A DNA stretch of 64,000 bases from Aliihoeflea aestuarii. Its GTDB lineage: Bacteria > Pseudomonadota > Alphaproteobacteria > Rhizobiales > Rhizobiaceae. The position numbers and the translations under genes were made by a program. Every line of letters starts with the position of its first letter. Position 1 is the stretch's first letter. Location of the stretch: the NCBI RefSeq assembly GCF_024105665.1, contig NZ_JAAAMK010000002.1, positions 186,001 to 250,000 on the forward strand, given 5' to 3'. This document shows positions 1 to 64,000 of the stretch, piece by piece. Under the pieces are notes generated by a model. That model was not told where the DNA came from. It did not search any database and worked only from the letters and a program-made list of their open reading frames with translations.

Positions 1-34
1 TCATTCCTCGTTAAGACAGGCAAGGAGATTTATC

Positions 35-166
35 ATGATCATCATCATGCTCGCAGCCACCATGACCCTCGCAATGCTGATCGCGACCGCTTTCAGCCTG
101 CATCAGGAAGCTCAGCGCGTACGCATCCAGGACAGGCAGCGGCAGATCGCGCGCCACCCGTTCTAG
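35..166 (+). CDS. Small single-span membrane peptide (43 aa), function unknown
   Basis: A 43-residue reading frame starts at ATG 35, seven bases after a clear AAGGAG ribosome site at 22-27. The first ~22 residues are almost all hydrophobic (MIIIMLAATMTLAMLIATAF), which predicts one membrane segment. A short charged tail rich in Arg, Gln and His follows. The stop lies 3 bases from the gyrA stop on the other strand, so the two genes converge. The strong ribosome site and the membrane-segment-plus-basic-tail design argue for a real small gene. I do not recognise the family and assign no function. The promoter lies outside the window. Confidence 0.6.
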   Translation: MIIIMLAATMTLAMLIATAFSLHQEAQRVRIQDRQRQIARHPF

Positions 167-169
167 AGG

Positions 170-2965
170 TTACTGGTCGCTTTCGCCCGACGCGGCATCG
201 GCCGCGTTCTGCGCAACGACTTCCGCTTCGCTCTCAAGTTCTTCGTCATCACCTTGCGGATCAGAAATCCGCTCAACCGAAACGACGTTCTCACCTTTCG
301 TCGTATTGAAGATCGTAACGCCCTTGGTTGCCCGGCTGGCTATGCGAATGCCCCCTACCGGCACCCGGATGACCTGTCCGCCGTTCGATACCATCATGAT
401 CTGGTCGTCGCTCTCGACGGGGAAGGCCGCGATCAGCGGGCCGATTTCCCCCATCTTCGACACATCCGTGGCGCGAATACCCTTGCCCCCGCGCCCGATG
501 ACGCGGAAGTCGTAGGAGGACGAGCGCTTGCCGTAGCCTTTTTCGCTGACGGTCAGCACGAACTCTTCGCGCGCTTTCAGTTCTTCATAGCGCTCACCGT
601 CGATCTGGGCGTCGCCGACGACCTCTTCGTTGGTCAGCGCGATCTCTTCGTCCTCGCCCGTCACCGATCGACGTTCGGCCGCGGATTGCTTGAGATAGGC
701 AGCCCGTTCGGCCGGCGTCGCATCGACATGGTGCAGGATCGCCATCGAAATGACGCGGCCGCCCTCGCTCAGATTGATCCCGCGCACCCCCGTCGAATTG
801 CGGCTTTGGAAAACGCGAACATCCGTCACGGGGAATCGGATGCACTGGCCGGTTCCCGCAGTCAGAAGGATGTCGTCATGCTCGGTGCAGGTATAGACGC
901 CGAGAATCTCGTCGCCATCCTCATCGAGCTTCATCGCGATCTTGCCGTTGCGGTTGACCTGCGTGAAGTCCGACAGCTTGTTGCGGCGAACCGTGCCGCG
1001 CGTCGTTGCGAACATGACGTCGAGATTGGCCCAGCTTTCCTCGTCTTCCGGCAGCGGCATGATCGTCGTGATGCGCTCGCCTTCCTGCAAAGGCAACATA
1101 TTGCGCAGGAACTTGCCGCGCGATTGCGGCGTCCCGATCGGCAAACGCCAAACCTTTTCCTTGTAGACGATGCCGCGCGAGGAAAAGAACAGGATCGGCG
1201 TGTGCGTGTTGGCCACGAACAGCCGCGTTACGAAATCCTCGTCCTTGGTCGACATGCCGGAGCGGCCTTTGCCGCCGCGCCGCTGCGCCCGGTAGATCGA
1301 GAGCGGGACGCGCTTGATATAGCCGGAATGACTGACCGTGACGACCATGTCCTCGCGCGCGATCAGGTCCTCGTCGTCCATGTCCGCGCCGCCTTCGACA
1401 AGCTCGGTGCGCCGGGGCGTTCCGAACTCGTCGCGCACGGCGATCAGCTCGTCCTTGACGATCTGCTGGATGCGCGCGCGCGACGACAGGATATCGAGGA
1501 AATCCTTGATCTCGTCGCCGATCGAATTCAGTTCGTCGGCAATTTCATCGCGTCCGAGTGCAGTCAGGCGCTGCAGACGCAGTTCGAGAATCGCGCGCGC
1601 CTGCTCCTCGGAGAGATTGTAGGTGCCGTCGTCCTCGTTGATCCGGTGACGCGGATCGTCAATGAGACGGATCAACGATTCCACTTCATGCGCTGGCCAG
1701 CGCCGCGTCATCAACTGCTCGCGCGCCGTCTGAGGGTCGGGCGCCTTGCGGATCAGCGCGATCACTTCGTCGATATTGGCGACCGCGATCGCCAGACCGA
1801 CGAGAACATGGGCGCGCTCGCGGGCCTTCCGCAGAAGATACTTCGTACGCCGGCTGATGACGTCCTCGCGGAAGAAGACGAAGGCGCGCAGCATGTCGAG
1901 CAGGTTGAGCTGTTCCGGCTTGCCACCGTTGAGAGCGACCACATTGGCCCCGAACGAGGTCTGCAACGGCGTGAACCTGTAAAGCTGGTTCAAGATGACA
2001 TCCGCAACAGCATCGCGCTTCAGCTCGATGACCACACGATAGCCCTGCCGGTCGGATTCGTCGCGAATATCCGAGACGCCCTCGATGCGCTTGTCGCGGA
2101 CGAGTTCGGCCATCTTCTCGATCATCGATGCCTTGTTCACCTGAAAGGGAACTTCGGTGACGATGATGGCTTCGCGATCGCCACGCATGGGTTCGACATG
2201 AACCTTGCCACGCATGAGGATCGAGCCGCGCCCGGTCTCGTAAGCGCTACGGATGCCGGCCTTGCCGAGGATAATGCCTCCGGTCGGAAAATCGGGACCG
2301 GGGATGATCTCCATCAATTCGTGAAGCTCAATCGCGGGATTGTCGATCAGTGCGATGCAGCCGTTGATCACTTCGACAAGATTGTGCGGCGGGATATTGG
2401 TCGCCATGCCGACCGCGATACCGCCGGACCCGTTGACGAGCAGGTTCGGAAAGCGCGCCGGCAGAACCTTCGGCTCCTGGTCGGACGCGTCATAGGTGTC
2501 CTGCCAATCGACGGTATCCTTGTCGATATCTTCCAGAAGCTCGTGCGCGACCTTGGTCAGGCGCGATTCGGTGTAACGCATCGCCGCCGGCGGGTCGCCG
2601 TCGATCGAGCCGAAATTGCCCTGCCCGTCGATGAGCGGCACGCGCAGCGACCAATCCTGCGCCATACGCACCAATGCGTCGTAGATCGATGCGTCGCCAT
2701 GCGGGTGATACTTACCCATCACGTCGGCAACCGGGCGCGCCGATTTCACATATTTGCGGTTCCAGTAATAGGCGCTCTCATGGCTGGCGTAGAGAATGCG
2801 CCGATGCACCGGCTTCAAACCGTCGCGGACATCGGGAAGCGCGCGACTGACGATCACGCTCATCGCGTAGTCGAGATAGGAACGCTGCATTTCCTCGATG
2901 ATGGAAATCGGTTCGATGTCGTCCGGGCCGCCCTTTGGCCCGCGCGGTGTCGTCAGGTCAGTCAA
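170..2965 (-). CDS. gyrA: DNA gyrase subunit A
   Basis: GyrA is the breakage-reunion subunit of DNA gyrase, which introduces negative supercoils using ATP hydrolysed by GyrB. The 931-residue protein has the N-terminal topoisomerase domain with the catalytic tyrosine in AAMRYTE (Tyr131), then the C-terminal beta-pinwheel DNA-wrapping domain. The pinwheel carries the GyrA box QRRGGKG, which separates gyrase from ParC. In the quinolone-determining region the sequence is GDASIYD. The residue at the E. coli Ser83 position is Ala92, and the Asp87 equivalent (Asp96) is kept. Length is normal for alphaproteobacteria. It is transcribed alone, and a plausible promoter lies just upstream. The acidic C-terminal tail ends close to a convergent small gene. 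Confidence 0.98.
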
Positions 2966-3003
2966 CTGGTTTCACGATCGTGCTGATTGAATCACGCACA
3001 ATC

Positions 3004-3031
3004 TATATAGGATCGGGTTTGGAAACACCAA
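3004..3031 (-). promoter_or_regulatory. Putative gyrA promoter
   Basis: Reading the minus strand, TTGGTG (3031-3026) and TATATA (3009-3004) are separated by 16 bases and lie about 40 bases upstream of the gyrA ATG. This is a reasonable sigma-70-type arrangement found by eye. No transcript start is known. Confidence 0.4.
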
Positions 3032-3203
3032 TTGCCGAGGGTTTCGGCCGGCTGGAATTGTCCTTTTGAGATCAATTAATTAGGACGCATGCGGTAATTT
3101 GCGCAACGAAGTTGGGGAAAACGTCCCCGCTCCCTTTCCTCAACGGAGCGGCGACCGTCATCCAAAAGTACGCTAAGACTGACGCCAAACCGATCCATTC
3201 GAG

Positions 3204-3842
3204 GTGATCCGCGCGGTGATCGACAACATTTTCAATGCCTTCGTCACCCTTCTGGTGACGATCGATCCACCGGGTCTCGCGCCGCTCTTTCTGGCACTCA
3301 CAGCCGGAATGAATCGCAGCGAGCGGTCACAGGTCGGGCTGCGGGCGAGCCTGATCGCCTTCGCCATCCTCGCCCTCTTCGCCGTGGCCGGAACGACCAT
3401 ACTGGCCGTATTCGGCATCACGTTGCCGGCGTTCCGCGTAGCGGGCGGCTTGCTGCTCTTCTACATCGCCTTCGAAATGATCTTCGAACGACGGCAGGAT
3501 CGAAAGGAAAAGAGCGCTGACACCGCGATCACGCGCGATCATATCCGCAACGTGGCCGCATTTCCGCTGGCTCTGCCGTTGATCGCGGGTCCGGGCGCCA
3601 TTTCAGCAACGGTCCTGCTTTCAGGCACGTTCCAGTCGGCTCCGCAGCGCGTGATTCTGATGGCGATCCTGGCGGCCTGCATTTTCGTTACATGGATATT
3701 CCTGGTGCTCGCAGACCGGATCGACCGGTTTCTGGGCGAAACCGGTCGATCGATCCTCACACGGTTGCTCGGCGTCATTCTCGCCGCGCTCGCCGTTCAG
3801 TTCGTCGCCGACGGCGTCAAGGCGCTGATGGCGGCTTCCTGA
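3204..3842 (+). CDS. MarC family integral membrane protein
   Basis: A 212-residue membrane protein of the MarC/NAAT family (older name UPF0056). The opening segment FVTLLVTIDPPGLAPLFLAL is the family's first helix with its conserved Asp-Pro-Pro. Several further hydrophobic spans follow, separated by a basic cytoplasmic loop (RRQDRKEK). The length is typical. Family members were first linked to multiple antibiotic resistance, but that link has not held up and the transported substrate is unknown. The start is a GTG at 3204, where an in-frame stop lies only 21 bases upstream. A second GTG at 3216 is an alternative. The stop is 3 bases from the convergent DUF4168 gene. Confidence 0.85.
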   Translation: MIRAVIDNIFNAFVTLLVTIDPPGLAPLFLALTAGMNRSERSQVGLRASLIAFAILALFAVAGTTILAVFGITLPAFRVAGGLLLFYIAFEMIFERRQDRKEKSADTAITRDHIRNVAAFPLALPLIAGPGAISATVLLSGTFQSAPQRVILMAILAACIFVTWIFLVLADRIDRFLGETGRSILTRLLGVILAALAVQFVADGVKALMAAS

Positions 3843-3845
3843 GCG

Positions 3846-4277
3846 TTACTCTACGGGAGCCGGCTCGGCCGGAGCTGCCGGCGCGCCTACCGCTTGCTGG
3901 ATATAACCGTTGATCTGCTCGGCGAGCGCCGGATCGGTCTGCGCCTGCTGGATGATCTGGCCATATTCCTCGACCGTGATGCCTTCGACCGATTCGACAG
4001 CCTGCATCATCTCCTGGCTGGCTTCCTCGCGAACGGTGCCCTGTGCCTCCTCGCTTTCGGCTTCCTGAAGCTGCGGCGCATATGTCCGGTTGATCTCGTC
4101 GACCTGCAGGAAAGCGACGACGAAGGACTGAAGCTTGCCCTCATCATAAGTCGCCCCGGCAGGTGCCTCGACCGGCGCTTCCATGGTCTCCTGAGCCAAG
4201 GCCGGCGTCAGAGCCATCGCCGACACGCCGAGAGCCGCCGAAAGAATTGCGTTCCGAATCGTCTTGTTGAATGCCAT
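3846..4277 (-). CDS. Secreted DUF4168 domain protein
   Basis: A 143-residue exported protein. The N-terminus has a basic stretch, a hydrophobic core and the cleavage motif ALAQ near residue 29. The mature part matches the DUF4168 pattern: a helix starting KLQSFVVAFLQVDEINRTY, a helix with repeated Glu/Ala residues, and then ITVEEYGQIIQQAQTDPALA. The C-terminus is a short Pro-Ala-Glu tail. The domain is widespread in alphaproteobacteria and has no established role. A periplasmic helical protein is the safest description. It ends against marC and is probably transcribed alone from the 4278-4606 spacer. Confidence 0.8.
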   Translation of the reverse strand: MAFNKTIRNAILSAALGVSAMALTPALAQETMEAPVEAPAGATYDEGKLQSFVVAFLQVDEINRTYAPQLQEAESEEAQGTVREEASQEMMQAVESVEGITVEEYGQIIQQAQTDPALAEQINGYIQQAVGAPAAPAEPAPVE

Positions 4278-4606
4278 GATAAATCCATTCCCTTCCTGCG
4301 GCCGAATACATCCGGCCGTCTGGGTTCATGGCGAAAAGAATTGGGATAGAACGTCTTGGGTCGCTACAGGTCCAAAATCTTTCCGCCAACTTCACGCTGA
4401 TTTCGTCAGCATGATTGAGCGTGATGAATTTGGCATCCATGTTTCAAAATGCCACTCAATTGATCTGAGAACGTGAGATAAAAATTCAGGATTGCTGCCT
4501 TAATGCGCACAATTTTGCCGCACGGCAGCACCTTGCATGCTGAACGCGGAAATGCAGGAATTTAGGTAAAGAGTGAGATGGCCATCAGTCCCGGCCAGTG
4601 CCGTCA
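4278..4606. other. Intergenic spacer between DUF4168 gene and tRNA-Leu
   Basis: This AT-richer spacer of about 330 bases should hold the DUF4168 promoter and the 3' end of the tRNA-Leu transcript. I see a palindromic CGGCCG pair flanking 8 bases at about 4301-4320 and a TGCTGCC/GGCAGCA inverted repeat near 4494-4531. Neither is followed by a T run, so neither is a convincing terminator. I find no convincing gene. Confidence 0.5.
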
Positions 4607-4691
4607 TGGTGCGGTCGAGAAGACTCGAACTTCCACGGGTTGCCCCACAGCGACCTCAACGCTGCGCGTCTACCAATTCCGCCACGACCGC
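4607..4691 (-). tRNA. tRNA-Leu (anticodon GAG)
   Basis: The minus strand from 4691 folds as a class II tRNA. The acceptor GCGGTCG pairs with CGACCGC, the D-arm contains GGTAGACGCG, and the anticodon loop is TTGAGGT (anticodon GAG, reading CUC/CUU leucine codons). A long variable arm and a T-arm with GTTCGAGTC follow, then discriminator A and an encoded CCA (4609-4607). The long variable arm and anticodon both indicate leucine. It lies alone, divergent from lipB. Confidence 0.95.
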
Positions 4692-4855
4692 ACGCCATGA
4701 CAAAGCCGGTTTTGGCCGGCCCGGCGCAATTAGCAAATCACTCTGGAGCGCACAAGGCCGCGCGTCAGCTAAACGACATTATTTTGCCGATCCGGCGTGG
4801 ACGCAGCGTAAGACCGGTGGACGCTGGCCACACGATCTCATACATCCAGACCATC

Positions 4856-5566
4856 ATGACGACGCGCGACACCTTGCCCACCCAGTTTCTGCCGATCCCC
4901 GGCTCCGATCCGGTCGAGTGGCGGGTCGAAGACGGACTGGTCGACTACCCCGATGCACTTGCCTTCATGGAAGAGCGCGCGACGGCGATACGCGCCGGAA
5001 CGGCCGGTGAACTCATCTGGCTGGTAGAGCATCCGCCTCTTTATACTGCGGGGACGAGCGCCGATCCGACCGATCTTCTGGCCGCGGACCGGTTCCCGGT
5101 CTTCCAGGCAGGGCGCGGCGGCGAATATACCTATCACGGACCGGGTCAGCGCGTGGCCTATGTCATGCTCGATCTGAAGAGACGCCGCGAGGACGTACGC
5201 GTTTTCGTCGCGGCGCTGGAGGAGTGGATCATACGCGCGCTCGACCGCTTCAACGTCAAGGGTGAGCGGCGCGACGATCGCGTCGGCGTCTGGGTCGTCA
5301 GGCCCGATCGCCCGCCCCTGCCCGACGGCGCGCCGGTCGAAGACAAGATCGCGGCCATCGGCATTCGCCTGCGCCGCTGGGTGTCGTTTCACGGCATAGC
5401 GGTTAATGTCGATCCCGATCTGTCCCATTTCGGGGGCATCGTGCCTTGCGGGGTTCGAGGACACGGCATCACCAGCCTCGTCGATCTGGGCCTACCGGTT
5501 ACGATGGCCGATTTCGATCTCGCCCTCGAAGCGGCGTTCGGAGAAGTCTTCGGGGAAGTGACCTGA
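4856..5566 (+). CDS. lipB: Octanoyltransferase LipB
   Basis: LipB transfers octanoyl from acyl carrier protein to lipoyl domains, the first step of lipoate synthesis. One target, GcvH, is also encoded in this window. The 236-residue protein has the signature [12 protein letters not shown] (residues 87-98), the lysine of EDKIAAIG (Lys164) and the acyl-accepting cysteine of GGIVPCGV (Cys198). I chose ATG 4856 because it gives the usual alphaproteobacterial N-terminus. An upstream extension would run through the tRNA-Leu locus. The ribosome site is weak. The gene ends 20 bases before the convergent SOS-controlled peptide. Confidence 0.95.
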
Positions 5567-5586
5567 TCCGGGCATTCGGCAAATTG

Positions 5587-5673
5587 TCAGACGGCGACCA
5601 GCCACAGCGCCAGCGTCATGATGAAAGCGCCGATCGAGACCAACGAAACGAGATCATGGATGAGAGCGGACAT
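5587..5673 (-). CDS. SOS-controlled 28-residue membrane peptide, SidA-like candidate
   Basis: A 28-residue frame on the minus strand starts at ATG 5673 and ends at TGA 5587. A strong AGGAGA ribosome site precedes it. The peptide begins MSALIHDLVSLVSIGAFIMT and ends LALWLVAV, so nearly the whole length is one membrane segment with a short polar N-terminus. Two GTTC-N7-GTTC motifs, the alphaproteobacterial LexA operator, lie directly upstream, and the nearer one covers the ribosome site. Known biology: Caulobacter SidA is a 29-residue inner-membrane peptide induced by the SOS response that blocks division through FtsW/FtsN. Similarity here is in size, topology and regulation only. I do not claim sequence homology. 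The gene is too short for most annotation pipelines. Confidence 0.65.
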   Translation of the reverse strand: MSALIHDLVSLVSIGAFIMTLALWLVAV

Positions 5674-5678
5674 GATGT

Positions 5679-5693
5679 GTTCTCCTATTGTTC
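5679..5693 (-). promoter_or_regulatory. LexA (SOS) box, proximal, upstream of the 28-residue peptide
   Basis: On the plus strand the site reads GTTCTCCTATTGTTC, an exact GTTC-N7-GTTC. On the coding strand it reads GAAC-N7-GAAC. It ends 5 bases from the ATG at 5673 and includes the AGGAGA ribosome site, so LexA bound here would sit over the start of the message. Confidence 0.75.
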
Positions 5694-5703
5694 TCTGCAA
5701 TGT

Positions 5704-5718
5704 GTTCTTATTTTGTTC
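5704..5718 (-). promoter_or_regulatory. LexA (SOS) box, distal, upstream of the 28-residue peptide
   Basis: The plus strand reads GTTCTTATTTTGTTC, a second exact GTTC-N7-GTTC match, 25 bases from the first. It overlaps an AT-rich stretch next to TTGCAA (5722-5727), which could serve as a -35 element for the minus-strand gene. Two perfect operators in 40 bases are unlikely by chance in this GC-rich DNA. Confidence 0.75.
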
Positions 5719-5855
5719 TTTTTGCAAGCACATATTGGAGCATGCCGTAGACGTCCCCCTGAACGACTCATGAATGCGTTGTAATCCAAGGGTTCAGACA
5801 GCCGCCCGTATCCTGGTCTCCATAAACGCGATCAGGCGTTCCGGGGATTTTCGAC

Positions 5856-6197
5856 ATGAAGCATATTGGTGTTCTGGGGATGATCGCGGCGATGCTGCTC
5901 ACCGCGCTGCCGGCAACCGCACAGGATCGCGGCTATTATGGGCTTGGCGGCGGACACCGCCCCGGCAGCGAGTTTTTCGCGCCCGGTCGCGGTTACGATC
6001 GGGATTGGACCACCGGTCGCCGCAATCACGGCGGTTGCTCGCCCGGCGACGCGTTGCACAAGGCGGAGCGGATGGGCATCCGGCGCGCGCAAATCGCGAA
6101 CGTAAACAGACGAACGATCGATATCGTCGGCCGGTCACGCGGTGAACGCATCCATGTGACGTTCGCCCGCGCGCCGCGCTGCCCGCTTGTGGGTTAG
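5856..6197 (+). CDS. Small secreted protein, function unknown
   Basis: A 113-residue protein with a clear signal peptide (MKHIGVLGMIAAMLLTALPA, then TAQ as a likely cleavage site). A Gly/Arg/Tyr-rich linker follows. The C-terminal half begins at CSPGDALHKAERMGIRRA, continues with short beta-like stretches, and holds a second cysteine near the end, suggesting one disulphide. Similar small periplasmic proteins are common in Hyphomicrobiales, but I know of no assigned role. ATG 5856 follows a GGGGA ribosome site. Its TAG stop shares the tetranucleotide TTAG with the stop of the convergent MucR-like gene. Confidence 0.7.
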   Translation: MKHIGVLGMIAAMLLTALPATAQDRGYYGLGGGHRPGSEFFAPGRGYDRDWTTGRRNHGGCSPGDALHKAERMGIRRAQIANVNRRTIDIVGRSRGERIHVTFARAPRCPLVG

Positions 6198-6625
6198 TCG
6201 TCGGACGAGCCGGCGTCGGGACGCCCAAGTCCCATGGATTTGGCGATCTTGGAGCGCTCGACGGCATAATTGGGCGCGACCATGGGATAGTCGTCCGGTA
6301 GCCCCCATTTGCGGCGATACTGCTCGGGCGTCAGGCCGTAGCGCGCCATCAGGTGCCGCGACAGCGTCCTGAATTTGCGTCCGTCTTCCAGCGAGATAAT
6401 GTAATCCGGTGTCACGGACTTTTTTACCGGAACGGCTGGTTCCTGCGCGGGTTCGGTCGAGACAGCCCCCAAGCGTGAACTGATGGATTGATGAACCGAA
6501 CCAATCAATCCCGGTACTTCGGACGCGGGCACAGGATTATGACTGACATACGCACAGACGATTTGCGTCGTCAGTTCCAGGAGATGCTCCTCGTCGGGGC
6601 GCCCGCCTACACTATGTTCGTTCAT
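6194..6625 (-). CDS. MucR/Ros-family transcriptional regulator, zinc ligands altered
   Basis: A 143-residue member of the Ros/MucR family, DNA-binding regulators of surface polysaccharide, motility and symbiosis or virulence genes. The C-terminal half keeps the family core: VTPDYIISLEDGRKF, then LSRHLMARYGLTPEQYRRKW and DYPMVAPNYA. In Ros the zinc is held by C-x2-C plus two histidines. Here the cysteine positions are Ser78 and Asp81, His91 is kept, and the second His position is Tyr96. A zinc-free fold, as known for some Mesorhizobium family members, is therefore likely. ATG 6625 is chosen because GGAG lies 8 bases upstream. The frame is open further upstream but without a ribosome site. Confidence 0.85.
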   Translation of the reverse strand: MNEHSVGGRPDEEHLLELTTQIVCAYVSHNPVPASEVPGLIGSVHQSISSRLGAVSTEPAQEPAVPVKKSVTPDYIISLEDGRKFRTLSRHLMARYGLTPEQYRRKWGLPDDYPMVAPNYAVERSKIAKSMGLGRPDAGSSDD

Positions 6626-6802
6626 TACGCATACTCCGCCGCTCAATACAGATAGCGTCTCGGACCGGGCACTCAAGACCGACCGTCGAATCGCTATATG
6701 ACTGAGTCAGTTCTAGATCGCGATCGCGGCCGCGTCAGGTCACCAGATATATCCGCTTGTCAGGTGGTAAACCTCAAGCCAATAACCAAGCGTGATTTTG
6801 AA

Positions 6803-7561
6803 TCAAATCTTTCCGAATACAGCCGCAATCGCCAGGAAATCGGCCGCTTTCAGGCTTGCGCCTCCAACGAGTGCGCCATTCACGTCATCCACAGCCATCA
6901 GTTCGGCTGCGTTCGAGGATTTGACGGATCCACCGTAAAGCAGGGGGACGGTCATGGCGGCGTCGCCGAGCTTTCGCGTCAGTTCGGCCCTGATATGCGC
7001 ATGGGCGACGCCGACATCGGCGGCGGTGGGCGTCAGGCCGGTGCCGATGGCCCAGACGGGTTCATAGGCGACGAGCGTGTTCGCGGCAGTCGCCTCCACG
7101 GGAACCGAGCCTGCGATCTGTGCCGACAGAACGTCGAGCGTTTCACCTGCTTCGCGCTCGGAGCGTGTTTCTCCGATGCAGATGATAGCCTTTAGACCTG
7201 CCGCCCAGGCGGCGGTCGCCTTCCTGGCCACGGTTTCGCTGGTCTCGTTGTGGTCGGCACGCCGTTCCGAATGCCCGACGATGACGCAGGTCGCACCGGC
7301 ATCGACCAGCATATCGGCCGAAATGTCGCCGGTATGCGCACCGGCCGCGTCGGCATGGCAATCCTGCCCGCCGATCGCGACACCGGAATCCGTCACGAGA
7401 GGCTGCGCTCGGCTCAAAAGTGTGGCCGGCAGACAGACGACGAGGTCCACGTCTGGAAAGCGTGCATGCCCCTCGACGATTTCACTCAGCTCGGAAAGGG
7501 ACGAGGCGACGCCGTTCATCTTCCAGTTGCCGGCAAGAACGGGTCGGATTTGTGCGCTCAT
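6803..7561 (-). CDS. tpiA: Triosephosphate isomerase
   Basis: TpiA interconverts dihydroxyacetone phosphate and glyceraldehyde 3-phosphate in glycolysis and gluconeogenesis. The 252-residue sequence carries all the catalytic residues: Lys14 in GNWKMNG, His97 in VGHSERR and Glu167 in [11 protein letters not shown]. The phosphate-binding loop LYGGSVK is near the C-terminus. The gene is divergent from ppiD across a 137-base spacer, which must contain both promoters. The ribosome site is weak (GAGATGACAG). Nothing is unusual in the protein. Confidence 0.97.
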
Positions 7562-7698
7562 CTGTCATCTCGCTGTCGGTTCATCGCTATGGGATCGCTG
7601 CTTGGTACCAAAAAGCGTCGACAAAGCAATCGACAGCGTCGGTCCGTAACGGTATTCCGACACTCGACAATTGTTGATCCAATGCGGGAAAGTTGAAA

Positions 7699-9588
7699 AT
7701 GCTGACATGGTTGCGCGGCAAGACCGGATCTTTGATGGTGAAGCTGCTGCTTGGCCTGCTCGTCATCAGCTTCGCGGTCTGGGGCATTTCCGGCCAGATT
7801 TTCACAGGCGTCGGCAACCATGTCGCCCAGGTGGGCGACACACGCATTTCCGCGAATGAATATCGCCTCGCCTACGATCGGCAGATGCAGTCGCTTTCGC
7901 AGCAATTCGGCTCGCGCATCACGCGGGAGCAGGCGCGTGCCTTCGGCCTCGACCAGCAGGTCATGGGTCAGTTGATCGCCGGCGCGGTTCTCGACGAACA
8001 GGCGCGCGAGATGGGTCTTGGCCTTTCCGACGACAGGCTGGCGGCGCTCGTCGGTCAGGACCCCGCCTTCCTCAACTCCAGCGGCCAGTTCGACCGCAAC
8101 CAATTCGACTTCGTCCTGCAGCAGGTGGGCATGCATCCGCGCGACTACAGGCGCACTCGCGAACAACTGGCAATCCGCCAGCAGATCATCGAGGCCGTCT
8201 CCGACGGCATGGCCGCGCCGGACACCTTTTTGACGGCGATGGCGCTCTATCAGGGCGAAGACCGCACCGCCAAATATCTGGTCATCGATCCCGCGCGCAT
8301 CGATCCCATCGGCGATCCGGCAGATGACGTTCTTCAAGCCTGGTTCGACGAGAACGCGTCCAATTACGCAGCGCCGGAGTATCGATCGATCGAATATGTG
8401 CGCCTGGAGCCGGATACCATCGCGGATCCGACCTCCATCAGCGACGAGGACGTCACAGCGTTTTATGAAAGCCATCGCGATTCGTTCAGCGAAGCGGAGC
8501 AGCGTACGATCAGCCAGATCGTTTTTCCCGATACGGCATCGGCCGAGGCGGCAGCCGAGCGCCTGGCTTCGGGCGACGTCACATTCGACGAAATCCCCCA
8601 GGAGCTCGGCCGCACGACGGACGACCTGACGCTCGGCACCTTCACGCGCGAAGAACTGCCCGACCCGGCGATAGCCGACGCCGTGTTCACGCTGGAGGAA
8701 GGCGAGACGAGCGGCGTCATCGCCGGCGCCTTCGGATCGCTGATCGCGCGCGTTGACGAGATTCAGGCCGAGGCCGTTCGCCCCATCGCGGATGTTACCG
8801 ATGAAATTCGCGAAGAGATCGCGCTGGACGAGGCAAGCCGCATTCTCCTCGACGTCTACGATTCCTATGAAGACACGCGTGCAGGCGGCGCAAGCCTGCG
8901 CGAGGCGGCCGAGCAGAACCGCCTCGATGTCGTGACCATAGAGGCGATCGATGCGGTCGGCCTCGATCCCCAAGGCAACGAAGTTACTGACATTCCGTCC
9001 GCGCAGGAGGTGCTCGAACAGGCGTTCGAAGCAGAACCCAATGCCGAAAATGCGCCCCTTCCTCTTGCCGGCAACGGCTACCTCTTCTTCGAGGTGACGG
9101 ATGTGACCCCTGCTCGCGAGCGGACGCTGGACGAGGTGCGCGACACAGCCCTTGCCGATTGGCGCGCGCAGGAAACCGCGCGCAATCTTTCCGATCGCGC
9201 CAACGAGATTGCCGCTCGGCTCGAAGACGGCGATGCTATGAGCGAGATAGCCGGCGAACTCGGTATCGAGGTTCAGACCAAGCGTGGCCTTCGTCGCGGC
9301 GCGGACGATGTCGATCTTGGACGCGACGGCGTCGCGACCGCCTTTTCCGTTCCGCTGAACGGCATCGAGACGATCGCCTCGAATGAGGGCAACCGGCAAA
9401 TCGTCCTTCAGGTCACGGAAGTGTTCGCGCCGGCCAACGCATCGGGCGACACGCTGCCGGCAAACGTCGCGCAGAATCAGGCCGGAGCACTCGCCGACGA
9501 CCTGCTCGATCAACTGATCGAGCGTTTGCAGGCGCAGTATCCGGTAACCGTCAACCAGAATGCCGCACAGCAGGCGCTGAACTTTTAG
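7699..9588 (+). CDS. ppiD: Membrane-anchored SurA/PpiD-type peptidyl-prolyl isomerase
   Basis: A 629-residue chaperone of the PpiD type. A short basic N-terminus precedes a single membrane anchor ([20 protein letters not shown]). A SurA-like N-terminal chaperone region follows (about residues 35-240), then a PpiC-type rotamase domain (about 240-380) and a long C-terminal region. PpiD works in the periplasm near the Sec translocon on newly exported proteins. The rotamase domain is divergent, so catalysis is not certain. I prefer ATG 7699 over the TTG 6 bases upstream because GGGAA lies 8 bases before it. The trp-moa genes follow with a 13-base gap, a common order in Hyphomicrobiales. Confidence 0.9.
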
Positions 9589-9601
9589 GACCGGCACCCG
9601 A

Positions 9602-10627
9602 ATGGCGGATCTGAAGACACATATCGCTCACGTCGCCTCGGGAGGCAGGCTTTCCTTCGAGGCGGCGCGCGAGGCGTTCGACATCATGATGTCGGGCGAA
9701 GCGACGCCAAGCCAGATCGGCGGTTTTCTGATGGGACTGCGCGTGCGCGGCGAAACGGTTCCCGAGATTTCAGGCGCCGTGGCGACGATGCGCGCGAAGA
9801 TGCTGCGCGTCGAAGCGCCCGCCGACGCGGTGGACATTGTCGGAACGGGCGGCGACGGGTCTGGCTCATACAATGTGTCGACCTGCGCGGCGTTCATCGT
9901 CGCCGGAACCGGCGTGCCCGTCGCCAAGCATGGCAATCGTGCCTTGTCGTCCAAATCGGGCGCTGCCGATGCGCTCGCAGCGCTCGGCGTCAATATCGAG
10001 CTTGGACCGCGTGAGATCGCCGCCTGCATTCGCGAGGCGGGCCTGGGCTTCATGTTCGCACCGGCGCATCACGCCGCGATGCGCCATGTCGGGCCCAGCC
10101 GGGTCGAGCTTGGCACGAGGACGATCTTCAATCTGCTCGGCCCCCTTTCCAACCCGGCGGGCGTGAAGCGGCAGCTTGTTGGCGTCTACTCGCCGGACTG
10201 GCTCGAACCGATCGCGGAGGTTCTGAAAAAGCTCGGTTCCGATCATGTCTGGGTGGTGCATGGCGAGGGCCTTGACGAGATGACAACGACCGGCGCGACA
10301 CAGGTCGCGGCCGTCGAAAACGGCGAAATCCACACCTTCGAGATCTTTCCTGAACAGCTCGGGTTGGCACGCGCCCGGCCGGACGACCTGAAAGGCGGCG
10401 ATGCGCAGGCGAATGCGGCCGCGCTGAAGGCCGTTCTTGACGGCGCAAAGAACCCGTACCGTGATATCGCGGTCCTGAATGCCGGCGGCGCGCTTGTCGT
10501 GGCCGGTCGGGCCAAGACCCTCGAAATCGGTATCGATCTCGCGCATGATGCCATCGATACCGGCAAGGCCCGCCAGTGTCTTGCCGATTTGATTGCCGTT
10601 TCCAACCGATCCGGACCGACCTCATGA
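9602..10627 (+). CDS. trpD: Anthranilate phosphoribosyltransferase
   Basis: TrpD joins anthranilate to phosphoribosyl pyrophosphate in tryptophan synthesis. The 341-residue protein shows the glycine-rich phosphoribosyl pyrophosphate loop [14 protein letters not shown]. Further downstream are the conserved [15 protein letters not shown] and [10 protein letters not shown], which contact the substrates. Length is typical. It is the first of four genes whose junctions are all 4-base ATGA overlaps (trpD/trpC, trpC/moaC, moaC/moeA), so their translation is probably coupled. No attenuator or leader peptide is visible upstream. The promoter may be the ppiD one. Confidence 0.97.
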
Positions 10628-11418
10628 CCGACATCTTGCACAAGATCGAAGCCTACAAGCGCGAAGAAATCGCGAGCGCCAAGGCGAAGCGGCCGATTGC
10701 GGATGTCGAGGCGGCTGCGCGCGACATGGATGTTCCGCGTGATTTCATCGGTGCGCTTCGGGCGAAGCATGATGAAGGCTGGCCGGCGCTCATCGCGGAA
10801 ATCAAGAAGGCCAGCCCGTCGAAAGGTCTGATCAGGGCCGATTTCGATCCGCCGGCGCTCGCCCGCGCCTATGAGGCGGGCGGTGCGGCCTGCCTGTCCG
10901 TCCTGACGGACGGACCGTCCTTCCAGGGCGCGGCGAGCTACCTGACGGAAGCGCGCGCCGCCACCGCCCTGCCCGCGCTGCGCAAGGATTTCCTGTTCGA
11001 CCCGTATCAGGTTTTCGAAGCCCGCGCCTGGGGCGCGGATGCGATCCTGATCATCATGGCAAGCGTCGACGACGTGCTGGCGAGAGAACTCGAGGATGTC
11101 GCATCGCAGCTCGAAATGGCTTCCCTCATCGAGGTGCACGACGAGGCGGAGACGCATCGCGCCCTGCAACTCCACTCGCCGCTGATCGGTATCAACAATC
11201 GCGACCTGCGGACCTTCGAAGTCGATCTGGCCACGTCCGAACGTCTTGCTAAACTGATTCCGGACGATCGGATCGTCATCGCCGAGAGCGGCATCTTCAC
11301 GAGCGACGATTGTGTCCGCCTTGGCAGAAGCGGCATCGACACGTTTCTGGTCGGCGAAAGCCTGATGCGTCAGGACGATGTCGCGGCCGCGACACGCACA
11401 TTGCTGGACGCCGCATGA
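10624..11418 (+). CDS. trpC: Indole-3-glycerol phosphate synthase
   Basis: TrpC closes the indole ring from carboxyphenylamino-deoxyribulose phosphate, the step after TrpD and TrpF. The 264-residue TIM-barrel protein has the characteristic [12 protein letters not shown] near residue 60, then [11 protein letters not shown] with the second catalytic lysine, GINNRDL, and IAESGI. It is a stand-alone enzyme, not fused to TrpF as in E. coli. ATG 10624 overlaps the trpD stop (ATGA). An upstream extension inside trpD is not needed. Confidence 0.97.
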
Positions 11419-11897
11419 GCCGGTTGACGCACATCGCACCGGGCGGAGAGGCGCATATGGTCGATGTGGGCGGCAAGGACGCGACGCAGCGCATTGCCGT
11501 CGCCGAAGGACAGGTTCGGATGGACGCGGCGACACTGGCCGCAATCCTGGCCGGAAATGCGAAGAAGGGCGACGTTCTGGGAACGTCACGGCTGGCAGGC
11601 ATCATGGCCGCCAAAAAGACGGCGGACCTCATTCCGCTTTGTCATCCGCTCCTGTTGACGAAGATCGTCGTGGACATCGAACCTGACGATGCCCTGCCCG
11701 GCTTTAAGGTACGGGCCGAAGTGCGTCTTTCTGGCCAGACCGGCGTGGAAATGGAAGCACTCACCGCCGTCTCGGTTGCCTGCCTGACGATTTATGACAT
11801 GGCCAAGGCCCTGGATAAGGCGATGACGATCGGCGAAATCCGGTTGATCGAAAAAGCGGGTGGCAAATCGGGCGATTTCAGACGGCCGGAATCATGA
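11415..11897 (+). CDS. moaC: Cyclic pyranopterin monophosphate synthase
   Basis: MoaC converts the MoaA product into cyclic pyranopterin monophosphate, the first committed intermediate of the molybdenum cofactor. The 160-residue protein shows [12 protein letters not shown], the catalytic-lysine region [19 protein letters not shown], and the closing KAGGKSGDF. Length is as expected. It is coupled by ATGA to trpC before it and to moeA after it. moaA, moaD and moaE are not in the window. Confidence 0.97.
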
Positions 11898-13105
11898 GCC
11901 TCATTCCGGTCGATGAAGCGCTTGCCCGCCTGCTCGGCGACGTCGAGCGGCTCAGGACCGAATATGTCGCGCTGCCAGATGCGCTGGGACGCGTCCTCGC
12001 CGAGCCGGTAACGGCACTTCGCACGCACCCGCCCTTCGACGCCTCCGCGATGGACGGCTACGCGGTAAGAGCGTCCGACATTGCAACGGTTCCGACGGTT
12101 TTGACCGTTATCGGGGAATCGGCCGCCGGAAGGCGTTTCATAGGACATGTCGATGACGGGCAGGCCGTTCGCATATTCACCGGCGCACCAATGCCGGACG
12201 GTGCCGACACGATCCTCATTCAGGAAAACGCCGAGCGCGCGGGCGATATGATCACCGCGATGGAAGTGGTGGCCAAGGGACGCCACATTCGCGGCGCCGG
12301 ACTGGATTTCAGGCAAGGCGAGCCCCTGCTCGAACCGGGTCGACGCATCGATCCTGCTGCGCTCGCGCTGATCGCGGCGGCCGATCTCACGCAAGTTCCG
12401 GTCGTCAGGAGACCGCGTGTCGGCATTATCGCCACCGGCGACGAACTGGTCGAACCGGGCCGGTTGCGGACGGATGATCAGATCGTTGCGTCGAACAATT
12501 TCGGAATTGCCGGAATCGTACATGAAGGCGGCGGCGAACCGGTAGACTTCGGCATCGTCCCGGACGACGAATTTGCGATCGGCGAAACGCTGGACAGAGC
12601 GATGGCAGGCGGTTGCGACATCGTCGTCACGCTTGGCGGTGCGTCTGTGGGCGATCACGACCTGACGGCAAAGGTATTTGCCGCGAAAAGCATCGATCTG
12701 GCCTTCTGGAAGATCGCGATGCGCCCCGGCAAGCCGATAATGGCCGGTCGTCGTGGTGATACGCGTTTTCTCGGCCTGCCGGGTAACCCCGTCTCGGCCA
12801 TGGTGTGCGCCCATCTTTTCCTTCGTCCGCTGGTTGCGCGCATGCTGGGCACTTCGACCACGACGAACATTTGGCGTGCGCGCCTTGCCACACCCATGGC
12901 AGCGAATGAGCAGCGACAGGATTATGTACGCGCCATTGCCCGTAACGTGCCCGATGGCATCGTCGTGGAGCCGATGTCCGTTCAGGATTCGTCCATGCTG
13001 AAGAGCCTTGCCATGGCCAATGCGCTGATCTTGAGACCACCTCATGCGCCGGCAGCGTCCAAGGGCGATGTTTGCGATATCGTCGTCTTGAGACACATCA
13101 CCTGA
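11894..13105 (+). CDS. moeA: Molybdopterin molybdenumtransferase
   Basis: MoeA inserts molybdate into adenylylated molybdopterin. The 403-residue protein begins with the family's [10 protein letters not shown], followed by the conserved [10 protein letters not shown]. It then shows [34 protein letters not shown] and [14 protein letters not shown], which build the active site, and a C-terminal beta domain (domain IV). Length is typical. It is the last gene of the ATGA-coupled chain. In many Hyphomicrobiales lexA follows moeA. Here the next gene is a BA14K gene 131 bases away. Confidence 0.96.
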
Positions 13106-13236
13106 TCGTGACGCTCACTTGCGAAGAATTGCGCGAATGCAATCTCCCATCAGGGAACCGCGGACGCGCGAGAACCGTTTCTGGCAGTAAAGGGACTGCG
13201 TGAAGGCTTGGCCTCACGAGTTTGCGGAGTTTCGTC

Positions 13237-13740
13237 ATGAAAAAGCTGTTCACGAGTATATGCGCGGCCGCTATGATGGCAGTTTTCAGTGCTCCTGTAC
13301 CTGCGGTGGCGCAGGATCGCAGCGGGCTGACTGTGGAGCAGATGTTGCGCGGTCCCGATCGAGGCCGGCGCGATGGTAGCTACCGCGAAGGCTATCGAGA
13401 CCGCGGCTATTACCGCGAACGCGGCGGCCCGCGCTACCGGGATCGCGATCGCTGGCATGGCCAGCGCTCGGGATGGTATCGAGGCCATCGCGGATATAGA
13501 GATTATCGTCCTGGCTATCGTCGTTACGATGGTTTCTGGTTCCCGCCGGCCGCTTTCATAACCGGAGCAATCGTCGGCGGCGCGATCGCGTCGCAGCCCG
13601 CTCCACGCGGTTACGCTCGCGACTACGGCAGCGCGCATGAGAACTGGTGCTACAACCGTTACCGGTCCTATCGGGCTTATGACAATACGTTCCAGCCCTA
13701 CAACGGGCCGCGCCGTGAGTGCCGTTCGCCCTATTATTGA
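13237..13740 (+). CDS. BA14K family secreted protein
   Basis: A 167-residue exported protein. A signal peptide ([20 protein letters not shown], cleavage near AVAQ) precedes a long low-complexity region of Arg, Gly, Tyr and Asp. A hydrophobic Gly/Ala stretch ([14 protein letters not shown]) follows. The C-terminal ~45 residues match the BA14K signature: [20 protein letters not shown], then [12 protein letters not shown]14K is an immunoreactive Brucella protein with proposed lectin-like behaviour; its physiological role is unsettled. ATG 13237 has GGAG 8 bases upstream. A strong terminator follows directly. Confidence 0.88.
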
Positions 13741-13757
13741 TAACCTGATGGTGACAT

Positions 13758-13788
13758 GAAAAGGCGGCCGATAGGCCGCTTTTTTTTA
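13758..13788. terminator. Rho-independent terminator, bidirectional
   Basis: GCGGCC (13764-13769) and GGCCGC (13774-13779) enclose GATA, with AAAA before and eight T after. The symmetry lets it serve both the BA14K gene and the convergent Anbu gene, whose stop codon overlaps its end. Confidence 0.9.
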
Positions 13789-14514
13789 ACCTGGAAAATC
13801 CGGCAGGCTGCGAAAGGCGTTTCTGAGCGCATCCGACCAACCATCGGATATCTGGCGATAATAGGGATCGTCAGCACCCACGCGCTTTTGCAGCGCGATC
13901 TTATAAGTGTCGCGCTCCATGAACAGCATGTCGAGCGGCAATCCGACCGACAGGTTCGATTTGAGTGTGGAATCGAACGAGACCATCAAAAGCTTCGCGG
14001 TCTCCGCGAAAGTCATCTGCGGGTCGTAAGCCCGAACCAAAATCGGCTTGCCATATTTGGTTTCGCCGATCTGAAAGAACGGCGTATCGTCCGACGACTC
14101 GATGAAATTTCCTTCCGGATAGATCATGAACAGGCGTGGTTCGGACCCGCGCATCTGCCCACCCAGAATGAACGATGCGCCGAACGCATCCGCGTTCTGG
14201 CCGACGGGCGCTGAATTCGTGATCACTTCCTTGACAGTGTCGCCGACCAGTCGTGCCGTCTGGAACATCGACGGCGTCTCGAGGATGGACGGCGCGCGCT
14301 CTGCATGGGCCTTGCTTCGCTCGTCCAGCAGGCTGACGACGGCCTGCGTGGTGGCCAGATTTCCCGCCGACAGAAGGACGATGACGCGCTCGCCTTCCTT
14401 CTTCCAGACGGTCATCTTGCGAAAACTCGAAATGCTGTCGATGCCCGCATTCGTCCGCGTATCGGACATGAATACGAGCCCCCGATCGATCTTGAGGCCA
14501 ACGCAGTAGGTCAT
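13786..14514 (-). CDS. Anbu, bacterial proteasome homologue
   Basis: A 242-residue Ntn-hydrolase of the Anbu (bacterial proteasome homologue) family. The mature enzyme would start at Thr2 (MTYCVGLK), the catalytic N-terminal threonine of proteasome beta subunits. Further family features are LVFMSDTRTNAG, an Asp-containing strand, and the VSFDSTLKSNLSVG segment. Known work shows Anbu forms open lock-washer rings; its substrate and function remain unresolved. It is the last gene of a four-gene minus-strand set: ATP-grasp, alpha-E, transglutaminase, Anbu. This is the genetic company seen for anbu in many bacteria. Spacing to the transglutaminase gene is 34 bases. Confidence 0.92.
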   Translation of the reverse strand: MTYCVGLKIDRGLVFMSDTRTNAGIDSISSFRKMTVWKKEGERVIVLLSAGNLATTQAVVSLLDERSKAHAERAPSILETPSMFQTARLVGDTVKEVITNSAPVGQNADAFGASFILGGQMRGSEPRLFMIYPEGNFIESSDDTPFFQIGETKYGKPILVRAYDPQMTFAETAKLLMVSFDSTLKSNLSVGLPLDMLFMERDTYKIALQKRVGADDPYYRQISDGWSDALRNAFRSLPDFPG

Positions 14515-14548
14515 CGAATCGCCACATAAGGAAAAGCGCAGGCGAAGA

Positions 14549-15343
14549 TTACTGCTCGACTGTTATGTGGACTTCAAGCCGTTCCTGCGCCTGTCCCTGA
14601 CGGATTCCCGCGACCGGCGTAGCGTCGCGATAATCGCGACCGAACGCGACGCGCACATAACGCTCGTCCGGCGACATGGCGTTCGAAACGTCGAACCCGA
14701 CCCAGCCCAGCCCCGAAACATGCGCTTCGGCCCAGGCGTGGCTGGCGACCTGATGGTCGGTGTGATCAAGAAGCAGGTAGCCGCTGACATATCGCGCGGG
14801 AAAACCGGCGGCGCGCAGAACGGCGATGAAGATATGCGCATGGTCCTGGCAGACCCCCTGCCCGGCTATTAAAGCCTCATGCGCGGTCGTCGCCGCGGTG
14901 GTGGTGCCGGTTACGTAGGATACGCGCGATTTTATCTCGTCCATCAGATCATGCAGCCGTGCAAGAAGATCCGGTCCCTCAAGCGAACCGGAGAGCGCAA
15001 AAATTTCAGGCGTCCGCGCGGTCAACGGCGTCTCGCGCTCGAAAAGCCAAAGCGGCGCGAAGCCGGTATGGGGGCCGGAAACACCCGTGCGGTCGATCGT
15101 TGTGACCAGTCCCTTTGCGGTGACGGTGACGGTCGAAGCGCCGGGCTGTGTGCTAAGCAACCGGCTCTGATTGCCGAAGTGGTCTATGAAACGAACCTCC
15201 TCCTGCGCCCCCTCAAAAGTCAGTTCCCAGCGCTCAACTGTTTGCAGCGCATCGCTACGCGGTGTCAGCCGAACGCGTTGCAAAGCGTAGGGCAACCCCT
15301 GATCGTAGCTGTATGTGGTCTGGTGGACGATGTTGAGCAGCAT
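14549..15343 (-). CDS. Transglutaminase-like cysteine peptidase/ligase of the Anbu cluster
   Basis: A 264-residue protein with an N-terminal bacterial transglutaminase-like beta domain (about residues 1-110) and a C-terminal papain-fold core. The catalytic triad is visible: Cys165 in GQGVCQDHAH, His202 in ASHAWAEAHV and Asp218 in VGFDVS. Members of this family (COG1305) sit beside the alpha-E and ATP-grasp genes. Their proposed role is peptide bond formation or hydrolysis on an unknown peptide. The start is 9 bases after the alpha-E stop, so the two are probably coupled. No signal peptide is present, so it should act in the cytoplasm. Confidence 0.9.
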   Translation of the reverse strand: MLLNIVHQTTYSYDQGLPYALQRVRLTPRSDALQTVERWELTFEGAQEEVRFIDHFGNQSRLLSTQPGASTVTVTAKGLVTTIDRTGVSGPHTGFAPLWLFERETPLTARTPEIFALSGSLEGPDLLARLHDLMDEIKSRVSYVTGTTTAATTAHEALIAGQGVCQDHAHIFIAVLRAAGFPARYVSGYLLLDHTDHQVASHAWAEAHVSGLGWVGFDVSNAMSPDERYVRVAFGRDYRDATPVAGIRQGQAQERLEVHITVEQ

Positions 15344-15352
15344 GGTCCGACC

Positions 15353-16294
15353 TCAAAAAAAGCGATAATCACGAGCGACCTGGTCACCCAACCGGTTCGT
15401 CCGCAAGATGACGTCGGTCAGAAACTCGTGCAGCCCCTCATCGAGAACGTCCTTGATCCGCATCGCCTTGAGCTTGGAGAGCATGTCGGCGCACATTTCA
15501 TGGGACGGGTGGCGAATGCCGTAGTCGCTCGCCAATCCTTCTAGGCTGTCGTCGATCATCCGGTAGCAGAATGCGAGCGACCGGGGCATGCGCCGCGAAA
15601 GCACGAGGAACTCGGCGATATTCGTCGGCTTGTAGGCAGCGTCATAGACCCAGCGATACGAACGATGCGCCGAAACCGAGCGCAGGATCGATTCCCATTG
15701 ATAATTGTCCATCGATGAGCCGACCCACGAGATGGACGGCAGGAGCACGTAATATTTGACGTCGAGAATGCGGGCCGTGTTGTCGGCGCGTTCGATAAAG
15801 ATGCCGAGCTGCGAAAAATCATAGATCTCGTTGCGCAGCATCGTCCCGTGGAATGCGCCACGTATCTGGGCCGTCTCGCGTTTGATCGCGTCGAGAACTT
15901 TGGGAACCTCGCGTTCGTCGAGCGGGCCGGACAGCATGCGGCGAAACGACATCCACGCATCGTTGATGCTTTCCCACGTCTCGCGCGTCAGCGCGGTGCG
16001 CACCATGCGCGCATTCATGCGCGCGGTCTCGATCGAGGACAGGACGCTCGACGAATTCTCGATGTCACGCAGCAGGTAGTCGCACACATTGGCGGCGTTG
16101 AACTCGTCGTGCTTGCTCCGGTATCCGGCCTCGACGCCGCTGGACATGATGACGGACGTCCATTCCTCCGCGTCGCTCTCGTTGCGGGTCAGCGCCATGC
16201 GTAGACCCGCATCGATGAGGCGCGCCATGTTTTCGGCACGCTCGATATAGCGGTTCATCCAGTAAAGGCCGTTGGCCGTGCGTCCAAGAAGCAT
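15353..16294 (-). CDS. Alpha-E domain protein (DUF403)
   Basis: A 313-residue, almost all-helical protein. It opens MLLGRTANGLYWMNRYIERA, the alpha-E signature, and is rich in Glu/Arg pairs such as FIERADNTARILDVKYY. The family occurs with circularly permuted ATP-grasp enzymes and transglutaminase-like proteins, and has been proposed to take part in peptide synthesis or modification. No catalytic mechanism is established. It lies between the ATP-grasp and transglutaminase genes with gaps of 15 and 9 bases. Length is normal and no frameshift is seen. Confidence 0.9.
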   Translation of the reverse strand: MLLGRTANGLYWMNRYIERAENMARLIDAGLRMALTRNESDAEEWTSVIMSSGVEAGYRSKHDEFNAANVCDYLLRDIENSSSVLSSIETARMNARMVRTALTRETWESINDAWMSFRRMLSGPLDEREVPKVLDAIKRETAQIRGAFHGTMLRNEIYDFSQLGIFIERADNTARILDVKYYVLLPSISWVGSSMDNYQWESILRSVSAHRSYRWVYDAAYKPTNIAEFLVLSRRMPRSLAFCYRMIDDSLEGLASDYGIRHPSHEMCADMLSKLKAMRIKDVLDEGLHEFLTDVILRTNRLGDQVARDYRFF

Positions 16295-16309
16295 GTCGGT
16301 CCCTCGCCT

Positions 16310-17722
16310 TCAGTCGTCCAGAACCCATGTGTCCTTCGTGCCGCCCCCTTGGGAGGAGTTGACGACGAGGGATCCGGGCTGAAGCGCGACGCGCGTCAAC
16401 CCACCGGGTACGATGCGGATACGATCCGACACCAGAACGAACGGGCGAAGATCGACATGGCGCGGAGCCAGACCTGCATCTGTCAGGATCGGACAGGTCG
16501 AAAGCGCGAGCGTAGGCTGCGCGATGTAATTGCCGGGACGGGCCTTGAGCTTTTGAGCGAAGGCGTCGCGCTCCTTCTTCGACGCGGCCGGGCCGACCAG
16601 CATCCCGTAACCGCCGGAGCCGTGAACTTCCTTGACGACCAGTTCGCCAAGATGTTCCAGCACATAGGCGAGGCTATCCGGCTCCGAGCACCGCCATGTG
16701 GGAATATTGCCGAGGATCGGCTTGCGTCCCGTGTAGAACTCGACGATCTCGGGCATGTAGGAGTAGATCGCCTTGTCGTCGGCGATGCCCGTTCCCGGCG
16801 CGTTGGCGATGGTTATGTTCCCGGCACGGTAGACATCCATGATGCCCGGAACGCCCAGAACCGAATCCGGATTGAAGCTGAGCGGATCGAGGAAATCGTC
16901 ATCGACGCGACGATAAAGCACGTCGATCTGCTTGTAGCCTTCCGTCGTGCGCATCGCGACATGGCCGTCGACCACGCGCAAATCGTGCCCTTCGACCAGT
17001 TCGACGCCCATATGGTCAGCCAGAAAGGCATGTTCGAAATAGGCGGAGTTGAAGCTGCCTGGCGTCAGGACGGCGATGGTCGGTTGCTCGTCGGCCGAAC
17101 GCGGCGCGACCGCCGCGAGCGATTGGCGCAGCAATTGCGGGTAGTTTTCGACGGGGCGAACCTTGATCCGTTTGAACAGCTCGGGAAAGAGCTGCATCAT
17201 CGTCTCGCGGTTCTCGATCATGTAGGAGACGCCGGACGGTGTCCTGGCATTGTCTTCGAGAACGAAGAAATCGTTCTCGCCGGTCCGCACGATATCGGTG
17301 CCGATGATGTGGGTGTAGACGCCGGCGGGCGGACGAAGACCGATCATCTCGGGCAGGAACGCCACGTTGCCGGCAATCAGTTCCTTCGGGACGCGCCCTG
17401 CCCGCAGAATTTCCTGGCGATGGTAGATGTCTTCGAGAAATGCGTTCAGTGCCTGCACGCGCTGCTCGATGCCCAATGTCAGGCGACGCCATTCCGCACC
17501 GGAGATAATGCGTGGGACGATGTCGAACGGGATCAGGCGCTCAGCGGCATTCTGCTCGCCATACACCGCGAAGGTGATCCCGGTTCGCCGAAAGACGTTC
17601 TCGGCGTCTTTCATCTTTTGACCGAGACGAGCCGTATCCTGCTCGGTGAGCCAGCCGTCATATTCGGAGTATGGATTTCGCAGCCCGGCTTCTTCCGGCC
17701 GCATCTCGTCAAATGCTACCAC
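16310..17722 (-). CDS. Circularly permuted ATP-grasp type 2 protein
   Basis: A 470-residue protein of the circularly permuted ATP-grasp family (old DUF404/DUF407). It has RRTGITFAVYGEQNAAERLI near the N-terminus, the conserved IPFDIVPRIISGAEW, FLPEMIGLRPP, and FFVLEDNARTPSGVSYMIEN. Later segments LVVKEVHGSGGYGMLVGP and IAQPTLALSTCP bind ATP. The family is predicted to form peptide-like bonds. I place the start at GTG 17722, because GGGAG lies 7 bases upstream and the protein then begins VVAFDEMRPEE, as relatives do. The frame is open 17 codons further. It heads the Anbu cluster. Confidence 0.9.
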   Translation of the reverse strand: MVAFDEMRPEEAGLRNPYSEYDGWLTEQDTARLGQKMKDAENVFRRTGITFAVYGEQNAAERLIPFDIVPRIISGAEWRRLTLGIEQRVQALNAFLEDIYHRQEILRAGRVPKELIAGNVAFLPEMIGLRPPAGVYTHIIGTDIVRTGENDFFVLEDNARTPSGVSYMIENRETMMQLFPELFKRIKVRPVENYPQLLRQSLAAVAPRSADEQPTIAVLTPGSFNSAYFEHAFLADHMGVELVEGHDLRVVDGHVAMRTTEGYKQIDVLYRRVDDDFLDPLSFNPDSVLGVPGIMDVYRAGNITIANAPGTGIADDKAIYSYMPEIVEFYTGRKPILGNIPTWRCSEPDSLAYVLEHLGELVVKEVHGSGGYGMLVGPAASKKERDAFAQKLKARPGNYIAQPTLALSTCPILTDAGLAPRHVDLRPFVLVSDRIRIVPGGLTRVALQPGSLVVNSSQGGGTKDTWVLDD

Positions 17723-17926
17723 GCAACAACTCCCATGTTGCTGCATTCGACGTGTTCGATCTGGAAAAAGCAAGTCGCTGGAATGTCGAAGCTCCCCCTT
17801 TTTTGATCCATCGACAGCGACTGCACAATCCTTAGGCGGATTTAACGTCGCTTGGCGCGGGACGGATCTTTAACGCGCTGTCTCACAACGCGTTCCTGAC
17901 TTCGTTCGGGAAGATATGCTGCTTTT

Positions 17927-19129
17927 TCAGTTACGAACGATCATCGCGTCCGAGACGCCGTTCGCCCAGGCGTGGCGCAGGATCGAGTCAAGCGAAACAG
18001 AACCGTCCTCGATGACCGTGACGCCGTACCAATTGCCGGCGGGGTCCGCATCGATGCTGGCTTTGCCGAACGAGGCGAAATGCGAAGCGGCTGCAAGCGC
18101 CTCTGCCTTTGAGGCGAACGTTCCGGCATTGACGTATGATGCGACACCGGTTCCCTCACGCGAAGCGTTCGAACGCGCGAAAGACGCAACGACGGCCTGG
18201 GTATCGAGCCGATGCGCCCCGAAACTTTCAGCGGCGACGGACGCCTCGCCGATAAGCTGGTCCGCATAGGACATGACGGTAAAGCCGTCGATGGACGCCA
18301 TTGTCGCCGAAGGACGGACAGGCGCGATCGGCACCATATCGGGCAGCACGAAATGGCCATGGTCGGAGTCGTTCGTCTGGCGGACCTCGAACGGAACCGG
18401 CGCTTGCGGTACGGCCGCGACGGGGGCCGTCGGCGTTCCACCGTTCATCGCCATCATGACGCCGGTCGGCAGGCCGTCGGACGGATCGGGCGCGCTGCCT
18501 CCGGGCCGGTAGGAGGCCATGAGATAAGCGTCGTCGAGACCATGCAGGGGCGCGCGCCCGACATATTCGACAGAAACCTGCGCAATGCCGTTGCTCTTGT
18601 AGTCGAGCAACTCGGCGGCGCGCTGCGAAAGATCGATGACCCGTCCCTTGGCGAAGGGACCGCGATCATTGACCCGCACGATGACCGACGTGCCGTTCGT
18701 CTTGTTCGTCACCCGCGCATAGCTGGGCAGCGGCATGGTCGGATGCGCGGCGGTCAGATGCGTCTTGTCGTAGACTTCGCCGTTCGCCGTCAGCCGGCCA
18801 TGGAAGGCATCGCCATACCAGCTCGCGAGCCCGGTGCTGCGATAATTCGGATCTTCCTTGGGGCGATACCACTGTCCGCGAACCTGATAGGGCCGTCCCA
18901 CCTGATCACGGCCGCCGCCGCGCGGCAGGTTCGTTTTCAAATTCGATACGCGCGGGCTGGCTTTCACGCCATATTCGGATTCGGCGAAATATTCGGACGA
19001 CCGCGTCGGCTTCTTGCCCGCAACCTTCGCGGGACCGGCAGAACACGCTGCAAGGAACGCTGCGCCGGACATCAACAGCACAACAGACGCAAGCGTCTGC
19101 GAATTGCGGCGGCGCCTTGTTTCTGCCAT
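17927..19129 (-). CDS. rlpA: RlpA-like septal ring lytic transglycosylase lipoprotein
   Basis: A 400-residue lipoprotein. The N-terminus has arginines, a hydrophobic stretch and the lipobox FLAAC (Cys near residue 29). The double-psi beta-barrel domain spans about residues 95-190, with GLASWYGDAFHGRLTANGE, a run ending TLPLPSYARV-like residues, and the active-site VRVNDRGPF, then GRVIDLSQRAAE. A Pro/Ala-rich linker leads to a divergent SPOR-like C-terminal region that would bind denuded septal peptidoglycan. RlpA enzymes cleave such strands during cell separation. The gene stands alone, with spacers of about 200 bases on both sides. Confidence 0.88.
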   Translation of the reverse strand: MAETRRRRNSQTLASVVLLMSGAAFLAACSAGPAKVAGKKPTRSSEYFAESEYGVKASPRVSNLKTNLPRGGGRDQVGRPYQVRGQWYRPKEDPNYRSTGLASWYGDAFHGRLTANGEVYDKTHLTAAHPTMPLPSYARVTNKTNGTSVIVRVNDRGPFAKGRVIDLSQRAAELLDYKSNGIAQVSVEYVGRAPLHGLDDAYLMASYRPGGSAPDPSDGLPTGVMMAMNGGTPTAPVAAVPQAPVPFEVRQTNDSDHGHFVLPDMVPIAPVRPSATMASIDGFTVMSYADQLIGEASVAAESFGAHRLDTQAVVASFARSNASREGTGVASYVNAGTFASKAEALAAASHFASFGKASIDADPAGNWYGVTVIEDGSVSLDSILRHAWANGVSDAMIVRN

Positions 19130-19337
19130 GCGATGTAGTCCCCAGTCCCCAATGCGGTCGAAATCCGCAACCCGAAATCTATTTGGACGAAAACTTATCG
19201 TCCATAACCGATCGACCCTGTGGATCGCACGAATTGTTTAGCTGCGTATTAATTGATTGTGTCGGGATGCTGGCAGGAATGGGGCGCATGTCGCGCCTTG
19301 CTTTGCATGGTTAAATTTCGACTAAAATCCTACCGGA

Positions 19338-19715
19338 TCATTCGATCGTTGCGGTACCTTCAAGACCGTCATTGCGCTTCCAAATGATCGCGTCCTCGCC
19401 GGTCTTTTCGATCGTGAAGCAGAAGGTCGCGCCATCGTACCAGGTTGGGAATTGCTGGCACATGCTGTCTTCTTCGGTCCACCAACGGCCCGTCTCGCTC
19501 GGTGTGAACATGGAAGCCATGCTGAAGCCGGAAATGTCGCCGGTCACACTGCCGTCGGATTCATAGCGAAGCGGCAGGCGCAACCCGTAGGGCGTCGACA
19601 GAAGAACGCGCTTGTCGGTGATGATCTCTTCGATTCCGGCACCGTCCAGGGTCTGCGCCGAAGCCGGCACGAGAGATGTCAGGACGATCGAAATGGCCAG
19701 TCCGGAACGGTACAT
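19338..19715 (-). CDS. Small secreted protein, function unknown
   Basis: A 125-residue exported protein starting at ATG 19715 after a strong GGAGG. The signal peptide MYRSGLAISIVLTSLVPASA ends near AQT. The mature part looks like a small beta-rich domain with a possible cofactor- or lipid-free fold. It has paired cysteines in DSMCQQFPTW and GATFCFTIEK, and the motif TGRWWTEED. I recognise the general type (small periplasmic proteins of Hyphomicrobiales) but not a named family. It is divergent from another secreted protein gene at 19831, and the two may share a control region of about 115 bases. Confidence 0.65.
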   Translation of the reverse strand: MYRSGLAISIVLTSLVPASAQTLDGAGIEEIITDKRVLLSTPYGLRLPLRYESDGSVTGDISGFSMASMFTPSETGRWWTEEDSMCQQFPTWYDGATFCFTIEKTGEDAIIWKRNDGLEGTATIE

Positions 19716-19830
19716 GCGCGCCTCCTGTGTTTCGTGTATCCCTTCCCATACGGATCGAAGGTGGGTTTGGTTCAGTCGCCCGCCCTGCAGGCACATTGAG
19801 CAAAGACGTATGAGATCACAGGCGGTGACG

Positions 19831-20319
19831 ATGCAGTGGCGCTTTTGGATCGCGGTTGCATGTATGGCTGTCCCTCTGGATGCTGCGACGGCCCAAACGA
19901 CGCTGCTTTCGCCCCACGGCGAAAATGCTTCGATACCGCCTGCCTTCGTGACGGCAATGAGCCGCACGCGCCTCGTCTGGATGGTCCATGGGACCAAACC
20001 GCTTGGTCGGCCGATCGAACCCGACGGACCGCATCCGAGCGGGATCCCGTTCTACTGGGAGGCCGATGACGGATCGACGGTCAGGCGAATGTCGGATGGC
20101 TCGTTTCGGCTGGAGGAATGGTCGCAAAAATCCGGTTGGGCGCAAATGATCGCCTGCTACCCGGCGGGCTGGCCGAACTACGATTGCAGCGACGGCGTGC
20201 CGCGCTCGATGTCCGCCCCCGATTTGAACACGATGAATTTCGGCGGGCAGACCTTCGGAAGGCTTCTGCCGACCGCCGACCCGGCACTCGACGACCCGCC
20301 CTTCTTGTCGTCGGAATAA
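19831..20319 (+). CDS. Secreted protein, function unknown
   Basis: A 162-residue exported protein. The signal peptide begins MQWRFWIAVACMAVPLDAAT with likely cleavage after ATAQ. The mature part has WMVHGTKPLGRP, two cysteines (IACYPAGW and YDCSDG) and a Pro/Asp-rich tail ending in SSE. ATG 19831 is preferred because AGG lies 8 bases upstream and the signal peptide then starts correctly. Earlier in-frame starts (19810, 19825) would add a few residues. I do not recognise the family. It is divergent from the 125-residue secreted protein and ends at a strong terminator. Confidence 0.6.
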   Translation: MQWRFWIAVACMAVPLDAATAQTTLLSPHGENASIPPAFVTAMSRTRLVWMVHGTKPLGRPIEPDGPHPSGIPFYWEADDGSTVRRMSDGSFRLEEWSQKSGWAQMIACYPAGWPNYDCSDGVPRSMSAPDLNTMNFGGQTFGRLLPTADPALDDPPFLSSE

Positions 20320-20323
20320 ACGA

Positions 20324-20350
20324 AAAGGGCGCCAGTTACGGGCGCCCTTT
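20324..20350. terminator. Rho-independent terminator, bidirectional
   Basis: Arms AAAGGGCGCC (20324-20333) and GGCGCCCTTT (20341-20350) enclose a 7-base loop. It lies between two convergent genes, the secreted protein gene and the BMP importer operon, and can end both transcripts. Confidence 0.88.
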
Positions 20351-20371
20351 CCTGATGAGATGATCGCCCTG

Positions 20372-21445
20372 TTACTGCGGCAGTTGATCGTCGATGCCTT
20401 CGACATAGAAGTTCAGCCCGAGAAGGACGCTGTCTTCGGCGACTTCGCCCTCTGCGAGCCAGACCGATCCGTCCTGCTTGTTGACGGGTCCCGTAAACGG
20501 GTTGAACGCACCGGAACGGATGCTTTCCTCGGTTTCCGTGGCCTCGGCCCTCACGTCGTCGGGCATGTTGGCATAGGGCGCCATGACGACATGGCCTTCG
20601 GCAAGACCGTCCCAGATGTCTACCTGCTCCCAGGTTCCGTCCATCACGGCCTGGATGCGCTCGATGTAATACGGACCCCAGTCGTCGATGATCGAGGTGA
20701 GCTGCGTCTCGGGACCGAACTCGATCATGTCGGACGCCTGCCCGAATGCCGGGATGCCGCGCTCTGCGGCAACCTGCATCGCGGCGGTCGAGTCGGTGTG
20801 CTGGGTGATGATGTCCGCGCCCTGGTCGATCAGCGCCGTTGCCGCGTCGGCTTCACGCGCCGGGTCGAACCAGGTGTTCGCCCACACGACCTTGAGTTGG
20901 AAATCCGGGTTGATCGACTGCGCGCCCAGCATGAACGCATTGATGCCCATGACGACTTCGGGAATCGGGAACGAGGCGATGTAGCCCGCGACGCCCGCTT
21001 CCGACATGCGTCCGGCGATCACGCCCTGAATGTAGCGACCTTCGTGGAACTTCGAATTGTAGGTCGATACGTTCGGATGCTCGCGCTTGTAGCCGGTGGC
21101 GTGCTCGAACTTCACGTCCGGGAACCGGCCGGCGACCGTGTTGGTCGCGTCCATGTAGCCGAACGATGTCGTGAAGATGATGTCGCAGCCCGACCGTGCG
21201 AAACGCTCGATCGCGCGCTCGGCGTCCGCGCCTTCCGGCACGCTTTCGAGATAGGCCGTTTCGAGCCTGTCGCCGAAATGCTCCATCGCCTCGAGGCGAC
21301 CCTGGTCGTGCTGGTAGGACCAGCCGAAATCGCCGATCGGCCCGACATAGATGAAGCAGGCTTTGGCCGTTTCGTTCTGCGCGGAGGCGACCGCCGGAAC
21401 GAGCACCGCGACCGAAGCCGCCAGAGCAAGAGTGATAGTCTTCAT
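20372..21445 (-). CDS. BMP family ABC transporter substrate-binding protein
   Basis: A 357-residue periplasmic binding protein of the basic membrane protein (BMP/PnrA) family, which binds purine nucleosides. A signal peptide (MKTITLALAASVAVLVPA, cleavage at ASAQ) lacks a lipobox cysteine. The mature protein begins CFIYVGPIGDFGWSYQHDQG, the family's ligand-site start, and later shows FTTSFGYMDA, the ring-stacking region FHEGRYIQGVIAG, and ITQHTDS. It is the last gene of a four-gene minus-strand operon: ATPase, permease, permease, binding protein. ATG 21445 is chosen because it starts the signal peptide. Confidence 0.93.
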   Translation of the reverse strand: MKTITLALAASVAVLVPAVASAQNETAKACFIYVGPIGDFGWSYQHDQGRLEAMEHFGDRLETAYLESVPEGADAERAIERFARSGCDIIFTTSFGYMDATNTVAGRFPDVKFEHATGYKREHPNVSTYNSKFHEGRYIQGVIAGRMSEAGVAGYIASFPIPEVVMGINAFMLGAQSINPDFQLKVVWANTWFDPAREADAATALIDQGADIITQHTDSTAAMQVAAERGIPAFGQASDMIEFGPETQLTSIIDDWGPYYIERIQAVMDGTWEQVDIWDGLAEGHVVMAPYANMPDDVRAEATETEESIRSGAFNPFTGPVNKQDGSVWLAEGEVAEDSVLLGLNFYVEGIDDQLPQ

Positions 21446-21493
21446 TGGTTCAAGTCCTCTGTTGGTCACCCGGGGCATTCCCGTCGTTTTTTG

Positions 21494-22408
21494 TTAGCGA
21501 TCTGGAACAAACGGCCGCCCCAAAGATGCCGGTGTGTTCACCATTGTCAGTCGCCTGTTTCGAGAGATTAGAACAAGTACGATGATCGTCGCCAGATAGG
21601 GAAGAGCGGAAAGAAGCTGCGAAGGCACGCCTATCCCCAGGGCCTGCGCATGAAGCTGCCCGATCGACACAGCGCCGAACAGATACGCCCCCGCAAGCAC
21701 CCTCAACGGTCGCCAGGAGGCGAAGACGACGAGCGCCAGCGCGATCCAGCCGCGACCGGCCGTCATGTTCTCCACCCACTGCGGAACGTAGACGAGCGAC
21801 AGATGCGCACCAGCGAGACCGGCACAGGCGCCGCCGAACAGAACCGCCATATAACGGATGCGAACGACCTTGATGCCGAGCGCATGCGCGGAGGAATGAT
21901 TGTCGCCGACCGAGCGCAGCGTCAGCCCGGCCTTCGTGTAGAACAGGAACCAGACCACGCCGAGCGTCAGGAAGACAGAGACATAGAAGATCAGGTCTTG
22001 GCTGAAGAGCAGCCGGCCGACGATCGGCAGTTCCGACAACACGGGCACATCGAGACGCGGCAGACGCACGCCGGGCTGGCCGACGAAGCTCTCGCCGATC
22101 ATGCCCGAAAGACCCAGCCCAAGAAGGGTCAGCGCCAGCCCGGTCGCGACCTGATTGGTGACGAGCGTCAGCGTCAGGAAGGCAAAGAGCAGCGAAAACA
22201 GCGCGCCAACGATGATGGCTGCGAACGCGCCGAGAAACGGATTGCCGGTCATCAGCGCGACGCCGAACCCGGTCACCGCGCCCATGATCATCATGCCCTC
22301 GACGCCCAGATTGAGAACGCCGGAGCGTTCGACCACGAGTTCGCCGATGGCTGCCAGCAAAAGCGGCGTCGCGGCCATCGATACGGTAAGCAGGATAGCT
22401 TCAAACAT
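21494..22408 (-). CDS. ABC transporter permease, BMP-type nucleoside importer (second permease)
   Basis: A 304-residue inner-membrane permease with about eight hydrophobic segments. It begins MFEAILLTVSMAATPLLLAA and carries the family motif ERSGVLNLGVEGMMIMGAV, the cytoplasmic coupling region typical of branched-chain/nucleoside permeases (BPD_transp_2). It overlaps the first permease gene by 8 bases, so translation is coupled. It should pair with the product of 22401-23495 to form the channel. The frame stays open upstream inside the previous gene, but ATG 22408 fits the family start. Confidence 0.93.
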   Translation of the reverse strand: MFEAILLTVSMAATPLLLAAIGELVVERSGVLNLGVEGMMIMGAVTGFGVALMTGNPFLGAFAAIIVGALFSLLFAFLTLTLVTNQVATGLALTLLGLGLSGMIGESFVGQPGVRLPRLDVPVLSELPIVGRLLFSQDLIFYVSVFLTLGVVWFLFYTKAGLTLRSVGDNHSSAHALGIKVVRIRYMAVLFGGACAGLAGAHLSLVYVPQWVENMTAGRGWIALALVVFASWRPLRVLAGAYLFGAVSIGQLHAQALGIGVPSQLLSALPYLATIIVLVLISRNRRLTMVNTPASLGRPFVPDR

Positions 22409-23495
22409 TGGCGGCCTCCGCCGGTGCGGTGTTTGGGCGAACGAGCCGGATGCGGTAGTGGATGAGCGTATCGCAGGCGAGCACGAAGAACAGGATCGAA
22501 CCCTGGAAAGCACGCACGACCTTGTCGGAAAGCCCGACCGAAATCTGCGCCGCCTCGCCACCGAGATATGTCAGGGCGAGAACGAGGCCGGCGGCAACGA
22601 TACCGAGCGGATTGAGCCGTCCCAGGAAGGCGACGATGATGGCGGTGAAGCCGTAACCCGGCGAGATCGAGGGGCGGAGCTGGCCGATCGCGCCCGAAAC
22701 TTCCGAAATGCCGGCAAGTCCCGCCATCGCTCCCGAGATGACGAAAGCGAAAATCACCATGCGACCGGCAGAAAAGCCAGCGAAGCGCCCTGCCCGCGGG
22801 CTTTGACCGATCAGCTTGATTTCGAAACCCTTGAGCGTACGCGACAGCACGAACCACAAGATCAGCGCAGCGATCAGCGCGAAGGCGAAGCCATAATGCG
22901 CGCGGCCGGATTCGGCCCAGATTTCCGGCAGGCGCGCATACTCATGAAAGCTGCGCGTCTCGGGAAAGTTGAAGCCCGCCGGATTGCGCCATGGTCCACG
23001 AACCAGCCAGTCCAGAAAGAGCTGGGCGACATAGACGAGCATCAGGCTCGACAGGATTTCGTTCGTGTTGAACCGCACTTTGAGAATGGCCGGGATCGCC
23101 GCATAGGCGGCTCCGCCCGCGATGCCCATCAAAAGCATCAGCGGCAAAACGAACCAGAACTGGAAGTCGGGAAAGACGACCGGCAGGATCGATCCTGCGA
23201 TCGCGCCCATGATGAACTGGCCTTCCGCACCGATATTCCAGTTGCTCGACAGGAAGCAGACGGACAGCCCGACCGCGATCAGGATCAGCGGCGCGGCTTT
23301 GATGGCGAGTTCATGCAGCGACCACGTCTCGGTGAGCGGATCGATGAAATAGAAATAGAGGGTTTCAAGCGGGTCCTTGCCAAGTGCGGCAAACAGAATC
23401 GCACCCGTCGCGATCGTCAGCCCGAAGGCGATGAAGGGCGACAATGCGCTGAAGAGTGCTGATTGCTGCGGGCGTTTGACGAGTTCGATGCGCAT
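22401..23495 (-). CDS. ABC transporter permease, BMP-type nucleoside importer (first permease)
   Basis: A 364-residue permease of the same family, starting MRIELVKRPQQSALFSALSP with a basic cytoplasmic N-terminus. Many membrane segments follow. The coupling motif CFLSSNWNIGAEGQFIMGAI corresponds to the NLGVEG loop of its partner. ATG 23495 overlaps the ATPase stop by one base (TGATG) and has GGAGA at good spacing. A GTG 3 bases earlier is also possible. Together with the neighbours this forms a complete importer. Confidence 0.93.
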   Translation of the reverse strand: MRIELVKRPQQSALFSALSPFIAFGLTIATGAILFAALGKDPLETLYFYFIDPLTETWSLHELAIKAAPLILIAVGLSVCFLSSNWNIGAEGQFIMGAIAGSILPVVFPDFQFWFVLPLMLLMGIAGGAAYAAIPAILKVRFNTNEILSSLMLVYVAQLFLDWLVRGPWRNPAGFNFPETRSFHEYARLPEIWAESGRAHYGFAFALIAALILWFVLSRTLKGFEIKLIGQSPRAGRFAGFSAGRMVIFAFVISGAMAGLAGISEVSGAIGQLRPSISPGYGFTAIIVAFLGRLNPLGIVAAGLVLALTYLGGEAAQISVGLSDKVVRAFQGSILFFVLACDTLIHYRIRLVRPNTAPAEAANV

Positions 23496-25069
23496 CACAG
23501 GGTCTCCTCGAACGGGCGTGGCGGATGCGCATCGTCCGCGCCGCCCATCAGAAGGCCGATCTTCTCGAAGGTCGCCTCGCCAATGGGTATCGGCTGGGAC
23601 AAACGGCCGTCATGCATGACCGCAATGGAATCGGAGATTTCGAAGAGCTCGTCGAGATCCTGGCTGATGACGAGCACCGCCGAACCCGACCGCGCAAGAT
23701 CGATCAGCGCCTGACGGATGCGCGCGGCCGCGCCTGCGTCGACGCCCCATGTCGGCTGGTTGACGACCATCACCTTCGGTTCGCGATCGAGTTCGCGCCC
23801 GATGATGAATTTTTGCAGGTTTCCGCCCGAAAGCGCCGACGCCTCGGGGTCTTCGGCGCTTTTTCGCACATCCATCATATCCACGATGCGCCTGGCTGCT
23901 GCGGCGATCCGGCCTGTCCGTATCGTTCCCGCCGCGCCGAGATACTCTTTCGCATCTGTGCGATAGCGGGACAGGAGGAGATTTTCGGATAGTTTCATGG
24001 CAGGTGCGGCACCGTGTCCGAGGCGTTCCTCCGGCACGAAGGCCGCGCCTTTCAACCGTCGTTGCGAGATGCCCTGCCGACCGACGCCTTTGCCCGAGAC
24101 GCACACGATATCCGCCTTGTCCTGCAAGGTTTCGCCGGAAACGGCCTCGAAGAATTCGCCCTGCCCGTTGCCGGCGACGCCGGCGATGCCCAGCACTTCG
24201 CCCGCGTGCACGCTGACCGAAATGTCACGCAGGGGCACGGAAAAGGGCGTGGCGGGTTTGCGGTTCAAATTCTCGATCAGGAGAAGCGGTTGGCGTCCGG
24301 CATCGGTTGCCGGCGCCTCGCGAACTACGTTTTTGACTTCCAGCCCGACCATCATGCGCGCCAGCGACGCGGCGGTTTCTTGGCGTGGATCGCAATGGCC
24401 GACGACCTTGCCATGGCGAAGCACGGTCGCACGATCGCAGATGCGTTTCACCTCCTCGAGACGGTGCGAGATGTAGAGGATCGACTTGCCCTCGCCCTTG
24501 AGACGCTCCAGCGTTTCGAAAAGCCGGTCGGCCTCCTGCGGCGTCAGAACCGATGTCGGCTCGTCCAGAATGATCAGTTCCGGTTCCTGAAGCAGACAGC
24601 GGATGATCTCGATACGCTGGCGCTCGCCCACCGACAGGTCGCCGACATGGCTGAACGGGTCGAGTGGAAGGCCATATGCCTTGGACAAAGACCGTGCGCG
24701 TTCAGCGATCTTCATAATCGGCGTGTCGTCATCGATCGACAGCGCGATGTTCTCGGCGGCCGTCAACGCCTCGAACAGTGAGAAATGCTGGAAGACCATT
24801 CCGATGCCGATTTGCCGGGCTTGTCCGGGGCTGGCGATGCGCACCTGATCGCCCTTCCAGTAGATTTCGCCGGAGGCAGGTTCGAGCGATCCGAACAGCA
24901 TTTTGACGAGCGTCGATTTGCCCGCGCCGTTCTCGCCGAGCAGTGCATGTATCTCGCCCTTGCCGATCGTCAGATCGATGCTGTCGCACGCTTTGAGCGA
25001 CCCGAATATTTTGGTCAGCCCGCGCACGGCGAGCAGGACATCGGCTTTGCTCAGGTAGGACTGATCCAC
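23495..25069 (-). CDS. ABC transporter ATP-binding protein, two ATPase domains (BMP-type importer)
   Basis: A 524-residue ATPase with two fused nucleotide-binding domains, as in sugar and nucleoside importers of the RbsA type. The first domain has Walker A GENGAGKS, signature LSVGERQRIEI and Walker B LIILDEPTS. The second (from about residue 265) has a degenerate Walker A (GVAGNGQGEFFE) but keeps LSGGNLQKFIIGRE. This asymmetry is normal for the family. The start is GTG 25069, because an in-frame stop lies directly upstream. It heads the importer operon and is preceded by an inverted repeat at 25082-25134. Confidence 0.93.
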   Translation of the reverse strand: MDQSYLSKADVLLAVRGLTKIFGSLKACDSIDLTIGKGEIHALLGENGAGKSTLVKMLFGSLEPASGEIYWKGDQVRIASPGQARQIGIGMVFQHFSLFEALTAAENIALSIDDDTPIMKIAERARSLSKAYGLPLDPFSHVGDLSVGERQRIEIIRCLLQEPELIILDEPTSVLTPQEADRLFETLERLKGEGKSILYISHRLEEVKRICDRATVLRHGKVVGHCDPRQETAASLARMMVGLEVKNVVREAPATDAGRQPLLLIENLNRKPATPFSVPLRDISVSVHAGEVLGIAGVAGNGQGEFFEAVSGETLQDKADIVCVSGKGVGRQGISQRRLKGAAFVPEERLGHGAAPAMKLSENLLLSRYRTDAKEYLGAAGTIRTGRIAAAARRIVDMMDVRKSAEDPEASALSGGNLQKFIIGRELDREPKVMVVNQPTWGVDAGAAARIRQALIDLARSGSAVLVISQDLDELFEISDSIAVMHDGRLSQPIPIGEATFEKIGLLMGGADDAHPPRPFEETL

Positions 25070-25081
25070 TCATCCCCCGTT

Positions 25082-25134
25082 CGGCGGCCTATGGCCTGCC
25101 TTCTTTTGTTCCCTTAGCCGACCTTAGGCCGCCG
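25082..25134 (-). repeat. Perfect 10-base inverted repeat in the importer operon leader
   Basis: CGGCGGCCTA (25082-25091) and TAGGCCGCCG (25125-25134) are exact inverted copies with 33 bases between. The element starts 13 bases upstream of the ATPase GTG. It could be an RNA hairpin or a split operator. No T run follows, so it is not a terminator, and it matches no riboswitch I know. Confidence 0.4.
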
Positions 25135-25198
25135 ATGCGTGAAGAGCAAAGCTTCGGCGGTTTTGAAAGTGCTTCAACGCATAAGCGTGTGATTGACT

Positions 25199-26176
25199 TC
25201 AGGGAATGAGAATCGTGGTACCAGTCGTCCTGCGGCCTTCAAGATCGGCATGCGCCTGTGCGACCTCGGCGAGCGGATATCGCTGGTTGATCTCGATCTT
25301 CACGATACCGTTCTTCACCACGTCGAACAGCGCACCGGCCGATTCTTCCAATTCAGCGCGCGTCCCGATGTAGGAGAAAAGCGTCGGACGCGTCATGTAG
25401 AGCGAGCCCTTCTGCGACAAGAGCCCGACATTCATCGGCGGGATCGGGCCGGAGGACTGCCCGAAAGATACGAATAGGCCGCGTGGGTTGAGGCAGTCGA
25501 GCGATCCCTCGAACGTGTCCTTGCCGACCGAATCGTAAACGACGTCGCACTTCTTCCCGCCGGTTATCTTCGCCACTTCCTCGACGAAATTCTGCTCACG
25601 GTAATTGATGACGTGGTCGAAGCCGTGCGCCCTGGCGAGTTCGACCTTGTCGGGCGAACCGGCTGTGCCGATCACGGTTGCGCCCAGATGCTTTGCCCAC
25701 TGGCCAAAGATCAGCCCGACGCCGCCGGCAGCGGCATGGTAGAGAACCGTGTGCCCGGCCTTGACCTCGAAGGTGCGACGGAGAAGATACTCGGCCGTCA
25801 TGCCCTTCAGCATCATGCCGGCCGCTTCCTCATCGGAGACGCCCTCTGGAATCTTCACCAGCTTGTCGGCCGGCATCGTGCGCGCGGTCGTGTAAGCGCC
25901 GATCGCGGAGGCGTAGGCCACCCGATCGCCGACCTTGATGCCGTGGACGCCCGGCCCGATTTCTTCCACCACACCGGCAGCTTCATGGCCCGGCGTCAGC
26001 GGAAGACCATTCGGTGCCGGATAAAGGCCCGTGCGGAAATAGACGTCGAGGAAATTCACGCCGATCGCGGTGTGTCTGATTCGCGCTTCGCCCACCGCCG
26101 GCGCGGCGACGTCCACGTCTTCCAGCGTCATTGCTTCCGGGCCGCCATGCGCGTTGATGCGGATCGCTTTTGCCAT
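25199..26176 (-). CDS. NADPH:quinone oxidoreductase (zeta-crystallin-like)
   Basis: A 325-residue medium-chain dehydrogenase of the quinone oxidoreductase branch, lacking the zinc ligands of alcohol dehydrogenases. It shows LTPGHEAAGVVEEIGPGV, the nucleotide-binding segment YHAAAGGVGLIFGQWAKHLG and VVYDSVGKDTFEGSLDCL. The family reduces quinones by one electron with NADPH. ATG 26176 lies 3 bases after the stop of the phosphatidylcholine synthase gene, so the two form an operon. No functional link between them is known. Substrate is not predictable. Confidence 0.93.
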   Translation of the reverse strand: MAKAIRINAHGGPEAMTLEDVDVAAPAVGEARIRHTAIGVNFLDVYFRTGLYPAPNGLPLTPGHEAAGVVEEIGPGVHGIKVGDRVAYASAIGAYTTARTMPADKLVKIPEGVSDEEAAGMMLKGMTAEYLLRRTFEVKAGHTVLYHAAAGGVGLIFGQWAKHLGATVIGTAGSPDKVELARAHGFDHVINYREQNFVEEVAKITGGKKCDVVYDSVGKDTFEGSLDCLNPRGLFVSFGQSSGPIPPMNVGLLSQKGSLYMTRPTLFSYIGTRAELEESAGALFDVVKNGIVKIEINQRYPLAEVAQAHADLEGRRTTGTTILIP

Positions 26177-26179
26177 CGA

Positions 26180-27019
26180 TCAGGCCTTTCTCATTCCAAG
26201 CTTGGGGAAGATCTGCATCACGATGCCGATACAGAAAAGATAGATGCTCAGGATCGCGATCGAGACCTGCACGAACTCCGGTGGGTCCATGTCCATGATC
26301 AGGGCATAGGCCGACAGCGCGCACCATCCGAGGAAGATGCTCAGATTGAGCGGACGCAGCCGCGCGACCCTTACGGGATGCAGGAAGTTGAGCGGCAGGA
26401 AGGTCAGGATCGCGGCGACAACGACGACGGCGAACGACACCCACTCGCCCGGTTCGATCACGAACAGCGTAAAGACAACCATGTTCCAGACGACCGGGAA
26501 CCCCTTGAAGAAGTTCTCCGTCGTCTTCATGCCGGTGTCGGCATAGTAGATCGCGCTCGAAACGACGATGATCGCGGCTGAAAGGAACGACAGTCCCTCG
26601 CCCATGAAACCGCTCTGGTAGAGCGCGAAGGCGGGAATCAGAACATAGGTGACGTAGTCGATGATGTTGTCGAGGAGTTCGCCGGACCAGGTCGGCAAAA
26701 CCTCCTTGACGTCGAGCTTGCGCGCGATGGGTCCGTCGATTCCATCCACGAACAGCGCGAGACCAAGCCACAGGAACATGGCCGTCCACTGCTTCTCGGC
26801 CGCCGCGACGAGCGACAGGAAGGCGAGAAACGACCCGGACGCAGTCAGCAAATGCACCGAAAAAGCGCGCGCCTGCGGCCAGGTCACCTTCTTCTTGGGC
26901 TTGGGAATGCGCTGCGACAACGGCTTTCGATTGGTATCCTTACTCACGGGTCCACGCCAGTCCAGCTTTGAAGAAGCGGTCGAAGACTCGTCCTCGCGCC
27001 GCCGATTTAACTCTCCCAT
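26180..27019 (-). CDS. pcs: Phosphatidylcholine synthase
   Basis: Pcs condenses choline with CDP-diacylglycerol to give phosphatidylcholine directly, a route typical of host-associated and soil alphaproteobacteria. The inner-membrane protein has the CDP-alcohol phosphatidyltransferase motif in the Pcs form, VDGIDGPIARKLDVKEVLP followed by WSGELLDNIIDYVTYVL. Several membrane helices follow, as does FLPLNFLHPVRVARLRPLNL near the C-terminus. The first ~45 residues are a polar, charged extension absent from the shorter relatives I know. Start choice is uncertain: ATG 27019 is listed, while GTG 26947 would remove 24 residues. Neither has a good ribosome site. Confidence 0.92.
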   Translation of the reverse strand: MGELNRRREDESSTASSKLDWRGPVSKDTNRKPLSQRIPKPKKKVTWPQARAFSVHLLTASGSFLAFLSLVAAAEKQWTAMFLWLGLALFVDGIDGPIARKLDVKEVLPTWSGELLDNIIDYVTYVLIPAFALYQSGFMGEGLSFLSAAIIVVSSAIYYADTGMKTTENFFKGFPVVWNMVVFTLFVIEPGEWVSFAVVVVAAILTFLPLNFLHPVRVARLRPLNLSIFLGWCALSAYALIMDMDPPEFVQVSIAILSIYLFCIGIVMQIFPKLGMRKA

Positions 27020-27092
27020 CCGCAATGGGCCAAATCGCCCCGTTGATCAATCCCGTGGCTGAGAACATATATCCGTTTCAAAAGGAAAGCGG

Positions 27093-28322
27093 ATGGCAAT
27101 GACGGATCGAGCCGAATACGAGGTACTTGTCGCGGGCACCGGCCCGGTTGGAATGATCGCCGCCCTCGCCTGCGCGAAGGCCGGCTTCCAAACGGCGATC
27201 GCGGGTCCGAAGGCGTCGACTGCCGATGGCCGAACCACGGCGATCATGCATCCGGGCATCGATTACCTCAAATCGCTCTCGCTTGGCTCGTTCATTGAGA
27301 CTCGCGGTGAGCCGTTGCGCACCATGCGGATCGTCGATGCCACGCAGCGCCTCGTCAGAAGTCCGACGGTAACCTTCCATGCCTCGGAACTCGATCTGCC
27401 AGCCTTTGGGCACAACGTGGCGAACGCCGAATTCAACGCCGCCCTCGAAACTGCGATTTTGGAAACGCCGGGGATTCGTCGTCTGGAAGGCCTCGTCGCA
27501 AGCTGGCATCCATCGGAAACGCATGTCGACGCCAGGATGGAGGATGGCACTGAGATCGCCGCTGCCCTCGTAATAGCGGCGGATGGAAGGGGGTCGTCTG
27601 CAAGGCTTGCCGCCGGCATCTACGTGGAGACCCAATCGACCGGCCAGTCGGCCATCGTCCTGAGCTTTTCGCATACGCGGCCGCATGAGGGCATTTCGAC
27701 GGAGTTTCACACCGAATCCGGCCCGTTCACGCAGGTTCCGCTTGCCGGAAACCGGTCGAGCCTCGTGTGGGTGGTACGCACCGACGATGCGCCGTCCATC
27801 TTGGCGCTCGACCCATCCGAACTCGCTGTCCGCATCGAAGGGCAAATGCGCTCGATGCTCGGACGCGTGACAGTGGAGACGCAGCCGCAGACCTATCCGC
27901 TGAGTACGTCGCGGCCACGGCGTTATGCGCTGAACCGAATCGCCCTCGTCGGTGAAGCCGCACATGTCTTTCCGCCGATCGGCGCGCAGGGATTGAATCT
28001 CGGCATCCGCGACGTCGAAAGCCTCGTGCAGGTCGCGACGCGCAACCGGGAAGATATCGGCGCCGCAGACGCACTTGCCGCCTACGAGGCCAAAAGACGC
28101 CCCGACATCGCTTTGCGCTCGGGCGTAGTCGACCTTCTGAACCGCTCGCTGCTTTCCGATCTGCTCCCGGCTCAGGTCGCCAGAAGCGCCGTTTTCGAGG
28201 CGCTGCGTACACTATCGCCTTTGCGCAATTTCTTCATGCAGGAAGGCATGCGTCCGGGAAACGGCCTGCGGTCACTGCTGCCTCTCAAGACCAGGGATCG
28301 GCAGGCAGAAAGCCGGACTTGA
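27093..28322 (+). CDS. UbiH/VisC/COQ6-family FAD monooxygenase
   Basis: A 409-residue flavin hydroxylase of the ubiquinone-biosynthesis family. The N-terminal FAD-binding motif is VAGTGPVGMIAALACAKAG. A second motif, ALVIAADGRGSSAR, contacts NAD(P)H/FAD, and the family signature GEAAHVFPPIGAQGLNLGIR binds the FAD ribityl. These enzymes add hydroxyl groups to the ubiquinone ring. Which position this one acts on cannot be told from sequence alone. The AAGGA-like site before ATG 27093 is good. Its last 38 bases overlap the 3' end of the convergent carrier gene. Confidence 0.9.
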   Translation: MAMTDRAEYEVLVAGTGPVGMIAALACAKAGFQTAIAGPKASTADGRTTAIMHPGIDYLKSLSLGSFIETRGEPLRTMRIVDATQRLVRSPTVTFHASELDLPAFGHNVANAEFNAALETAILETPGIRRLEGLVASWHPSETHVDARMEDGTEIAAALVIAADGRGSSARLAAGIYVETQSTGQSAIVLSFSHTRPHEGISTEFHTESGPFTQVPLAGNRSSLVWVVRTDDAPSILALDPSELAVRIEGQMRSMLGRVTVETQPQTYPLSTSRPRRYALNRIALVGEAAHVFPPIGAQGLNLGIRDVESLVQVATRNREDIGAADALAAYEAKRRPDIALRSGVVDLLNRSLLSDLLPAQVARSAVFEALRTLSPLRNFFMQEGMRPGNGLRSLLPLKTRDRQAESRT

Positions 28323-29244
28323 TCGCGTAGAGGATAGCGGTGACGGTCGCGATCGACACGATCGTCGTGACGAGCACGCTGGCCGAAGCCCGCTGCACCC
28401 ATACGCCGTATTGCTGCGCGATGACGAACACGTTGGTGGCCGTCGGCAATGCGGCGAGCAGCATGGCCGTATAGATCCAGACCGGCGGGAAATCGCCGAT
28501 TGCCGTCAGGATCGCGTAGCAGATGAGCGGATGCACGATCAGCTTGAGCACCGTGATCGGCAACAGATCGACCGGCACACGCTTCAGCGGACGCAGCGCG
28601 ATCGTCACGCCCATCACGAACAGCGCGCAGGGCGCGGCCGCCCGAGCGAGATAATCGAGCATGGTGTCGAGAGCGACGGGTGGACGCCATTGAAGCCAAG
28701 CGGCCAGAACGCCCATCGCGGTCGCGATGATGAATGGATGATAGACGATCTTGGTCGTCACACCCCTGGCCACCTGCCACCAGGACTCCTTCCGTTCGCC
28801 GGACACCGCCATCATGAACGGGGCGACGGCGAAGTGGACTGCATTTTCGAAGGCGAATATCAGGGCGACCGGGACGGCGGCCTGCTCGCCGAACGCCAAA
28901 AGTGCCAGTCCGGGGCCCATATAACCGATATTCCCATAAGATGCCGCCAACGCCTTGATCGTCGAATCGGGAATATTCCGGTCGCCGATCCACGAAATCG
29001 CGAACATGAGCGAGAAGACGATATAGGTGGCCGCGACGGCGCCCAGTATGAAGGTCCAGTTTGTGAGTTCCTCGAAGGGCGTCTGGGACAGAAGCTGGAA
29101 GAAAAGAGCGGGCAAGGCGAGGTAGAGGATGAATGTGTTCATCCAGCCGAGCGCTTCGATAGGCTGTTTGGTGAGCATTGCCACCAGCGAGCCGAGGAAG
29201 ATCATGCCGAAGAACGGCAGCACGAGTGCAATGATGTCAGACAT
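28285..29244 (-). CDS. Auxin-efflux-carrier (AEC) family transporter
   Basis: A 319-residue inner-membrane protein with about ten hydrophobic helices, starting MSDIIALVLPFFGMIFLGSL. It shows family landmarks: ALPALFFQLLSQTPF in the first half, ASYGNIGYMGPGLAL around the middle, and LAALPTATNVFVIAQQYG in the second half. Bacterial members move malonate, malate or related anions, but the substrate here is unknown. The gene overlaps ubiH-like by 38 bases at the 3' ends. It is transcribed alone. Confidence 0.9.
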   Translation of the reverse strand: MSDIIALVLPFFGMIFLGSLVAMLTKQPIEALGWMNTFILYLALPALFFQLLSQTPFEELTNWTFILGAVAATYIVFSLMFAISWIGDRNIPDSTIKALAASYGNIGYMGPGLALLAFGEQAAVPVALIFAFENAVHFAVAPFMMAVSGERKESWWQVARGVTTKIVYHPFIIATAMGVLAAWLQWRPPVALDTMLDYLARAAAPCALFVMGVTIALRPLKRVPVDLLPITVLKLIVHPLICYAILTAIGDFPPVWIYTAMLLAALPTATNVFVIAQQYGVWVQRASASVLVTTIVSIATVTAILYAIKSGFLPADPWS

Positions 29245-29358
29245 GGATCCGCGCGACTGGCTACATGCCGCGCTTACGAAGCGGGAGCGTGACCGTCAAG
29301 CCATGCGGGATTGAATTTATATCGTCGGTGCGCCAGATAGACCATTGAGGTCAATTAC

Positions 29359-29691
29359 ATGCCACATACGATACAAGCCAGATTCGCCATTGGACAAGTT
29401 GTCCGGCACCGCATCTTTCCGTTTCGCGGCGTCATCTTCGATGTCGACCCGCAATTCGCCAATACCGAGGAATGGTATCAGTCCATCCCGGCCGAGATGC
29501 GGCCCCGCAAGGACCAGCCCTTCTACCATCTTCTCGCCGAAAACGCCGAGACCGAATATATCGCCTACGTGTCGGAGCAGAACCTTTTGCCTGACGAAAC
29601 GGGCGAGCCCGTCCGGCATCCGCAGTTGCGCCAATATTTCGGATCGCTGCGTGGTGGCCACTACGAGCCTAAGCCGCGAGCCAGCCATTGA
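29359..29691 (+). CDS. hspQ: Heat shock protein HspQ
   Basis: A 110-residue HspQ (YccV-like) protein. Early residues ARFAIGQVVRHRIFPFRGVI and the following VDPQFANTEEWYQSIP are the diagnostic part. YIAYVSEQNLLPDETGEPV is the conserved C-terminal segment. In E. coli HspQ binds hemimethylated oriC DNA, and in Yersinia-type systems it is an adaptor and activator of the Lon protease. ATG 29359 follows GAGG. The gene is monocistronic and ends at a strong terminator. Confidence 0.95.
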   Translation: MPHTIQARFAIGQVVRHRIFPFRGVIFDVDPQFANTEEWYQSIPAEMRPRKDQPFYHLLAENAETEYIAYVSEQNLLPDETGEPVRHPQLRQYFGSLRGGHYEPKPRASH

Positions 29692-29710
29692 GGTCCACAC
29701 TTAAAAATGA

Positions 29711-29735
29711 AAAAGGCGGCTCAAGGCCGCCTTTT
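29711..29735. terminator. Rho-independent terminator, bidirectional
   Basis: AAAAGGCGGC (29711-29720), loop TCAAG, GCCGCCTTTT (29726-29735). It lies between the convergent hspQ and ialB-like genes and is symmetrical enough to act on both. Confidence 0.9.
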
Positions 29736-29758
29736 GTCTGTTTGAAATCCCGTGGAGA

Positions 29759-30412
29759 TTACTCGGCAGCAGGAGCCGGAGCCGGCGTCGCGCCACCACC
29801 CTGTACCGCACGTTCCTGCTCTTCACGCAGGCGGCGATTGAGTTCTTCGGTATTGCGGCTGACGAAATCCTGAAGCTGGCGCTGACGGTTCTCGATGTCC
29901 GACTGTTGCAGCGGCGCCCCGTCATAAGCCTGCGTAAAGCCTGCAAGGGTCACCTGTATCGGATTGGGCTGGTTCTGGAAATTAACCGAAGTCAGCCGCA
30001 GGTTCGACCCGCGCTTGAACGAGTTCACGAGCTGGTCGGTCAACTGGCCTTCGGCGATGCACCGGTCGGGCAGGCAGATGACGTAATCCAGTTTCTGTGT
30101 TTCGCCGCCATCGATCTGCAAGCCGATGCCGGGAGGCAGAAGGCGGCCGGGCGGCACGGTGACCTGGAACACGCGGCGATCCTGACCGCCTTCAAGCTGG
30201 ATAAGGCTGATGCCCGTCAGAAGCTGTCCCGTTTCCGAAACCATGATGTTCTGCACGTTGCAGATCGAAGTTTCTTCCTGCTGGGTGCAGGCCTTGAACC
30301 AGCCCTCGGGCAGTTGCGGCTGCTGCGCGCTTGCAGAAGACGTCGAAAGCGCCAGTCCCACCAGGCCGGCAGCGATCGTTGAAAAAGTGGTAGCGGTGGT
30401 AAGGGTCGTCAT
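29759..30412 (-). CDS. Invasion-associated locus B (IalB) family protein
   Basis: A 217-residue exported protein of the IalB family. The N-terminal hydrophobic stretch ends at ASAQQPQLP. The family core begins GWFKACTQQEETSICNVQNI, with the typical cysteine pair, and continues with VPPGRLLPPGIGLQIDGGE, then YVICLPDRCIAEGQL with a second cysteine pair. The C-terminal ~60 residues form a charged, Gln/Arg/Glu-rich helix followed by a Pro-Ala tail, longer than in the Bartonella prototype. In Bartonella IalB aids red-cell invasion, but most family members have no proven role. AAGGA lies upstream of ATG 30412. Confidence 0.9.
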   Translation of the reverse strand: MTTLTTATTFSTIAAGLVGLALSTSSASAQQPQLPEGWFKACTQQEETSICNVQNIMVSETGQLLTGISLIQLEGGQDRRVFQVTVPPGRLLPPGIGLQIDGGETQKLDYVICLPDRCIAEGQLTDQLVNSFKRGSNLRLTSVNFQNQPNPIQVTLAGFTQAYDGAPLQQSDIENRQRQLQDFVSRNTEELNRRLREEQERAVQGGGATPAPAPAAE

Positions 30413-30671
30413 CCGAAGCGATCCTTTCGCATAAAGAATTCGGGTGCCGGAACCGGCCGTAGCCCATCGATTGGCGTCGTGTTGGCCAAATGCGGCAACA
30501 GCATGACTGCAGGTCGGCTCCTACACGTTTGCCGACGCGAAATCCATAGCGCTCGCGATTTCGACAAGATGCGCGCGCATATCGCAGGTCGCGCGACGGG
30601 TTGGCCGGTTCAACTCCATAACCGGATAGATTACCCTCCGGCGAATCATCTTGTATCGGGAGCGGTTGGTC

Positions 30672-32492
30672 ATGCGAGGACTTATGGGCGTTGCGGCCGT
30701 GACGCTTCTGCTGGCGCCCTCGGCAGTCGCCGCAGAACCGCGACATGCGATCGCCATGCACGGCGATCCCGCCCTGCCCGCAAACTACGCGCACTTTCCA
30801 TACGCGAACCCCGACGCGCCGAAGGGCGGTACTGTCACCTATTGCGTGGTCGGAACATTCGACAATCTCAACCCCTTCATTCTTCGAAGCCTGCGCACGA
30901 CGGCACGCGGCGTGATCGACACGATTTTCGGCAATCTCGTCTTTGAAACGCCGATGACCCGTAACATGGACGAGGCGTTCGGCCTCTACGGCCTGCTCGC
31001 CGAATCGGTGGAGATGGACGAGGCGCGCAGCTTCCTCGAGCTCAACCTCAACCCGGACGCAAAATGGTCCGACGGCGAACCCGTCACGCCCGAGGACGTC
31101 ATCTTCACCTATGACGTTTTCACCGAAAAGGGCCGTCCGCCCTTCCGTGATCGCATGCGGCGGGTGGAAAAGCTTGAAAAGACCGGCCCGCACAGCGTCC
31201 GGTTCACGTTCAACGAAGAGGCGGATCGCGAATTTCCGTTGATCATCGCGATGACGCCGATCGTGCCCAGGCACGCCTTCGACATGGAAACCTTCGATCA
31301 GACGACCCTGCAGCCGGTGGTCGGCAGCGGCCCCTACCGGATTGCCAGTATCGCGCCGAGCCAGCGCATCGTCTTCGAAAAGAACCCGGAATATTGGGGA
31401 AAGGACATTCCCGCCAAGCGCGGCTTCGACAATTACGACCGCATCACGATCGAATATTTCCAGAACCAGAATGCGCAGTTCGAAGCCTTCAAGAAAGGCA
31501 TCTGCGACATCCACCTCGATGCGGACCCGGTGCAGCGCGAGCGCGATTTCGACTTTCCCGCCTATTTGGACGGCCGCGTCGTCGGCGAGACATTCGAGGT
31601 CAGTATTCCCCCCGTGGTCACAGGCTTCGCCTTCAACACGCGCCGCCCGGTCTTCGCGGATGTGCGCGTGCGGCGCGCTTTGGCGATGCTGTACGATTTC
31701 GACTGGGTGAACCGGAACATCTATTCGGGCCGCTACACGCGCACGCAAAGCTATTGGCAAGGCTCGGACCTTTCGGCGCTGCACGTATCCGCATCCACCC
31801 GCGAGCGGGAACTGCTCGCCCCGTTTCCCGACGCCGTCACACCGGACGTCATGGATGGCACATATGAACCGGCTCACCTGGAAAATGCCGGCGACCGGCG
31901 CGACATTCTGCGCGCCGCCCATGACCTTCTGGCCGAAGCCGGCTATCGGACCGAGGGCGGCCGCATGCTCCGTCCCGACGGACAGCCCTTCACGTTCGAA
32001 ATCCTGACGGGATCACGTTCGGAAGAACGACTGGCGGCCGTCTTCCAGCGCACGCTCGCGCGGCTGGGAATCAATATGTCGATCCGCACGCTCGACGATG
32101 CGCAGCTTCAGCAGCGCAAGCAGCGTTTCGAGTTCGACATGCTGGTCGGCACCACCGGCTTCTCGGGAACGCTGTCGCCAGGCATCGAACTCCTCAATCG
32201 CTGGGCTTCGCCATCGCGCGATATCGAAGGTTCGTTCAATCTGGTCGGCGCCGCCGATCCCGCGATCGATGCGATGATTGCGGCTATGCTTGCTGCTCGC
32301 AGCCGCGATGATTATGTCGCGGCGGTACGGGCGCTCGACCGGGTGCTGATTTCTGGCGCCTTTATGGTTCCGATGCAGCACAACACCGAACAATGGGTCG
32401 CCTACTGGAACCGTCTGCGGCACCCGGAACATACGTCGCTCTACGGCTATCAATTGTCGACGTGGTGGAGTGCCGGCGTCGAAACGGAGTAG
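30672..32492 (+). CDS. Oligopeptide-type ABC transporter substrate-binding protein (YejA-like)
   Basis: A 606-residue family 5 extracellular solute-binding protein. A signal peptide (MRGLMGVAAVTLLLAPSAVA) is followed by HAIAMHGDPALPANYAHFPY, the YejA-type opening, then PKGGTVTYCVVGTFDNLNPF. Further family parts are LNPDAKWSDGEPVTPEDVIF and VGSGPYRIASI. YejA-like proteins feed microcin C-type or peptide importers. No permease or ATPase gene is adjacent, so this one is an orphan or works with distant genes. ATG 30672 has GGGAG 9 bases upstream. A DsbA-like gene follows after 9 bases. Confidence 0.92.
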   Translation: MRGLMGVAAVTLLLAPSAVAAEPRHAIAMHGDPALPANYAHFPYANPDAPKGGTVTYCVVGTFDNLNPFILRSLRTTARGVIDTIFGNLVFETPMTRNMDEAFGLYGLLAESVEMDEARSFLELNLNPDAKWSDGEPVTPEDVIFTYDVFTEKGRPPFRDRMRRVEKLEKTGPHSVRFTFNEEADREFPLIIAMTPIVPRHAFDMETFDQTTLQPVVGSGPYRIASIAPSQRIVFEKNPEYWGKDIPAKRGFDNYDRITIEYFQNQNAQFEAFKKGICDIHLDADPVQRERDFDFPAYLDGRVVGETFEVSIPPVVTGFAFNTRRPVFADVRVRRALAMLYDFDWVNRNIYSGRYTRTQSYWQGSDLSALHVSASTRERELLAPFPDAVTPDVMDGTYEPAHLENAGDRRDILRAAHDLLAEAGYRTEGGRMLRPDGQPFTFEILTGSRSEERLAAVFQRTLARLGINMSIRTLDDAQLQQRKQRFEFDMLVGTTGFSGTLSPGIELLNRWASPSRDIEGSFNLVGAADPAIDAMIAAMLAARSRDDYVAAVRALDRVLISGAFMVPMQHNTEQWVAYWNRLRHPEHTSLYGYQLSTWWSAGVETE

Positions 32493-32501
32493 AAAACCGA
32501 G

Positions 32502-33182
32502 ATGACCCCGCATCTGCCCCTTTCCATCGATGTCGTGTCCGATGTCGTTTGCCCGTGGTGCTATATCGGCCTCAAACGCCTCGATGCGGCGATCGCGCAG
32601 GCGAACGACGTGACCGTCGACGTTCGCTGGCGCCCGTATCAGCTCGACGCGACGATCCCCGCAGGCGGCACAGACCGGAAGCAATACATGCTGGCGAAGT
32701 TCGGCAGCGAGGACCGGCTGGCTGAAATCCACGCCAGGGTCGCGGAAGCCGGCCGGGATGCGGGCATCGAATTCGCTTTCGATGCGATCCGCGTGTCGCC
32801 CAACACGCTGGATGCGCATCGCCTGATCCGCTGGGCAGGCACGGAAGGCCGCGACGTGCAGACCAACCTCGTCCGCCGTTTGTTCGCGATGTATTTCGAG
32901 GAAGGCCGCGACATCGGCGATCACGCCGTGCTGACGGAGGCGGCACGGACCAGCGGCATGGATAGCGCGGTCGTGGAGACGCTTCTGGCATCAAATGCGG
33001 ACACCGATGAGGTCCAGGCCGAGATCGACACCGCCGCTCAAATGGGCGTGCGCGGCGTGCCGTGTTATCTGGTCGAAGGCCGTTACGCCATCATGGGCGC
33101 GCAGGAGCCTGCCGTGCTGGCCGACGCGATCCGGCAGGTCGCGCAGGCCAGGGCGCGCGGAGAACTTGGACCGGCTGCCTGA
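32502..33182 (+). CDS. DsbA-family FrnE-like thiol oxidoreductase
   Basis: A 226-residue protein with a thioredoxin fold and a helical insert, of the FrnE/2-hydroxychromene-2-carboxylate isomerase branch. The redox motif CPWC follows SDVV near residue 16. The cis-proline loop GVRGVPCYLVEGRYAIMGAQ is near the C-terminus. No signal peptide is present, so it acts in the cytoplasm, unlike true DsbA. FrnE in Deinococcus contributes to oxidative stress tolerance. Substrate here is unknown. It is 9 bases behind the YejA-like gene and ends 9 bases from the convergent pleD. Confidence 0.92.
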   Translation: MTPHLPLSIDVVSDVVCPWCYIGLKRLDAAIAQANDVTVDVRWRPYQLDATIPAGGTDRKQYMLAKFGSEDRLAEIHARVAEAGRDAGIEFAFDAIRVSPNTLDAHRLIRWAGTEGRDVQTNLVRRLFAMYFEEGRDIGDHAVLTEAARTSGMDSAVVETLLASNADTDEVQAEIDTAAQMGVRGVPCYLVEGRYAIMGAQEPAVLADAIRQVAQARARGELGPAA

Positions 33183-33191
33183 ATCAAAGGC

Positions 33192-34565
33192 TCAAGCAGC
33201 GCTCGCAACCACTCGGTTGCGACCGGCATTCTTGGCTTCATAAAGCGCGATATCGGCACGCTTCATCATCGCCTCTACCGTATCGGGCTCGCCCTTCAGC
33301 GAGGCGACCCCCACTGAAATCGTGATGTCGAGCCGCTTGTCGCCATTGCCGACCGGAAACGGATTGCGCTCGATCTCGCGGCGGATGCGCTCGGCAACCT
33401 TTTCGGCAAGCGCCGGCTCGGTATCCGGCATGACGATGACGAATTCCTCGCCGCCATAACGGCACGCAAGATCGAAGCCGCGCACGCTCTGGCGAAGGCG
33501 CATGGCGAACTCGCGCAGGATGTCGTCGCCCGCGTCATGCCCATGCAGATCGTTGATGGATTTGAAGCGGTCGATATCGGTGATCAGCAGCGACAGCGGC
33601 TTTTGGCGCATGCGCGCCTTTCCCGCGAGACTTGCCAGATGGCTGTCGAGGTAACGTCGGTTGTGCAGGCCGGTCAGCCCGTCGGTGACGGCCATCTCGA
33701 TGGTCTGCGTGACGCTCGAGCGTAGCTGGTCGTTGTAGCGCTTGCGCTTCACCTGCGTGCGCAGGCGCGCGATCAGCTCCTGGCGATCGACGGGGCGCGT
33801 CACATAGTCGTTAATGCCGAGTTCGAGCGCGCGCGCGAGGCGCTGGTTTTCGTCCGGTCCGGCGATCAGCATGATCGGAATGAAGCGCGTGCGGTCGAGC
33901 GTGCGCAGTTGCGCGCACAGCCGCAACGGATCATGACCACCGAGCGCGGTGGACAAGAGGATGCATTCGTAGCTGTGTTCAGCCGCCTCGAAAAGACCGG
34001 TCTGCGGGTCCGGAATCACATCGAGCGTGCAGATTCCGCGCAGATATTTCTCGATCTGTTCGATGGATGACGGGCGGTCGTCGATCAGCAGGACGCGGAT
34101 CGGCGCATCGACCGAGATATCGCGCTTCTTCAAAAGCTCCTCGATGCCGATATTGCGCGTCGTCGAAGCGCGCATGCGCAACTCGTCGGTCAGCGTCTTG
34201 AGCCGCACCAGGCTCTTGACGCGCGTCATCAGTTGGAGGTCGTTGACCGGCTTGGTAAGGAAATCGTCGGCGCCGACTTCGAGACCCCGTACCCGGTCGA
34301 CCGTCTGGTCGAGCGCCGTCACCATGACGACGGGGATATGGGCGGTCGCCGAATCCGACTTGAGCCTGCGGCAGACCTCGAAACCGTCCATGTCGGGCAT
34401 CATCACGTCGAGCAAAACCACATCGATGCGTCCACCCTCGCAAATGTCGAGCGCATCGCGCCCGTTGGTCGCGGTCAGGACCTCGAAATACTCGGCAAGA
34501 AGCCTTGCCTCCAGCAGTTTCACATTTGCCGGAACGTCATCGACAACCAGTATCCGCGCCGTCAT
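33192..34565 (-). CDS. pleD: Response regulator diguanylate cyclase PleD
   Basis: PleD makes cyclic di-GMP when phosphorylated and controls the polar cell-cycle transition in alphaproteobacteria. The 457 residues hold REC1 (about 1-120, phospho-acceptor Asp53 in [14 protein letters not shown]), a degenerate REC2 adaptor (about 150-270) and a GGDEF domain. The GGDEF domain has the active motif RYGGEEF and the inhibitory site RGFD five residues before it, so feedback control by cyclic di-GMP is expected. Domain order and length match Caulobacter PleD. It lies 33 bases behind divK, the usual pairing. Confidence 0.96.
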
Positions 34566-34598
34566 TTCAACCCCTGCCCCGGCAGCCCCGCCGGCTCC

Positions 34599-34970
34599 TC
34601 ACGCATCGCCAAGATAGGATTTGATCGTCTCGATGAACCGGGCGACCGAGATCGGTTTGGAGATATAGGCTTCGCAGCCACCTTGCCGAATTCGTTCCTC
34701 ATCGCCTTTCATCGCGAATGCCGTCACCGCGATGACCGGAATCGAGCGCAGATCGTCGTCGTCCTTCAGCCATTTGGTGACCTCCAACCCCGACACTTCG
34801 GGTAGCTGGATGTCCATCAGGATCAGGTCCGGCCGATGCTCGCGCGCAAGATCGAGGGCTTCGAGCCCGTTGCGCGTGCGCACGGTCTCGTAGCCCGACG
34901 CCTCGATGAGGTCGCGAAAGAGCTTCATGTTGAGCTCGTTGTCCTCGACGATCATCACCTTCTTGGTCAT
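34599..34970 (-). CDS. divK: Cell-cycle response regulator DivK
   Basis: DivK is a single-domain response regulator that acts on the DivL-CckA-CtrA pathway and is phosphorylated by DivJ/PleC-type kinases. The 123-residue protein contains only a REC domain: acidic pocket VEDNELN, phospho-acceptor Asp53 in [13 protein letters not shown], then [16 protein letters not shown] and the lysine of YISKPI. It is nearly all conserved core. pleD follows downstream on the same strand. No TTAA-N7-TTAA CtrA site is visible upstream. Confidence 0.97.
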
Positions 34971-35110
34971 AAGCCCTCGACTGTATTCGGCGCCGAATGG
35001 CTTCGACCCCGCCGAACCCTAGCGCGATTTGATTGATGAAACGCAAACTCGTGAAAACAAAGCCGTGCTCGATGCTTGATCGCAGCCAAGTCACGGGCTA
35101 ACCCGGCGCA

Positions 35111-35437
35111 ATGAAAAGAACCATGTCGGATTCGATCCATAACGACAAGAAGCTGACGCCCGAAGCGGCCGAGGCGATCGCCATTCAGGCACTCGGCTTT
35201 GTTGCCGCAGATTCGCAATTGCTTCCCCGTTTTCTCGACCTGACCGGCATTGCCGCGCACGAGATCAGGCGCGCAGCAAGCGAACCCGGCTTTCTCGCCG
35301 GAGTGCTTCAATTCGTGCTCGCGCACGAGCCGACTTTGATCCAGTTTTCCGAGGCGAGCGAGGTCGCCCCTCAGGATGTGGGTCGCGCCTTGCGTTCCCT
35401 GCCGACCGGCGACGACCGCTACGAGATCAACACATGA
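35111..35437 (+). CDS. DUF3572 family protein
   Basis: A 108-residue, mainly helical protein with the DUF3572 pattern: AIAIQALGFVAADSQLLPRF, then LTGIAAHEIRRAASEPGFLA and a C-terminal helix ending near VGRALRSLP. No catalytic residues or membrane segments are visible. The family is found in Hyphomicrobiales and has no known role. Its stop overlaps the next gene by ATGA, so it is translated together with the HAD-like protein. It is divergent from divK across 140 bases. Confidence 0.85.
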   Translation: MKRTMSDSIHNDKKLTPEAAEAIAIQALGFVAADSQLLPRFLDLTGIAAHEIRRAASEPGFLAGVLQFVLAHEPTLIQFSEASEVAPQDVGRALRSLPTGDDRYEINT

Positions 35438-36087
35438 GTGACGATCCCGAAACGCTGCGTCAGATCGAGGAACTGGCGGCGGACGATCGCCCGCTTCTGA
35501 TCCTCGACGTCGACGATGTCATCCTCGATTTCATCAAGCCCTTTCCGCGCTATCTGCAATCGAGAGGCTTCGATCTGCGCCTCGATTCGTTTCACCTCCA
35601 TGGCAACATCTTCCATGTCGAGAACGGCGAGGTCGCGGCGACCGGACACGTCACGGAACTGATCGACGAGTTCTTTCACGGTCAGGCGGAATGGCAGACC
35701 ATCACCGAAGGCGCGGCCGACGCGATGGCTCAGATCGCCAAAAGCGCGGAGATCGTCCTCTTGACTGCCATGCCGCACCGGTTTCGCGAGGCGCGGCGAA
35801 ACCACCTCGACGCACTCGGCCTGCCCTACCCGCTATTGACTACCGAAATGGCCAAAGGCCCGGCGGTCGCACGCCTTCGTGGACCGACGCCGCGTCCGAT
35901 CGCCTTCGTCGACGACCAACCACGCAATCTCGTTTCTGCGCATGAACATGTGCCCGACGCGACGCTCTTTCACCTGACGGCGGACAATTCGCTGCGCGAA
36001 CTGATGCCGCCACCGCCCGATTTCGCGGTAATCGTCGAGGATTGGAAATCCGCATTGCCGAAGATCGAGCAGGCATTGGGTATCTGA
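35434..36087 (+). CDS. HAD-like hydrolase family protein
   Basis: A 217-residue protein with a haloacid-dehalogenase-type fold. The nucleophile motif is LLILDVDDVILDF (Asp-x-Asp in DVD). Motif II may be the threonine in VLLTAMPH, and a late acidic motif IAFVDDQPRNL fits motif IV. These are the parts needed for phosphatase activity, but the substrate is unknown and the motif III lysine is not obvious to me. It is coupled to the DUF3572 gene and lies 66 bases upstream of dinB. Confidence 0.75.
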   Translation: MSDDPETLRQIEELAADDRPLLILDVDDVILDFIKPFPRYLQSRGFDLRLDSFHLHGNIFHVENGEVAATGHVTELIDEFFHGQAEWQTITEGAADAMAQIAKSAEIVLLTAMPHRFREARRNHLDALGLPYPLLTTEMAKGPAVARLRGPTPRPIAFVDDQPRNLVSAHEHVPDATLFHLTADNSLRELMPPPPDFAVIVEDWKSALPKIEQALGI

Positions 36088-36131
36088 ACGCATTCGCGCT
36101 TGCCGCCTGAACGATGCCGGCATAACATCGC

Positions 36132-36146
36132 GTTCCGGTTCCGTTC
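36132..36146 (+). promoter_or_regulatory. LexA (SOS) box at dinB
   Basis: GTTCCGGTTCCGTTC is an exact GTTC-N7-GTTC match. It lies in the 66-base gap upstream of dinB and ends 7 bases before the chosen ATG, in the place of the ribosome site. Confidence 0.65.
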
Positions 36147-36153
36147 CATTCAG

Positions 36154-37464
36154 ATGCGCCCGCCATCCAATTCGCCCACGAGCGGCTTTTGCCGCGACTG
36201 CCTGACGCTTCAGCGCGAACGCGTTGCGCGTTGCCATGCGTGCGGCAGCCCGCGCCTTATCCGCCACGACGAACTCTACGCGCTTCATCTGGCGCATATC
36301 GATTGCGACGCCTTCTATGCGGCGGTCGAGAAGCGCGACAACCCGGCGCTGCGGGACAAGCCGGTGATCATCGGCGGCGGTACGCGTGGTGTCGTATCGA
36401 CGGCCTGCTACATTGCCCGCATCAAGGGCGTTCGTTCGGCCATGCCGATGTTCAAAGCGTTGGAAGCCTGTCCCGAAGCCATCGTCATCAAGCCCGACAT
36501 GGAAAAATACGTTCGCGTCGGGCGTGAGGTGCGCCAGATGATGGAAGCCCTGACACCGCTCGTCGAACCTTTGTCCATCGACGAAGCCTTTCTCGATCTT
36601 TCCGGCACGGAAGCGCTGCATGGCCGGCCGCCGGCGCTCGTGCTCGGGCACTTTTCCCAACAGGTCGAAAAGGAAATCGGAATCTCGGTTTCGGTCGGGC
36701 TTTCCTACTGCAAATTCCTCGCCAAGGTCGCCTCGGACCTTCGGAAGCCGCGCGGTTTCGCAGTCATCGGCGAGGCGGAGGCGCTCGAATTCCTGGCCGG
36801 CCAGCCGGTGTCGCTGATCTGGGGTGTCGGCAAAGCGTTCAATGCGGTGCTTGAGCGAGACGGAATCCGTACGATCGGGCAGTTGCAGCGCATGGAGCAG
36901 ACAGACCTCATGCGTCGCTATGGTACCATGGGCCAGCGTCTCTATCGGCTCTCGCGCGGAGAGGACGTGCGCCGCGTCTCGTCCGACCGCGAGGCGAAAA
37001 GCGTGTCGGCCGAGACGACCTTCGACACGGATTTGTCACGCGCCGACGACCTCGTCCCGGTCCTTCGGGCACTCAGCGAAAAAGTATCGCGACGCCTGAA
37101 AAAGCACGGTGTTGCCGGCCGAACCGTCGTGCTCAAATTGAAGACAAGCGACTTCAAGACGCGCACTCGTAATCGCGCATTGTCTGATCCAACGCAACTC
37201 GCTGAGCGCATGTTTCAGACCGGCCTCGACATGCTCAGGCACGAGATGGACGGCACGCGTTTCCGGCTGCTCGGCATCGGCGTCAGTGATCTTGCCGACT
37301 CCAGTCGGGCTGACCCGCCCGATCTCGTGGATGTGCGCGGCGGGAAGGCGGCCAAGGCCGAAGGCGCCGTAGACCGCCTGCGCGAAAAGTTCGGCAATAC
37401 GATTGTGGAAACGGGCTATACGTTCGGGCGTCCGCGCAACGGCCGGCCACCGCGCACCGAGTAG
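36154..37464 (+). CDS. dinB: DNA polymerase IV with N-terminal zinc ribbon
   Basis: DinB is a Y-family polymerase that copies past damaged bases. The 436-residue protein starts with a short zinc ribbon (CRDC at 13-16 and CHAC at 27-30) common in Hyphomicrobiales DinB. The polymerase core follows, with [13 protein letters not shown] (Asp50) and SIDEAFLD (Asp143, Glu144) as the metal-binding residues. A thumb, then the little-finger domain after about residue 290, completes it. ATG 36154 gives the expected zinc-ribbon start. A perfect LexA box lies 7 bases upstream, so damage induction is likely. Confidence 0.95.
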
Positions 37465-37465
37465 T

Positions 37466-37957
37466 TCACTGACGCTGAAACGAAAGTTGCGAGGTCACGA
37501 TCTGCTCCTGCGTTTCGGGATGTGCCTCTCTGGTCACGATTTGCAGCGAATTGCCGGTCGCCGATAGCGACATGGCGGCCTCGCGTCCACTCTCCGGCCA
37601 CGAAACGGAAAGATTGATCGTATCTCCATCGCGCGTGCCGGCCAGATTCGCGGGACCGTGAATAGAACCCGTATAGGTTCCCGAATAGCTGGTTCCGTCC
37701 ACGGAGAGGTCGGCGCCGATCTCGCGCGACATGATGATCAAGGCGCTACAGGTACCGCGCATCGATACCGCGTCGGCGCTTGTGGTCGACGAAAGCTCGC
37801 AGGTCACATCGACCGGTCCGTCCTCCGGCTTGAGACGAATTTGTCCGCCGCCCGACCATTCCCCTGCCAGCGTTTGCAGAAAGTCGGCCTCGGATGCTGC
37901 GACGGGCATCGCGAATATGCTTACGGCAGTCAGCAGTGCCGGCAGGAGCTTGCGCAT
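37466..37957 (-). CDS. Secreted protein, function unknown
   Basis: A 163-residue exported protein. The signal peptide MRKLLPALLTAVSIFAMPVA ends at ASEAD. The mature part, starting FLQTLAGEWSGGGQIRL, reads like a beta-barrel or lipocalin-like sheet with alternating polar and hydrophobic residues. It has two cysteines (VTCELSS and RGTCSAL) that could form one disulphide. Similar proteins occur in Hyphomicrobiales without a named function. It ends one base from the dinB stop and is probably transcribed alone. Confidence 0.7.
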   Translation of the reverse strand: MRKLLPALLTAVSIFAMPVAASEADFLQTLAGEWSGGGQIRLKPEDGPVDVTCELSSTTSADAVSMRGTCSALIIMSREIGADLSVDGTSYSGTYTGSIHGPANLAGTRDGDTINLSVSWPESGREAAMSLSATGNSLQIVTREAHPETQEQIVTSQLSFQRQ

Positions 37958-38069
37958 GTCGATCCTCTCGCTTCTGAACGAGGGACAACGCCCGAGCGGC
38001 GCAATCAGGTCATTTCTGCGTGCAAATTCGCGTTACCACCCCAAAGCCGCCATTATGGTCGAACTCCGG

Positions 38070-41000
38070 CTACACCAATTCCACATCGACGACGCCCGGA
38101 ACCGCTTTCATCGCCGAGGCGATTTGTGGCGACAGGCGATAGCGATCGGGAAGCTCGACCTCGATCTCGCCCTGCCCGCCCTCGCGGATGACGACGAAAC
38201 TCACCTGCCCCTCGCCGCGCTGGCCAAGCTGTCCGGTCAGCATCGCAAGTGGCGACGGATCGCGCAGGAAGATACGTAGCGCCTTCTGGACGCGACATGC
38301 CTCGTCCTCCAGCGATTGCATCGTCTGAACACGCAGATTGACGCCCTCAGGTCGGTTTTCCGCCGCAACTGTCACGACCACCGATTTGCCCGGCTCGAGA
38401 AGATCGCGATATTGCGCCAGCATCTCGGAGAACAGGACAGCCTCATACTGGCCCGTCGCATCCGACAACTGCAGGATCGCCATCTTGTTGCCGGTCTTGG
38501 TTCGTCGCTCCTGACGCGACGTGATGGTGCCGGCCAGCCGTCCGGCCGATGCACCACGCTTCACTGCGGCCTGGAATTCAGTCCAGTTCTGGACACGCAG
38601 TTTTTCGAGCGTTGACTTGTATTCGTCCAGCGGATGCGCCGACAGATAAAATCCGACCGCATTGAATTCGCGATGAAGCCGTTCGGCCGGCAACCACGGT
38701 TCGGCCAGCGGCAGATGCAGCTTTTCGGGCTCCGCACCCATCGCGGCGCCGAAAATGTCGGCCTGCCCGCTCGCCGCGTTCTCACTGACGCGCGCGGCAA
38801 GGCCCATCATCCGGTCGAGCCCTGCGGCAAGGGCGGCGCGATCATGCCCGAAGCAATCAAACGCACCGGCCGCGATCAGGCTTTCGAAGACGCGTTTACC
38901 GACGATCTTGGGATCAATCCGCGAGCAGAAGTCTTCGAGGCTCTGAAACGGACGCTCCTTGCGCACCTCGACGATGTGGTCGACCGCGCCTTCGCCGACC
39001 CCCTTGATCGCCGCCAGCGCGTAGAAAATCTTCTTCTCGCCGACCTCGAACGGCCGATGGCTCGTCATCACCGATGGCGGTACGACCTCAATGCCGAGAC
39101 GCATCGCATCCTGTCTGAAATCAGATAGTTTCTCGGTGTTGTTCATGTCGTACGTCATCGACGCAGCGAGAAATTCAGTCGGATAGTGCGCCTTGAGATA
39201 CGCCGTCTGATAGGAGACGATGGCGTAGGCGGCCGCGTGGCTCTTATTGAAGCCGTAGTCGGCGAACTTGGCGAGCAGGTCGAAGATGAAGTTCGATTGC
39301 GGCTTGGTCACGCCCCGCTCGACAGCGCCGTCGACGAAGCGGACCCGCTGCTTGTCCATCTCGGCGCGGATTTTCTTGCCCATGGCACGGCGCAAAAGAT
39401 CGGCTTCGCCGAGCGAATAGCCCGCGAGTTCCTGCGCGATCTGCATCACCTGTTCCTGGTAAACGATGACGCCCTGCGTCTCCTTCACAAGATGATCGAT
39501 CTTGGGATGGATCGACGCGATTTCCTCGTCGCCATGCTTGCGGGCGTTGTAGATCGGGATGTTCTCCATCGGACCCGGCCGATAGAGCGCGACTAGCGCG
39601 ATGATGTCCTCGATACAGTCGGGCTTCATGCCGACCAGCGCCTTTCGCATGCCCGCCGATTCCACCTGGAAGACGCCGACCGTCTCGCCGCGCGACAGCA
39701 TGGCGTAAGTTTCGGGATCATAGAGCGGTATGTTCGACAGGTCTATGTCGACACCGCGCCGCTTGATCAGATCGACTGCCCGTTGCAGCACCGTGAGCGT
39801 CTTGAGCCCCAGAAAGTCGAACTTCACCAGGCCGGCCTGCTCGACCCATTTCATATTGAACTGGGTGACCGGCATGTCCGAGCGCGGATCGCGATACATC
39901 GGCACGAGCTGCCAGAGCGGCCGGTCTCCGATGACGATGCCGGCGGCGTGCGTCGATGCGTGACGGTAGAGCCCTTCGAGCTTCATCGCGATGTCGAGCA
40001 GGTTCTGGACGACCGGCTCCTTCTCGACCTCCTCGGCGAAGCGCGGCTCGGCCTCGACCGCGTCCTTGAGCTTCACCGGGTTGGCGGGGTTGGCCGGCAC
40101 CATCTTGCACAGCCGGTCCACCTGCCCATAGGGCATCTGGAGCACGCGACCGACATCGCGCAGAACGGCGCGCGCCTGAAGCGTTCCGAACGTGATGATC
40201 TGCCCCACCTGCTCGCGTCCGTACTTGCCCTGCACGTAGCGGATCACCTCCTCGCGCCGGTCTTGGCAGAAATCGATATCGAAATCCGGCATCGACACGC
40301 GTTCCGGATTGAGGAAGCGCTCGAAAAGCAGCGAGAACCGCAGCGGATCGACGTCGGTGATGGTCAGCGCATAGGCGACGAGCGAACCCGCGCCCGAACC
40401 GCGTCCCGGCCCCACGGGAATGCCTTGCGCTTTGCCCCATTTGATGAAGTCGGCAACGATCAGGAAGTAGCCGGGAAATTTCATACGGGTGATGATGCCG
40501 AGCTCGAATGCGAGGCGCTCGCGATAATCCTCGACCGTATAGCCCGCCGTCGGCCCATGCGCGGCAAGCCGTGCATCCAGCCCTTCGCGTGCCTGCCGCG
40601 CCAGTTCGTCGGCTTCGGCCTGGATGGCGGCTTCCGCATCGTCGGAGTCGCCGGTGAAGCGAGGCAGGATCGGCGCGCGGATTGTGGGATAGTACGAACA
40701 GCGTCGGGCGATCTCGATGGTCGAATCCAGCGCTTCCGGCAGATCCTGAAAAAGTTCGGCCATTTCAGCCTGCGAGCGCAGGAAATGGTCCGGCGTCAAA
40801 CGCCGACGGTCGTCGACCGCCACCACCGACCCTGCCGCAATGGCCATCAGCGCATCATGCGCATCGTAATCGTCGGAGATCGGGAAAAACGCTTCGTTTG
40901 TTGCGACCAGCGGCAGATCGTGCGTGTAGGCAAGGTCGATACTCGCCGCCTCGATGGCGCGGTCGTATCCGACAGGCCGTTGCAACTCGACATAGAGCCT

Positions 41001-41525
41001 GTCGCCATACCATTCCCTGAGCTTCAGGAGACGCTGGGCGGCCAAAGCCGGCTGTTCCACTTTCATGGCAGCGCCGATAGGCCCGCGCTCCCCACCCGTC
41101 AGACAGATGATCCCCTCGGCGCGCGCTGGTAGCCAGCCGGCATCGACCTGCACCGGTTCACCCGCCGGTACGTCGAGATAGGACTTGCTGACGAGGTCGA
41201 CCAAATTGGCGTAGCCCGTCTCATTCGCTGCGATCAGGACGAGCGGTGCGAGCCCGCGGTCAAAACGTCGGTCGTTGCCACGCCCGTTCTCCGCCATATC
41301 AGCGAAATTCACGTCGATCTGGCAGCCGACGATCGGTTGAACACCGTCCTTGACGGCCTTTTGGGCGAATTCGAGCGCGCCGAACAGATTGTTCGTGTCG
41401 GCGATGCCGATGGCCGGTGCCCGGTCTTTGACGGCATGACCGATGATCTTGCCGATCGGCAGCGCGCCTTCCAGCAGCGAATAGGCCGAGTGGACACGCA
41501 AATGGATAAAGTCACTGGAGGTCAT
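38070..41525 (-). CDS. dnaE: DNA polymerase III subunit alpha
   Basis: DnaE is the replicative polymerase. The 1151-residue protein has the full DnaE1 order. A PHP domain comes first (FIHLRVHSAYSLLEGALPIG), then palm and fingers with PGRGSGAGSLVAY and MPDFDIDFCQDRREEVI, which carry the catalytic aspartates. The tandem helix-hairpin-helix region follows, then an OB-fold near ERRTKTGNKMAILQLSD and a C-terminal clamp/tau-binding part. Length fits DnaE1, not the damage-inducible ImuC/DnaE2, and no imuA or imuB neighbours are present. A 73-base spacer separates it from the DUF2267 locus. Confidence 0.97.
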   Translation of the reverse strand: MTSSDFIHLRVHSAYSLLEGALPIGKIIGHAVKDRAPAIGIADTNNLFGALEFAQKAVKDGVQPIVGCQIDVNFADMAENGRGNDRRFDRGLAPLVLIAANETGYANLVDLVSKSYLDVPAGEPVQVDAGWLPARAEGIICLTGGERGPIGAAMKVEQPALAAQRLLKLREWYGDRLYVELQRPVGYDRAIEAASIDLAYTHDLPLVATNEAFFPISDDYDAHDALMAIAAGSVVAVDDRRRLTPDHFLRSQAEMAELFQDLPEALDSTIEIARRCSYYPTIRAPILPRFTGDSDDAEAAIQAEADELARQAREGLDARLAAHGPTAGYTVEDYRERLAFELGIITRMKFPGYFLIVADFIKWGKAQGIPVGPGRGSGAGSLVAYALTITDVDPLRFSLLFERFLNPERVSMPDFDIDFCQDRREEVIRYVQGKYGREQVGQIITFGTLQARAVLRDVGRVLQMPYGQVDRLCKMVPANPANPVKLKDAVEAEPRFAEEVEKEPVVQNLLDIAMKLEGLYRHASTHAAGIVIGDRPLWQLVPMYRDPRSDMPVTQFNMKWVEQAGLVKFDFLGLKTLTVLQRAVDLIKRRGVDIDLSNIPLYDPETYAMLSRGETVGVFQVESAGMRKALVGMKPDCIEDIIALVALYRPGPMENIPIYNARKHGDEEIASIHPKIDHLVKETQGVIVYQEQVMQIAQELAGYSLGEADLLRRAMGKKIRAEMDKQRVRFVDGAVERGVTKPQSNFIFDLLAKFADYGFNKSHAAAYAIVSYQTAYLKAHYPTEFLAASMTYDMNNTEKLSDFRQDAMRLGIEVVPPSVMTSHRPFEVGEKKIFYALAAIKGVGEGAVDHIVEVRKERPFQSLEDFCSRIDPKIVGKRVFESLIAAGAFDCFGHDRAALAAGLDRMMGLAARVSENAASGQADIFGAAMGAEPEKLHLPLAEPWLPAERLHREFNAVGFYLSAHPLDEYKSTLEKLRVQNWTEFQAAVKRGASAGRLAGTITSRQERRTKTGNKMAILQLSDATGQYEAVLFSEMLAQYRDLLEPGKSVVVTVAAENRPEGVNLRVQTMQSLEDEACRVQKALRIFLRDPSPLAMLTGQLGQRGEGQVSFVVIREGGQGEIEVELPDRYRLSPQIASAMKAVPGVVDVELV

Positions 41526-41598
41526 TGGAACTCGTATTCGGCAGAGTGTCGGCAGGAGAAGAACTCATCGGTCATTTCAACCGAGTCCCGCCCCATTG

Positions 41599-42052
41599 TC
41601 ACGCGCGACCGGCCGTCTCCGGCTCGTTCTCCCGGCCTTTCCAGAATTCGTGCGCCTTCCCCGGAAGCCGATCCAGCGCCTTGTTGAAGGTGATCGGATC
41701 GACGTGGTGGCGCAAGACAGTCGCGACGATCTCGATCGCCTCATCCGGCGAAAAGTCATGATTGGCTCGCCATGACCGTACTTCCTCATTGAGACTTCTC
41801 ATATCGCCAAAGCCGCGCATCTTCTCGTGGACGTTCCAATCCTTGACGAAGACGGCCCGCAGAACCGCCGGCAAGGCGTCGGCAAAAAAACAGCCCTTCG
41901 CCGATCGTCACGCGCCGGCGGAAAACGCGCAGGACGGATTCCAGCGTTTGATAGGTTTGATGACGCGTATCATGGCCCAGAGCTTGTCTCAGCGCTTCGA
42001 CGAATCGATCGAAATCTTCGCTTGCGCGCGCATATTCGAGCGGCATTGGCAT
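41599..42052 (-). pseudogene. DUF2267 gene split by a +1 frameshift in a seven-T run
   Basis: Two partial frames on the minus strand together make one DUF2267 protein of about 150 residues. The first starts at ATG 42052 behind a GAGGAG site and encodes MPMPLEYARASEDFDRFVEA to GEGLFF. The second resumes ADALPAVLRAVFVKDWNV and runs to FWKGRENE near 41599. They join at T7 on the coding strand (A7 at 41884-41890). With six T the frame is intact; with seven it shifts and reads on into unrelated sequence. Possible explanations are a real inactivating mutation, a homopolymer sequencing error, or slippage on the T run. The family's function is unknown. Confidence 0.8.
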
Positions 42053-42136
42053 AGCATGTCTCCTCGCAGATCGGCTTGTCATCGGCGCCGAAAGCTGTGA
42101 AACCTGCCGCAAAACGTAACGAGGAGAATTGTCGAC

Positions 42137-43264
<1,128 letters not shown>

Positions 43265-43382
43265 CACTCGCTGCAAAAAGCGTTCGTCGTTTGGCACCAA
43301 TCGGAGCATCGCGCGTTCATGAGCAGCGCCCGGCATCTTTGCCGTGCGCATTCTATGGATTCGTCAGATTGAGGACGCTTCG

Positions 43383-44195
43383 ATGACCCGCTCCAAGTCT
43401 TTAGCCGCTCTGGCCTTCGGTGCCTCGCTTCTTGCTCTTTCCGCTTGCGGCGAAGAGCAGCAACAGCAATCCAGCGAGGCTCCGCCCCCGGCCACGCAGC
43501 AGCAGGACGATGCCGGACAGGCGCTTGACGATGCCGGCGATGCGGCGAACGACGCGCTGTCGCGTCTTCGCGACGCGGCCGGCCAGACGGCGGAAGAAGC
43601 CGGGCGTCTTGCCGGCGAGGCACGCGAGCGGGCCGAGCGCGCGCTTGAGGACGCCGGCCCGACGATCGACCAGGCGCGCGATATTGCGGGTCGAATCGGC
43701 CAGTCGATCGAGGAAATCGCCCAGCAGGCGCGTCAGGATTTGACCGATGCCGCGGCCGCGCTGGAACGCCGCATCGCGTCGGAAACGGGCGGGACGGTGC
43801 CTGACGAGCCGGTCGGCGATCCCGCCGCGCTGCTCGGTCCCGAAGACGAACTCAGCGCCGACACCCGCGCTGCCGCTCGGGCATCCATGGCCCATGTCGG
43901 GTCAGACTATGTGGGTGCCTGGGCCGCGAGCGCGGAAAGCTGCGCCCGCATCGACCGGGAGCCGCTCGAAATGTTCGCCGTCATCACGCCGACGACGATG
44001 CGCCGCTATGAGAGCGTCTGCAACATAGAGCCCGCCGAAACGGTCAACGGAGAGACGACCGTCGCGGCCTCCTGCATCGCGGAAGGCATGGAAGAAGAGC
44101 GCCAGATCAGCTTCGATACCAGTGAGACGAATACCCTCCGCATTTCGCAGGGCGACAATGACGGCATTCCGCTCGTCCGGTGCAGCCTTCCGTGA
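43383..44195 (+). CDS. Putative lipoprotein with long helical region
   Basis: A 270-residue lipoprotein. The signal peptide ends in the lipobox LSAC (Cys near residue 22). A Gln/Ser/Pro stretch follows, then about 100 residues rich in Ala, Glu, Asp, Gln and Arg with apolipoprotein-like spacing (for example AGRLAGEARERAERALEDAG), predicted to form amphipathic or coiled-coil helices. The C-terminal ~90 residues, from SMAHVGSDYVGAWAASAESC, form a compact domain with four cysteines. I do not recognise the C-terminal domain. It overlaps the next gene by GTGA and is the first of a coupled chain ending in fghA. Confidence 0.7.
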   Translation: MTRSKSLAALAFGASLLALSACGEEQQQQSSEAPPPATQQQDDAGQALDDAGDAANDALSRLRDAAGQTAEEAGRLAGEARERAERALEDAGPTIDQARDIAGRIGQSIEEIAQQARQDLTDAAAALERRIASETGGTVPDEPVGDPAALLGPEDELSADTRAAARASMAHVGSDYVGAWAASAESCARIDREPLEMFAVITPTTMRRYESVCNIEPAETVNGETTVAASCIAEGMEEERQISFDTSETNTLRISQGDNDGIPLVRCSLP

Positions 44196-44653
44196 GCGGT
44201 CCGGCCATCTTCGTCGACGCCGACGCCTGCCCTGTAAAGGACGAGGTCGTGAAAGTCGCCGAGCGCCATGACCGCGTCGTCACCTTCGTTGCCAATGGCG
44301 GTCTGCGGCCCTCGCGCGATCCGATGATCCGCAACGTCGTCGTCTCGGGGAAATTCGATGCCGCCGACGACTGGATCGTCGAAAACGCATCGACCAACGA
44401 CATCGTCGTGACCGCCGACGTGCCGTTGGCTGCGCGCTGCGTGGAAAAAGGATGTCATGTCCTCGGCATGAACGGCAGCGCCTTCACGCCCGAAACGATC
44501 GGCATGGCGGTGGCCATGCGCGATCTGAAGCAGACCTTGCGGGAATCCGGCGAAATCAAGGGATACAACGCACCGTTTTCGCAGCGCGACCGCTCCGCCT
44601 TTCTTTCATCTCTGGACCGGACGGTGCGACGCGCGTTACATGCGGCGGCATGA
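44192..44653 (+). CDS. YaiI/YqxD family protein (DUF188)
   Basis: A 153-residue protein of the UPF0178/DUF188 family. The PIN-like start AIFVDADACPVKDEVVKVAE has the conserved acidic residues. TNDIVVTADVPLAARCVEKG and GSAFTPETIGMAVAMRDL complete the signature. The fold is related to nucleases, but no activity is established. GTG 44192 overlaps the previous stop (GTGA). GTG 44180 would add four residues. The stop overlaps the next gene by ATGA. It acts in the cytoplasm, as no signal peptide is present. Confidence 0.88.
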   Translation: MSGPAIFVDADACPVKDEVVKVAERHDRVVTFVANGGLRPSRDPMIRNVVVSGKFDAADDWIVENASTNDIVVTADVPLAARCVEKGCHVLGMNGSAFTPETIGMAVAMRDLKQTLRESGEIKGYNAPFSQRDRSAFLSSLDRTVRRALHAAA

Positions 44654-45264
44654 GACGGCGCCGTCGCCATTTCCCGTTCTACGTCGCGACATTGGCCGCG
44701 ATGGCGGGACTCGTCATGGGCGCGGCGATCGGCGTTCCGGCAGCGCCCGTTCTTGCCGCCAACCTGTTTTTCATCTGCTATCTCGTCTTCGCGCTTCGCG
44801 CCCTTGCGCGGCTGGAACCGCGACATGTAATGGAAGCCGCCGGCGATGACGACCTGCCGGTCGCGCTGATCTTTCTCGTCACGCTGGCGGCGGCAGGAGC
44901 CTCGCTCGCCGCCCTGTTCGTTCTGGTCAATAGCGATGATTCACCGCAAGCTGTAAATCTCATCATTACGCTGGCAGCCGTACCGCTTGGCTGGCTGACC
45001 GTTCACATCATGGCGGCAATGCACTACGCCCATGTCTACTGGAACGGCGGCAAAGGCATCGGTTTCCCCGAAACGAAAGAGCCGTCCGGCATCGATTTCA
45101 TCTATTTTTCGCTGACGATCGGCATGACGGCGCAGACCTCCGACGTCGCGGCGACGACAGCGGACATGCGCCGTCTCGTGGTCATCCACGGCGTCGTTTC
45201 CTTCTTCTTCAACACGGTCATTTTGGCCGCGGTCGTCAATTCGGCCGTCAGCATCGGCAAATGA
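44650..45264 (+). CDS. DUF1345 family membrane protein
   Basis: A 204-residue inner-membrane protein starting MRRRRRHFPFYVATLAAMAG, a positive cytoplasmic N-terminus before the first of about five hydrophobic helices. The DUF1345 part includes AAMHYAHVYWNGG, GIDFIYFSLTIGMTAQTSDV and SFFFNTVILAAVVNSAVS. The region around FIYFSLTIGMTAQTSDV resembles a potassium-channel pore helix and selectivity turn in layout, but no transport activity is proven for the family. It is coupled by ATGA to the YaiI gene, and fghA follows 7 bases later. Confidence 0.85.
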   Translation: MRRRRRHFPFYVATLAAMAGLVMGAAIGVPAAPVLAANLFFICYLVFALRALARLEPRHVMEAAGDDDLPVALIFLVTLAAAGASLAALFVLVNSDDSPQAVNLIITLAAVPLGWLTVHIMAAMHYAHVYWNGGKGIGFPETKEPSGIDFIYFSLTIGMTAQTSDVAATTADMRRLVVIHGVVSFFFNTVILAAVVNSAVSIGK

Positions 45265-45271
45265 GGAAAGC

Positions 45272-46120
45272 ATGAAGACCATTTCGACCGCGAAATCGCA
45301 TGGCGGCACGCAGGGCGTTTATTCGCACGCTTCGGAAAGCTGCGCCTGCGACATGACCTTTGCGGTCTTCGTTCCGCCGCAGGCCAAGGACGGCCCCTGC
45401 CCGGTCGTCTGGTATCTGTCGGGTCTGACCTGCACCCACGCCAATGTTATGGACAAGGGCGAATACCGGAAAATGGCGGCTGAACTTGGCCTCATAATCG
45501 TCTGCCCGGACACCAGTCCGCGCGGCGATGCCGTCGCCGACGAACCGGACAACTGGCAGTTCGGCAAGGGCGCGGGCTTTTATCTGGATGCGACACAAGA
45601 GCCTTTTGCCCCTCACTATCGCATGTACACCTACGTCGCCGAAGAACTGCCGAAGCTGATTGGCGACAACTTTACCGCCGACATGTCGCGTCAATCGATC
45701 TTCGGCCATTCCATGGGCGGTCACGGCGCGATGACGATCGCGCTGAAGCATCCCGATCGATTCAAATCCTGCTCCGCCTTCGCGCCGATCGTCCAGCCTT
45801 CGACGGCGGGATGGTCGAAGCCCGCGCTGGAGAAATATCTCGGAACCGACGCAACGAACTGGCGCGCTTATGACGCGACAGCTCTGGTCGAAGATGGCGC
45901 GCGGTTTCCTGAGTTCCTCATTGACCAAGGCGCGGCGGATGGCTTTCTTGACGAGGGCCTGCGGCCGTGGCTCTTCGAAGACGTCTGCAAGGATACCGGT
46001 ATCAGCCTCACATTGCGGATGCAGGAAGGCTACGATCACTCCTATTTCTTCATTTCGACCTTCATGGATGATCACCTTCGCTGGCATGGCGAACGCCTTT
46101 TTGCTCCCGATGAGGTTTAG
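45272..46120 (+). CDS. fghA: S-formylglutathione hydrolase
   Basis: FghA hydrolyses S-formylglutathione to formate and glutathione, the second step of formaldehyde detoxification after FrmA. The 282-residue alpha/beta hydrolase has the nucleophile elbow FGHSMGGHGAM (Ser147), VWYLSGLTCTHANVM near the oxyanion hole, and late Asp and His in the regions LIDQGAADGFLD and EGYDHSYFFI. Length is typical. GAGGAAAG lies just before ATG 45272, overlapping the end of the DUF1345 gene, so it is in the same transcript as the three genes before it. Confidence 0.96.
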   Translation: MKTISTAKSHGGTQGVYSHASESCACDMTFAVFVPPQAKDGPCPVVWYLSGLTCTHANVMDKGEYRKMAAELGLIIVCPDTSPRGDAVADEPDNWQFGKGAGFYLDATQEPFAPHYRMYTYVAEELPKLIGDNFTADMSRQSIFGHSMGGHGAMTIALKHPDRFKSCSAFAPIVQPSTAGWSKPALEKYLGTDATNWRAYDATALVEDGARFPEFLIDQGAADGFLDEGLRPWLFEDVCKDTGISLTLRMQEGYDHSYFFISTFMDDHLRWHGERLFAPDEV

Positions 46121-46254
46121 TCAAAGTTCGCATATCTCTGTTTTGACGATGTTTTCCTTTCAGCGGTTGCGATGGGCGATCCCTTCCTACATGCTTACGC
46201 CGCTGTCGTTCCGGCAGTGGCAACCACGGAAATGACGACGGAAAGGGGTGGCAG

Positions 46255-46662
46255 GTGCCTGACACCACGACGATTTATTCTGAGAATCCGGACCTCGACA
46301 CGCTTGGCGGACGCTTGTCGCGTGCACGCGACGCGGTCGGGATGACCACCGCGCAATTGGCGCGGCGGCTCGGCGTTCAGACGGCGACTTTGCAGGCCTG
46401 GGAAAGCGACCGGTCGCAGCCGCGTGCCAACAGGCTTTCGATGCTGGCTGGCGTTCTCAATGTCAGCCTGTCATGGCTGCTCTACGGCGTTGGAACGGCG
46501 CCCGTTGACGAGGATTTGCGCGATGAAACCGTCCGCGCCATCTCGGCGCAGCTTACAGAATTGAAGCGCCTTCATGCGCAGAGCGCCGCCGTCATCACGC
46601 AGATCGAGGAAGAGTTGAGGATATTCGCCCGCGAGGGTGACAACGCCGGGGCGATCGGCTAG
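46255..46662 (+). CDS. XRE-family helix-turn-helix regulator
   Basis: A 135-residue protein with an XRE/Cro-type helix-turn-helix in residues ~15-75: GGRLSRARDAVGMTTAQLAR, then LGVQTATLQAWESDRSQPRA. A C-terminal helical part, ISAQLTELKRLHAQSAAVIT, may form a coiled-coil dimer. No ligand domain is visible. The start is GTG 46255 with AAGGGG upstream. It lies directly before the glycine riboswitch of the gcv operon. Control of gcv is possible but not shown. The spacer before it holds a GTCAAA/TTTGAC inverted repeat at 46120-46147. Confidence 0.85.
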   Translation: MPDTTTIYSENPDLDTLGGRLSRARDAVGMTTAQLARRLGVQTATLQAWESDRSQPRANRLSMLAGVLNVSLSWLLYGVGTAPVDEDLRDETVRAISAQLTELKRLHAQSAAVITQIEEELRIFAREGDNAGAIG

Positions 46663-46692
46663 GTTCGCGGCGTCAGGAGCGTCAAGCTCCGC

Positions 46693-46880
46693 CGGTTCGC
46701 GGGAGAGAGCAGCATCGCTGCCGCCGAAGGGGAAATCGCCCGAAATCTCTCAGGCAAAAGAACCGTTTGCCGGTCAAGACACTCTGGAAAGTCGAGGCTC
46801 GTCCTCGCGCCGAAGGTGTAAGCGTTGCCGACAGAGTTCCGGCCGCGCAAGTCTCTCAGGCTTCCGACAGAGGGGCACGA
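46693..46880 (+). ncRNA. Tandem glycine riboswitch upstream of gcvT
   Basis: Two aptamers of the gcvT/glycine class lie in series in the gcv leader. The first has GGGAGAGAGC, then GCCGAAGGGGAAA and CTCTCAGGCAAAAGAACC. The second has CGCCGAAGGTGTAAGCG and TCTCTCAGGCTTCCGACAG. The doubled CTCTCAGGC and CCGAAGG motifs are diagnostic. In this class glycine binding raises expression of the glycine cleavage genes. The segment ends about 45 bases before the gcvT ATG, leaving room for an expression platform over the ribosome site TGGAGG. Confidence 0.93.
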
Positions 46881-46925
46881 ACAGGCCGCGTCAGCGGCGG
46901 AATGCGTGCGACTTCTGGAGGCCTG

Positions 46926-48023
46926 ATGGCAGATACGGGTGAGCTTAAACAACTTCCATTGAAATCCCTGCATGAGGCGGCCGGCGCGAAGTTCGGCGGG
47001 TTCGCCGGCTGGTCTATGCCGCTGACCTATCCGGCCGGCGTGATGAAGGAACATCTTCATTGCCGCGATGCGGCCGGATTGTTCGACATTTCCCACATGA
47101 AGCTCTTTGCGGTAAGCGGTCCGGGCGCCGCCGCAGCGCTTGCGCGCGCATGCCCGATCGACCCGAGAGCACTGCCTATCGGACAGGCGAAATACACGTT
47201 CTTTCTCGATGAAAACGGCGGAATCCTCGACGATCTGATCGTCACCCGCACGGGCGAAGAGCGCTTTATCGTCGTTGCCAATGCGGGCAATGCAGATGCG
47301 GACGAAGCGCAGTTGCGCGCGGTGGCATCTGCGTTCGACTGCACGGTGGAACCGCTCGACCGCGTCTTCCTCGCGCTTCAGGGACCGGCAGCCGCGCAGG
47401 TAGCGGCAGATGCCGGGATCGACGGGGCCGATCTCGTCTTCATGCAGGGCAAGGAAACGGATGACGGCTGGTTCATCAGCCGCAGCGGCTATACGGGGGA
47501 GGATGGCTTTGAGATCGCGCTTCCCGCAGGCGTGGCCCGCGCAGTTGCCGAGCGGCTTATCGGCGACGAACGCGTCGAATGGGTCGGCCTTGCCGCGCGC
47601 GACAGCTTGCGGCTGGAAGCCGGGCTTTGTCTTCACGGTCAGGACATCACCTCCGAAACGAACCCGGTCGATGCCGGGCTTTTATGGGCGATCCCGAAAG
47701 GTCTGCGTTCCGGCGGCGACTTCATCGGCGCGTCGGCCCTTGAAAAGGCGATTTCCGACGGCCCGGCGCGCAAACGCGTAGGCCTGAAACCGGAAGGACG
47801 CCAGCCCGTTCGCGCCGGCGCTGCGCTGGTCGATGGCGATGGAAACGCTGTCGGCATGGTTACATCAGGCGGCTTCGGCCCGTCCTTCGGCAGCCCGGTC
47901 GCAATGGGCTACGTATCCGTCGAGGCAAAAGAAAAACCGATCCTTGCAGAAGTGCGCGGCAACCGCCTGCCACTCCAGATCCACCCTCTTCCCTTTCAGC
48001 CACATCGCCAGCGCAAAGGATGA
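46926..48023 (+). CDS. gcvT: Glycine cleavage system T protein (aminomethyltransferase)
   Basis: GcvT takes the aminomethyl group from lipoyl-GcvH to tetrahydrofolate, releasing ammonia. The 365-residue protein shows the conserved opening [19 protein letters not shown], the folate-site residues around [13 protein letters not shown], and [16 protein letters not shown]. It also has [18 protein letters not shown]. Length is normal. ATG 46926 follows TGGAGG. It overlaps gcvH by ATGA. Expression should be set by the glycine riboswitch directly upstream. Confidence 0.96.
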
Positions 48024-48397
48024 CGCAGATGGCACAGACCTATTTCACCTCCGATCACGAATGGATCCGCGTCGAAGGCGATGTCGCCACTGTCGGCATC
48101 ACGAACTATGCGCAGGAACAGCTTGGCGACCTCGTCTTCGTCGAACTGCCGGAGACAGGCCGCGCGATCGCCAAGGGCGACACGGTGGTGGTCGTCGAAT
48201 CGGTCAAGGCGGCGTCGGACGTCTATGCGCCGATCGCCGGTGAAATTACCGAAGTGAACGATACGCTTTCGTCCGATCCGGCCCTCGTCAACTCGGCAGC
48301 GGAAAGCGGCGGCTGGCTCTGGAAGATGAAGCTCACGGACGCGGCTGATCTCGATGGTCTCATGGACCGCGCCGCCTACGACGCCACGACCGCCTGA
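48020..48397 (+). CDS. gcvH: Glycine cleavage system H protein
   Basis: GcvH is the lipoyl-carrying shuttle of the glycine cleavage complex. The 125-residue protein has the lipoylation lysine Lys63 in the standard motif [16 protein letters not shown]. Its fold is marked by [13 protein letters not shown] at the start and GGWLWKMKL near the end. The lipoyl group needs LipB, whose gene is at 4856-5566. The gene overlaps gcvT by ATGA and precedes gcvP by 14 bases. Confidence 0.97.
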
Positions 48398-48411
48398 CAG
48401 GAGAAAGCCCG

Positions 48412-51192
48412 ATGAGCTTTGCCAACCGCCATATCGGACCCGGCCCGGCCGAGCAGCGCGAAATGCTGAAGGCGCTGGGCGTGACCTCGCTCGAAACGCT
48501 GATCGCGCAGGCCGTCCCAAAATCGATCCGCCTCGACCGTCCGCTCGATCTGCCTGCCCCGGCGAGCGAGCAGGATGCGCTTGCCGAACTCGGCGCAATG
48601 ATGGACCGCAACGTCGTCGCCAAGAGCTTCATCGGCCAAGGCTATCACGGCACCGACGTTCCGCCGGTCATCCAACGCAATCTCTTCGAGAACCCGGCCT
48701 GGTACACGGCCTATACGCCCTATCAGGCGGAGATCAGCCAGGGTCGCTTGGAAATGCTGTTTCATTTCCAGACGCTCGTAACGGAACTGACCGGACTTCC
48801 CGTCGCGTCGTCCTCGCTGCTGGACGAGGCGACGGCGGTCGCCGAAGCGATCGGCATCGCCTGGCGTCATCACCGAATGAAGCGCCCGAAAGTGGTCATC
48901 GCCGGCGCGTTGCACCCGCAAACGTTGGATGTAATCGAAACCCGCGCCGAACCGCTCGGCATTTCCATAGGCAACGGCAATGTCGATGAGGAGACGGCAG
49001 CACTCCTCATCCCGTGGCCCGACACTGCCGGCATGTTCGCCAATCATGCCGACGCCATCAAAGGCGCGAAGGAACGGGGCGCGGTCGTCATTTTCGTCGC
49101 CGATCCACTCGCGCTGGTCACGACGCAATCGCCTGCATCGCTCGGCGCGGAGATCGCCGTCGGCTCCATGCAGCGCTTCGGCGTGCCCATGGGCAATGGT
49201 GGCCCGCACGCCGCCTATTGCGCGGTGGACGACAAGTTCACGCGCCTGATGCCGGGCCGCATCGTCGGGCAGTCGGTCGATGCGGGTGGCCGGGTCGGGT
49301 ATCGACTGGCTCTTCAAACGCGCGAGCAGCACATCCGCCGGGACAAGGCGACGTCGAATATCTGTACGGCGCAGGCGCTTCTCGCCAACATGGCCGCCGC
49401 CTATGCGATCTGGCATGGCCCGCAGGGACTTCAGGCCATCGCGCAGCGTATCCACGGCCTTGCCGCGCGTCTCCATGCAGGCATGAAGGCCAAAGGCATC
49501 GAAGTTGCGGGCAACGCGTTTTTCGACACTGTCACGGTCAAGTCGAAACACGCCGAAGCGATCCTCGAAAAGACGATGGAGCGCGGGCTGTGGCTGCGCG
49601 ATCTCGGCGACGATCGCATCGGCATCACATTCGACGAGACTTCGACGGAAACCGATCTTCTCGCCATCGCCGATCTTTTCGGCCTCAAACTGCCGGATAA
49701 CGCGGACGCGCGCCTTCCGGGCAAGCGCGAAGGCGCATTCCTCAGCCAGCCCGTCTTCCACGAAAACCGGTCCGAAACGGAGATGATGCGGTTCCTGCGT
49801 CGTCTCGCGGACAAGGATCTGGCGCTCGACCGGGCGATGATTCCGCTCGGTTCATGCACCATGAAGCTCAACGCCGCGGCCGAGATGATGCCGGTGAGTT
49901 GGGCCGGCGTTGCGAATCTTCACCCCTTCGCGCCCGAGGGAAGCGCGGAAGGCTATCGCGCGATGTTCGATCAGATCGAGGCCTGGCTGGCGGAGATCAC
50001 CGGATTCGACGCCGTCTCGCTCCAGCCCAACGCCGGCAGCCAGGGCGAATATGCAGGGCTTCTGGCGATCCGCCGCTATCATCGCGCCAATGGCGACGAT
50101 CAGCGAACGGTCTGCCTCATCCCCTCCTCCGCCCACGGAACCAATCCGGCAAGCGCCTCGATGGCCGGTATGGATATCGTCGTCGTCAAATGCACGGATC
50201 ACGGCGACGTCGATGTGGACGATCTGAAGGCCAAGGTGGAGCAGCACGCCGAACGGCTTGCCGCCCTGATGATCACCTATCCCTCGACACATGGCGTGTT
50301 CGAGGAAGGCGTGCGCGACATCTGCCGGATCGTCCATGATCACGGCGGGCAGGTCTATCTCGATGGCGCGAACCTCAACGCGATGGTCGGCCTCGCGCGT
50401 CCCGGTGATCTCGGCGCCGACGTCTGCCACATGAACCTCCACAAGACCTTCTGCATCCCGCATGGCGGTGGCGGACCGGGCATCGGCCCCATCGGCGTCA
50501 AGGCGCATCTGGCGAAGTTCCTGCCGGGGCATGTGGCGGAAGGCTCGCGCAGCGCCGTCGCGGCCGCGCCGTTCGGCTCTGCCTCGATCCTGCCGATCAC
50601 CTGGATGTATATCCGCATGATGGGCGCGGCCGGGCTGAAACGCGCCACGGAAACCGCGATCCTGTCCGCTAACTACATCGCCGAGCGGCTCGAACGCAGC
50701 TATCCGGTGCTCTATCGTGGACGCAACGGGCGTGTTGCGCATGAGTGCATTCTCGACACGCGGGTCCTGAAAGACAGTGCCGGCATTTCCGTCGAGGATA
50801 TCGCGAAGCGGCTGATCGACTACGGCTTCCACGCGCCGACCATGTCGTGGCCCGTTGCCGGAACGCTGATGGTCGAGCCGACCGAATCCGAACCGAAGGC
50901 CGAACTCGACCGCTTCTGCGACGCGATGATCGCGATCGCCGCCGAAGCGGGCAAGGTCGCCTCCGGCACATGGCCGAAGGACGACAACCCGCTCGTCAAT
51001 GCGCCGCATCCGGCCATCGACCTGATGGCCGATGACTGGTCGCATCCCTATTCGCGGACAGAAGCGGCGTTTCCGGCAGGCGACGAAAATATGGCGTCGA
51101 AATACTGGCCGCCGGTTTCTCGCATCGACAATGTGGGAGGAGACCGCAACCTCGTATGCTCCTGCCCACCTCTGGAGGCGCTGGCGAGTTAG
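48412..51192 (+). CDS. gcvP: Glycine dehydrogenase (decarboxylating), P protein
   Basis: GcvP decarboxylates glycine and loads the aminomethyl group on GcvH. The 926-residue single-chain enzyme contains both halves found as separate subunits in other bacteria: an N-terminal half starting [20 protein letters not shown] and a C-terminal half with the PLP site. PLP is held by Lys678 in [16 protein letters not shown]. Length is slightly short of the ~950 usual but no part is missing. The TAG stop shares TTAG with the convergent diguanylate cyclase stop. Confidence 0.97.
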
Positions 51193-52337
51193 ATTGCCAA
51201 CCGCAGATTGCCCTCGATCTCGACCCTATTGCGGCCAGCCTTCTTGGCCGCATAAAGGGCACTGTCCGCTCGGGCGAGCACGTCGCTGACCGAAGGACGC
51301 CGATCGTCGCCAAATCCGATGCCGGCACTGACGGTGCACCTGTACAAGCCGTTGCCGACGAATTCTTCGTCGGCAAGCATTGCGCAGATGCGCCTTACCG
51401 TGGATGCGGCGTTCTCACCGTCCGTGCGCGGCATGAAGAGCGCGAACTCCTCCCCGCCAAGCCTTATGGCGATATCCCGGTTGCGCTTGCCGTCTTCGAG
51501 GATGTTGGCAAACCGAACCAGCACCTCGTCGCCGCTCGCATGGCCGTGCCGGTCGTTGATCTGCTTGAAATGATCGAGATCGAAGATGGCGATTGCCGCA
51601 TACGAACCGAGTGCCTTGTCCGGCACTGTGAGGATCATTCCGCGGCGGTTGAGCAGACCCGTCAGAGGATCGGTCACAGCTTCGAACCGATGATGCTGGG
51701 CAAGACGCGTCTGGTCGAGCGCAACCGAAAGCGCACCTGCGCCGGTCATGCCGATGATGGCCACGACGATGTTCACGCGCTCGGCCCAATTGTCAGGCAC
51801 GCCATTTACGATCCATTCGCCGTTCGCAAGCAAGACAATGCCACAAAGCCCGAATGACAGGGCTGCCACGTAATAGAGAGCCGCCATGAGAAGGAGAGGC
51901 CCCGCCTGCGACCGGTTTTTGAAGTATAGATTTCCCGAAATGACGAGCAGAACGGTCGCTGCGGCATATTGAGCGATGAATGCGACGCCGTCCAGACCGG
52001 CGAAGAGCGGCGGCAATGACAGCGCCAGTGAGACGGTCATGGGAACTGCGACGTGCCGTGGCCGTATCGGCATGGCGAAAAACTGTCGCGTCGCGCAATA
52101 GATGAAGGCGAACCCCAGTGGCAGCAAGGCGACCATCAAGGCGCCCGTGAATGCCTGCGGATTCCTGGAATAGAAGGAATAGGCAACGACGTGGGCGACG
52201 AGAGCGAGAATGCCGATTGCCCATGTCAGTTTGAACACGTCGCGTCGTGACGCGAACCAGAAGGCGATCATCGTGCTCGACAGGCACACGCCGGAGATGA
52301 CAGTTGCCAGAAGAAGAGACCCGTAATCGACAGCCAT
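51189..52337 (-). CDS. Membrane diguanylate cyclase (GGDEF)
   Basis: A 382-residue protein that should make cyclic di-GMP. The first ~200 residues form six or seven membrane helices ([20 protein letters not shown] onward) without a recognised ligand motif. The C-terminal GGDEF domain starts at [12 protein letters not shown], with [15 protein letters not shown] and the active motif RLGGEEF. The inhibitory site RNRD lies five residues before it, as in PleD. It ends in [17 protein letters not shown]-like family sequence. ATG 52337 is chosen because a much longer upstream frame antisense to parE is not supported. A small GC hairpin sits 20 bases before it. Confidence 0.9.
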
Positions 52338-52583
52338 CACGCCACCCCGCGCCAAACACCTGCCCCCGCAGGTATCCACATTTACTCCGTCAATTGTTCC
52401 TAATCGATTACACTTGCCATTCCACTTTTTGATGAACGTCGTCGTCATGCGCACCGGCCTGTGGACGAATCGGGAACGATACCCTTCAATTTTGCCGCGA
52501 TCTCCTGCATTAGAGCGTTTCCTTCTATCATGAGAAAGAGCGGATATATCCTCCGCTGATTCGCAAACGGACGATCCTGTGCC

Positions 52584-54641
52584 ATGGACGACAACAATGA
52601 TCTTTTCGGCGATCTCGGCGGCACGGCCCTGCCGGTAAAGCCGTCCGCACGCCCTGTCGATCCTATCGTAGCCGCGTCCAGGCGTTCCGCGACACCGGCG
52701 CCGCGTGAGGCGAGCGATGGATACAGCGCAGCCGACATCGAGGTCCTGGAAGGACTTGAGCCCGTGCGCCGGCGGCCCGGCATGTATATCGGCGGCACCG
52801 ATGAAAAGGCGTTGCATCACCTCTTCGCCGAAGTCATCGACAACTCGATGGACGAGGCGGTCGCAGGTCACGCGACCTTCATCGAGGTCGAACTCTCGGC
52901 CGACGGATTTCTTTCGGTGACCGATAACGGGCGCGGCATTCCGGTCGATCCGCACCCGAAGTTCAAGGATAAATCGGCGCTCGAGGTCATTATGACCACG
53001 CTGCATGCGGGCGGAAAGTTCGATTCGAAGGTCTACGAGACCTCAGGCGGCCTCCACGGTGTCGGCGTTTCGGTCGTCAACGCGCTGTCGGACGATCTCG
53101 AGGTGGAAGTGGCGCGAGGCCGCAAGCTTTATCGCCAACGCTTCTCCCGCGGCATCCCGCAGGGCGGGCTGGAGGTCGTCGGCGATGTGCAAAACAGGCG
53201 CGGTACGAAGGTGCGGTTTCATCCCGATGCGCAGATTTTCGGCGACAAGGCGAAGTTCGAGCCCGCACGCCTCTACAAGATGGCGCGCTCCAAAGCGTAT
53301 CTGTTCGGCGGCGTCGAGATCCGCTGGTCGTGCGATCCCTCGCTCATCGGGGAAAAGGACCCGACGCCGGACAAGGCGACGTTCCATTTCCCCGGCGGAT
53401 TGAAGGACTATCTGCTTGCCTCGCTCGGCACGGACTATCAGGTCACACGCGAACCTTTCGCCGGCAGGAGCGAGAAATCGGGCGGCCATGGCTCACTCGA
53501 ATGGGCCGTGACGTGGCACGGCGGCGACGGTTTCCTCAATTCCTATTGCAACACGATCCCGACGCCTGAAGGCGGCACGCACGAGACGGGCATGCGCAAC
53601 GCGCTTTTGCGCGGCCTGCGCGCCTATGCGGATCTGACCGGCAACAAGCGCGCCTCGATCGTCACGGCCGAGGACGTGATGATTTCGGTCGCAGGAATGC
53701 TCTCGGTCTTCATCCGTGAGCCCGAATTCGTCGGGCAGACGAAGGATCGCCTGGCGACCGGCGAGGCGCAGCGCATCGTCGAGAACGCGGTACGCGATCC
53801 GTTCGACCACTGGCTTGCGGACAATCCGCAGGAGGCGTCGAAACTTCTGGACTGGGTCATCGCTCGCGCCGACGAACGTGTGCGCCGCAGGCAGGAGAAG
53901 GAAGTCAGCCGAAAGAGCGCGGTCCGCAAATTGCGCCTGCCGGGCAAACTGGCCGACTGCACCCAGAACGCCGCTGCCGGCGCCGAAATCTTCATCGTGG
54001 AGGGTGATTCGGCCGGAGGCTCCGCCAAGCAGGCCCGCGACCGCGCCAGCCAGGCCGTGCTGCCGTTGCGCGGCAAGATCCTGAACGTCGCCAGCGCCGG
54101 CCGCGAAAAGCTCACCGCCAACCAGCAGATCGCCGACCTCATCCAGGCGCTCGGCTGCGGCACGCGATCGAAATATCGCGACGAGGATTTGCGCTACGAC
54201 CGCGTGATCATAATGACGGACGCCGACGTTGACGGCGCCCATATCGCCGCGCTTCTGATCACCTTCTTCTATCAGGAAATGCCCGAACTCATTCGCGACG
54301 GACATCTCTATATGGCCGTTCCTCCCCTTTACAAGCTGACGCAGGGCGGCAAGACCATGTATGCGCGCGACGACGCCCACAAGGACGAACTCCTGCGCAC
54401 CGAGTTCACCGGGCGCGGCAAGGTCGAGATCGGTCGTTTCAAAGGTCTGGGTGAAATGATGGCCAGCCAGCTCAAGGAAACGACGATGGACCCGAAGAAG
54501 CGCACGCTTCTGCGCGTCGAGGTTCAGGAAGCCGAGGATGAAACGCGCGCTTCGGTCGATGCGCTGATGGGCACGAAGCCCGAAGCGCGTTTCCGGTTCA
54601 TTCAGGACCGCGCGGAATTCGCCGACGAGCTGGATATCTGA
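52584..54641 (+). CDS. parE: DNA topoisomerase IV subunit B
   Basis: ParE is the ATPase subunit of topoisomerase IV, which unlinks daughter chromosomes. The 685-residue protein has the GHKL ATPase site (EVIDNSMDEAVAG and DNGRGIP), a transducer domain, and the TOPRIM motif VEGDSAGGSAKQARDR followed by IIMTDADVDGAHIA. The sequence QARDRASQAVLPLRGKILN and the length fit ParE better than GyrB. A ~50-residue polar N-terminal extension is present. The gene is monocistronic. A weak inverted repeat (AGCGGA/TCCGCT) lies near 52536-52554. No LexA box is visible here. Confidence 0.93.
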   Translation: MDDNNDLFGDLGGTALPVKPSARPVDPIVAASRRSATPAPREASDGYSAADIEVLEGLEPVRRRPGMYIGGTDEKALHHLFAEVIDNSMDEAVAGHATFIEVELSADGFLSVTDNGRGIPVDPHPKFKDKSALEVIMTTLHAGGKFDSKVYETSGGLHGVGVSVVNALSDDLEVEVARGRKLYRQRFSRGIPQGGLEVVGDVQNRRGTKVRFHPDAQIFGDKAKFEPARLYKMARSKAYLFGGVEIRWSCDPSLIGEKDPTPDKATFHFPGGLKDYLLASLGTDYQVTREPFAGRSEKSGGHGSLEWAVTWHGGDGFLNSYCNTIPTPEGGTHETGMRNALLRGLRAYADLTGNKRASIVTAEDVMISVAGMLSVFIREPEFVGQTKDRLATGEAQRIVENAVRDPFDHWLADNPQEASKLLDWVIARADERVRRRQEKEVSRKSAVRKLRLPGKLADCTQNAAAGAEIFIVEGDSAGGSAKQARDRASQAVLPLRGKILNVASAGREKLTANQQIADLIQALGCGTRSKYRDEDLRYDRVIIMTDADVDGAHIAALLITFFYQEMPELIRDGHLYMAVPPLYKLTQGGKTMYARDDAHKDELLRTEFTGRGKVEIGRFKGLGEMMASQLKETTMDPKKRTLLRVEVQEAEDETRASVDALMGTKPEARFRFIQDRAEFADELDI

Positions 54642-54664
54642 CGTAATCTGAAAGATCGCGGCGC

Positions 54665-55801
54665 TTAGGCGGCGATCGACCGGGACGTTTCGATCGCGGA
54701 AGCACGGATCGCATCGGACTGGATTTGACGCAACAGACTGACGATCGCGACCGATTGCGGATCGGAACTTCCCGTCAGACAGTCGATCATCACCTGACTT
54801 GCCTCTCGTGGGCCGCCTATATGGTCGCCGCGCATGGAAGCACGCCACAGATGGATCGCCGCGGTCAGCGGTGGATGTATAGACGGCGCGAAACCGGCTT
54901 TGTCGAAAAGAGCGACCAGCGCCAGATCGCGACCCGAAACGATAAGGGTCCGCACCCGATCCTGCGGTATGGATGCCAGATGCGCCGCGAGATGACCGAA
55001 AAAATCGACCTTGCCGCCCGCAATGCAGCGCAGGACGAGCGCCGTCGTCAATTCGCCGGACTGGCGCAATCGATCGACGAGAGACGAGAACTCGGCCGGG
55101 CGTGACCGGTCGATGAGCGAGACAGACGAGCGCGCGCAGGCGTCGCGCGTAACCCTTGCCGCCCGATCCGTTCCGATCAGGGCGCACACGAATGACGACT
55201 GGCGCAGAACGTCGCCAAGACTTGCCAGAAGCCGATGCCGGCAATCGATGGGAAGGCGAGGATCGCGGATCAGGATTTCGCGCAACTCGCCGTCGGTTCC
55301 GAAGCGCTCCACCATTCGGCGAAAGCACCAGGCAAGAATGTCGGCGTCCTCGTTGCGGGCAAGCTCGATCACCGCCTCTAGTGCGCCGAGTTCGCATAGG
55401 GCCGCGGCGACGCGTGCCGTCAAGGCGGGGCGGCGCGCGATCATAGTCTGGCCCTTTGCATCCAGTGTAGCGGCCAGTTCGATGAGGTCGCCCTCGCCCA
55501 ACAGCGGCGATCGCAGCAGGATCGACCCGGCGACGCCGGGCTGGTCCTTTGCCAGATGAAGAACGATGTGAAGCGGTGCGCGGCTGCTGCCGGCCAATGA
55601 CGTGGCGATGGCTGCGCGAACCTTCGGGGACGGATCATCGGCCAGAAGCGTCAGAGCGCACTCGGCCGCATGCCGTTCATCTGCGAACGTGCCGATATCG
55701 AGATATAGATTTGCGAGATACTCGGCCGCCGTCGCACGATCTGCCGCCCGCGTCGAGCGCAGGAACCGTTCCGCAGTTGCAGTCGTCACTTTAGCCCCCA
55801 T
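54665..55801 (-). CDS. DUF2336 domain protein
   Basis: A 378-residue, mostly helical protein of the DUF2336 family found in alphaproteobacteria. The N-terminal half reads like HEAT-type helical repeats, for example ALTLLADDPSPKVRAAIATS and AATLDAKGQTMIARRPALTA. The C-terminal part is more variable. No signal peptide, membrane segment or catalytic motif is visible. Some family members sit beside signalling genes, but none has a proven function that I can name. It is convergent with parE (23 bases) and divergent from the maoC-like gene. Confidence 0.8.
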   Translation of the reverse strand: MGAKVTTATAERFLRSTRAADRATAAEYLANLYLDIGTFADERHAAECALTLLADDPSPKVRAAIATSLAGSSRAPLHIVLHLAKDQPGVAGSILLRSPLLGEGDLIELAATLDAKGQTMIARRPALTARVAAALCELGALEAVIELARNEDADILAWCFRRMVERFGTDGELREILIRDPRLPIDCRHRLLASLGDVLRQSSFVCALIGTDRAARVTRDACARSSVSLIDRSRPAEFSSLVDRLRQSGELTTALVLRCIAGGKVDFFGHLAAHLASIPQDRVRTLIVSGRDLALVALFDKAGFAPSIHPPLTAAIHLWRASMRGDHIGGPREASQVMIDCLTGSSDPQSVAIVSLLRQIQSDAIRASAIETSRSIAA

Positions 55802-55893
55802 CGCAAACTCCGGTGGACGCTAGCGCGAATTGGTTTACGAACGGTTCACCATATTCTTTAAGGCATGCGAGCAAGATGCGAGGAGGCACAAAC

Positions 55894-56346
55894 ATGGCTG
55901 GGCTCTATCTGGAGGAGTTCGTTCCGGGCGAGGTGATCCGTCACGTACTGACCAAGTCGATCACCGAGAGCGACAACATGCTCTTCTCGGTCATGACGCT
56001 GAATCCGCAGCCGCTGCATATCGATTTTGATTTCGCCGCCAAGAGCGAATGGGGCAAGCCGCTGGTCAATTCGCTGTTCACGCTCGGCCTGATGATCGGC
56101 ATTTCGGTACATGACACGACGCTGGGAACAACCATCGGCAATCTTGGCATGACCGATACGGCCTTCCCGCATCCCCTCTTCCATGGCGATACGATGCGTG
56201 TGGAAACCGAAATCAAGTCCGTGCGCCCGTCGAAGTCGAAACCGGATCGGGGCGTCGTCGAGTTCGAGCATCGAGCCTATAACCAGAACAATGTTCTGGT
56301 CGCCAGATGCACGCGTCAGGCGATGATGCTGCGGAAGCCGGCCTGA
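55894..56346 (+). CDS. MaoC-family hydratase/dehydratase
   Basis: A 150-residue hot-dog-fold protein of the MaoC family, which adds or removes water on acyl-CoA thioesters. The active site is in DNMLFSVMTLNPQPLHIDFD (Asn, Asp and His region) with FGRPLVNS-like sequence KSEWGKPLVNSLFTLGLMIG after it. HPLFHGDTMRVETEI is the typical second part. ATG 55894 follows AGGAGG. It overlaps the citE-like gene by one base (TGATG). This pair is common in Hyphomicrobiales, and the two probably act on the same CoA ester. Substrate is unknown. Confidence 0.9.
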   Translation: MAGLYLEEFVPGEVIRHVLTKSITESDNMLFSVMTLNPQPLHIDFDFAAKSEWGKPLVNSLFTLGLMIGISVHDTTLGTTIGNLGMTDTAFPHPLFHGDTMRVETEIKSVRPSKSKPDRGVVEFEHRAYNQNNVLVARCTRQAMMLRKPA

Positions 56347-57218
56347 TGCGGTCGCTGCTCTTCGTTCCCGGCGATTCCGAACGCAAGCTGGAAAAAGGAC
56401 TGCAATCGGGCGCCGACGCGCTCATCATCGATCTTGAGGATTCGGTCTCAGCCGCGAACAAGCAGGCCGCGCGGGCGCTGACGGCCGAATTCCTTGCCGC
56501 GCACAGTGAAAGGACCGCCATTTTACTCGTGCGGCTCAATGATTTGTCCACCGGGCTGACGGACGACGATCTTGCCGCCATCATGGCGGGCGCCCCCGAC
56601 GCGATCATGCTGCCGAAAGCCGGCGGGCTCGACGATGTCGTCCGGCTTTCGGCAAAGCTGCGGGTCCATGAAGCGAACCATGGGCTGGCCGACCGCGTGA
56701 CCGGCATTCTTCCGATCATCACCGAAACGGGCGCGGGCGTTCTCAATGCGCACACTTACGCGCCGGATTCGCGGCTCATCGGTCTGACATGGGGCGCCGA
56801 AGATTTGTCGGCGGAAATCGGTGCGTCCGTCACGCGACGGGGGGACGGTGAATATACGGACGTTTTCCGGCTGGCGCGGGCGGTGACGCTTCTGGCCGCC
56901 AGCGCCGCGCAAGTCGCCGCGATCGATACGGTGTTTCCGAATTTTCGCGACGAAGACGGCTTCCGGCGCGATTGTGAGCACGCCGTACGGGATGGCTTTA
57001 CCGGACGCATGGCAATCCACCCCGCGCAGGTGCCCGTCATCAATGCGGTGTTTACGCCCTCGGCCGAGGCGATTGCCCACGCGCGGGCCATAGTCGATGC
57101 TTTTGCGGACGCCGGAAATCCGGGCGTCGTCGGCATCGACGGTGCCATGTATGACCGCCCGCATTTGAAGCGGGCCGAGCGCCTGCTTCAACGCGCCCGC
57201 GTCGCCGGCCTCGCCTGA
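56346..57218 (+). CDS. HpcH/HpaI aldolase family CoA-ester lyase (CitE-like)
   Basis: A 290-residue TIM-barrel protein of the CitE/malyl-CoA lyase family. Landmarks are RSLLFVPGDSERKLEKGL at the start, ALIIDLEDSV with metal-binding acids, ILLVRLND, IMLPKAGG, PIITETGAGVLN and LTWGAEDLSAEIGA. Near the end, FTGRMAIHPAQVPVIN is conserved. No citrate lyase partner genes (citD, citF) are present. A lyase for malyl-, citramalyl- or similar CoA esters is therefore more likely than citrate lyase. It is coupled to the maoC-like gene by TGATG. Confidence 0.9.
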   Translation: MRSLLFVPGDSERKLEKGLQSGADALIIDLEDSVSAANKQAARALTAEFLAAHSERTAILLVRLNDLSTGLTDDDLAAIMAGAPDAIMLPKAGGLDDVVRLSAKLRVHEANHGLADRVTGILPIITETGAGVLNAHTYAPDSRLIGLTWGAEDLSAEIGASVTRRGDGEYTDVFRLARAVTLLAASAAQVAAIDTVFPNFRDEDGFRRDCEHAVRDGFTGRMAIHPAQVPVINAVFTPSAEAIAHARAIVDAFADAGNPGVVGIDGAMYDRPHLKRAERLLQRARVAGLA

Positions 57219-57845
57219 TCAGCCGGTCTTTGCGGGCTTGGTGTCGGCCCAGCGCGGGCGGCGCATCTGGAACGTTTCGGTTACGGCGGCGTAGTCCATG
57301 TAGCCGAGGCGAGCGACCGTGCCCGCCTTGACGATGTCGAACAGACCATCGGTCATCACGGCCTCGTCGATATGGATGCCCACCACCTCACCGAAGACGA
57401 CGAATCGCTCTCCGGTCTTGCCGTCGAGGCCCTTGGGCTCGAGGATTTCCGTGACCTTGCATTCGAGCGCCGCCAGCGCACCCTCGACGCGAGGCGGCCT
57501 GACCATGCGTGAGAGTGCGGGCGTCAGTCCGGCATAGTCGAATTCCGAAACGCCGCGCGGCGCATCGACGGCGGACGCGTTCATCTGCTCGACGAGCGCC
57601 TGCCCCACCAGATTGACGACGAACTCCCCGCTCTCGCGGGCAAACACAACGCTGTCCTTTTCGCCTTCGGACGAGAACATCACGAGATGCGGATGCGTCG
57701 AAAGCGCATTGAAGAACGAATAGGGCGCCAGATTCACGTCGCCCTTGGCGTTGATCGAGGAAATCCAGCCGATCGGCCGCGGCGCGACGATGGCCTTGAA
57801 AGGGTCGTGCGGCAGGCCGTGGCCCTTGGCGGGTTCGTAGAACAT
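57219..57845 (-). CDS. Flavin reductase-like FMN-binding protein
   Basis: A 208-residue protein of the flavin reductase-like (split-barrel FMN-binding) family. Landmarks are KAIVAPRPIGWISSINAKGD, NLAPYSFFNALS and VFARESGEFVVNLV, which form the FMN pocket, with GEVVGIHID later. Members reduce or bind FMN, and some supply it to monooxygenases. ATG 57845 overlaps the stop of the nitroreductase gene by one base, so these two FMN proteins are made together. The stop is directly adjacent to the citE-like stop (TGATCA). Confidence 0.88.
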   Translation of the reverse strand: MFYEPAKGHGLPHDPFKAIVAPRPIGWISSINAKGDVNLAPYSFFNALSTHPHLVMFSSEGEKDSVVFARESGEFVVNLVGQALVEQMNASAVDAPRGVSEFDYAGLTPALSRMVRPPRVEGALAALECKVTEILEPKGLDGKTGERFVVFGEVVGIHIDEAVMTDGLFDIVKAGTVARLGYMDYAAVTETFQMRRPRWADTKPAKTG

Positions 57846-58429
57846 TATGTTTCCTTCGGGCCGGAATAATCGGACGTGACGGCGTCGAGATCGGGACGCG
57901 GGCGCTCGAACACATCACCGTCGAAATTGCCGATATGGACGAAGCCGATGACACGCTCATGCGGTTCGAGCCCGAGTATGGCACGGCCTTCCTCGACATC
58001 GGAATACCAGTTGGTGATCCAGTTGGCGCCGTAGCCCATCGCGTTCGCCGCGATCAGCAGGCTCATGGCCACCGCCCCGCCCGACAAATGCATCTCCCAT
58101 TGGGGAATCTTGGGATTGTCGCGCGGCACATGGACGACGCCGATGACAAGCGGCGCACGCGAAAAGCGCGTCAGTTCCTGCTCGCGGCGGGCGTCCGTCA
58201 ACGGTCCTTCGCGCTTCTCGGCAAGGTCTGCGAGCTTTTCACCGACTTCGCGCCGCGCGTTTCCACGATAAAGAATGAAACGCCACGGCACGAGGCGGCC
58301 ATGATCCGGCACGCGCGCGGCGATCGTCAGCAGGGTTCGGATTTCCTGCTCGCTCGGTCCGGGATCGCGCAGTTCCGCTATGGGAGCGGATTTTCTGCCA
58401 AGAAGGAAGTCGATCGTCGAAGACGTCAA
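57845..58429 (-). CDS. Nitroreductase family protein
   Basis: A 194-residue FMN-dependent nitroreductase-like protein. FMN-binding parts are LLGRKSAPIAELRDPG, AARVPDHGRLVPWRF and, near the end, AMSLLIAANAMGYGANWITN with IGFVHIGNFDG. I place the start at TTG 58429, because AGGAG lies 7 bases upstream and the protein then begins LTSSTIDFLLGRKSA, as expected. The frame is open further, but the extra part looks like antisense to the secreted protein gene. Function is probably reduction of a nitro- or quinone-like compound. The flavin reductase gene follows. Confidence 0.88.
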   Translation of the reverse strand: MTSSTIDFLLGRKSAPIAELRDPGPSEQEIRTLLTIAARVPDHGRLVPWRFILYRGNARREVGEKLADLAEKREGPLTDARREQELTRFSRAPLVIGVVHVPRDNPKIPQWEMHLSGGAVAMSLLIAANAMGYGANWITNWYSDVEEGRAILGLEPHERVIGFVHIGNFDGDVFERPRPDLDAVTSDYSGPKET

Positions 58430-58547
58430 ACCGTTGCTCCTGTTCGGGGAGGTTTGGGGAACGCGCATGCCGCGCGATGAGAGCCTTGAAAATGCCACCG
58501 GATTCAGGTTCAACGCAAGACATGATCGCTTGCTTCCACCACTCCCC

Positions 58548-59678
58548 ATGCGACTGACCTCGGTCATTGCTCTGGCTGCGCTGACAGTTGCCGCTCCCGC
58601 ACTCGCGCAGGAAGGCGGCCCCGGTGGAATGTTCGGTGGTGGTCCTGGCATCGGCGGCAATCGCGACGTCTCGCAACCGCCTTCCGGCGCGATGCCTCGC
58701 CTCGAACTGCCGGGTGCCGTTACGCCGGCCCCACTCTCGCTGCCCCCGATCCAGTCACAGACAGACACGCAGTCGGGCGCTTTACCGCAGTTTCAGCTCC
58801 CGATGCCGCTGCCGCAGATCGAGCTGCCGGGGATAACCGGCTATGCCGCACCGATCATCGGCACCCCGCTCGCGCTGCCGGGCGCAGGATCGCTGACGCT
58901 CTCGGCACGGCTGACGCCCGAGGGCGACGAAATTCAGCGCGGTATGGTCTGGCGGGTCTTCCGGCCCGAACCCGGCCCGGACGGCGCGCTGCCCTTGATC
59001 GCGACGGCTCAGGGAGGAACGAGCAATTTCCAGCTCGATCCGGGCAGCTATCTCGTACACGCGGCATTCGGACGTGCCGGCGCCACGAAGCGCCTGACAG
59101 TCGGGCCGGACCAACGCGACGAACAATTCGTGCTGGACGCCGGCGGCATGAAACTCGACGCCGTCATCGCGGGCGGCGCCGACATTCCGTCCGACAAATT
59201 GCGCTTTTCCATTTTCGAAGGCGGGGGCGACGCGGCAGGCGATCGTGCGTTGATCGTCCCCAATGTCAGTCCTCAAACCGTGGTTCGGCTGAACAGCGGC
59301 ATCTACCACGTCGTTTCCACCTACGGAAACGTCAACGCGGTGATCCGATCCGACATTCGCGTCGAGGCCGGTCAGCTCACCGAGGCGACCGTCGAGCACA
59401 AGGCGGCGGAAGTGACGATGAAACTCGTGCGTGAGGCAGGCGGCGAGGCGATCGCGGACACATCCTGGGCCGTATTGACCGATTCGGGCGACATCGTGCG
59501 CGAAAGCGTCGGCGCTTTCGCCACCATGGTTCTGTCGGAAGGGAAATATGTCGCCGCCGCGCGCAACCGCGAGCGTCTTTACGAACGTGAGTTTCAGGTC
59601 GTCGCCGGCCGCAACAGCGACGTCGAGGTGCTCGCCGACGAGACGAGCGGACGCGAAGTCATCGGCACGGGCGATTAA
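58548..59678 (+). CDS. Secreted protein with proline-rich linker and beta domains
   Basis: A 376-residue exported protein. The signal peptide MRLTSVIALAALTVAAPALA ends near AQEGG. Next is a Gly/Pro/Leu/Gln-rich linker (residues ~20-100; for example LPMPLPQIELPG). Two or three beta-rich segments of about 90 residues follow, with similar patterns such as GAGSLTLSARLTPEGDEIQ and TVEHKAAEVTMKLVREAGGE, resembling carboxypeptidase-regulatory or Ig-like folds. No catalytic motif is visible. Conserved relatives exist in Hyphomicrobiales, but I know of no role. ATG 58548 starts the signal peptide. Confidence 0.7.
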   Translation: MRLTSVIALAALTVAAPALAQEGGPGGMFGGGPGIGGNRDVSQPPSGAMPRLELPGAVTPAPLSLPPIQSQTDTQSGALPQFQLPMPLPQIELPGITGYAAPIIGTPLALPGAGSLTLSARLTPEGDEIQRGMVWRVFRPEPGPDGALPLIATAQGGTSNFQLDPGSYLVHAAFGRAGATKRLTVGPDQRDEQFVLDAGGMKLDAVIAGGADIPSDKLRFSIFEGGGDAAGDRALIVPNVSPQTVVRLNSGIYHVVSTYGNVNAVIRSDIRVEAGQLTEATVEHKAAEVTMKLVREAGGEAIADTSWAVLTDSGDIVRESVGAFATMVLSEGKYVAAARNRERLYEREFQVVAGRNSDVEVLADETSGREVIGTGD

Positions 59679-59679
59679 T

Positions 59680-60507
59680 TCACTTCGCCAGCGAGAACAC
59701 CGCCCGATGGACGGTTTGAAGTATCGCCTTGCGGTCATCGAGTTCAGCAAGGGCGTCTGCGGGAATAATCCGACCTATCGTCACGTCGATCGGCTTTCCC
59801 ATGCGCCTTACGAATTCGGGCACTAGCAACGACAGGCGCAGCGTCATCGACACCCGCGTGGCCAGATGAAACAGCAAGCTGTTCTGCCCTGAAAAATAAA
59901 GCGGCATGACCGACGCTCGTGCATCCTTCACGAGGCGCGCGGCGAAGGTCTTCCATGGCAGATCCTGCGCCTTGCCGAATCCGCGAGCAGCGGTCGACAC
60001 GCCTCCGGCCGGGAAAATCACGATCGTCACGCCCTGTCGCAGAAGCGCGACCGCCTCATGACGCACCGCAAGGTTGTTCGCCATCGCTTCGCGGGTATCG
60101 GAAAAATCGATGGGCAATGCATAGGGCCGCATCTCCTCGACCTTCAACAGGTCGGAATGGATCATGACGCGAAACGGCCGGCCGAGCCGCTCGGCCAAAG
60201 ACAGGATCGCGATTCCGTCTGCGATGCCGAACGGGTGGTTCGCGACCATGACCAATGGTGTATCAGGCAACGAAGGTGGCCAGGTGCCCGACAGACGCAG
60301 CTCGATACCCACCATCGCCAACATCTTTTGAAACATCGCGTCGCCGCTCGGCACGACTTCGCGCCGCCAGGAATCGTAGAGGCTGGCGAGCCGGTTGCGG
60401 CCGGCAAGCGTCTCGATTGCCTCGATGACGAAGCGCTGCAGACGGCTGTGGCCGTCATTGGCGTAGGTCAGTTCCGGAAAGAGCGCGTGGCCGACAATGG
60501 TTTTCAT
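59680..60507 (-). CDS. PlsC-like lysophospholipid acyltransferase family protein
   Basis: A 275-residue acyltransferase of the PlsC superfamily. The catalytic motif reads MVANHPFGIADGIAI, with His and Asp separated by five residues instead of the usual four. The substrate motif is VTIVIFPAGGVS. Later KTFAARLVKDARASVMPLYF is typical of the branch. No clear membrane helix is visible. It may acylate a lysophospholipid or a lysolipid such as lyso-ornithine lipid, but specificity cannot be read. It ends one base from the secreted protein stop. Confidence 0.85.
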   Translation of the reverse strand: MKTIVGHALFPELTYANDGHSRLQRFVIEAIETLAGRNRLASLYDSWRREVVPSGDAMFQKMLAMVGIELRLSGTWPPSLPDTPLVMVANHPFGIADGIAILSLAERLGRPFRVMIHSDLLKVEEMRPYALPIDFSDTREAMANNLAVRHEAVALLRQGVTIVIFPAGGVSTAARGFGKAQDLPWKTFAARLVKDARASVMPLYFSGQNSLLFHLATRVSMTLRLSLLVPEFVRRMGKPIDVTIGRIIPADALAELDDRKAILQTVHRAVFSLAK

Positions 60508-60581
60508 GCACGAAGCATGGCGGACTCGCGTGACAGCGATGTGAAGCGGGGCGAGCGAGCCGCCCCGCGATCGTCAGGCCG

Positions 60582-62540
60582 TCATCCGCGCAAATCTGGC
60601 GGAACCGCTTCGCTCGAAAGCGTATCGATCGCCTCGGCCAGCGAAAGCGACGACTGGTCGCGCGAGCCGAGCCGGCGCATGTTGACCGATTCTTCCTCAG
60701 CTTCCCGTTTGCCGCAAACGAGGATCACAGGGACCTTGGCAAGGCTGTGCTCACGGACCTTGTAGTTGATCTTCTCGTTACGAAGATCGGTCTCGGCGTG
60801 AAGTCCGGCGGCGCGAAGCTTCGCGACGACGGATTTCGCGTAATCGTCGGCATCCGACGTGATCGTCGCCACCACTACCTGAACCGGCGCGAACCAGAGC
60901 GGGAAGTGCCCGGCGAAATTCTCGATCAGGATGCCGAGGAAACGCTCCATCGAACCGCAGATTGCGCGGTGGATCATCACCGGCTGCTTCTTCTCCGAAT
61001 CGGAGTCGATGTAGAAGGCGCCGAAGCGTTCGGGCAGGTTGAAATCGACCTGCGTCGTGCCGCATTGCCACTCCCGCCCGATCGCATCGCGCAGCGTGTA
61101 TTCGAATTTCGGCCCATAGAACGCGCCCTCGCCTTCGAGAATGCCCGTCTTGATGCGTCCGCCCGACTGCGCCTCGATCTGCTTGAGAACGTCCATCATG
61201 ACGGCTTCGGCGCGATCCCACAGCGCGTCCGATCCGACGCGTTTCTCGGGTCGCGTCGAAAGCTTCACGACGATCTCGTGGAAGCCGAAATGCTCGTAGA
61301 CCGACAGGATCAGATCGTTGATCTTCAGGCACTCGGCGGCCATCTGCTCGTCCGTGCAGAAGATGTGCGCGTCGTCCTGCGTGAAACCGCGCACGCGCAT
61401 CAGACCGTGAAGCGCGCCCGACGGTTCGTAGCGATGCACCGTGCCGAACTCCGCAAGACGGATCGGGAGTTCGCGGTAGGACTTCAACCCATGCTTGAAT
61501 ATCATGACATGGCCGGGGCAGTTCATGGGCTTCAGCGCGAAGACGCGCTGATCCTCGGCCTTCGGATCGGCCGACTGCACCGCGAACATGTTCTCCTTGT
61601 ACCAGCCCCAGTGGCCCGAGGTTTGCCAGAGCGAGGAATCGAGCACCTGAGGCGCGTTCACTTCATCGTAGTCGCCTTCGAGCCGGCGGCGCATATAGGC
61701 CGTCAGTTTCTGGAACATGCGCCAGCCCTTGGCGTGCCAGAAGACCACGCCCGGCCCTTCCTCCTGGAAATGGAACAGGTCCATCTCGCGGCCGAGGCGG
61801 CGATGATCGCGCTTCTCGGCTTCTTCGAGCATATGAAGATAGGCGTCGAGTTCGGCCTGATCCGCCCACGCCGTGCCGTAGATGCGCGTCAGCATCGGAT
61901 TGTTGGAATCGCCGCGCCAGTAGGCACCCGCGACCTTCATCAGTTTGAAAGCGGTTCCAACCTGGCCGGTGGACGCCATGTGCGGCCCGCGGCACAGATC
62001 GAACCAGTCGCCCTGCGCGTAGATCTTGAGGTCCTGATCTTCCGGGATCGCGTCGATCAGCTCGACCTTATAGCTCTCGCCCTTGTCGGCGAAGATCTGC
62101 CGCGCCCTTTCGCGCGTCCATACCTCTTTCGTGAACGGCTTGTTGCGGCCGATGATCTCGCGCATCTTCTTTTCGATGACCGGCAGGTCGTCGAGCGTGA
62201 ATGGCGTGTCGCGGGCGAAATCGTAATAGAATCCGTTCTCGATGACCGGTCCGATGGTCACCTGTGTTCCCGGCCACAGTTCCTGTACCGCTTCAGCCAA
62301 TACGTGTGCCGCATCGTGGCGGATGAGTTCGAGCGCGCGCGGATCGTCGCGTGTGATGATCTCGACCGCGCCGTCAGCCCCAAGCGGGTCGGAAAGGTCG
62401 CGCACGGTGCCATTGACCGCGTAGGCGATGGCCTTCTTGGCAAGCGACTTCGAAATGGAGTTGGCGAGATCGGCACCCGTTGCGGCAGCGTCATAGGCGC
62501 GCACGGAACCATCGGGAAATGTCAGGGAAACGTCAGGCAT
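60582..62540 (-). CDS. thrS: Threonyl-tRNA synthetase
   Basis: ThrS charges tRNA-Thr and edits mischarged serine. The 652-residue protein has an N-terminal TGS domain ([20 protein letters not shown]), an editing domain with [14 protein letters not shown] and [11 protein letters not shown], and a class II core. The core has [13 protein letters not shown] and the motif 2 and 3 regions [13 protein letters not shown]-like and [18 protein letters not shown]-terminal anticodon-binding domain ends near [10 protein letters not shown]. Two ATG codons are possible. AGGAG is 7 bases from ATG 62540 but only 1 base from ATG 62546, so I use 62540. Confidence 0.97.
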
Positions 62541-62635
62541 GCTCATGCTCCTATCCAGTCCTGCAAACGAGCGCAGGTGGTTGTTGATGACGCGCGTTTA
62601 GCGGATCGATCGGGCAGCGGCAAGGCGTCGGAAGG

Positions 62636-62959
62636 TCAGGATTTGCGGCTGATACGCCACAATCGCCACGGCGCGAACCAGCGCTGATCTGTTTCGAGCG
62701 CTTCTGGAACGAGATCGATGCCGTGCGTCCCCCCCGGACCGCAACGCGCCACCCGGAACAGCCCCATCCAGCCGCCATGCCAAAGCCCATGCCGCGCGAT
62801 CGCCTCATAGGCGAATTCCGAGCAGGTCGGATAATGCCGGCAGGAATTGCCGACGAAGCCGGAAAGAGTGAGTTGATAGAACCGCACGAAGCCTGTGCCG
62901 AAGAGCCGGCCGGGCGTGGGACGCCATGGACCGGACCAGTTTCGCGAGCGGATCATCAT
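62636..62959 (-). CDS. yidD: Membrane protein insertion efficiency factor YidD
   Basis: YidD is a small peripheral membrane protein that helps YidC-dependent insertion. The 107-residue protein has the core FVRFYQLTLSGFVGNSCRHY, PTCSEFAYEAIARHG and a second cysteine region ARCGPGGTHGIDLVPE. The N-terminus is basic. ATG 62959 overlaps the hepT stop by ATGA, so yidD is translationally coupled to the toxin gene. In relatives I know, the IscU-like gene and yidD are neighbours without a toxin-antitoxin pair between them. thrS follows after about 95 bases. Confidence 0.92.
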   Translation of the reverse strand: MMIRSRNWSGPWRPTPGRLFGTGFVRFYQLTLSGFVGNSCRHYPTCSEFAYEAIARHGLWHGGWMGLFRVARCGPGGTHGIDLVPEALETDQRWFAPWRLWRISRKS

Positions 62960-63330
62960 TCCGGCTTTGAAGAAGATAACATCCGCAACACGTCAACGGT
63001 CGATTCTGCCAAATTTGGTGCATCGACCGTTGCGGTTTGCCAAATAACATCCAAGCTTACGGAACCATAACCGTGAGAGGACCTGTTCCGTGCCCGATAA
63101 GCCTGACGGAGAGCCAGAGTCGGAAAATTCGAACCCGCATCCGGGTCGATCTTTAGAATCTGACCCGCAGCCTCACCAATAACTTCAAGGCAACGAATTA
63201 CCGCATCCTGCATCATGGGGTCGCGCTCGAACGTAGCGTAATCTGCATCGCCGATGTGACGCCGCATGCGCGCGGTCCAGTGAGCGATATCATTCAATCT
63301 GACGACGATCGTTGCAGCATTAGCCGTCAT
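62956..63330 (-). CDS. hepT: HepT-like RNase toxin (DUF86)
   Basis: A 124-residue all-helical HEPN ribonuclease. The active-site motif R-x4-H-x-Y is complete: Arg81, His86 and Tyr88 in RNRSSHGYG. HepT cuts RNA or tRNA ends and is neutralised by its partner MntA, which adds AMP to the HEPN tyrosine. The MntA-like gene lies directly upstream with an ATGA overlap, and the stop overlaps the yidD start. GC content looks lower than in the neighbours, suggesting transfer. With the catalytic residues intact the toxin is probably functional. Confidence 0.9.
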   Translation of the reverse strand: MTANAATIVVRLNDIAHWTARMRRHIGDADYATFERDPMMQDAVIRCLEVIGEAAGQILKIDPDAGSNFPTLALRQAYRARNRSSHGYGSVSLDVIWQTATVDAPNLAESTVDVLRMLSSSKPE

Positions 63331-63617
63331 ATGGGCCGCATATCGCGAGACGCCGTCTCGTTGGCGGCAATCGACAGTTCGCTCGGCAGGCGCACATCGA
63401 CGCGCGTATTCAGTATCGCTTCTAGAGCAAGTTCCAACTCCGCCAATTTGAAAGTCGATATCGGCGAATCATAGTCTACGAGGATGTCGATATCACTGTC
63501 TTCTCGATCTTCACCACGAGCGACAGAACCGAAAATCCGGGGATTCGAAAGTTGGTAACGTGCGATCACGTTCAAAACTTCACTGCGATGTTGCTTTAGA
63601 GCTTGAGATGGTCGCAT
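63327..63617 (-). CDS. mntA: MntA-like nucleotidyltransferase antitoxin
   Basis: A 96-residue minimal nucleotidyltransferase. The motif G-S-x10-D-x-D is complete: Gly30, Ser31, Asp42 and Asp44 in FGSVARGEDREDSDIDILV. MntA modifies the HepT tyrosine with AMP and so blocks it. The gene starts at ATG 63617, with GAGGAG in the 11-base gap behind the IscU-like stop. Its stop overlaps hepT by ATGA. Base composition is more AT-rich than the flanking housekeeping genes. Confidence 0.9.
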   Translation of the reverse strand: MRPSQALKQHRSEVLNVIARYQLSNPRIFGSVARGEDREDSDIDILVDYDSPISTFKLAELELALEAILNTRVDVRLPSELSIAANETASRDMRPI

Positions 63618-63628
63618 CTGTATTCTCC

Positions 63629-64000
63629 TCAGGCCGCCTCGCCTGCCCGTTTCTTCTCGATCTTGTCGATCGCATCGACCACCGCGTCGAATGTCAGCAT
63701 AGTCGAGGCATGACGCGCCTTGTAGTCGCGAACGGGTTCCAGATAGCGCAGATCGGCAAAGCGGCCCTCAGGTGGTGCACCGTTTTCCTTGAGCATCGTG
63801 CGCATCGTCTCCCGCACGGCGCGCAATTCATCCGCCGATGAGCCGATGACATTGCGGGCCATGATCGAAGATGACGCCTGTCCGAGCGCACAGGCTTTCA
63901 CCTCATGCGCGAAATCGCTGACCACGTCGCCATCCATCTTCAGATGGATCGTCACGGTGGAACCGCAAAGCTTCGAATGCGCCGTCGCGGACGCGTCAGG
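63629..64000 (-). CDS. IscU/NifU-like iron-sulphur scaffold protein, N-terminus cut by the window end
   Basis: The last 123 codons of an IscU/NifU_N-like protein are present; the frame is open to base 64000, so the start lies outside the window. It shows a cysteine in KLCGSTVTIHL and another in HEVKACALGQASSS, the expected cluster ligands, then LRAVRETMRTMLKENG and PVRDYKARHASTMLTFDAV. This branch is a stand-alone scaffold in Hyphomicrobiales, usually near yidD. mntA starts 11 bases downstream. A GTG at 63955 lies inside conserved sequence and is not the start. Confidence 0.9.
   Translation of the reverse strand, partial: PDASATAHSKLCGSTVTIHLKMDGDVVSDFAHEVKACALGQASSSIMARNVIGSSADELRAVRETMRTMLKENGAPPEGRFADLRYLEPVRDYKARHASTMLTFDAVVDAIDKIEKKRAGEAA

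Follow-up and report, generated by a model that had tools for sequence, protein, structure and literature searches.

Does a frame of only 28 codons in the DNA of Aliihoeflea aestuarii encode a real peptide, and could that peptide be a relative of SidA, the SOS-induced division inhibitor of Caulobacter? The question arose from a sequence-only reading of a stretch of 64,000 nucleotides (hereafter the window; positions 186,001 to 250,000 of contig NZ_JAAAMK010000002.1), which proposed a SidA-like membrane peptide made only after DNA damage. Here, we follow the frame and its upstream region through the family, the order and the class, and weigh what the peptide might do.

The peptide gene and its distribution in the family

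The elements on which that reading was built, namely the 28-codon frame, the AGGAGA ribosome site, the single hydrophobic helix and two exact LexA-type repeats 5' of the frame, are all confirmed in the letters (Table 1). The frame encodes MSALIHDLVSLVSIGAFIMTLALWLVAV followed by a stop, and the hydropathy of this 28-residue peptide peaks at 2.38 across residues 8-26 (19-residue hydropathy window). A length of about 30 residues with one membrane helix is a feature of the SidA superfamily, and the window peptide has it, the membrane location being predicted from hydropathy. A G-rich ribosome site lies at the equivalent place in most of the relatives displayed when upstream regions were compared. 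A longer in-frame start at 5733 was rejected, since conservation starts only at the 5673 ATG and since, in one relative (L010), the reading frame is closed by a stop four codons 5' of the ATG. The ratio of amino-acid to synonymous change is 0.09 within the window's own genus, 0.09-0.16 in three genera and 0.25 in the genus Caulobacter. We conclude from these comparisons of sequence that the 28-codon frame is a real, conserved gene. A Pfam search with the peptides gave nothing useful, and a generic promoter and terminator scan of the locus returned neither.

Table 1. Features of the peptide locus (positions within the window)
Feature	Position	Strand	Basis
Gene of SidA-related peptide, 28 codons	5587..5673, stop included (codons 5590-5673)	minus	translation, conservation
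Ribosome-binding site AGGAGA	5681..5686	minus	sequence reading
Putative LexA-type operator GAAC-N7-GAAC, in -35/-10 spacer, conserved place	5704..5718	minus	exact pattern, relatives' alignment
Second exact LexA-type repeat GAAC-N7-GAAC, overlapping ribosome site	5679..5693	minus	exact pattern; place not widely conserved
-35-like hexamer TTGCAA, 17 bp from -10	5722..5727	minus	placed by consensus of 87 relatives
-10-like hexamer CACATT	5699..5704	minus	placed by consensus of 87 relatives (CA[AT]AAT)
tRNA gene before lipB	4610-4691	minus	Rfam

A lack of conservation of frame and boxes in close relatives had been named as the result that would speak against the proposal; both turned out to be conserved. 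With the window peptide as a single query, 20 of 61 genomes, among them the one it comes from, contained a relative (E ≤ 1). Profile A1 was then built from 18 peptides, L023, L028, L029 and L030 being excluded from the 22 matches (L029 and L030 are unboxed). With this profile, matches were obtained in 98 of the 109 genera of the GTDB family (327 of 394 genomes) at E ≤ 0.1, a threshold that lets in some chance matches. A broader profile, A3 (see below), recovered boxed copies in three of the 11 genera that A1 had missed (g20, g28 and g89). Five of the eight others (g6, g7, g69, g100 and g117) have genomes of 1.1-2.0 Mb; g103 gave no convincing match with A3, and g68 and g113 were left out of the A3 re-search.

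LexA itself was sought in 26 family genomes, four of which had no match; three of the four (G010, G103 and G138) are also without a convincing peptide, whereas a boxed peptide is present in the fourth, G092, whose assembly is split into about 470 contigs. Among the 22 LexA-positive genomes, seven are without a convincing peptide (G009, G072, G106, G109, G118, G120 and G151), so that presence of LexA and of the peptide do not follow a simple rule.

The neighbours of the gene are less constant than the gene. In the window, lipB (Pfam LplA-B_cat) lies convergent on the downstream side, while the upstream side is occupied by a 113-residue frame to which no Pfam family matches and by a MucR-type regulator (Pfam ROS_MUCR). 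The suggestion that the peptide be sought between lipB and the next gene held in part: lipB is convergent within about 1.5 kb at 33 of 139 fetched loci (30 distinct places, once three double fetches are removed), and is absent from that place in the four relatives that belong to the same genus as the window, which retain the MucR-like gene and the 113-residue frame on the other side. Where the neighbours differ, peptide and box remain together.

LexA-type boxes and promoter layout

Is the repeat upstream of the gene an operator? Both of the repeats that the sequence-only reading had called LexA operators are exact (GTTC-N7-GTTC on the plus strand), and they differ in standing: the one centred in the promoter sits at -45 relative to the ATG, at the conserved place, while the one at -20 is at an unusual place, since only three exact boxes among 122 family loci lie at -19 to -21 and the majority start near -48 or -37. 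Counting boxes in the window says little, for the four GTTC-N7-GTTC sites compare with 2.59 expected, which is no enrichment, and it is therefore conservation across relatives that carries the operator argument. The two other exact sites in the window lie at 4998-5012 (minus strand, within lipB) and 36132-36146 (plus strand), a number that fits chance. Over the whole genome, the box occurs 167 times vs 63 for a reversed-pattern control.

An exact GAAC-N7-GAAC lies within 120 nt upstream at 108 of 122 family loci, against a background of 160 in 50,952 random 120-nt windows (0.31%) drawn from the family and other-family order sets. Controls at the same 122 loci gave two boxes in the opposite orientation and none of the reversed pattern. 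These loci are interrelated, with several per genus; the set omits four double fetches (L051, L056, L096 and L097) and a locus at a contig start (L073), and scores six low-scoring matches as misses. At the same distance, the exact box was found at 17 of 20 loci from other families of the order and at 24 of 30 Caulobacteraceae loci. An opposite-orientation box was additionally present at three of the 20 other-family loci; at L111, L115 and L125 such a box lies close to the forward one.

The 14 unboxed family loci comprise four with one-mismatch boxes (L024, L031, L105 and L273), two with degenerate sites (L066 and L092), two second copies (L029 and L030) and the six low-scoring matches (L278, L283, L286, L287, L289 and L290). 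At L066 and L092, both in genus g73, the peptide is well conserved and SOS control has perhaps been lost. The second copies, L029 in genome G020 and L030 in genome G012, are close relatives of the peptide and are perhaps paralogues under other control.

A more detailed picture comes from aligning 87 promoters on the box. Possession of an exact box at -60 to -42 was the criterion for choosing them, and its frequency of 100% in this alignment is therefore by construction. The sequence TTGAC begins 9 bases 5' of the box (TTGA in 75 of 87), the box occupies the 17-bp spacer, and a -10 element of the form CA[AT]AAT follows; a third half-site often extends the 11-bp period. Read in this way, the promoter geometry is that of a repressor seated on its promoter. 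A single LexA match (PF01726, E 6.5e-17) occurs in the window genome, and an exact box lies 5' of this genome's own lexA, which makes the repeat a plausible operator in this genome. A putative LexA-type operator at the promoter, also a feature of the SidA superfamily, is thus present for the window gene.

Relationship to SidA and spread through the class

The link to SidA was made through a boxed 29-residue peptide, L144, from a genome of the class, which led to a family with matches in 67 of 80 genomes (E ≤ 1); its relatives belong to Caulobacter, Phenylobacterium and Brevundimonas. Two typical Caulobacteraceae members of this family are SidA by the NCBIfam model NF033228 (E 2e-20 and 1.9e-16). 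For the comparison, four profiles were used: A2, a narrow Rhizobiaceae-type profile (74 peptides); A3, restricted to the order and without Caulobacteraceae (31); A4, SidA (16); and A5, a broader profile of 33 peptides, two of them Caulobacteraceae rows. Both A3 and A5 omit weak order matches without boxes (L104 and L124).

Profiles A3 and A4 align without a gap at E 2.9e-6, a score that exceeds all of 400 column permutations (0/400 as good). When A3 was used as an HMM, SidA ranked first at 80 of 80 Caulobacteraceae loci containing 12,293 frames, and the lowest SidA score (6.3 bits) stayed above that of the best other frame (5.3 bits), with no overlap; these loci had been fetched as SidA holders, so the ranking is a measure of specificity and not of discovery. 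The narrower A2 aligned more weakly with the SidA profile (E 2.9e-4, 1/400 permutations as good) and placed SidA first at 56 of 80 loci.

NF033228 itself finds no match at E ≤ 1 in the window peptide and 17 relatives; run over the whole window genome, its best matches lie elsewhere (14.2 and 13.5 bits). Three of the 33 A5 peptides match it at E ≤ 10, namely the two Caulobacteraceae rows and one order peptide (E 0.067). The curated cut-off of this equivalog model is 35 bits, and the window peptide falls below it. Since the model misses it, we name the peptide SidA-related and not SidA proper.

Where does the resemblance lie? SidA and the window-type peptides are alike in length (28 or 29 residues), in their one hydrophobic helix, in having LexA-type boxes upstream and in ungapped similarity over positions 1-21. 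The positions common to the order and SidA peptides are [DE]7, [AS]10 and F17, the last invariant in A2, A3 and A4. Residues 18-28 differ between the groups, with FVWMMC in SidA and W24 in most order members, and the N-terminus of the window peptide is acidic (net charge -1, vs +1 in one Caulobacter SidA). In C. vibrioides T5M6, sidA precedes dnaE, the gene of the DNA polymerase III alpha subunit, whereas the window gene is not so placed. On this evidence, shared ancestry of the window peptide with Caulobacter SidA is supported, within the same superfamily and outside the NCBI equivalog. The term "SidA-like", offered at first for size and regulation, has therefore gained in content: the profile alignment and its permutations, the naming of the Caulobacteraceae members by NF033228 and the ranking of SidA loci argue for common descent.

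Beyond the family, A2 matches 53 of 297 order genomes at E ≤ 0.05, and A5 matches 206 of 297 at E ≤ 1, a level at which many matches are surely due to chance. Among 70 order loci inspected from the A5 search, an exact box lies within 130 nt at 56, covering 20 of the 21 other families sampled; several of the 30 best loci are places from which A5 was built, and the count therefore mildly favours boxed copies, while the remaining 40 were picked on genus and E-value, ahead of any inspection for boxes. Class-wide searches matched 27 of 385 genomes (E ≤ 0.1) and 108 of 289 (E ≤ 1), with exact boxes 5' of peptides in three families outside both the order and the Caulobacteraceae (f55, f61 and f70); most other inspected matches are unboxed. 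Seven boxed peptides from these three families (L126, L371, L372, L373, L375, L376 and L382) mix SidA-like and rhizobial-like features, as in KDFLALSSVVGVLWAVTIWS. These peptides may represent links with a more ancient family of the Alphaproteobacteria.

An origin on plasmids or phages was considered and set aside: tblastn of plasmids and phages with one family peptide gave no match (E ≤ 0.1), and two scans of viral contigs confirmed no relative, queries as short as these reaching close relatives only. In PHROGs, six of the 74 A2 peptides match phrog_1692 weakly (best E 5e-4).

Proposed action and competing explanations

What would such a peptide do? In Caulobacter, SidA, an inner-membrane protein of 29 residues, halts division and interacts with both FtsW and FtsN (PMC4211646). 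It leaves Z-ring formation unhindered and has been modelled on FtsW TM7, with a confidence that is not high (PMC13396833). Deletion of lexA causes filamentation through constitutive sidA expression, and deletion of sidA relieves it (PMC12700426).

By homology to SidA, the window peptide is expected to be an SOS-induced brake on FtsW/FtsI/FtsN, and we consider it probable that it is a SidA-related inhibitor of this septal complex. Points that count against this reading are the miss by NF033228, the weaker match of A2, the sequence change beyond F17 together with the acidic N-terminus, and the seven LexA-positive genomes that lack a convincing peptide. In an undamaged cell, LexA would sit on the operator within the promoter spacer and block transcription. 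DNA damage would lead RecA to prompt LexA self-cleavage, and the peptide would then be translated from a short transcript whose leader is about 20 nt long. The peptide, predicted from its hydropathy to enter the inner membrane, would bind the septal wall synthase complex FtsW/FtsI/FtsN in the manner of SidA and hold it inactive; inhibition would end once repair is finished and LexA is back.

In other phyla, the SOS response induces YneA, SosA and ChiZ, small membrane proteins that inhibit division at a late stage. The window peptide would resemble them by analogy in induction and action; their sequences are other than its own, and two of them, YneA and ChiZ, have a LysM domain. YneA binds FtsW (PMC13396833).

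The operator and the homology leave other explanations to be weighed. That the frame is there by chance, beside real or chance LexA sites, might be argued from a box pattern no commoner inside the window than expected, but searches based on the peptide recover the box at 108 of 122 family loci, the two occur together despite differing neighbours, and the amino-acid constraint is strong (ratios 0.09-0.16), so we reject this explanation as having virtually no probability. A membrane toxin is another matter. TisB and DinQ perturb the membrane itself, and a peptide of this type would depolarise or otherwise perturb the inner membrane and bring about dormancy instead of a specific division block. 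The size class, the one hydrophobic helix and the SOS sites are the same, and comparable peptides do exist in E. coli, where TisB and DinQ are short, SOS-induced and accompanied by antisense RNA partners (PMC3567139, PMC8145889). The window gene is likewise predicted to encode a short membrane peptide under putative SOS control, but its leader is short and its ribosome site strong, charged residues are missing beyond position 8 in 73 of 74 members, and the order peptides are homologous to SidA. Nor was an antisense RNA family found: an Rfam scan of 4500-7000 (E ≤ 1), which would miss an undescribed RNA, matched only the tRNA. We regard a toxin as unlikely.

A descendant of SidA with a new target is given an equally low probability. 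Such a peptide would have taken over from SidA both its regulation by the SOS response and its N-terminal half, and would bind some other membrane protein, such as a sensor kinase, a protease or an elongation enzyme for polar growth. A changed target is conceivable, given that the later part of the helix, with W24 in most order members in place of FVWMMC, differs from that of SidA, and these bacteria grow unipolarly (PMC9022086); the shared part, however, is in ungapped register with F17 invariant, and the operator has been retained together with the peptide.

Searches of the open-licence PMC literature brought up no paper on a SidA relative outside Caulobacter or on an SOS division inhibitor of rhizobia. 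In a study of the Sinorhizobium meliloti small proteome, the shortest annotated ORF has 30 residues and the SOS response is not mentioned in the main text (PMC10117765); such a minimum fits a gene overlooked by annotation. We lean, with some reserve, to a broader reading: in the Hyphomicrobiales and relatives, the standard checkpoint on division in the SOS response would be a peptide of the SidA type, which descends from an ancestor shared with Caulobacter and which most members have retained, genome-reduced lineages excepted. Its length of fewer than 30 codons and the changed part of the helix beyond F17 would then explain why annotation and the NCBI SidA model miss it. If this is true, a single short helix with a fixed F17 would be a minimal, fast-evolving FtsW brake.

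The window peptide may thus be an unrecognised division checkpoint of rhizobia and their relatives, a candidate recovered from the majority of the genera sampled in the family and of the families sampled in the order. The operator and the residues for mutation (D7, F17 and W24) are at hand, making the question directly testable in symbionts. SidA would change from a peculiarity of Caulobacter into a family, whose natural variation could be used to map how a single helix silences FtsW.
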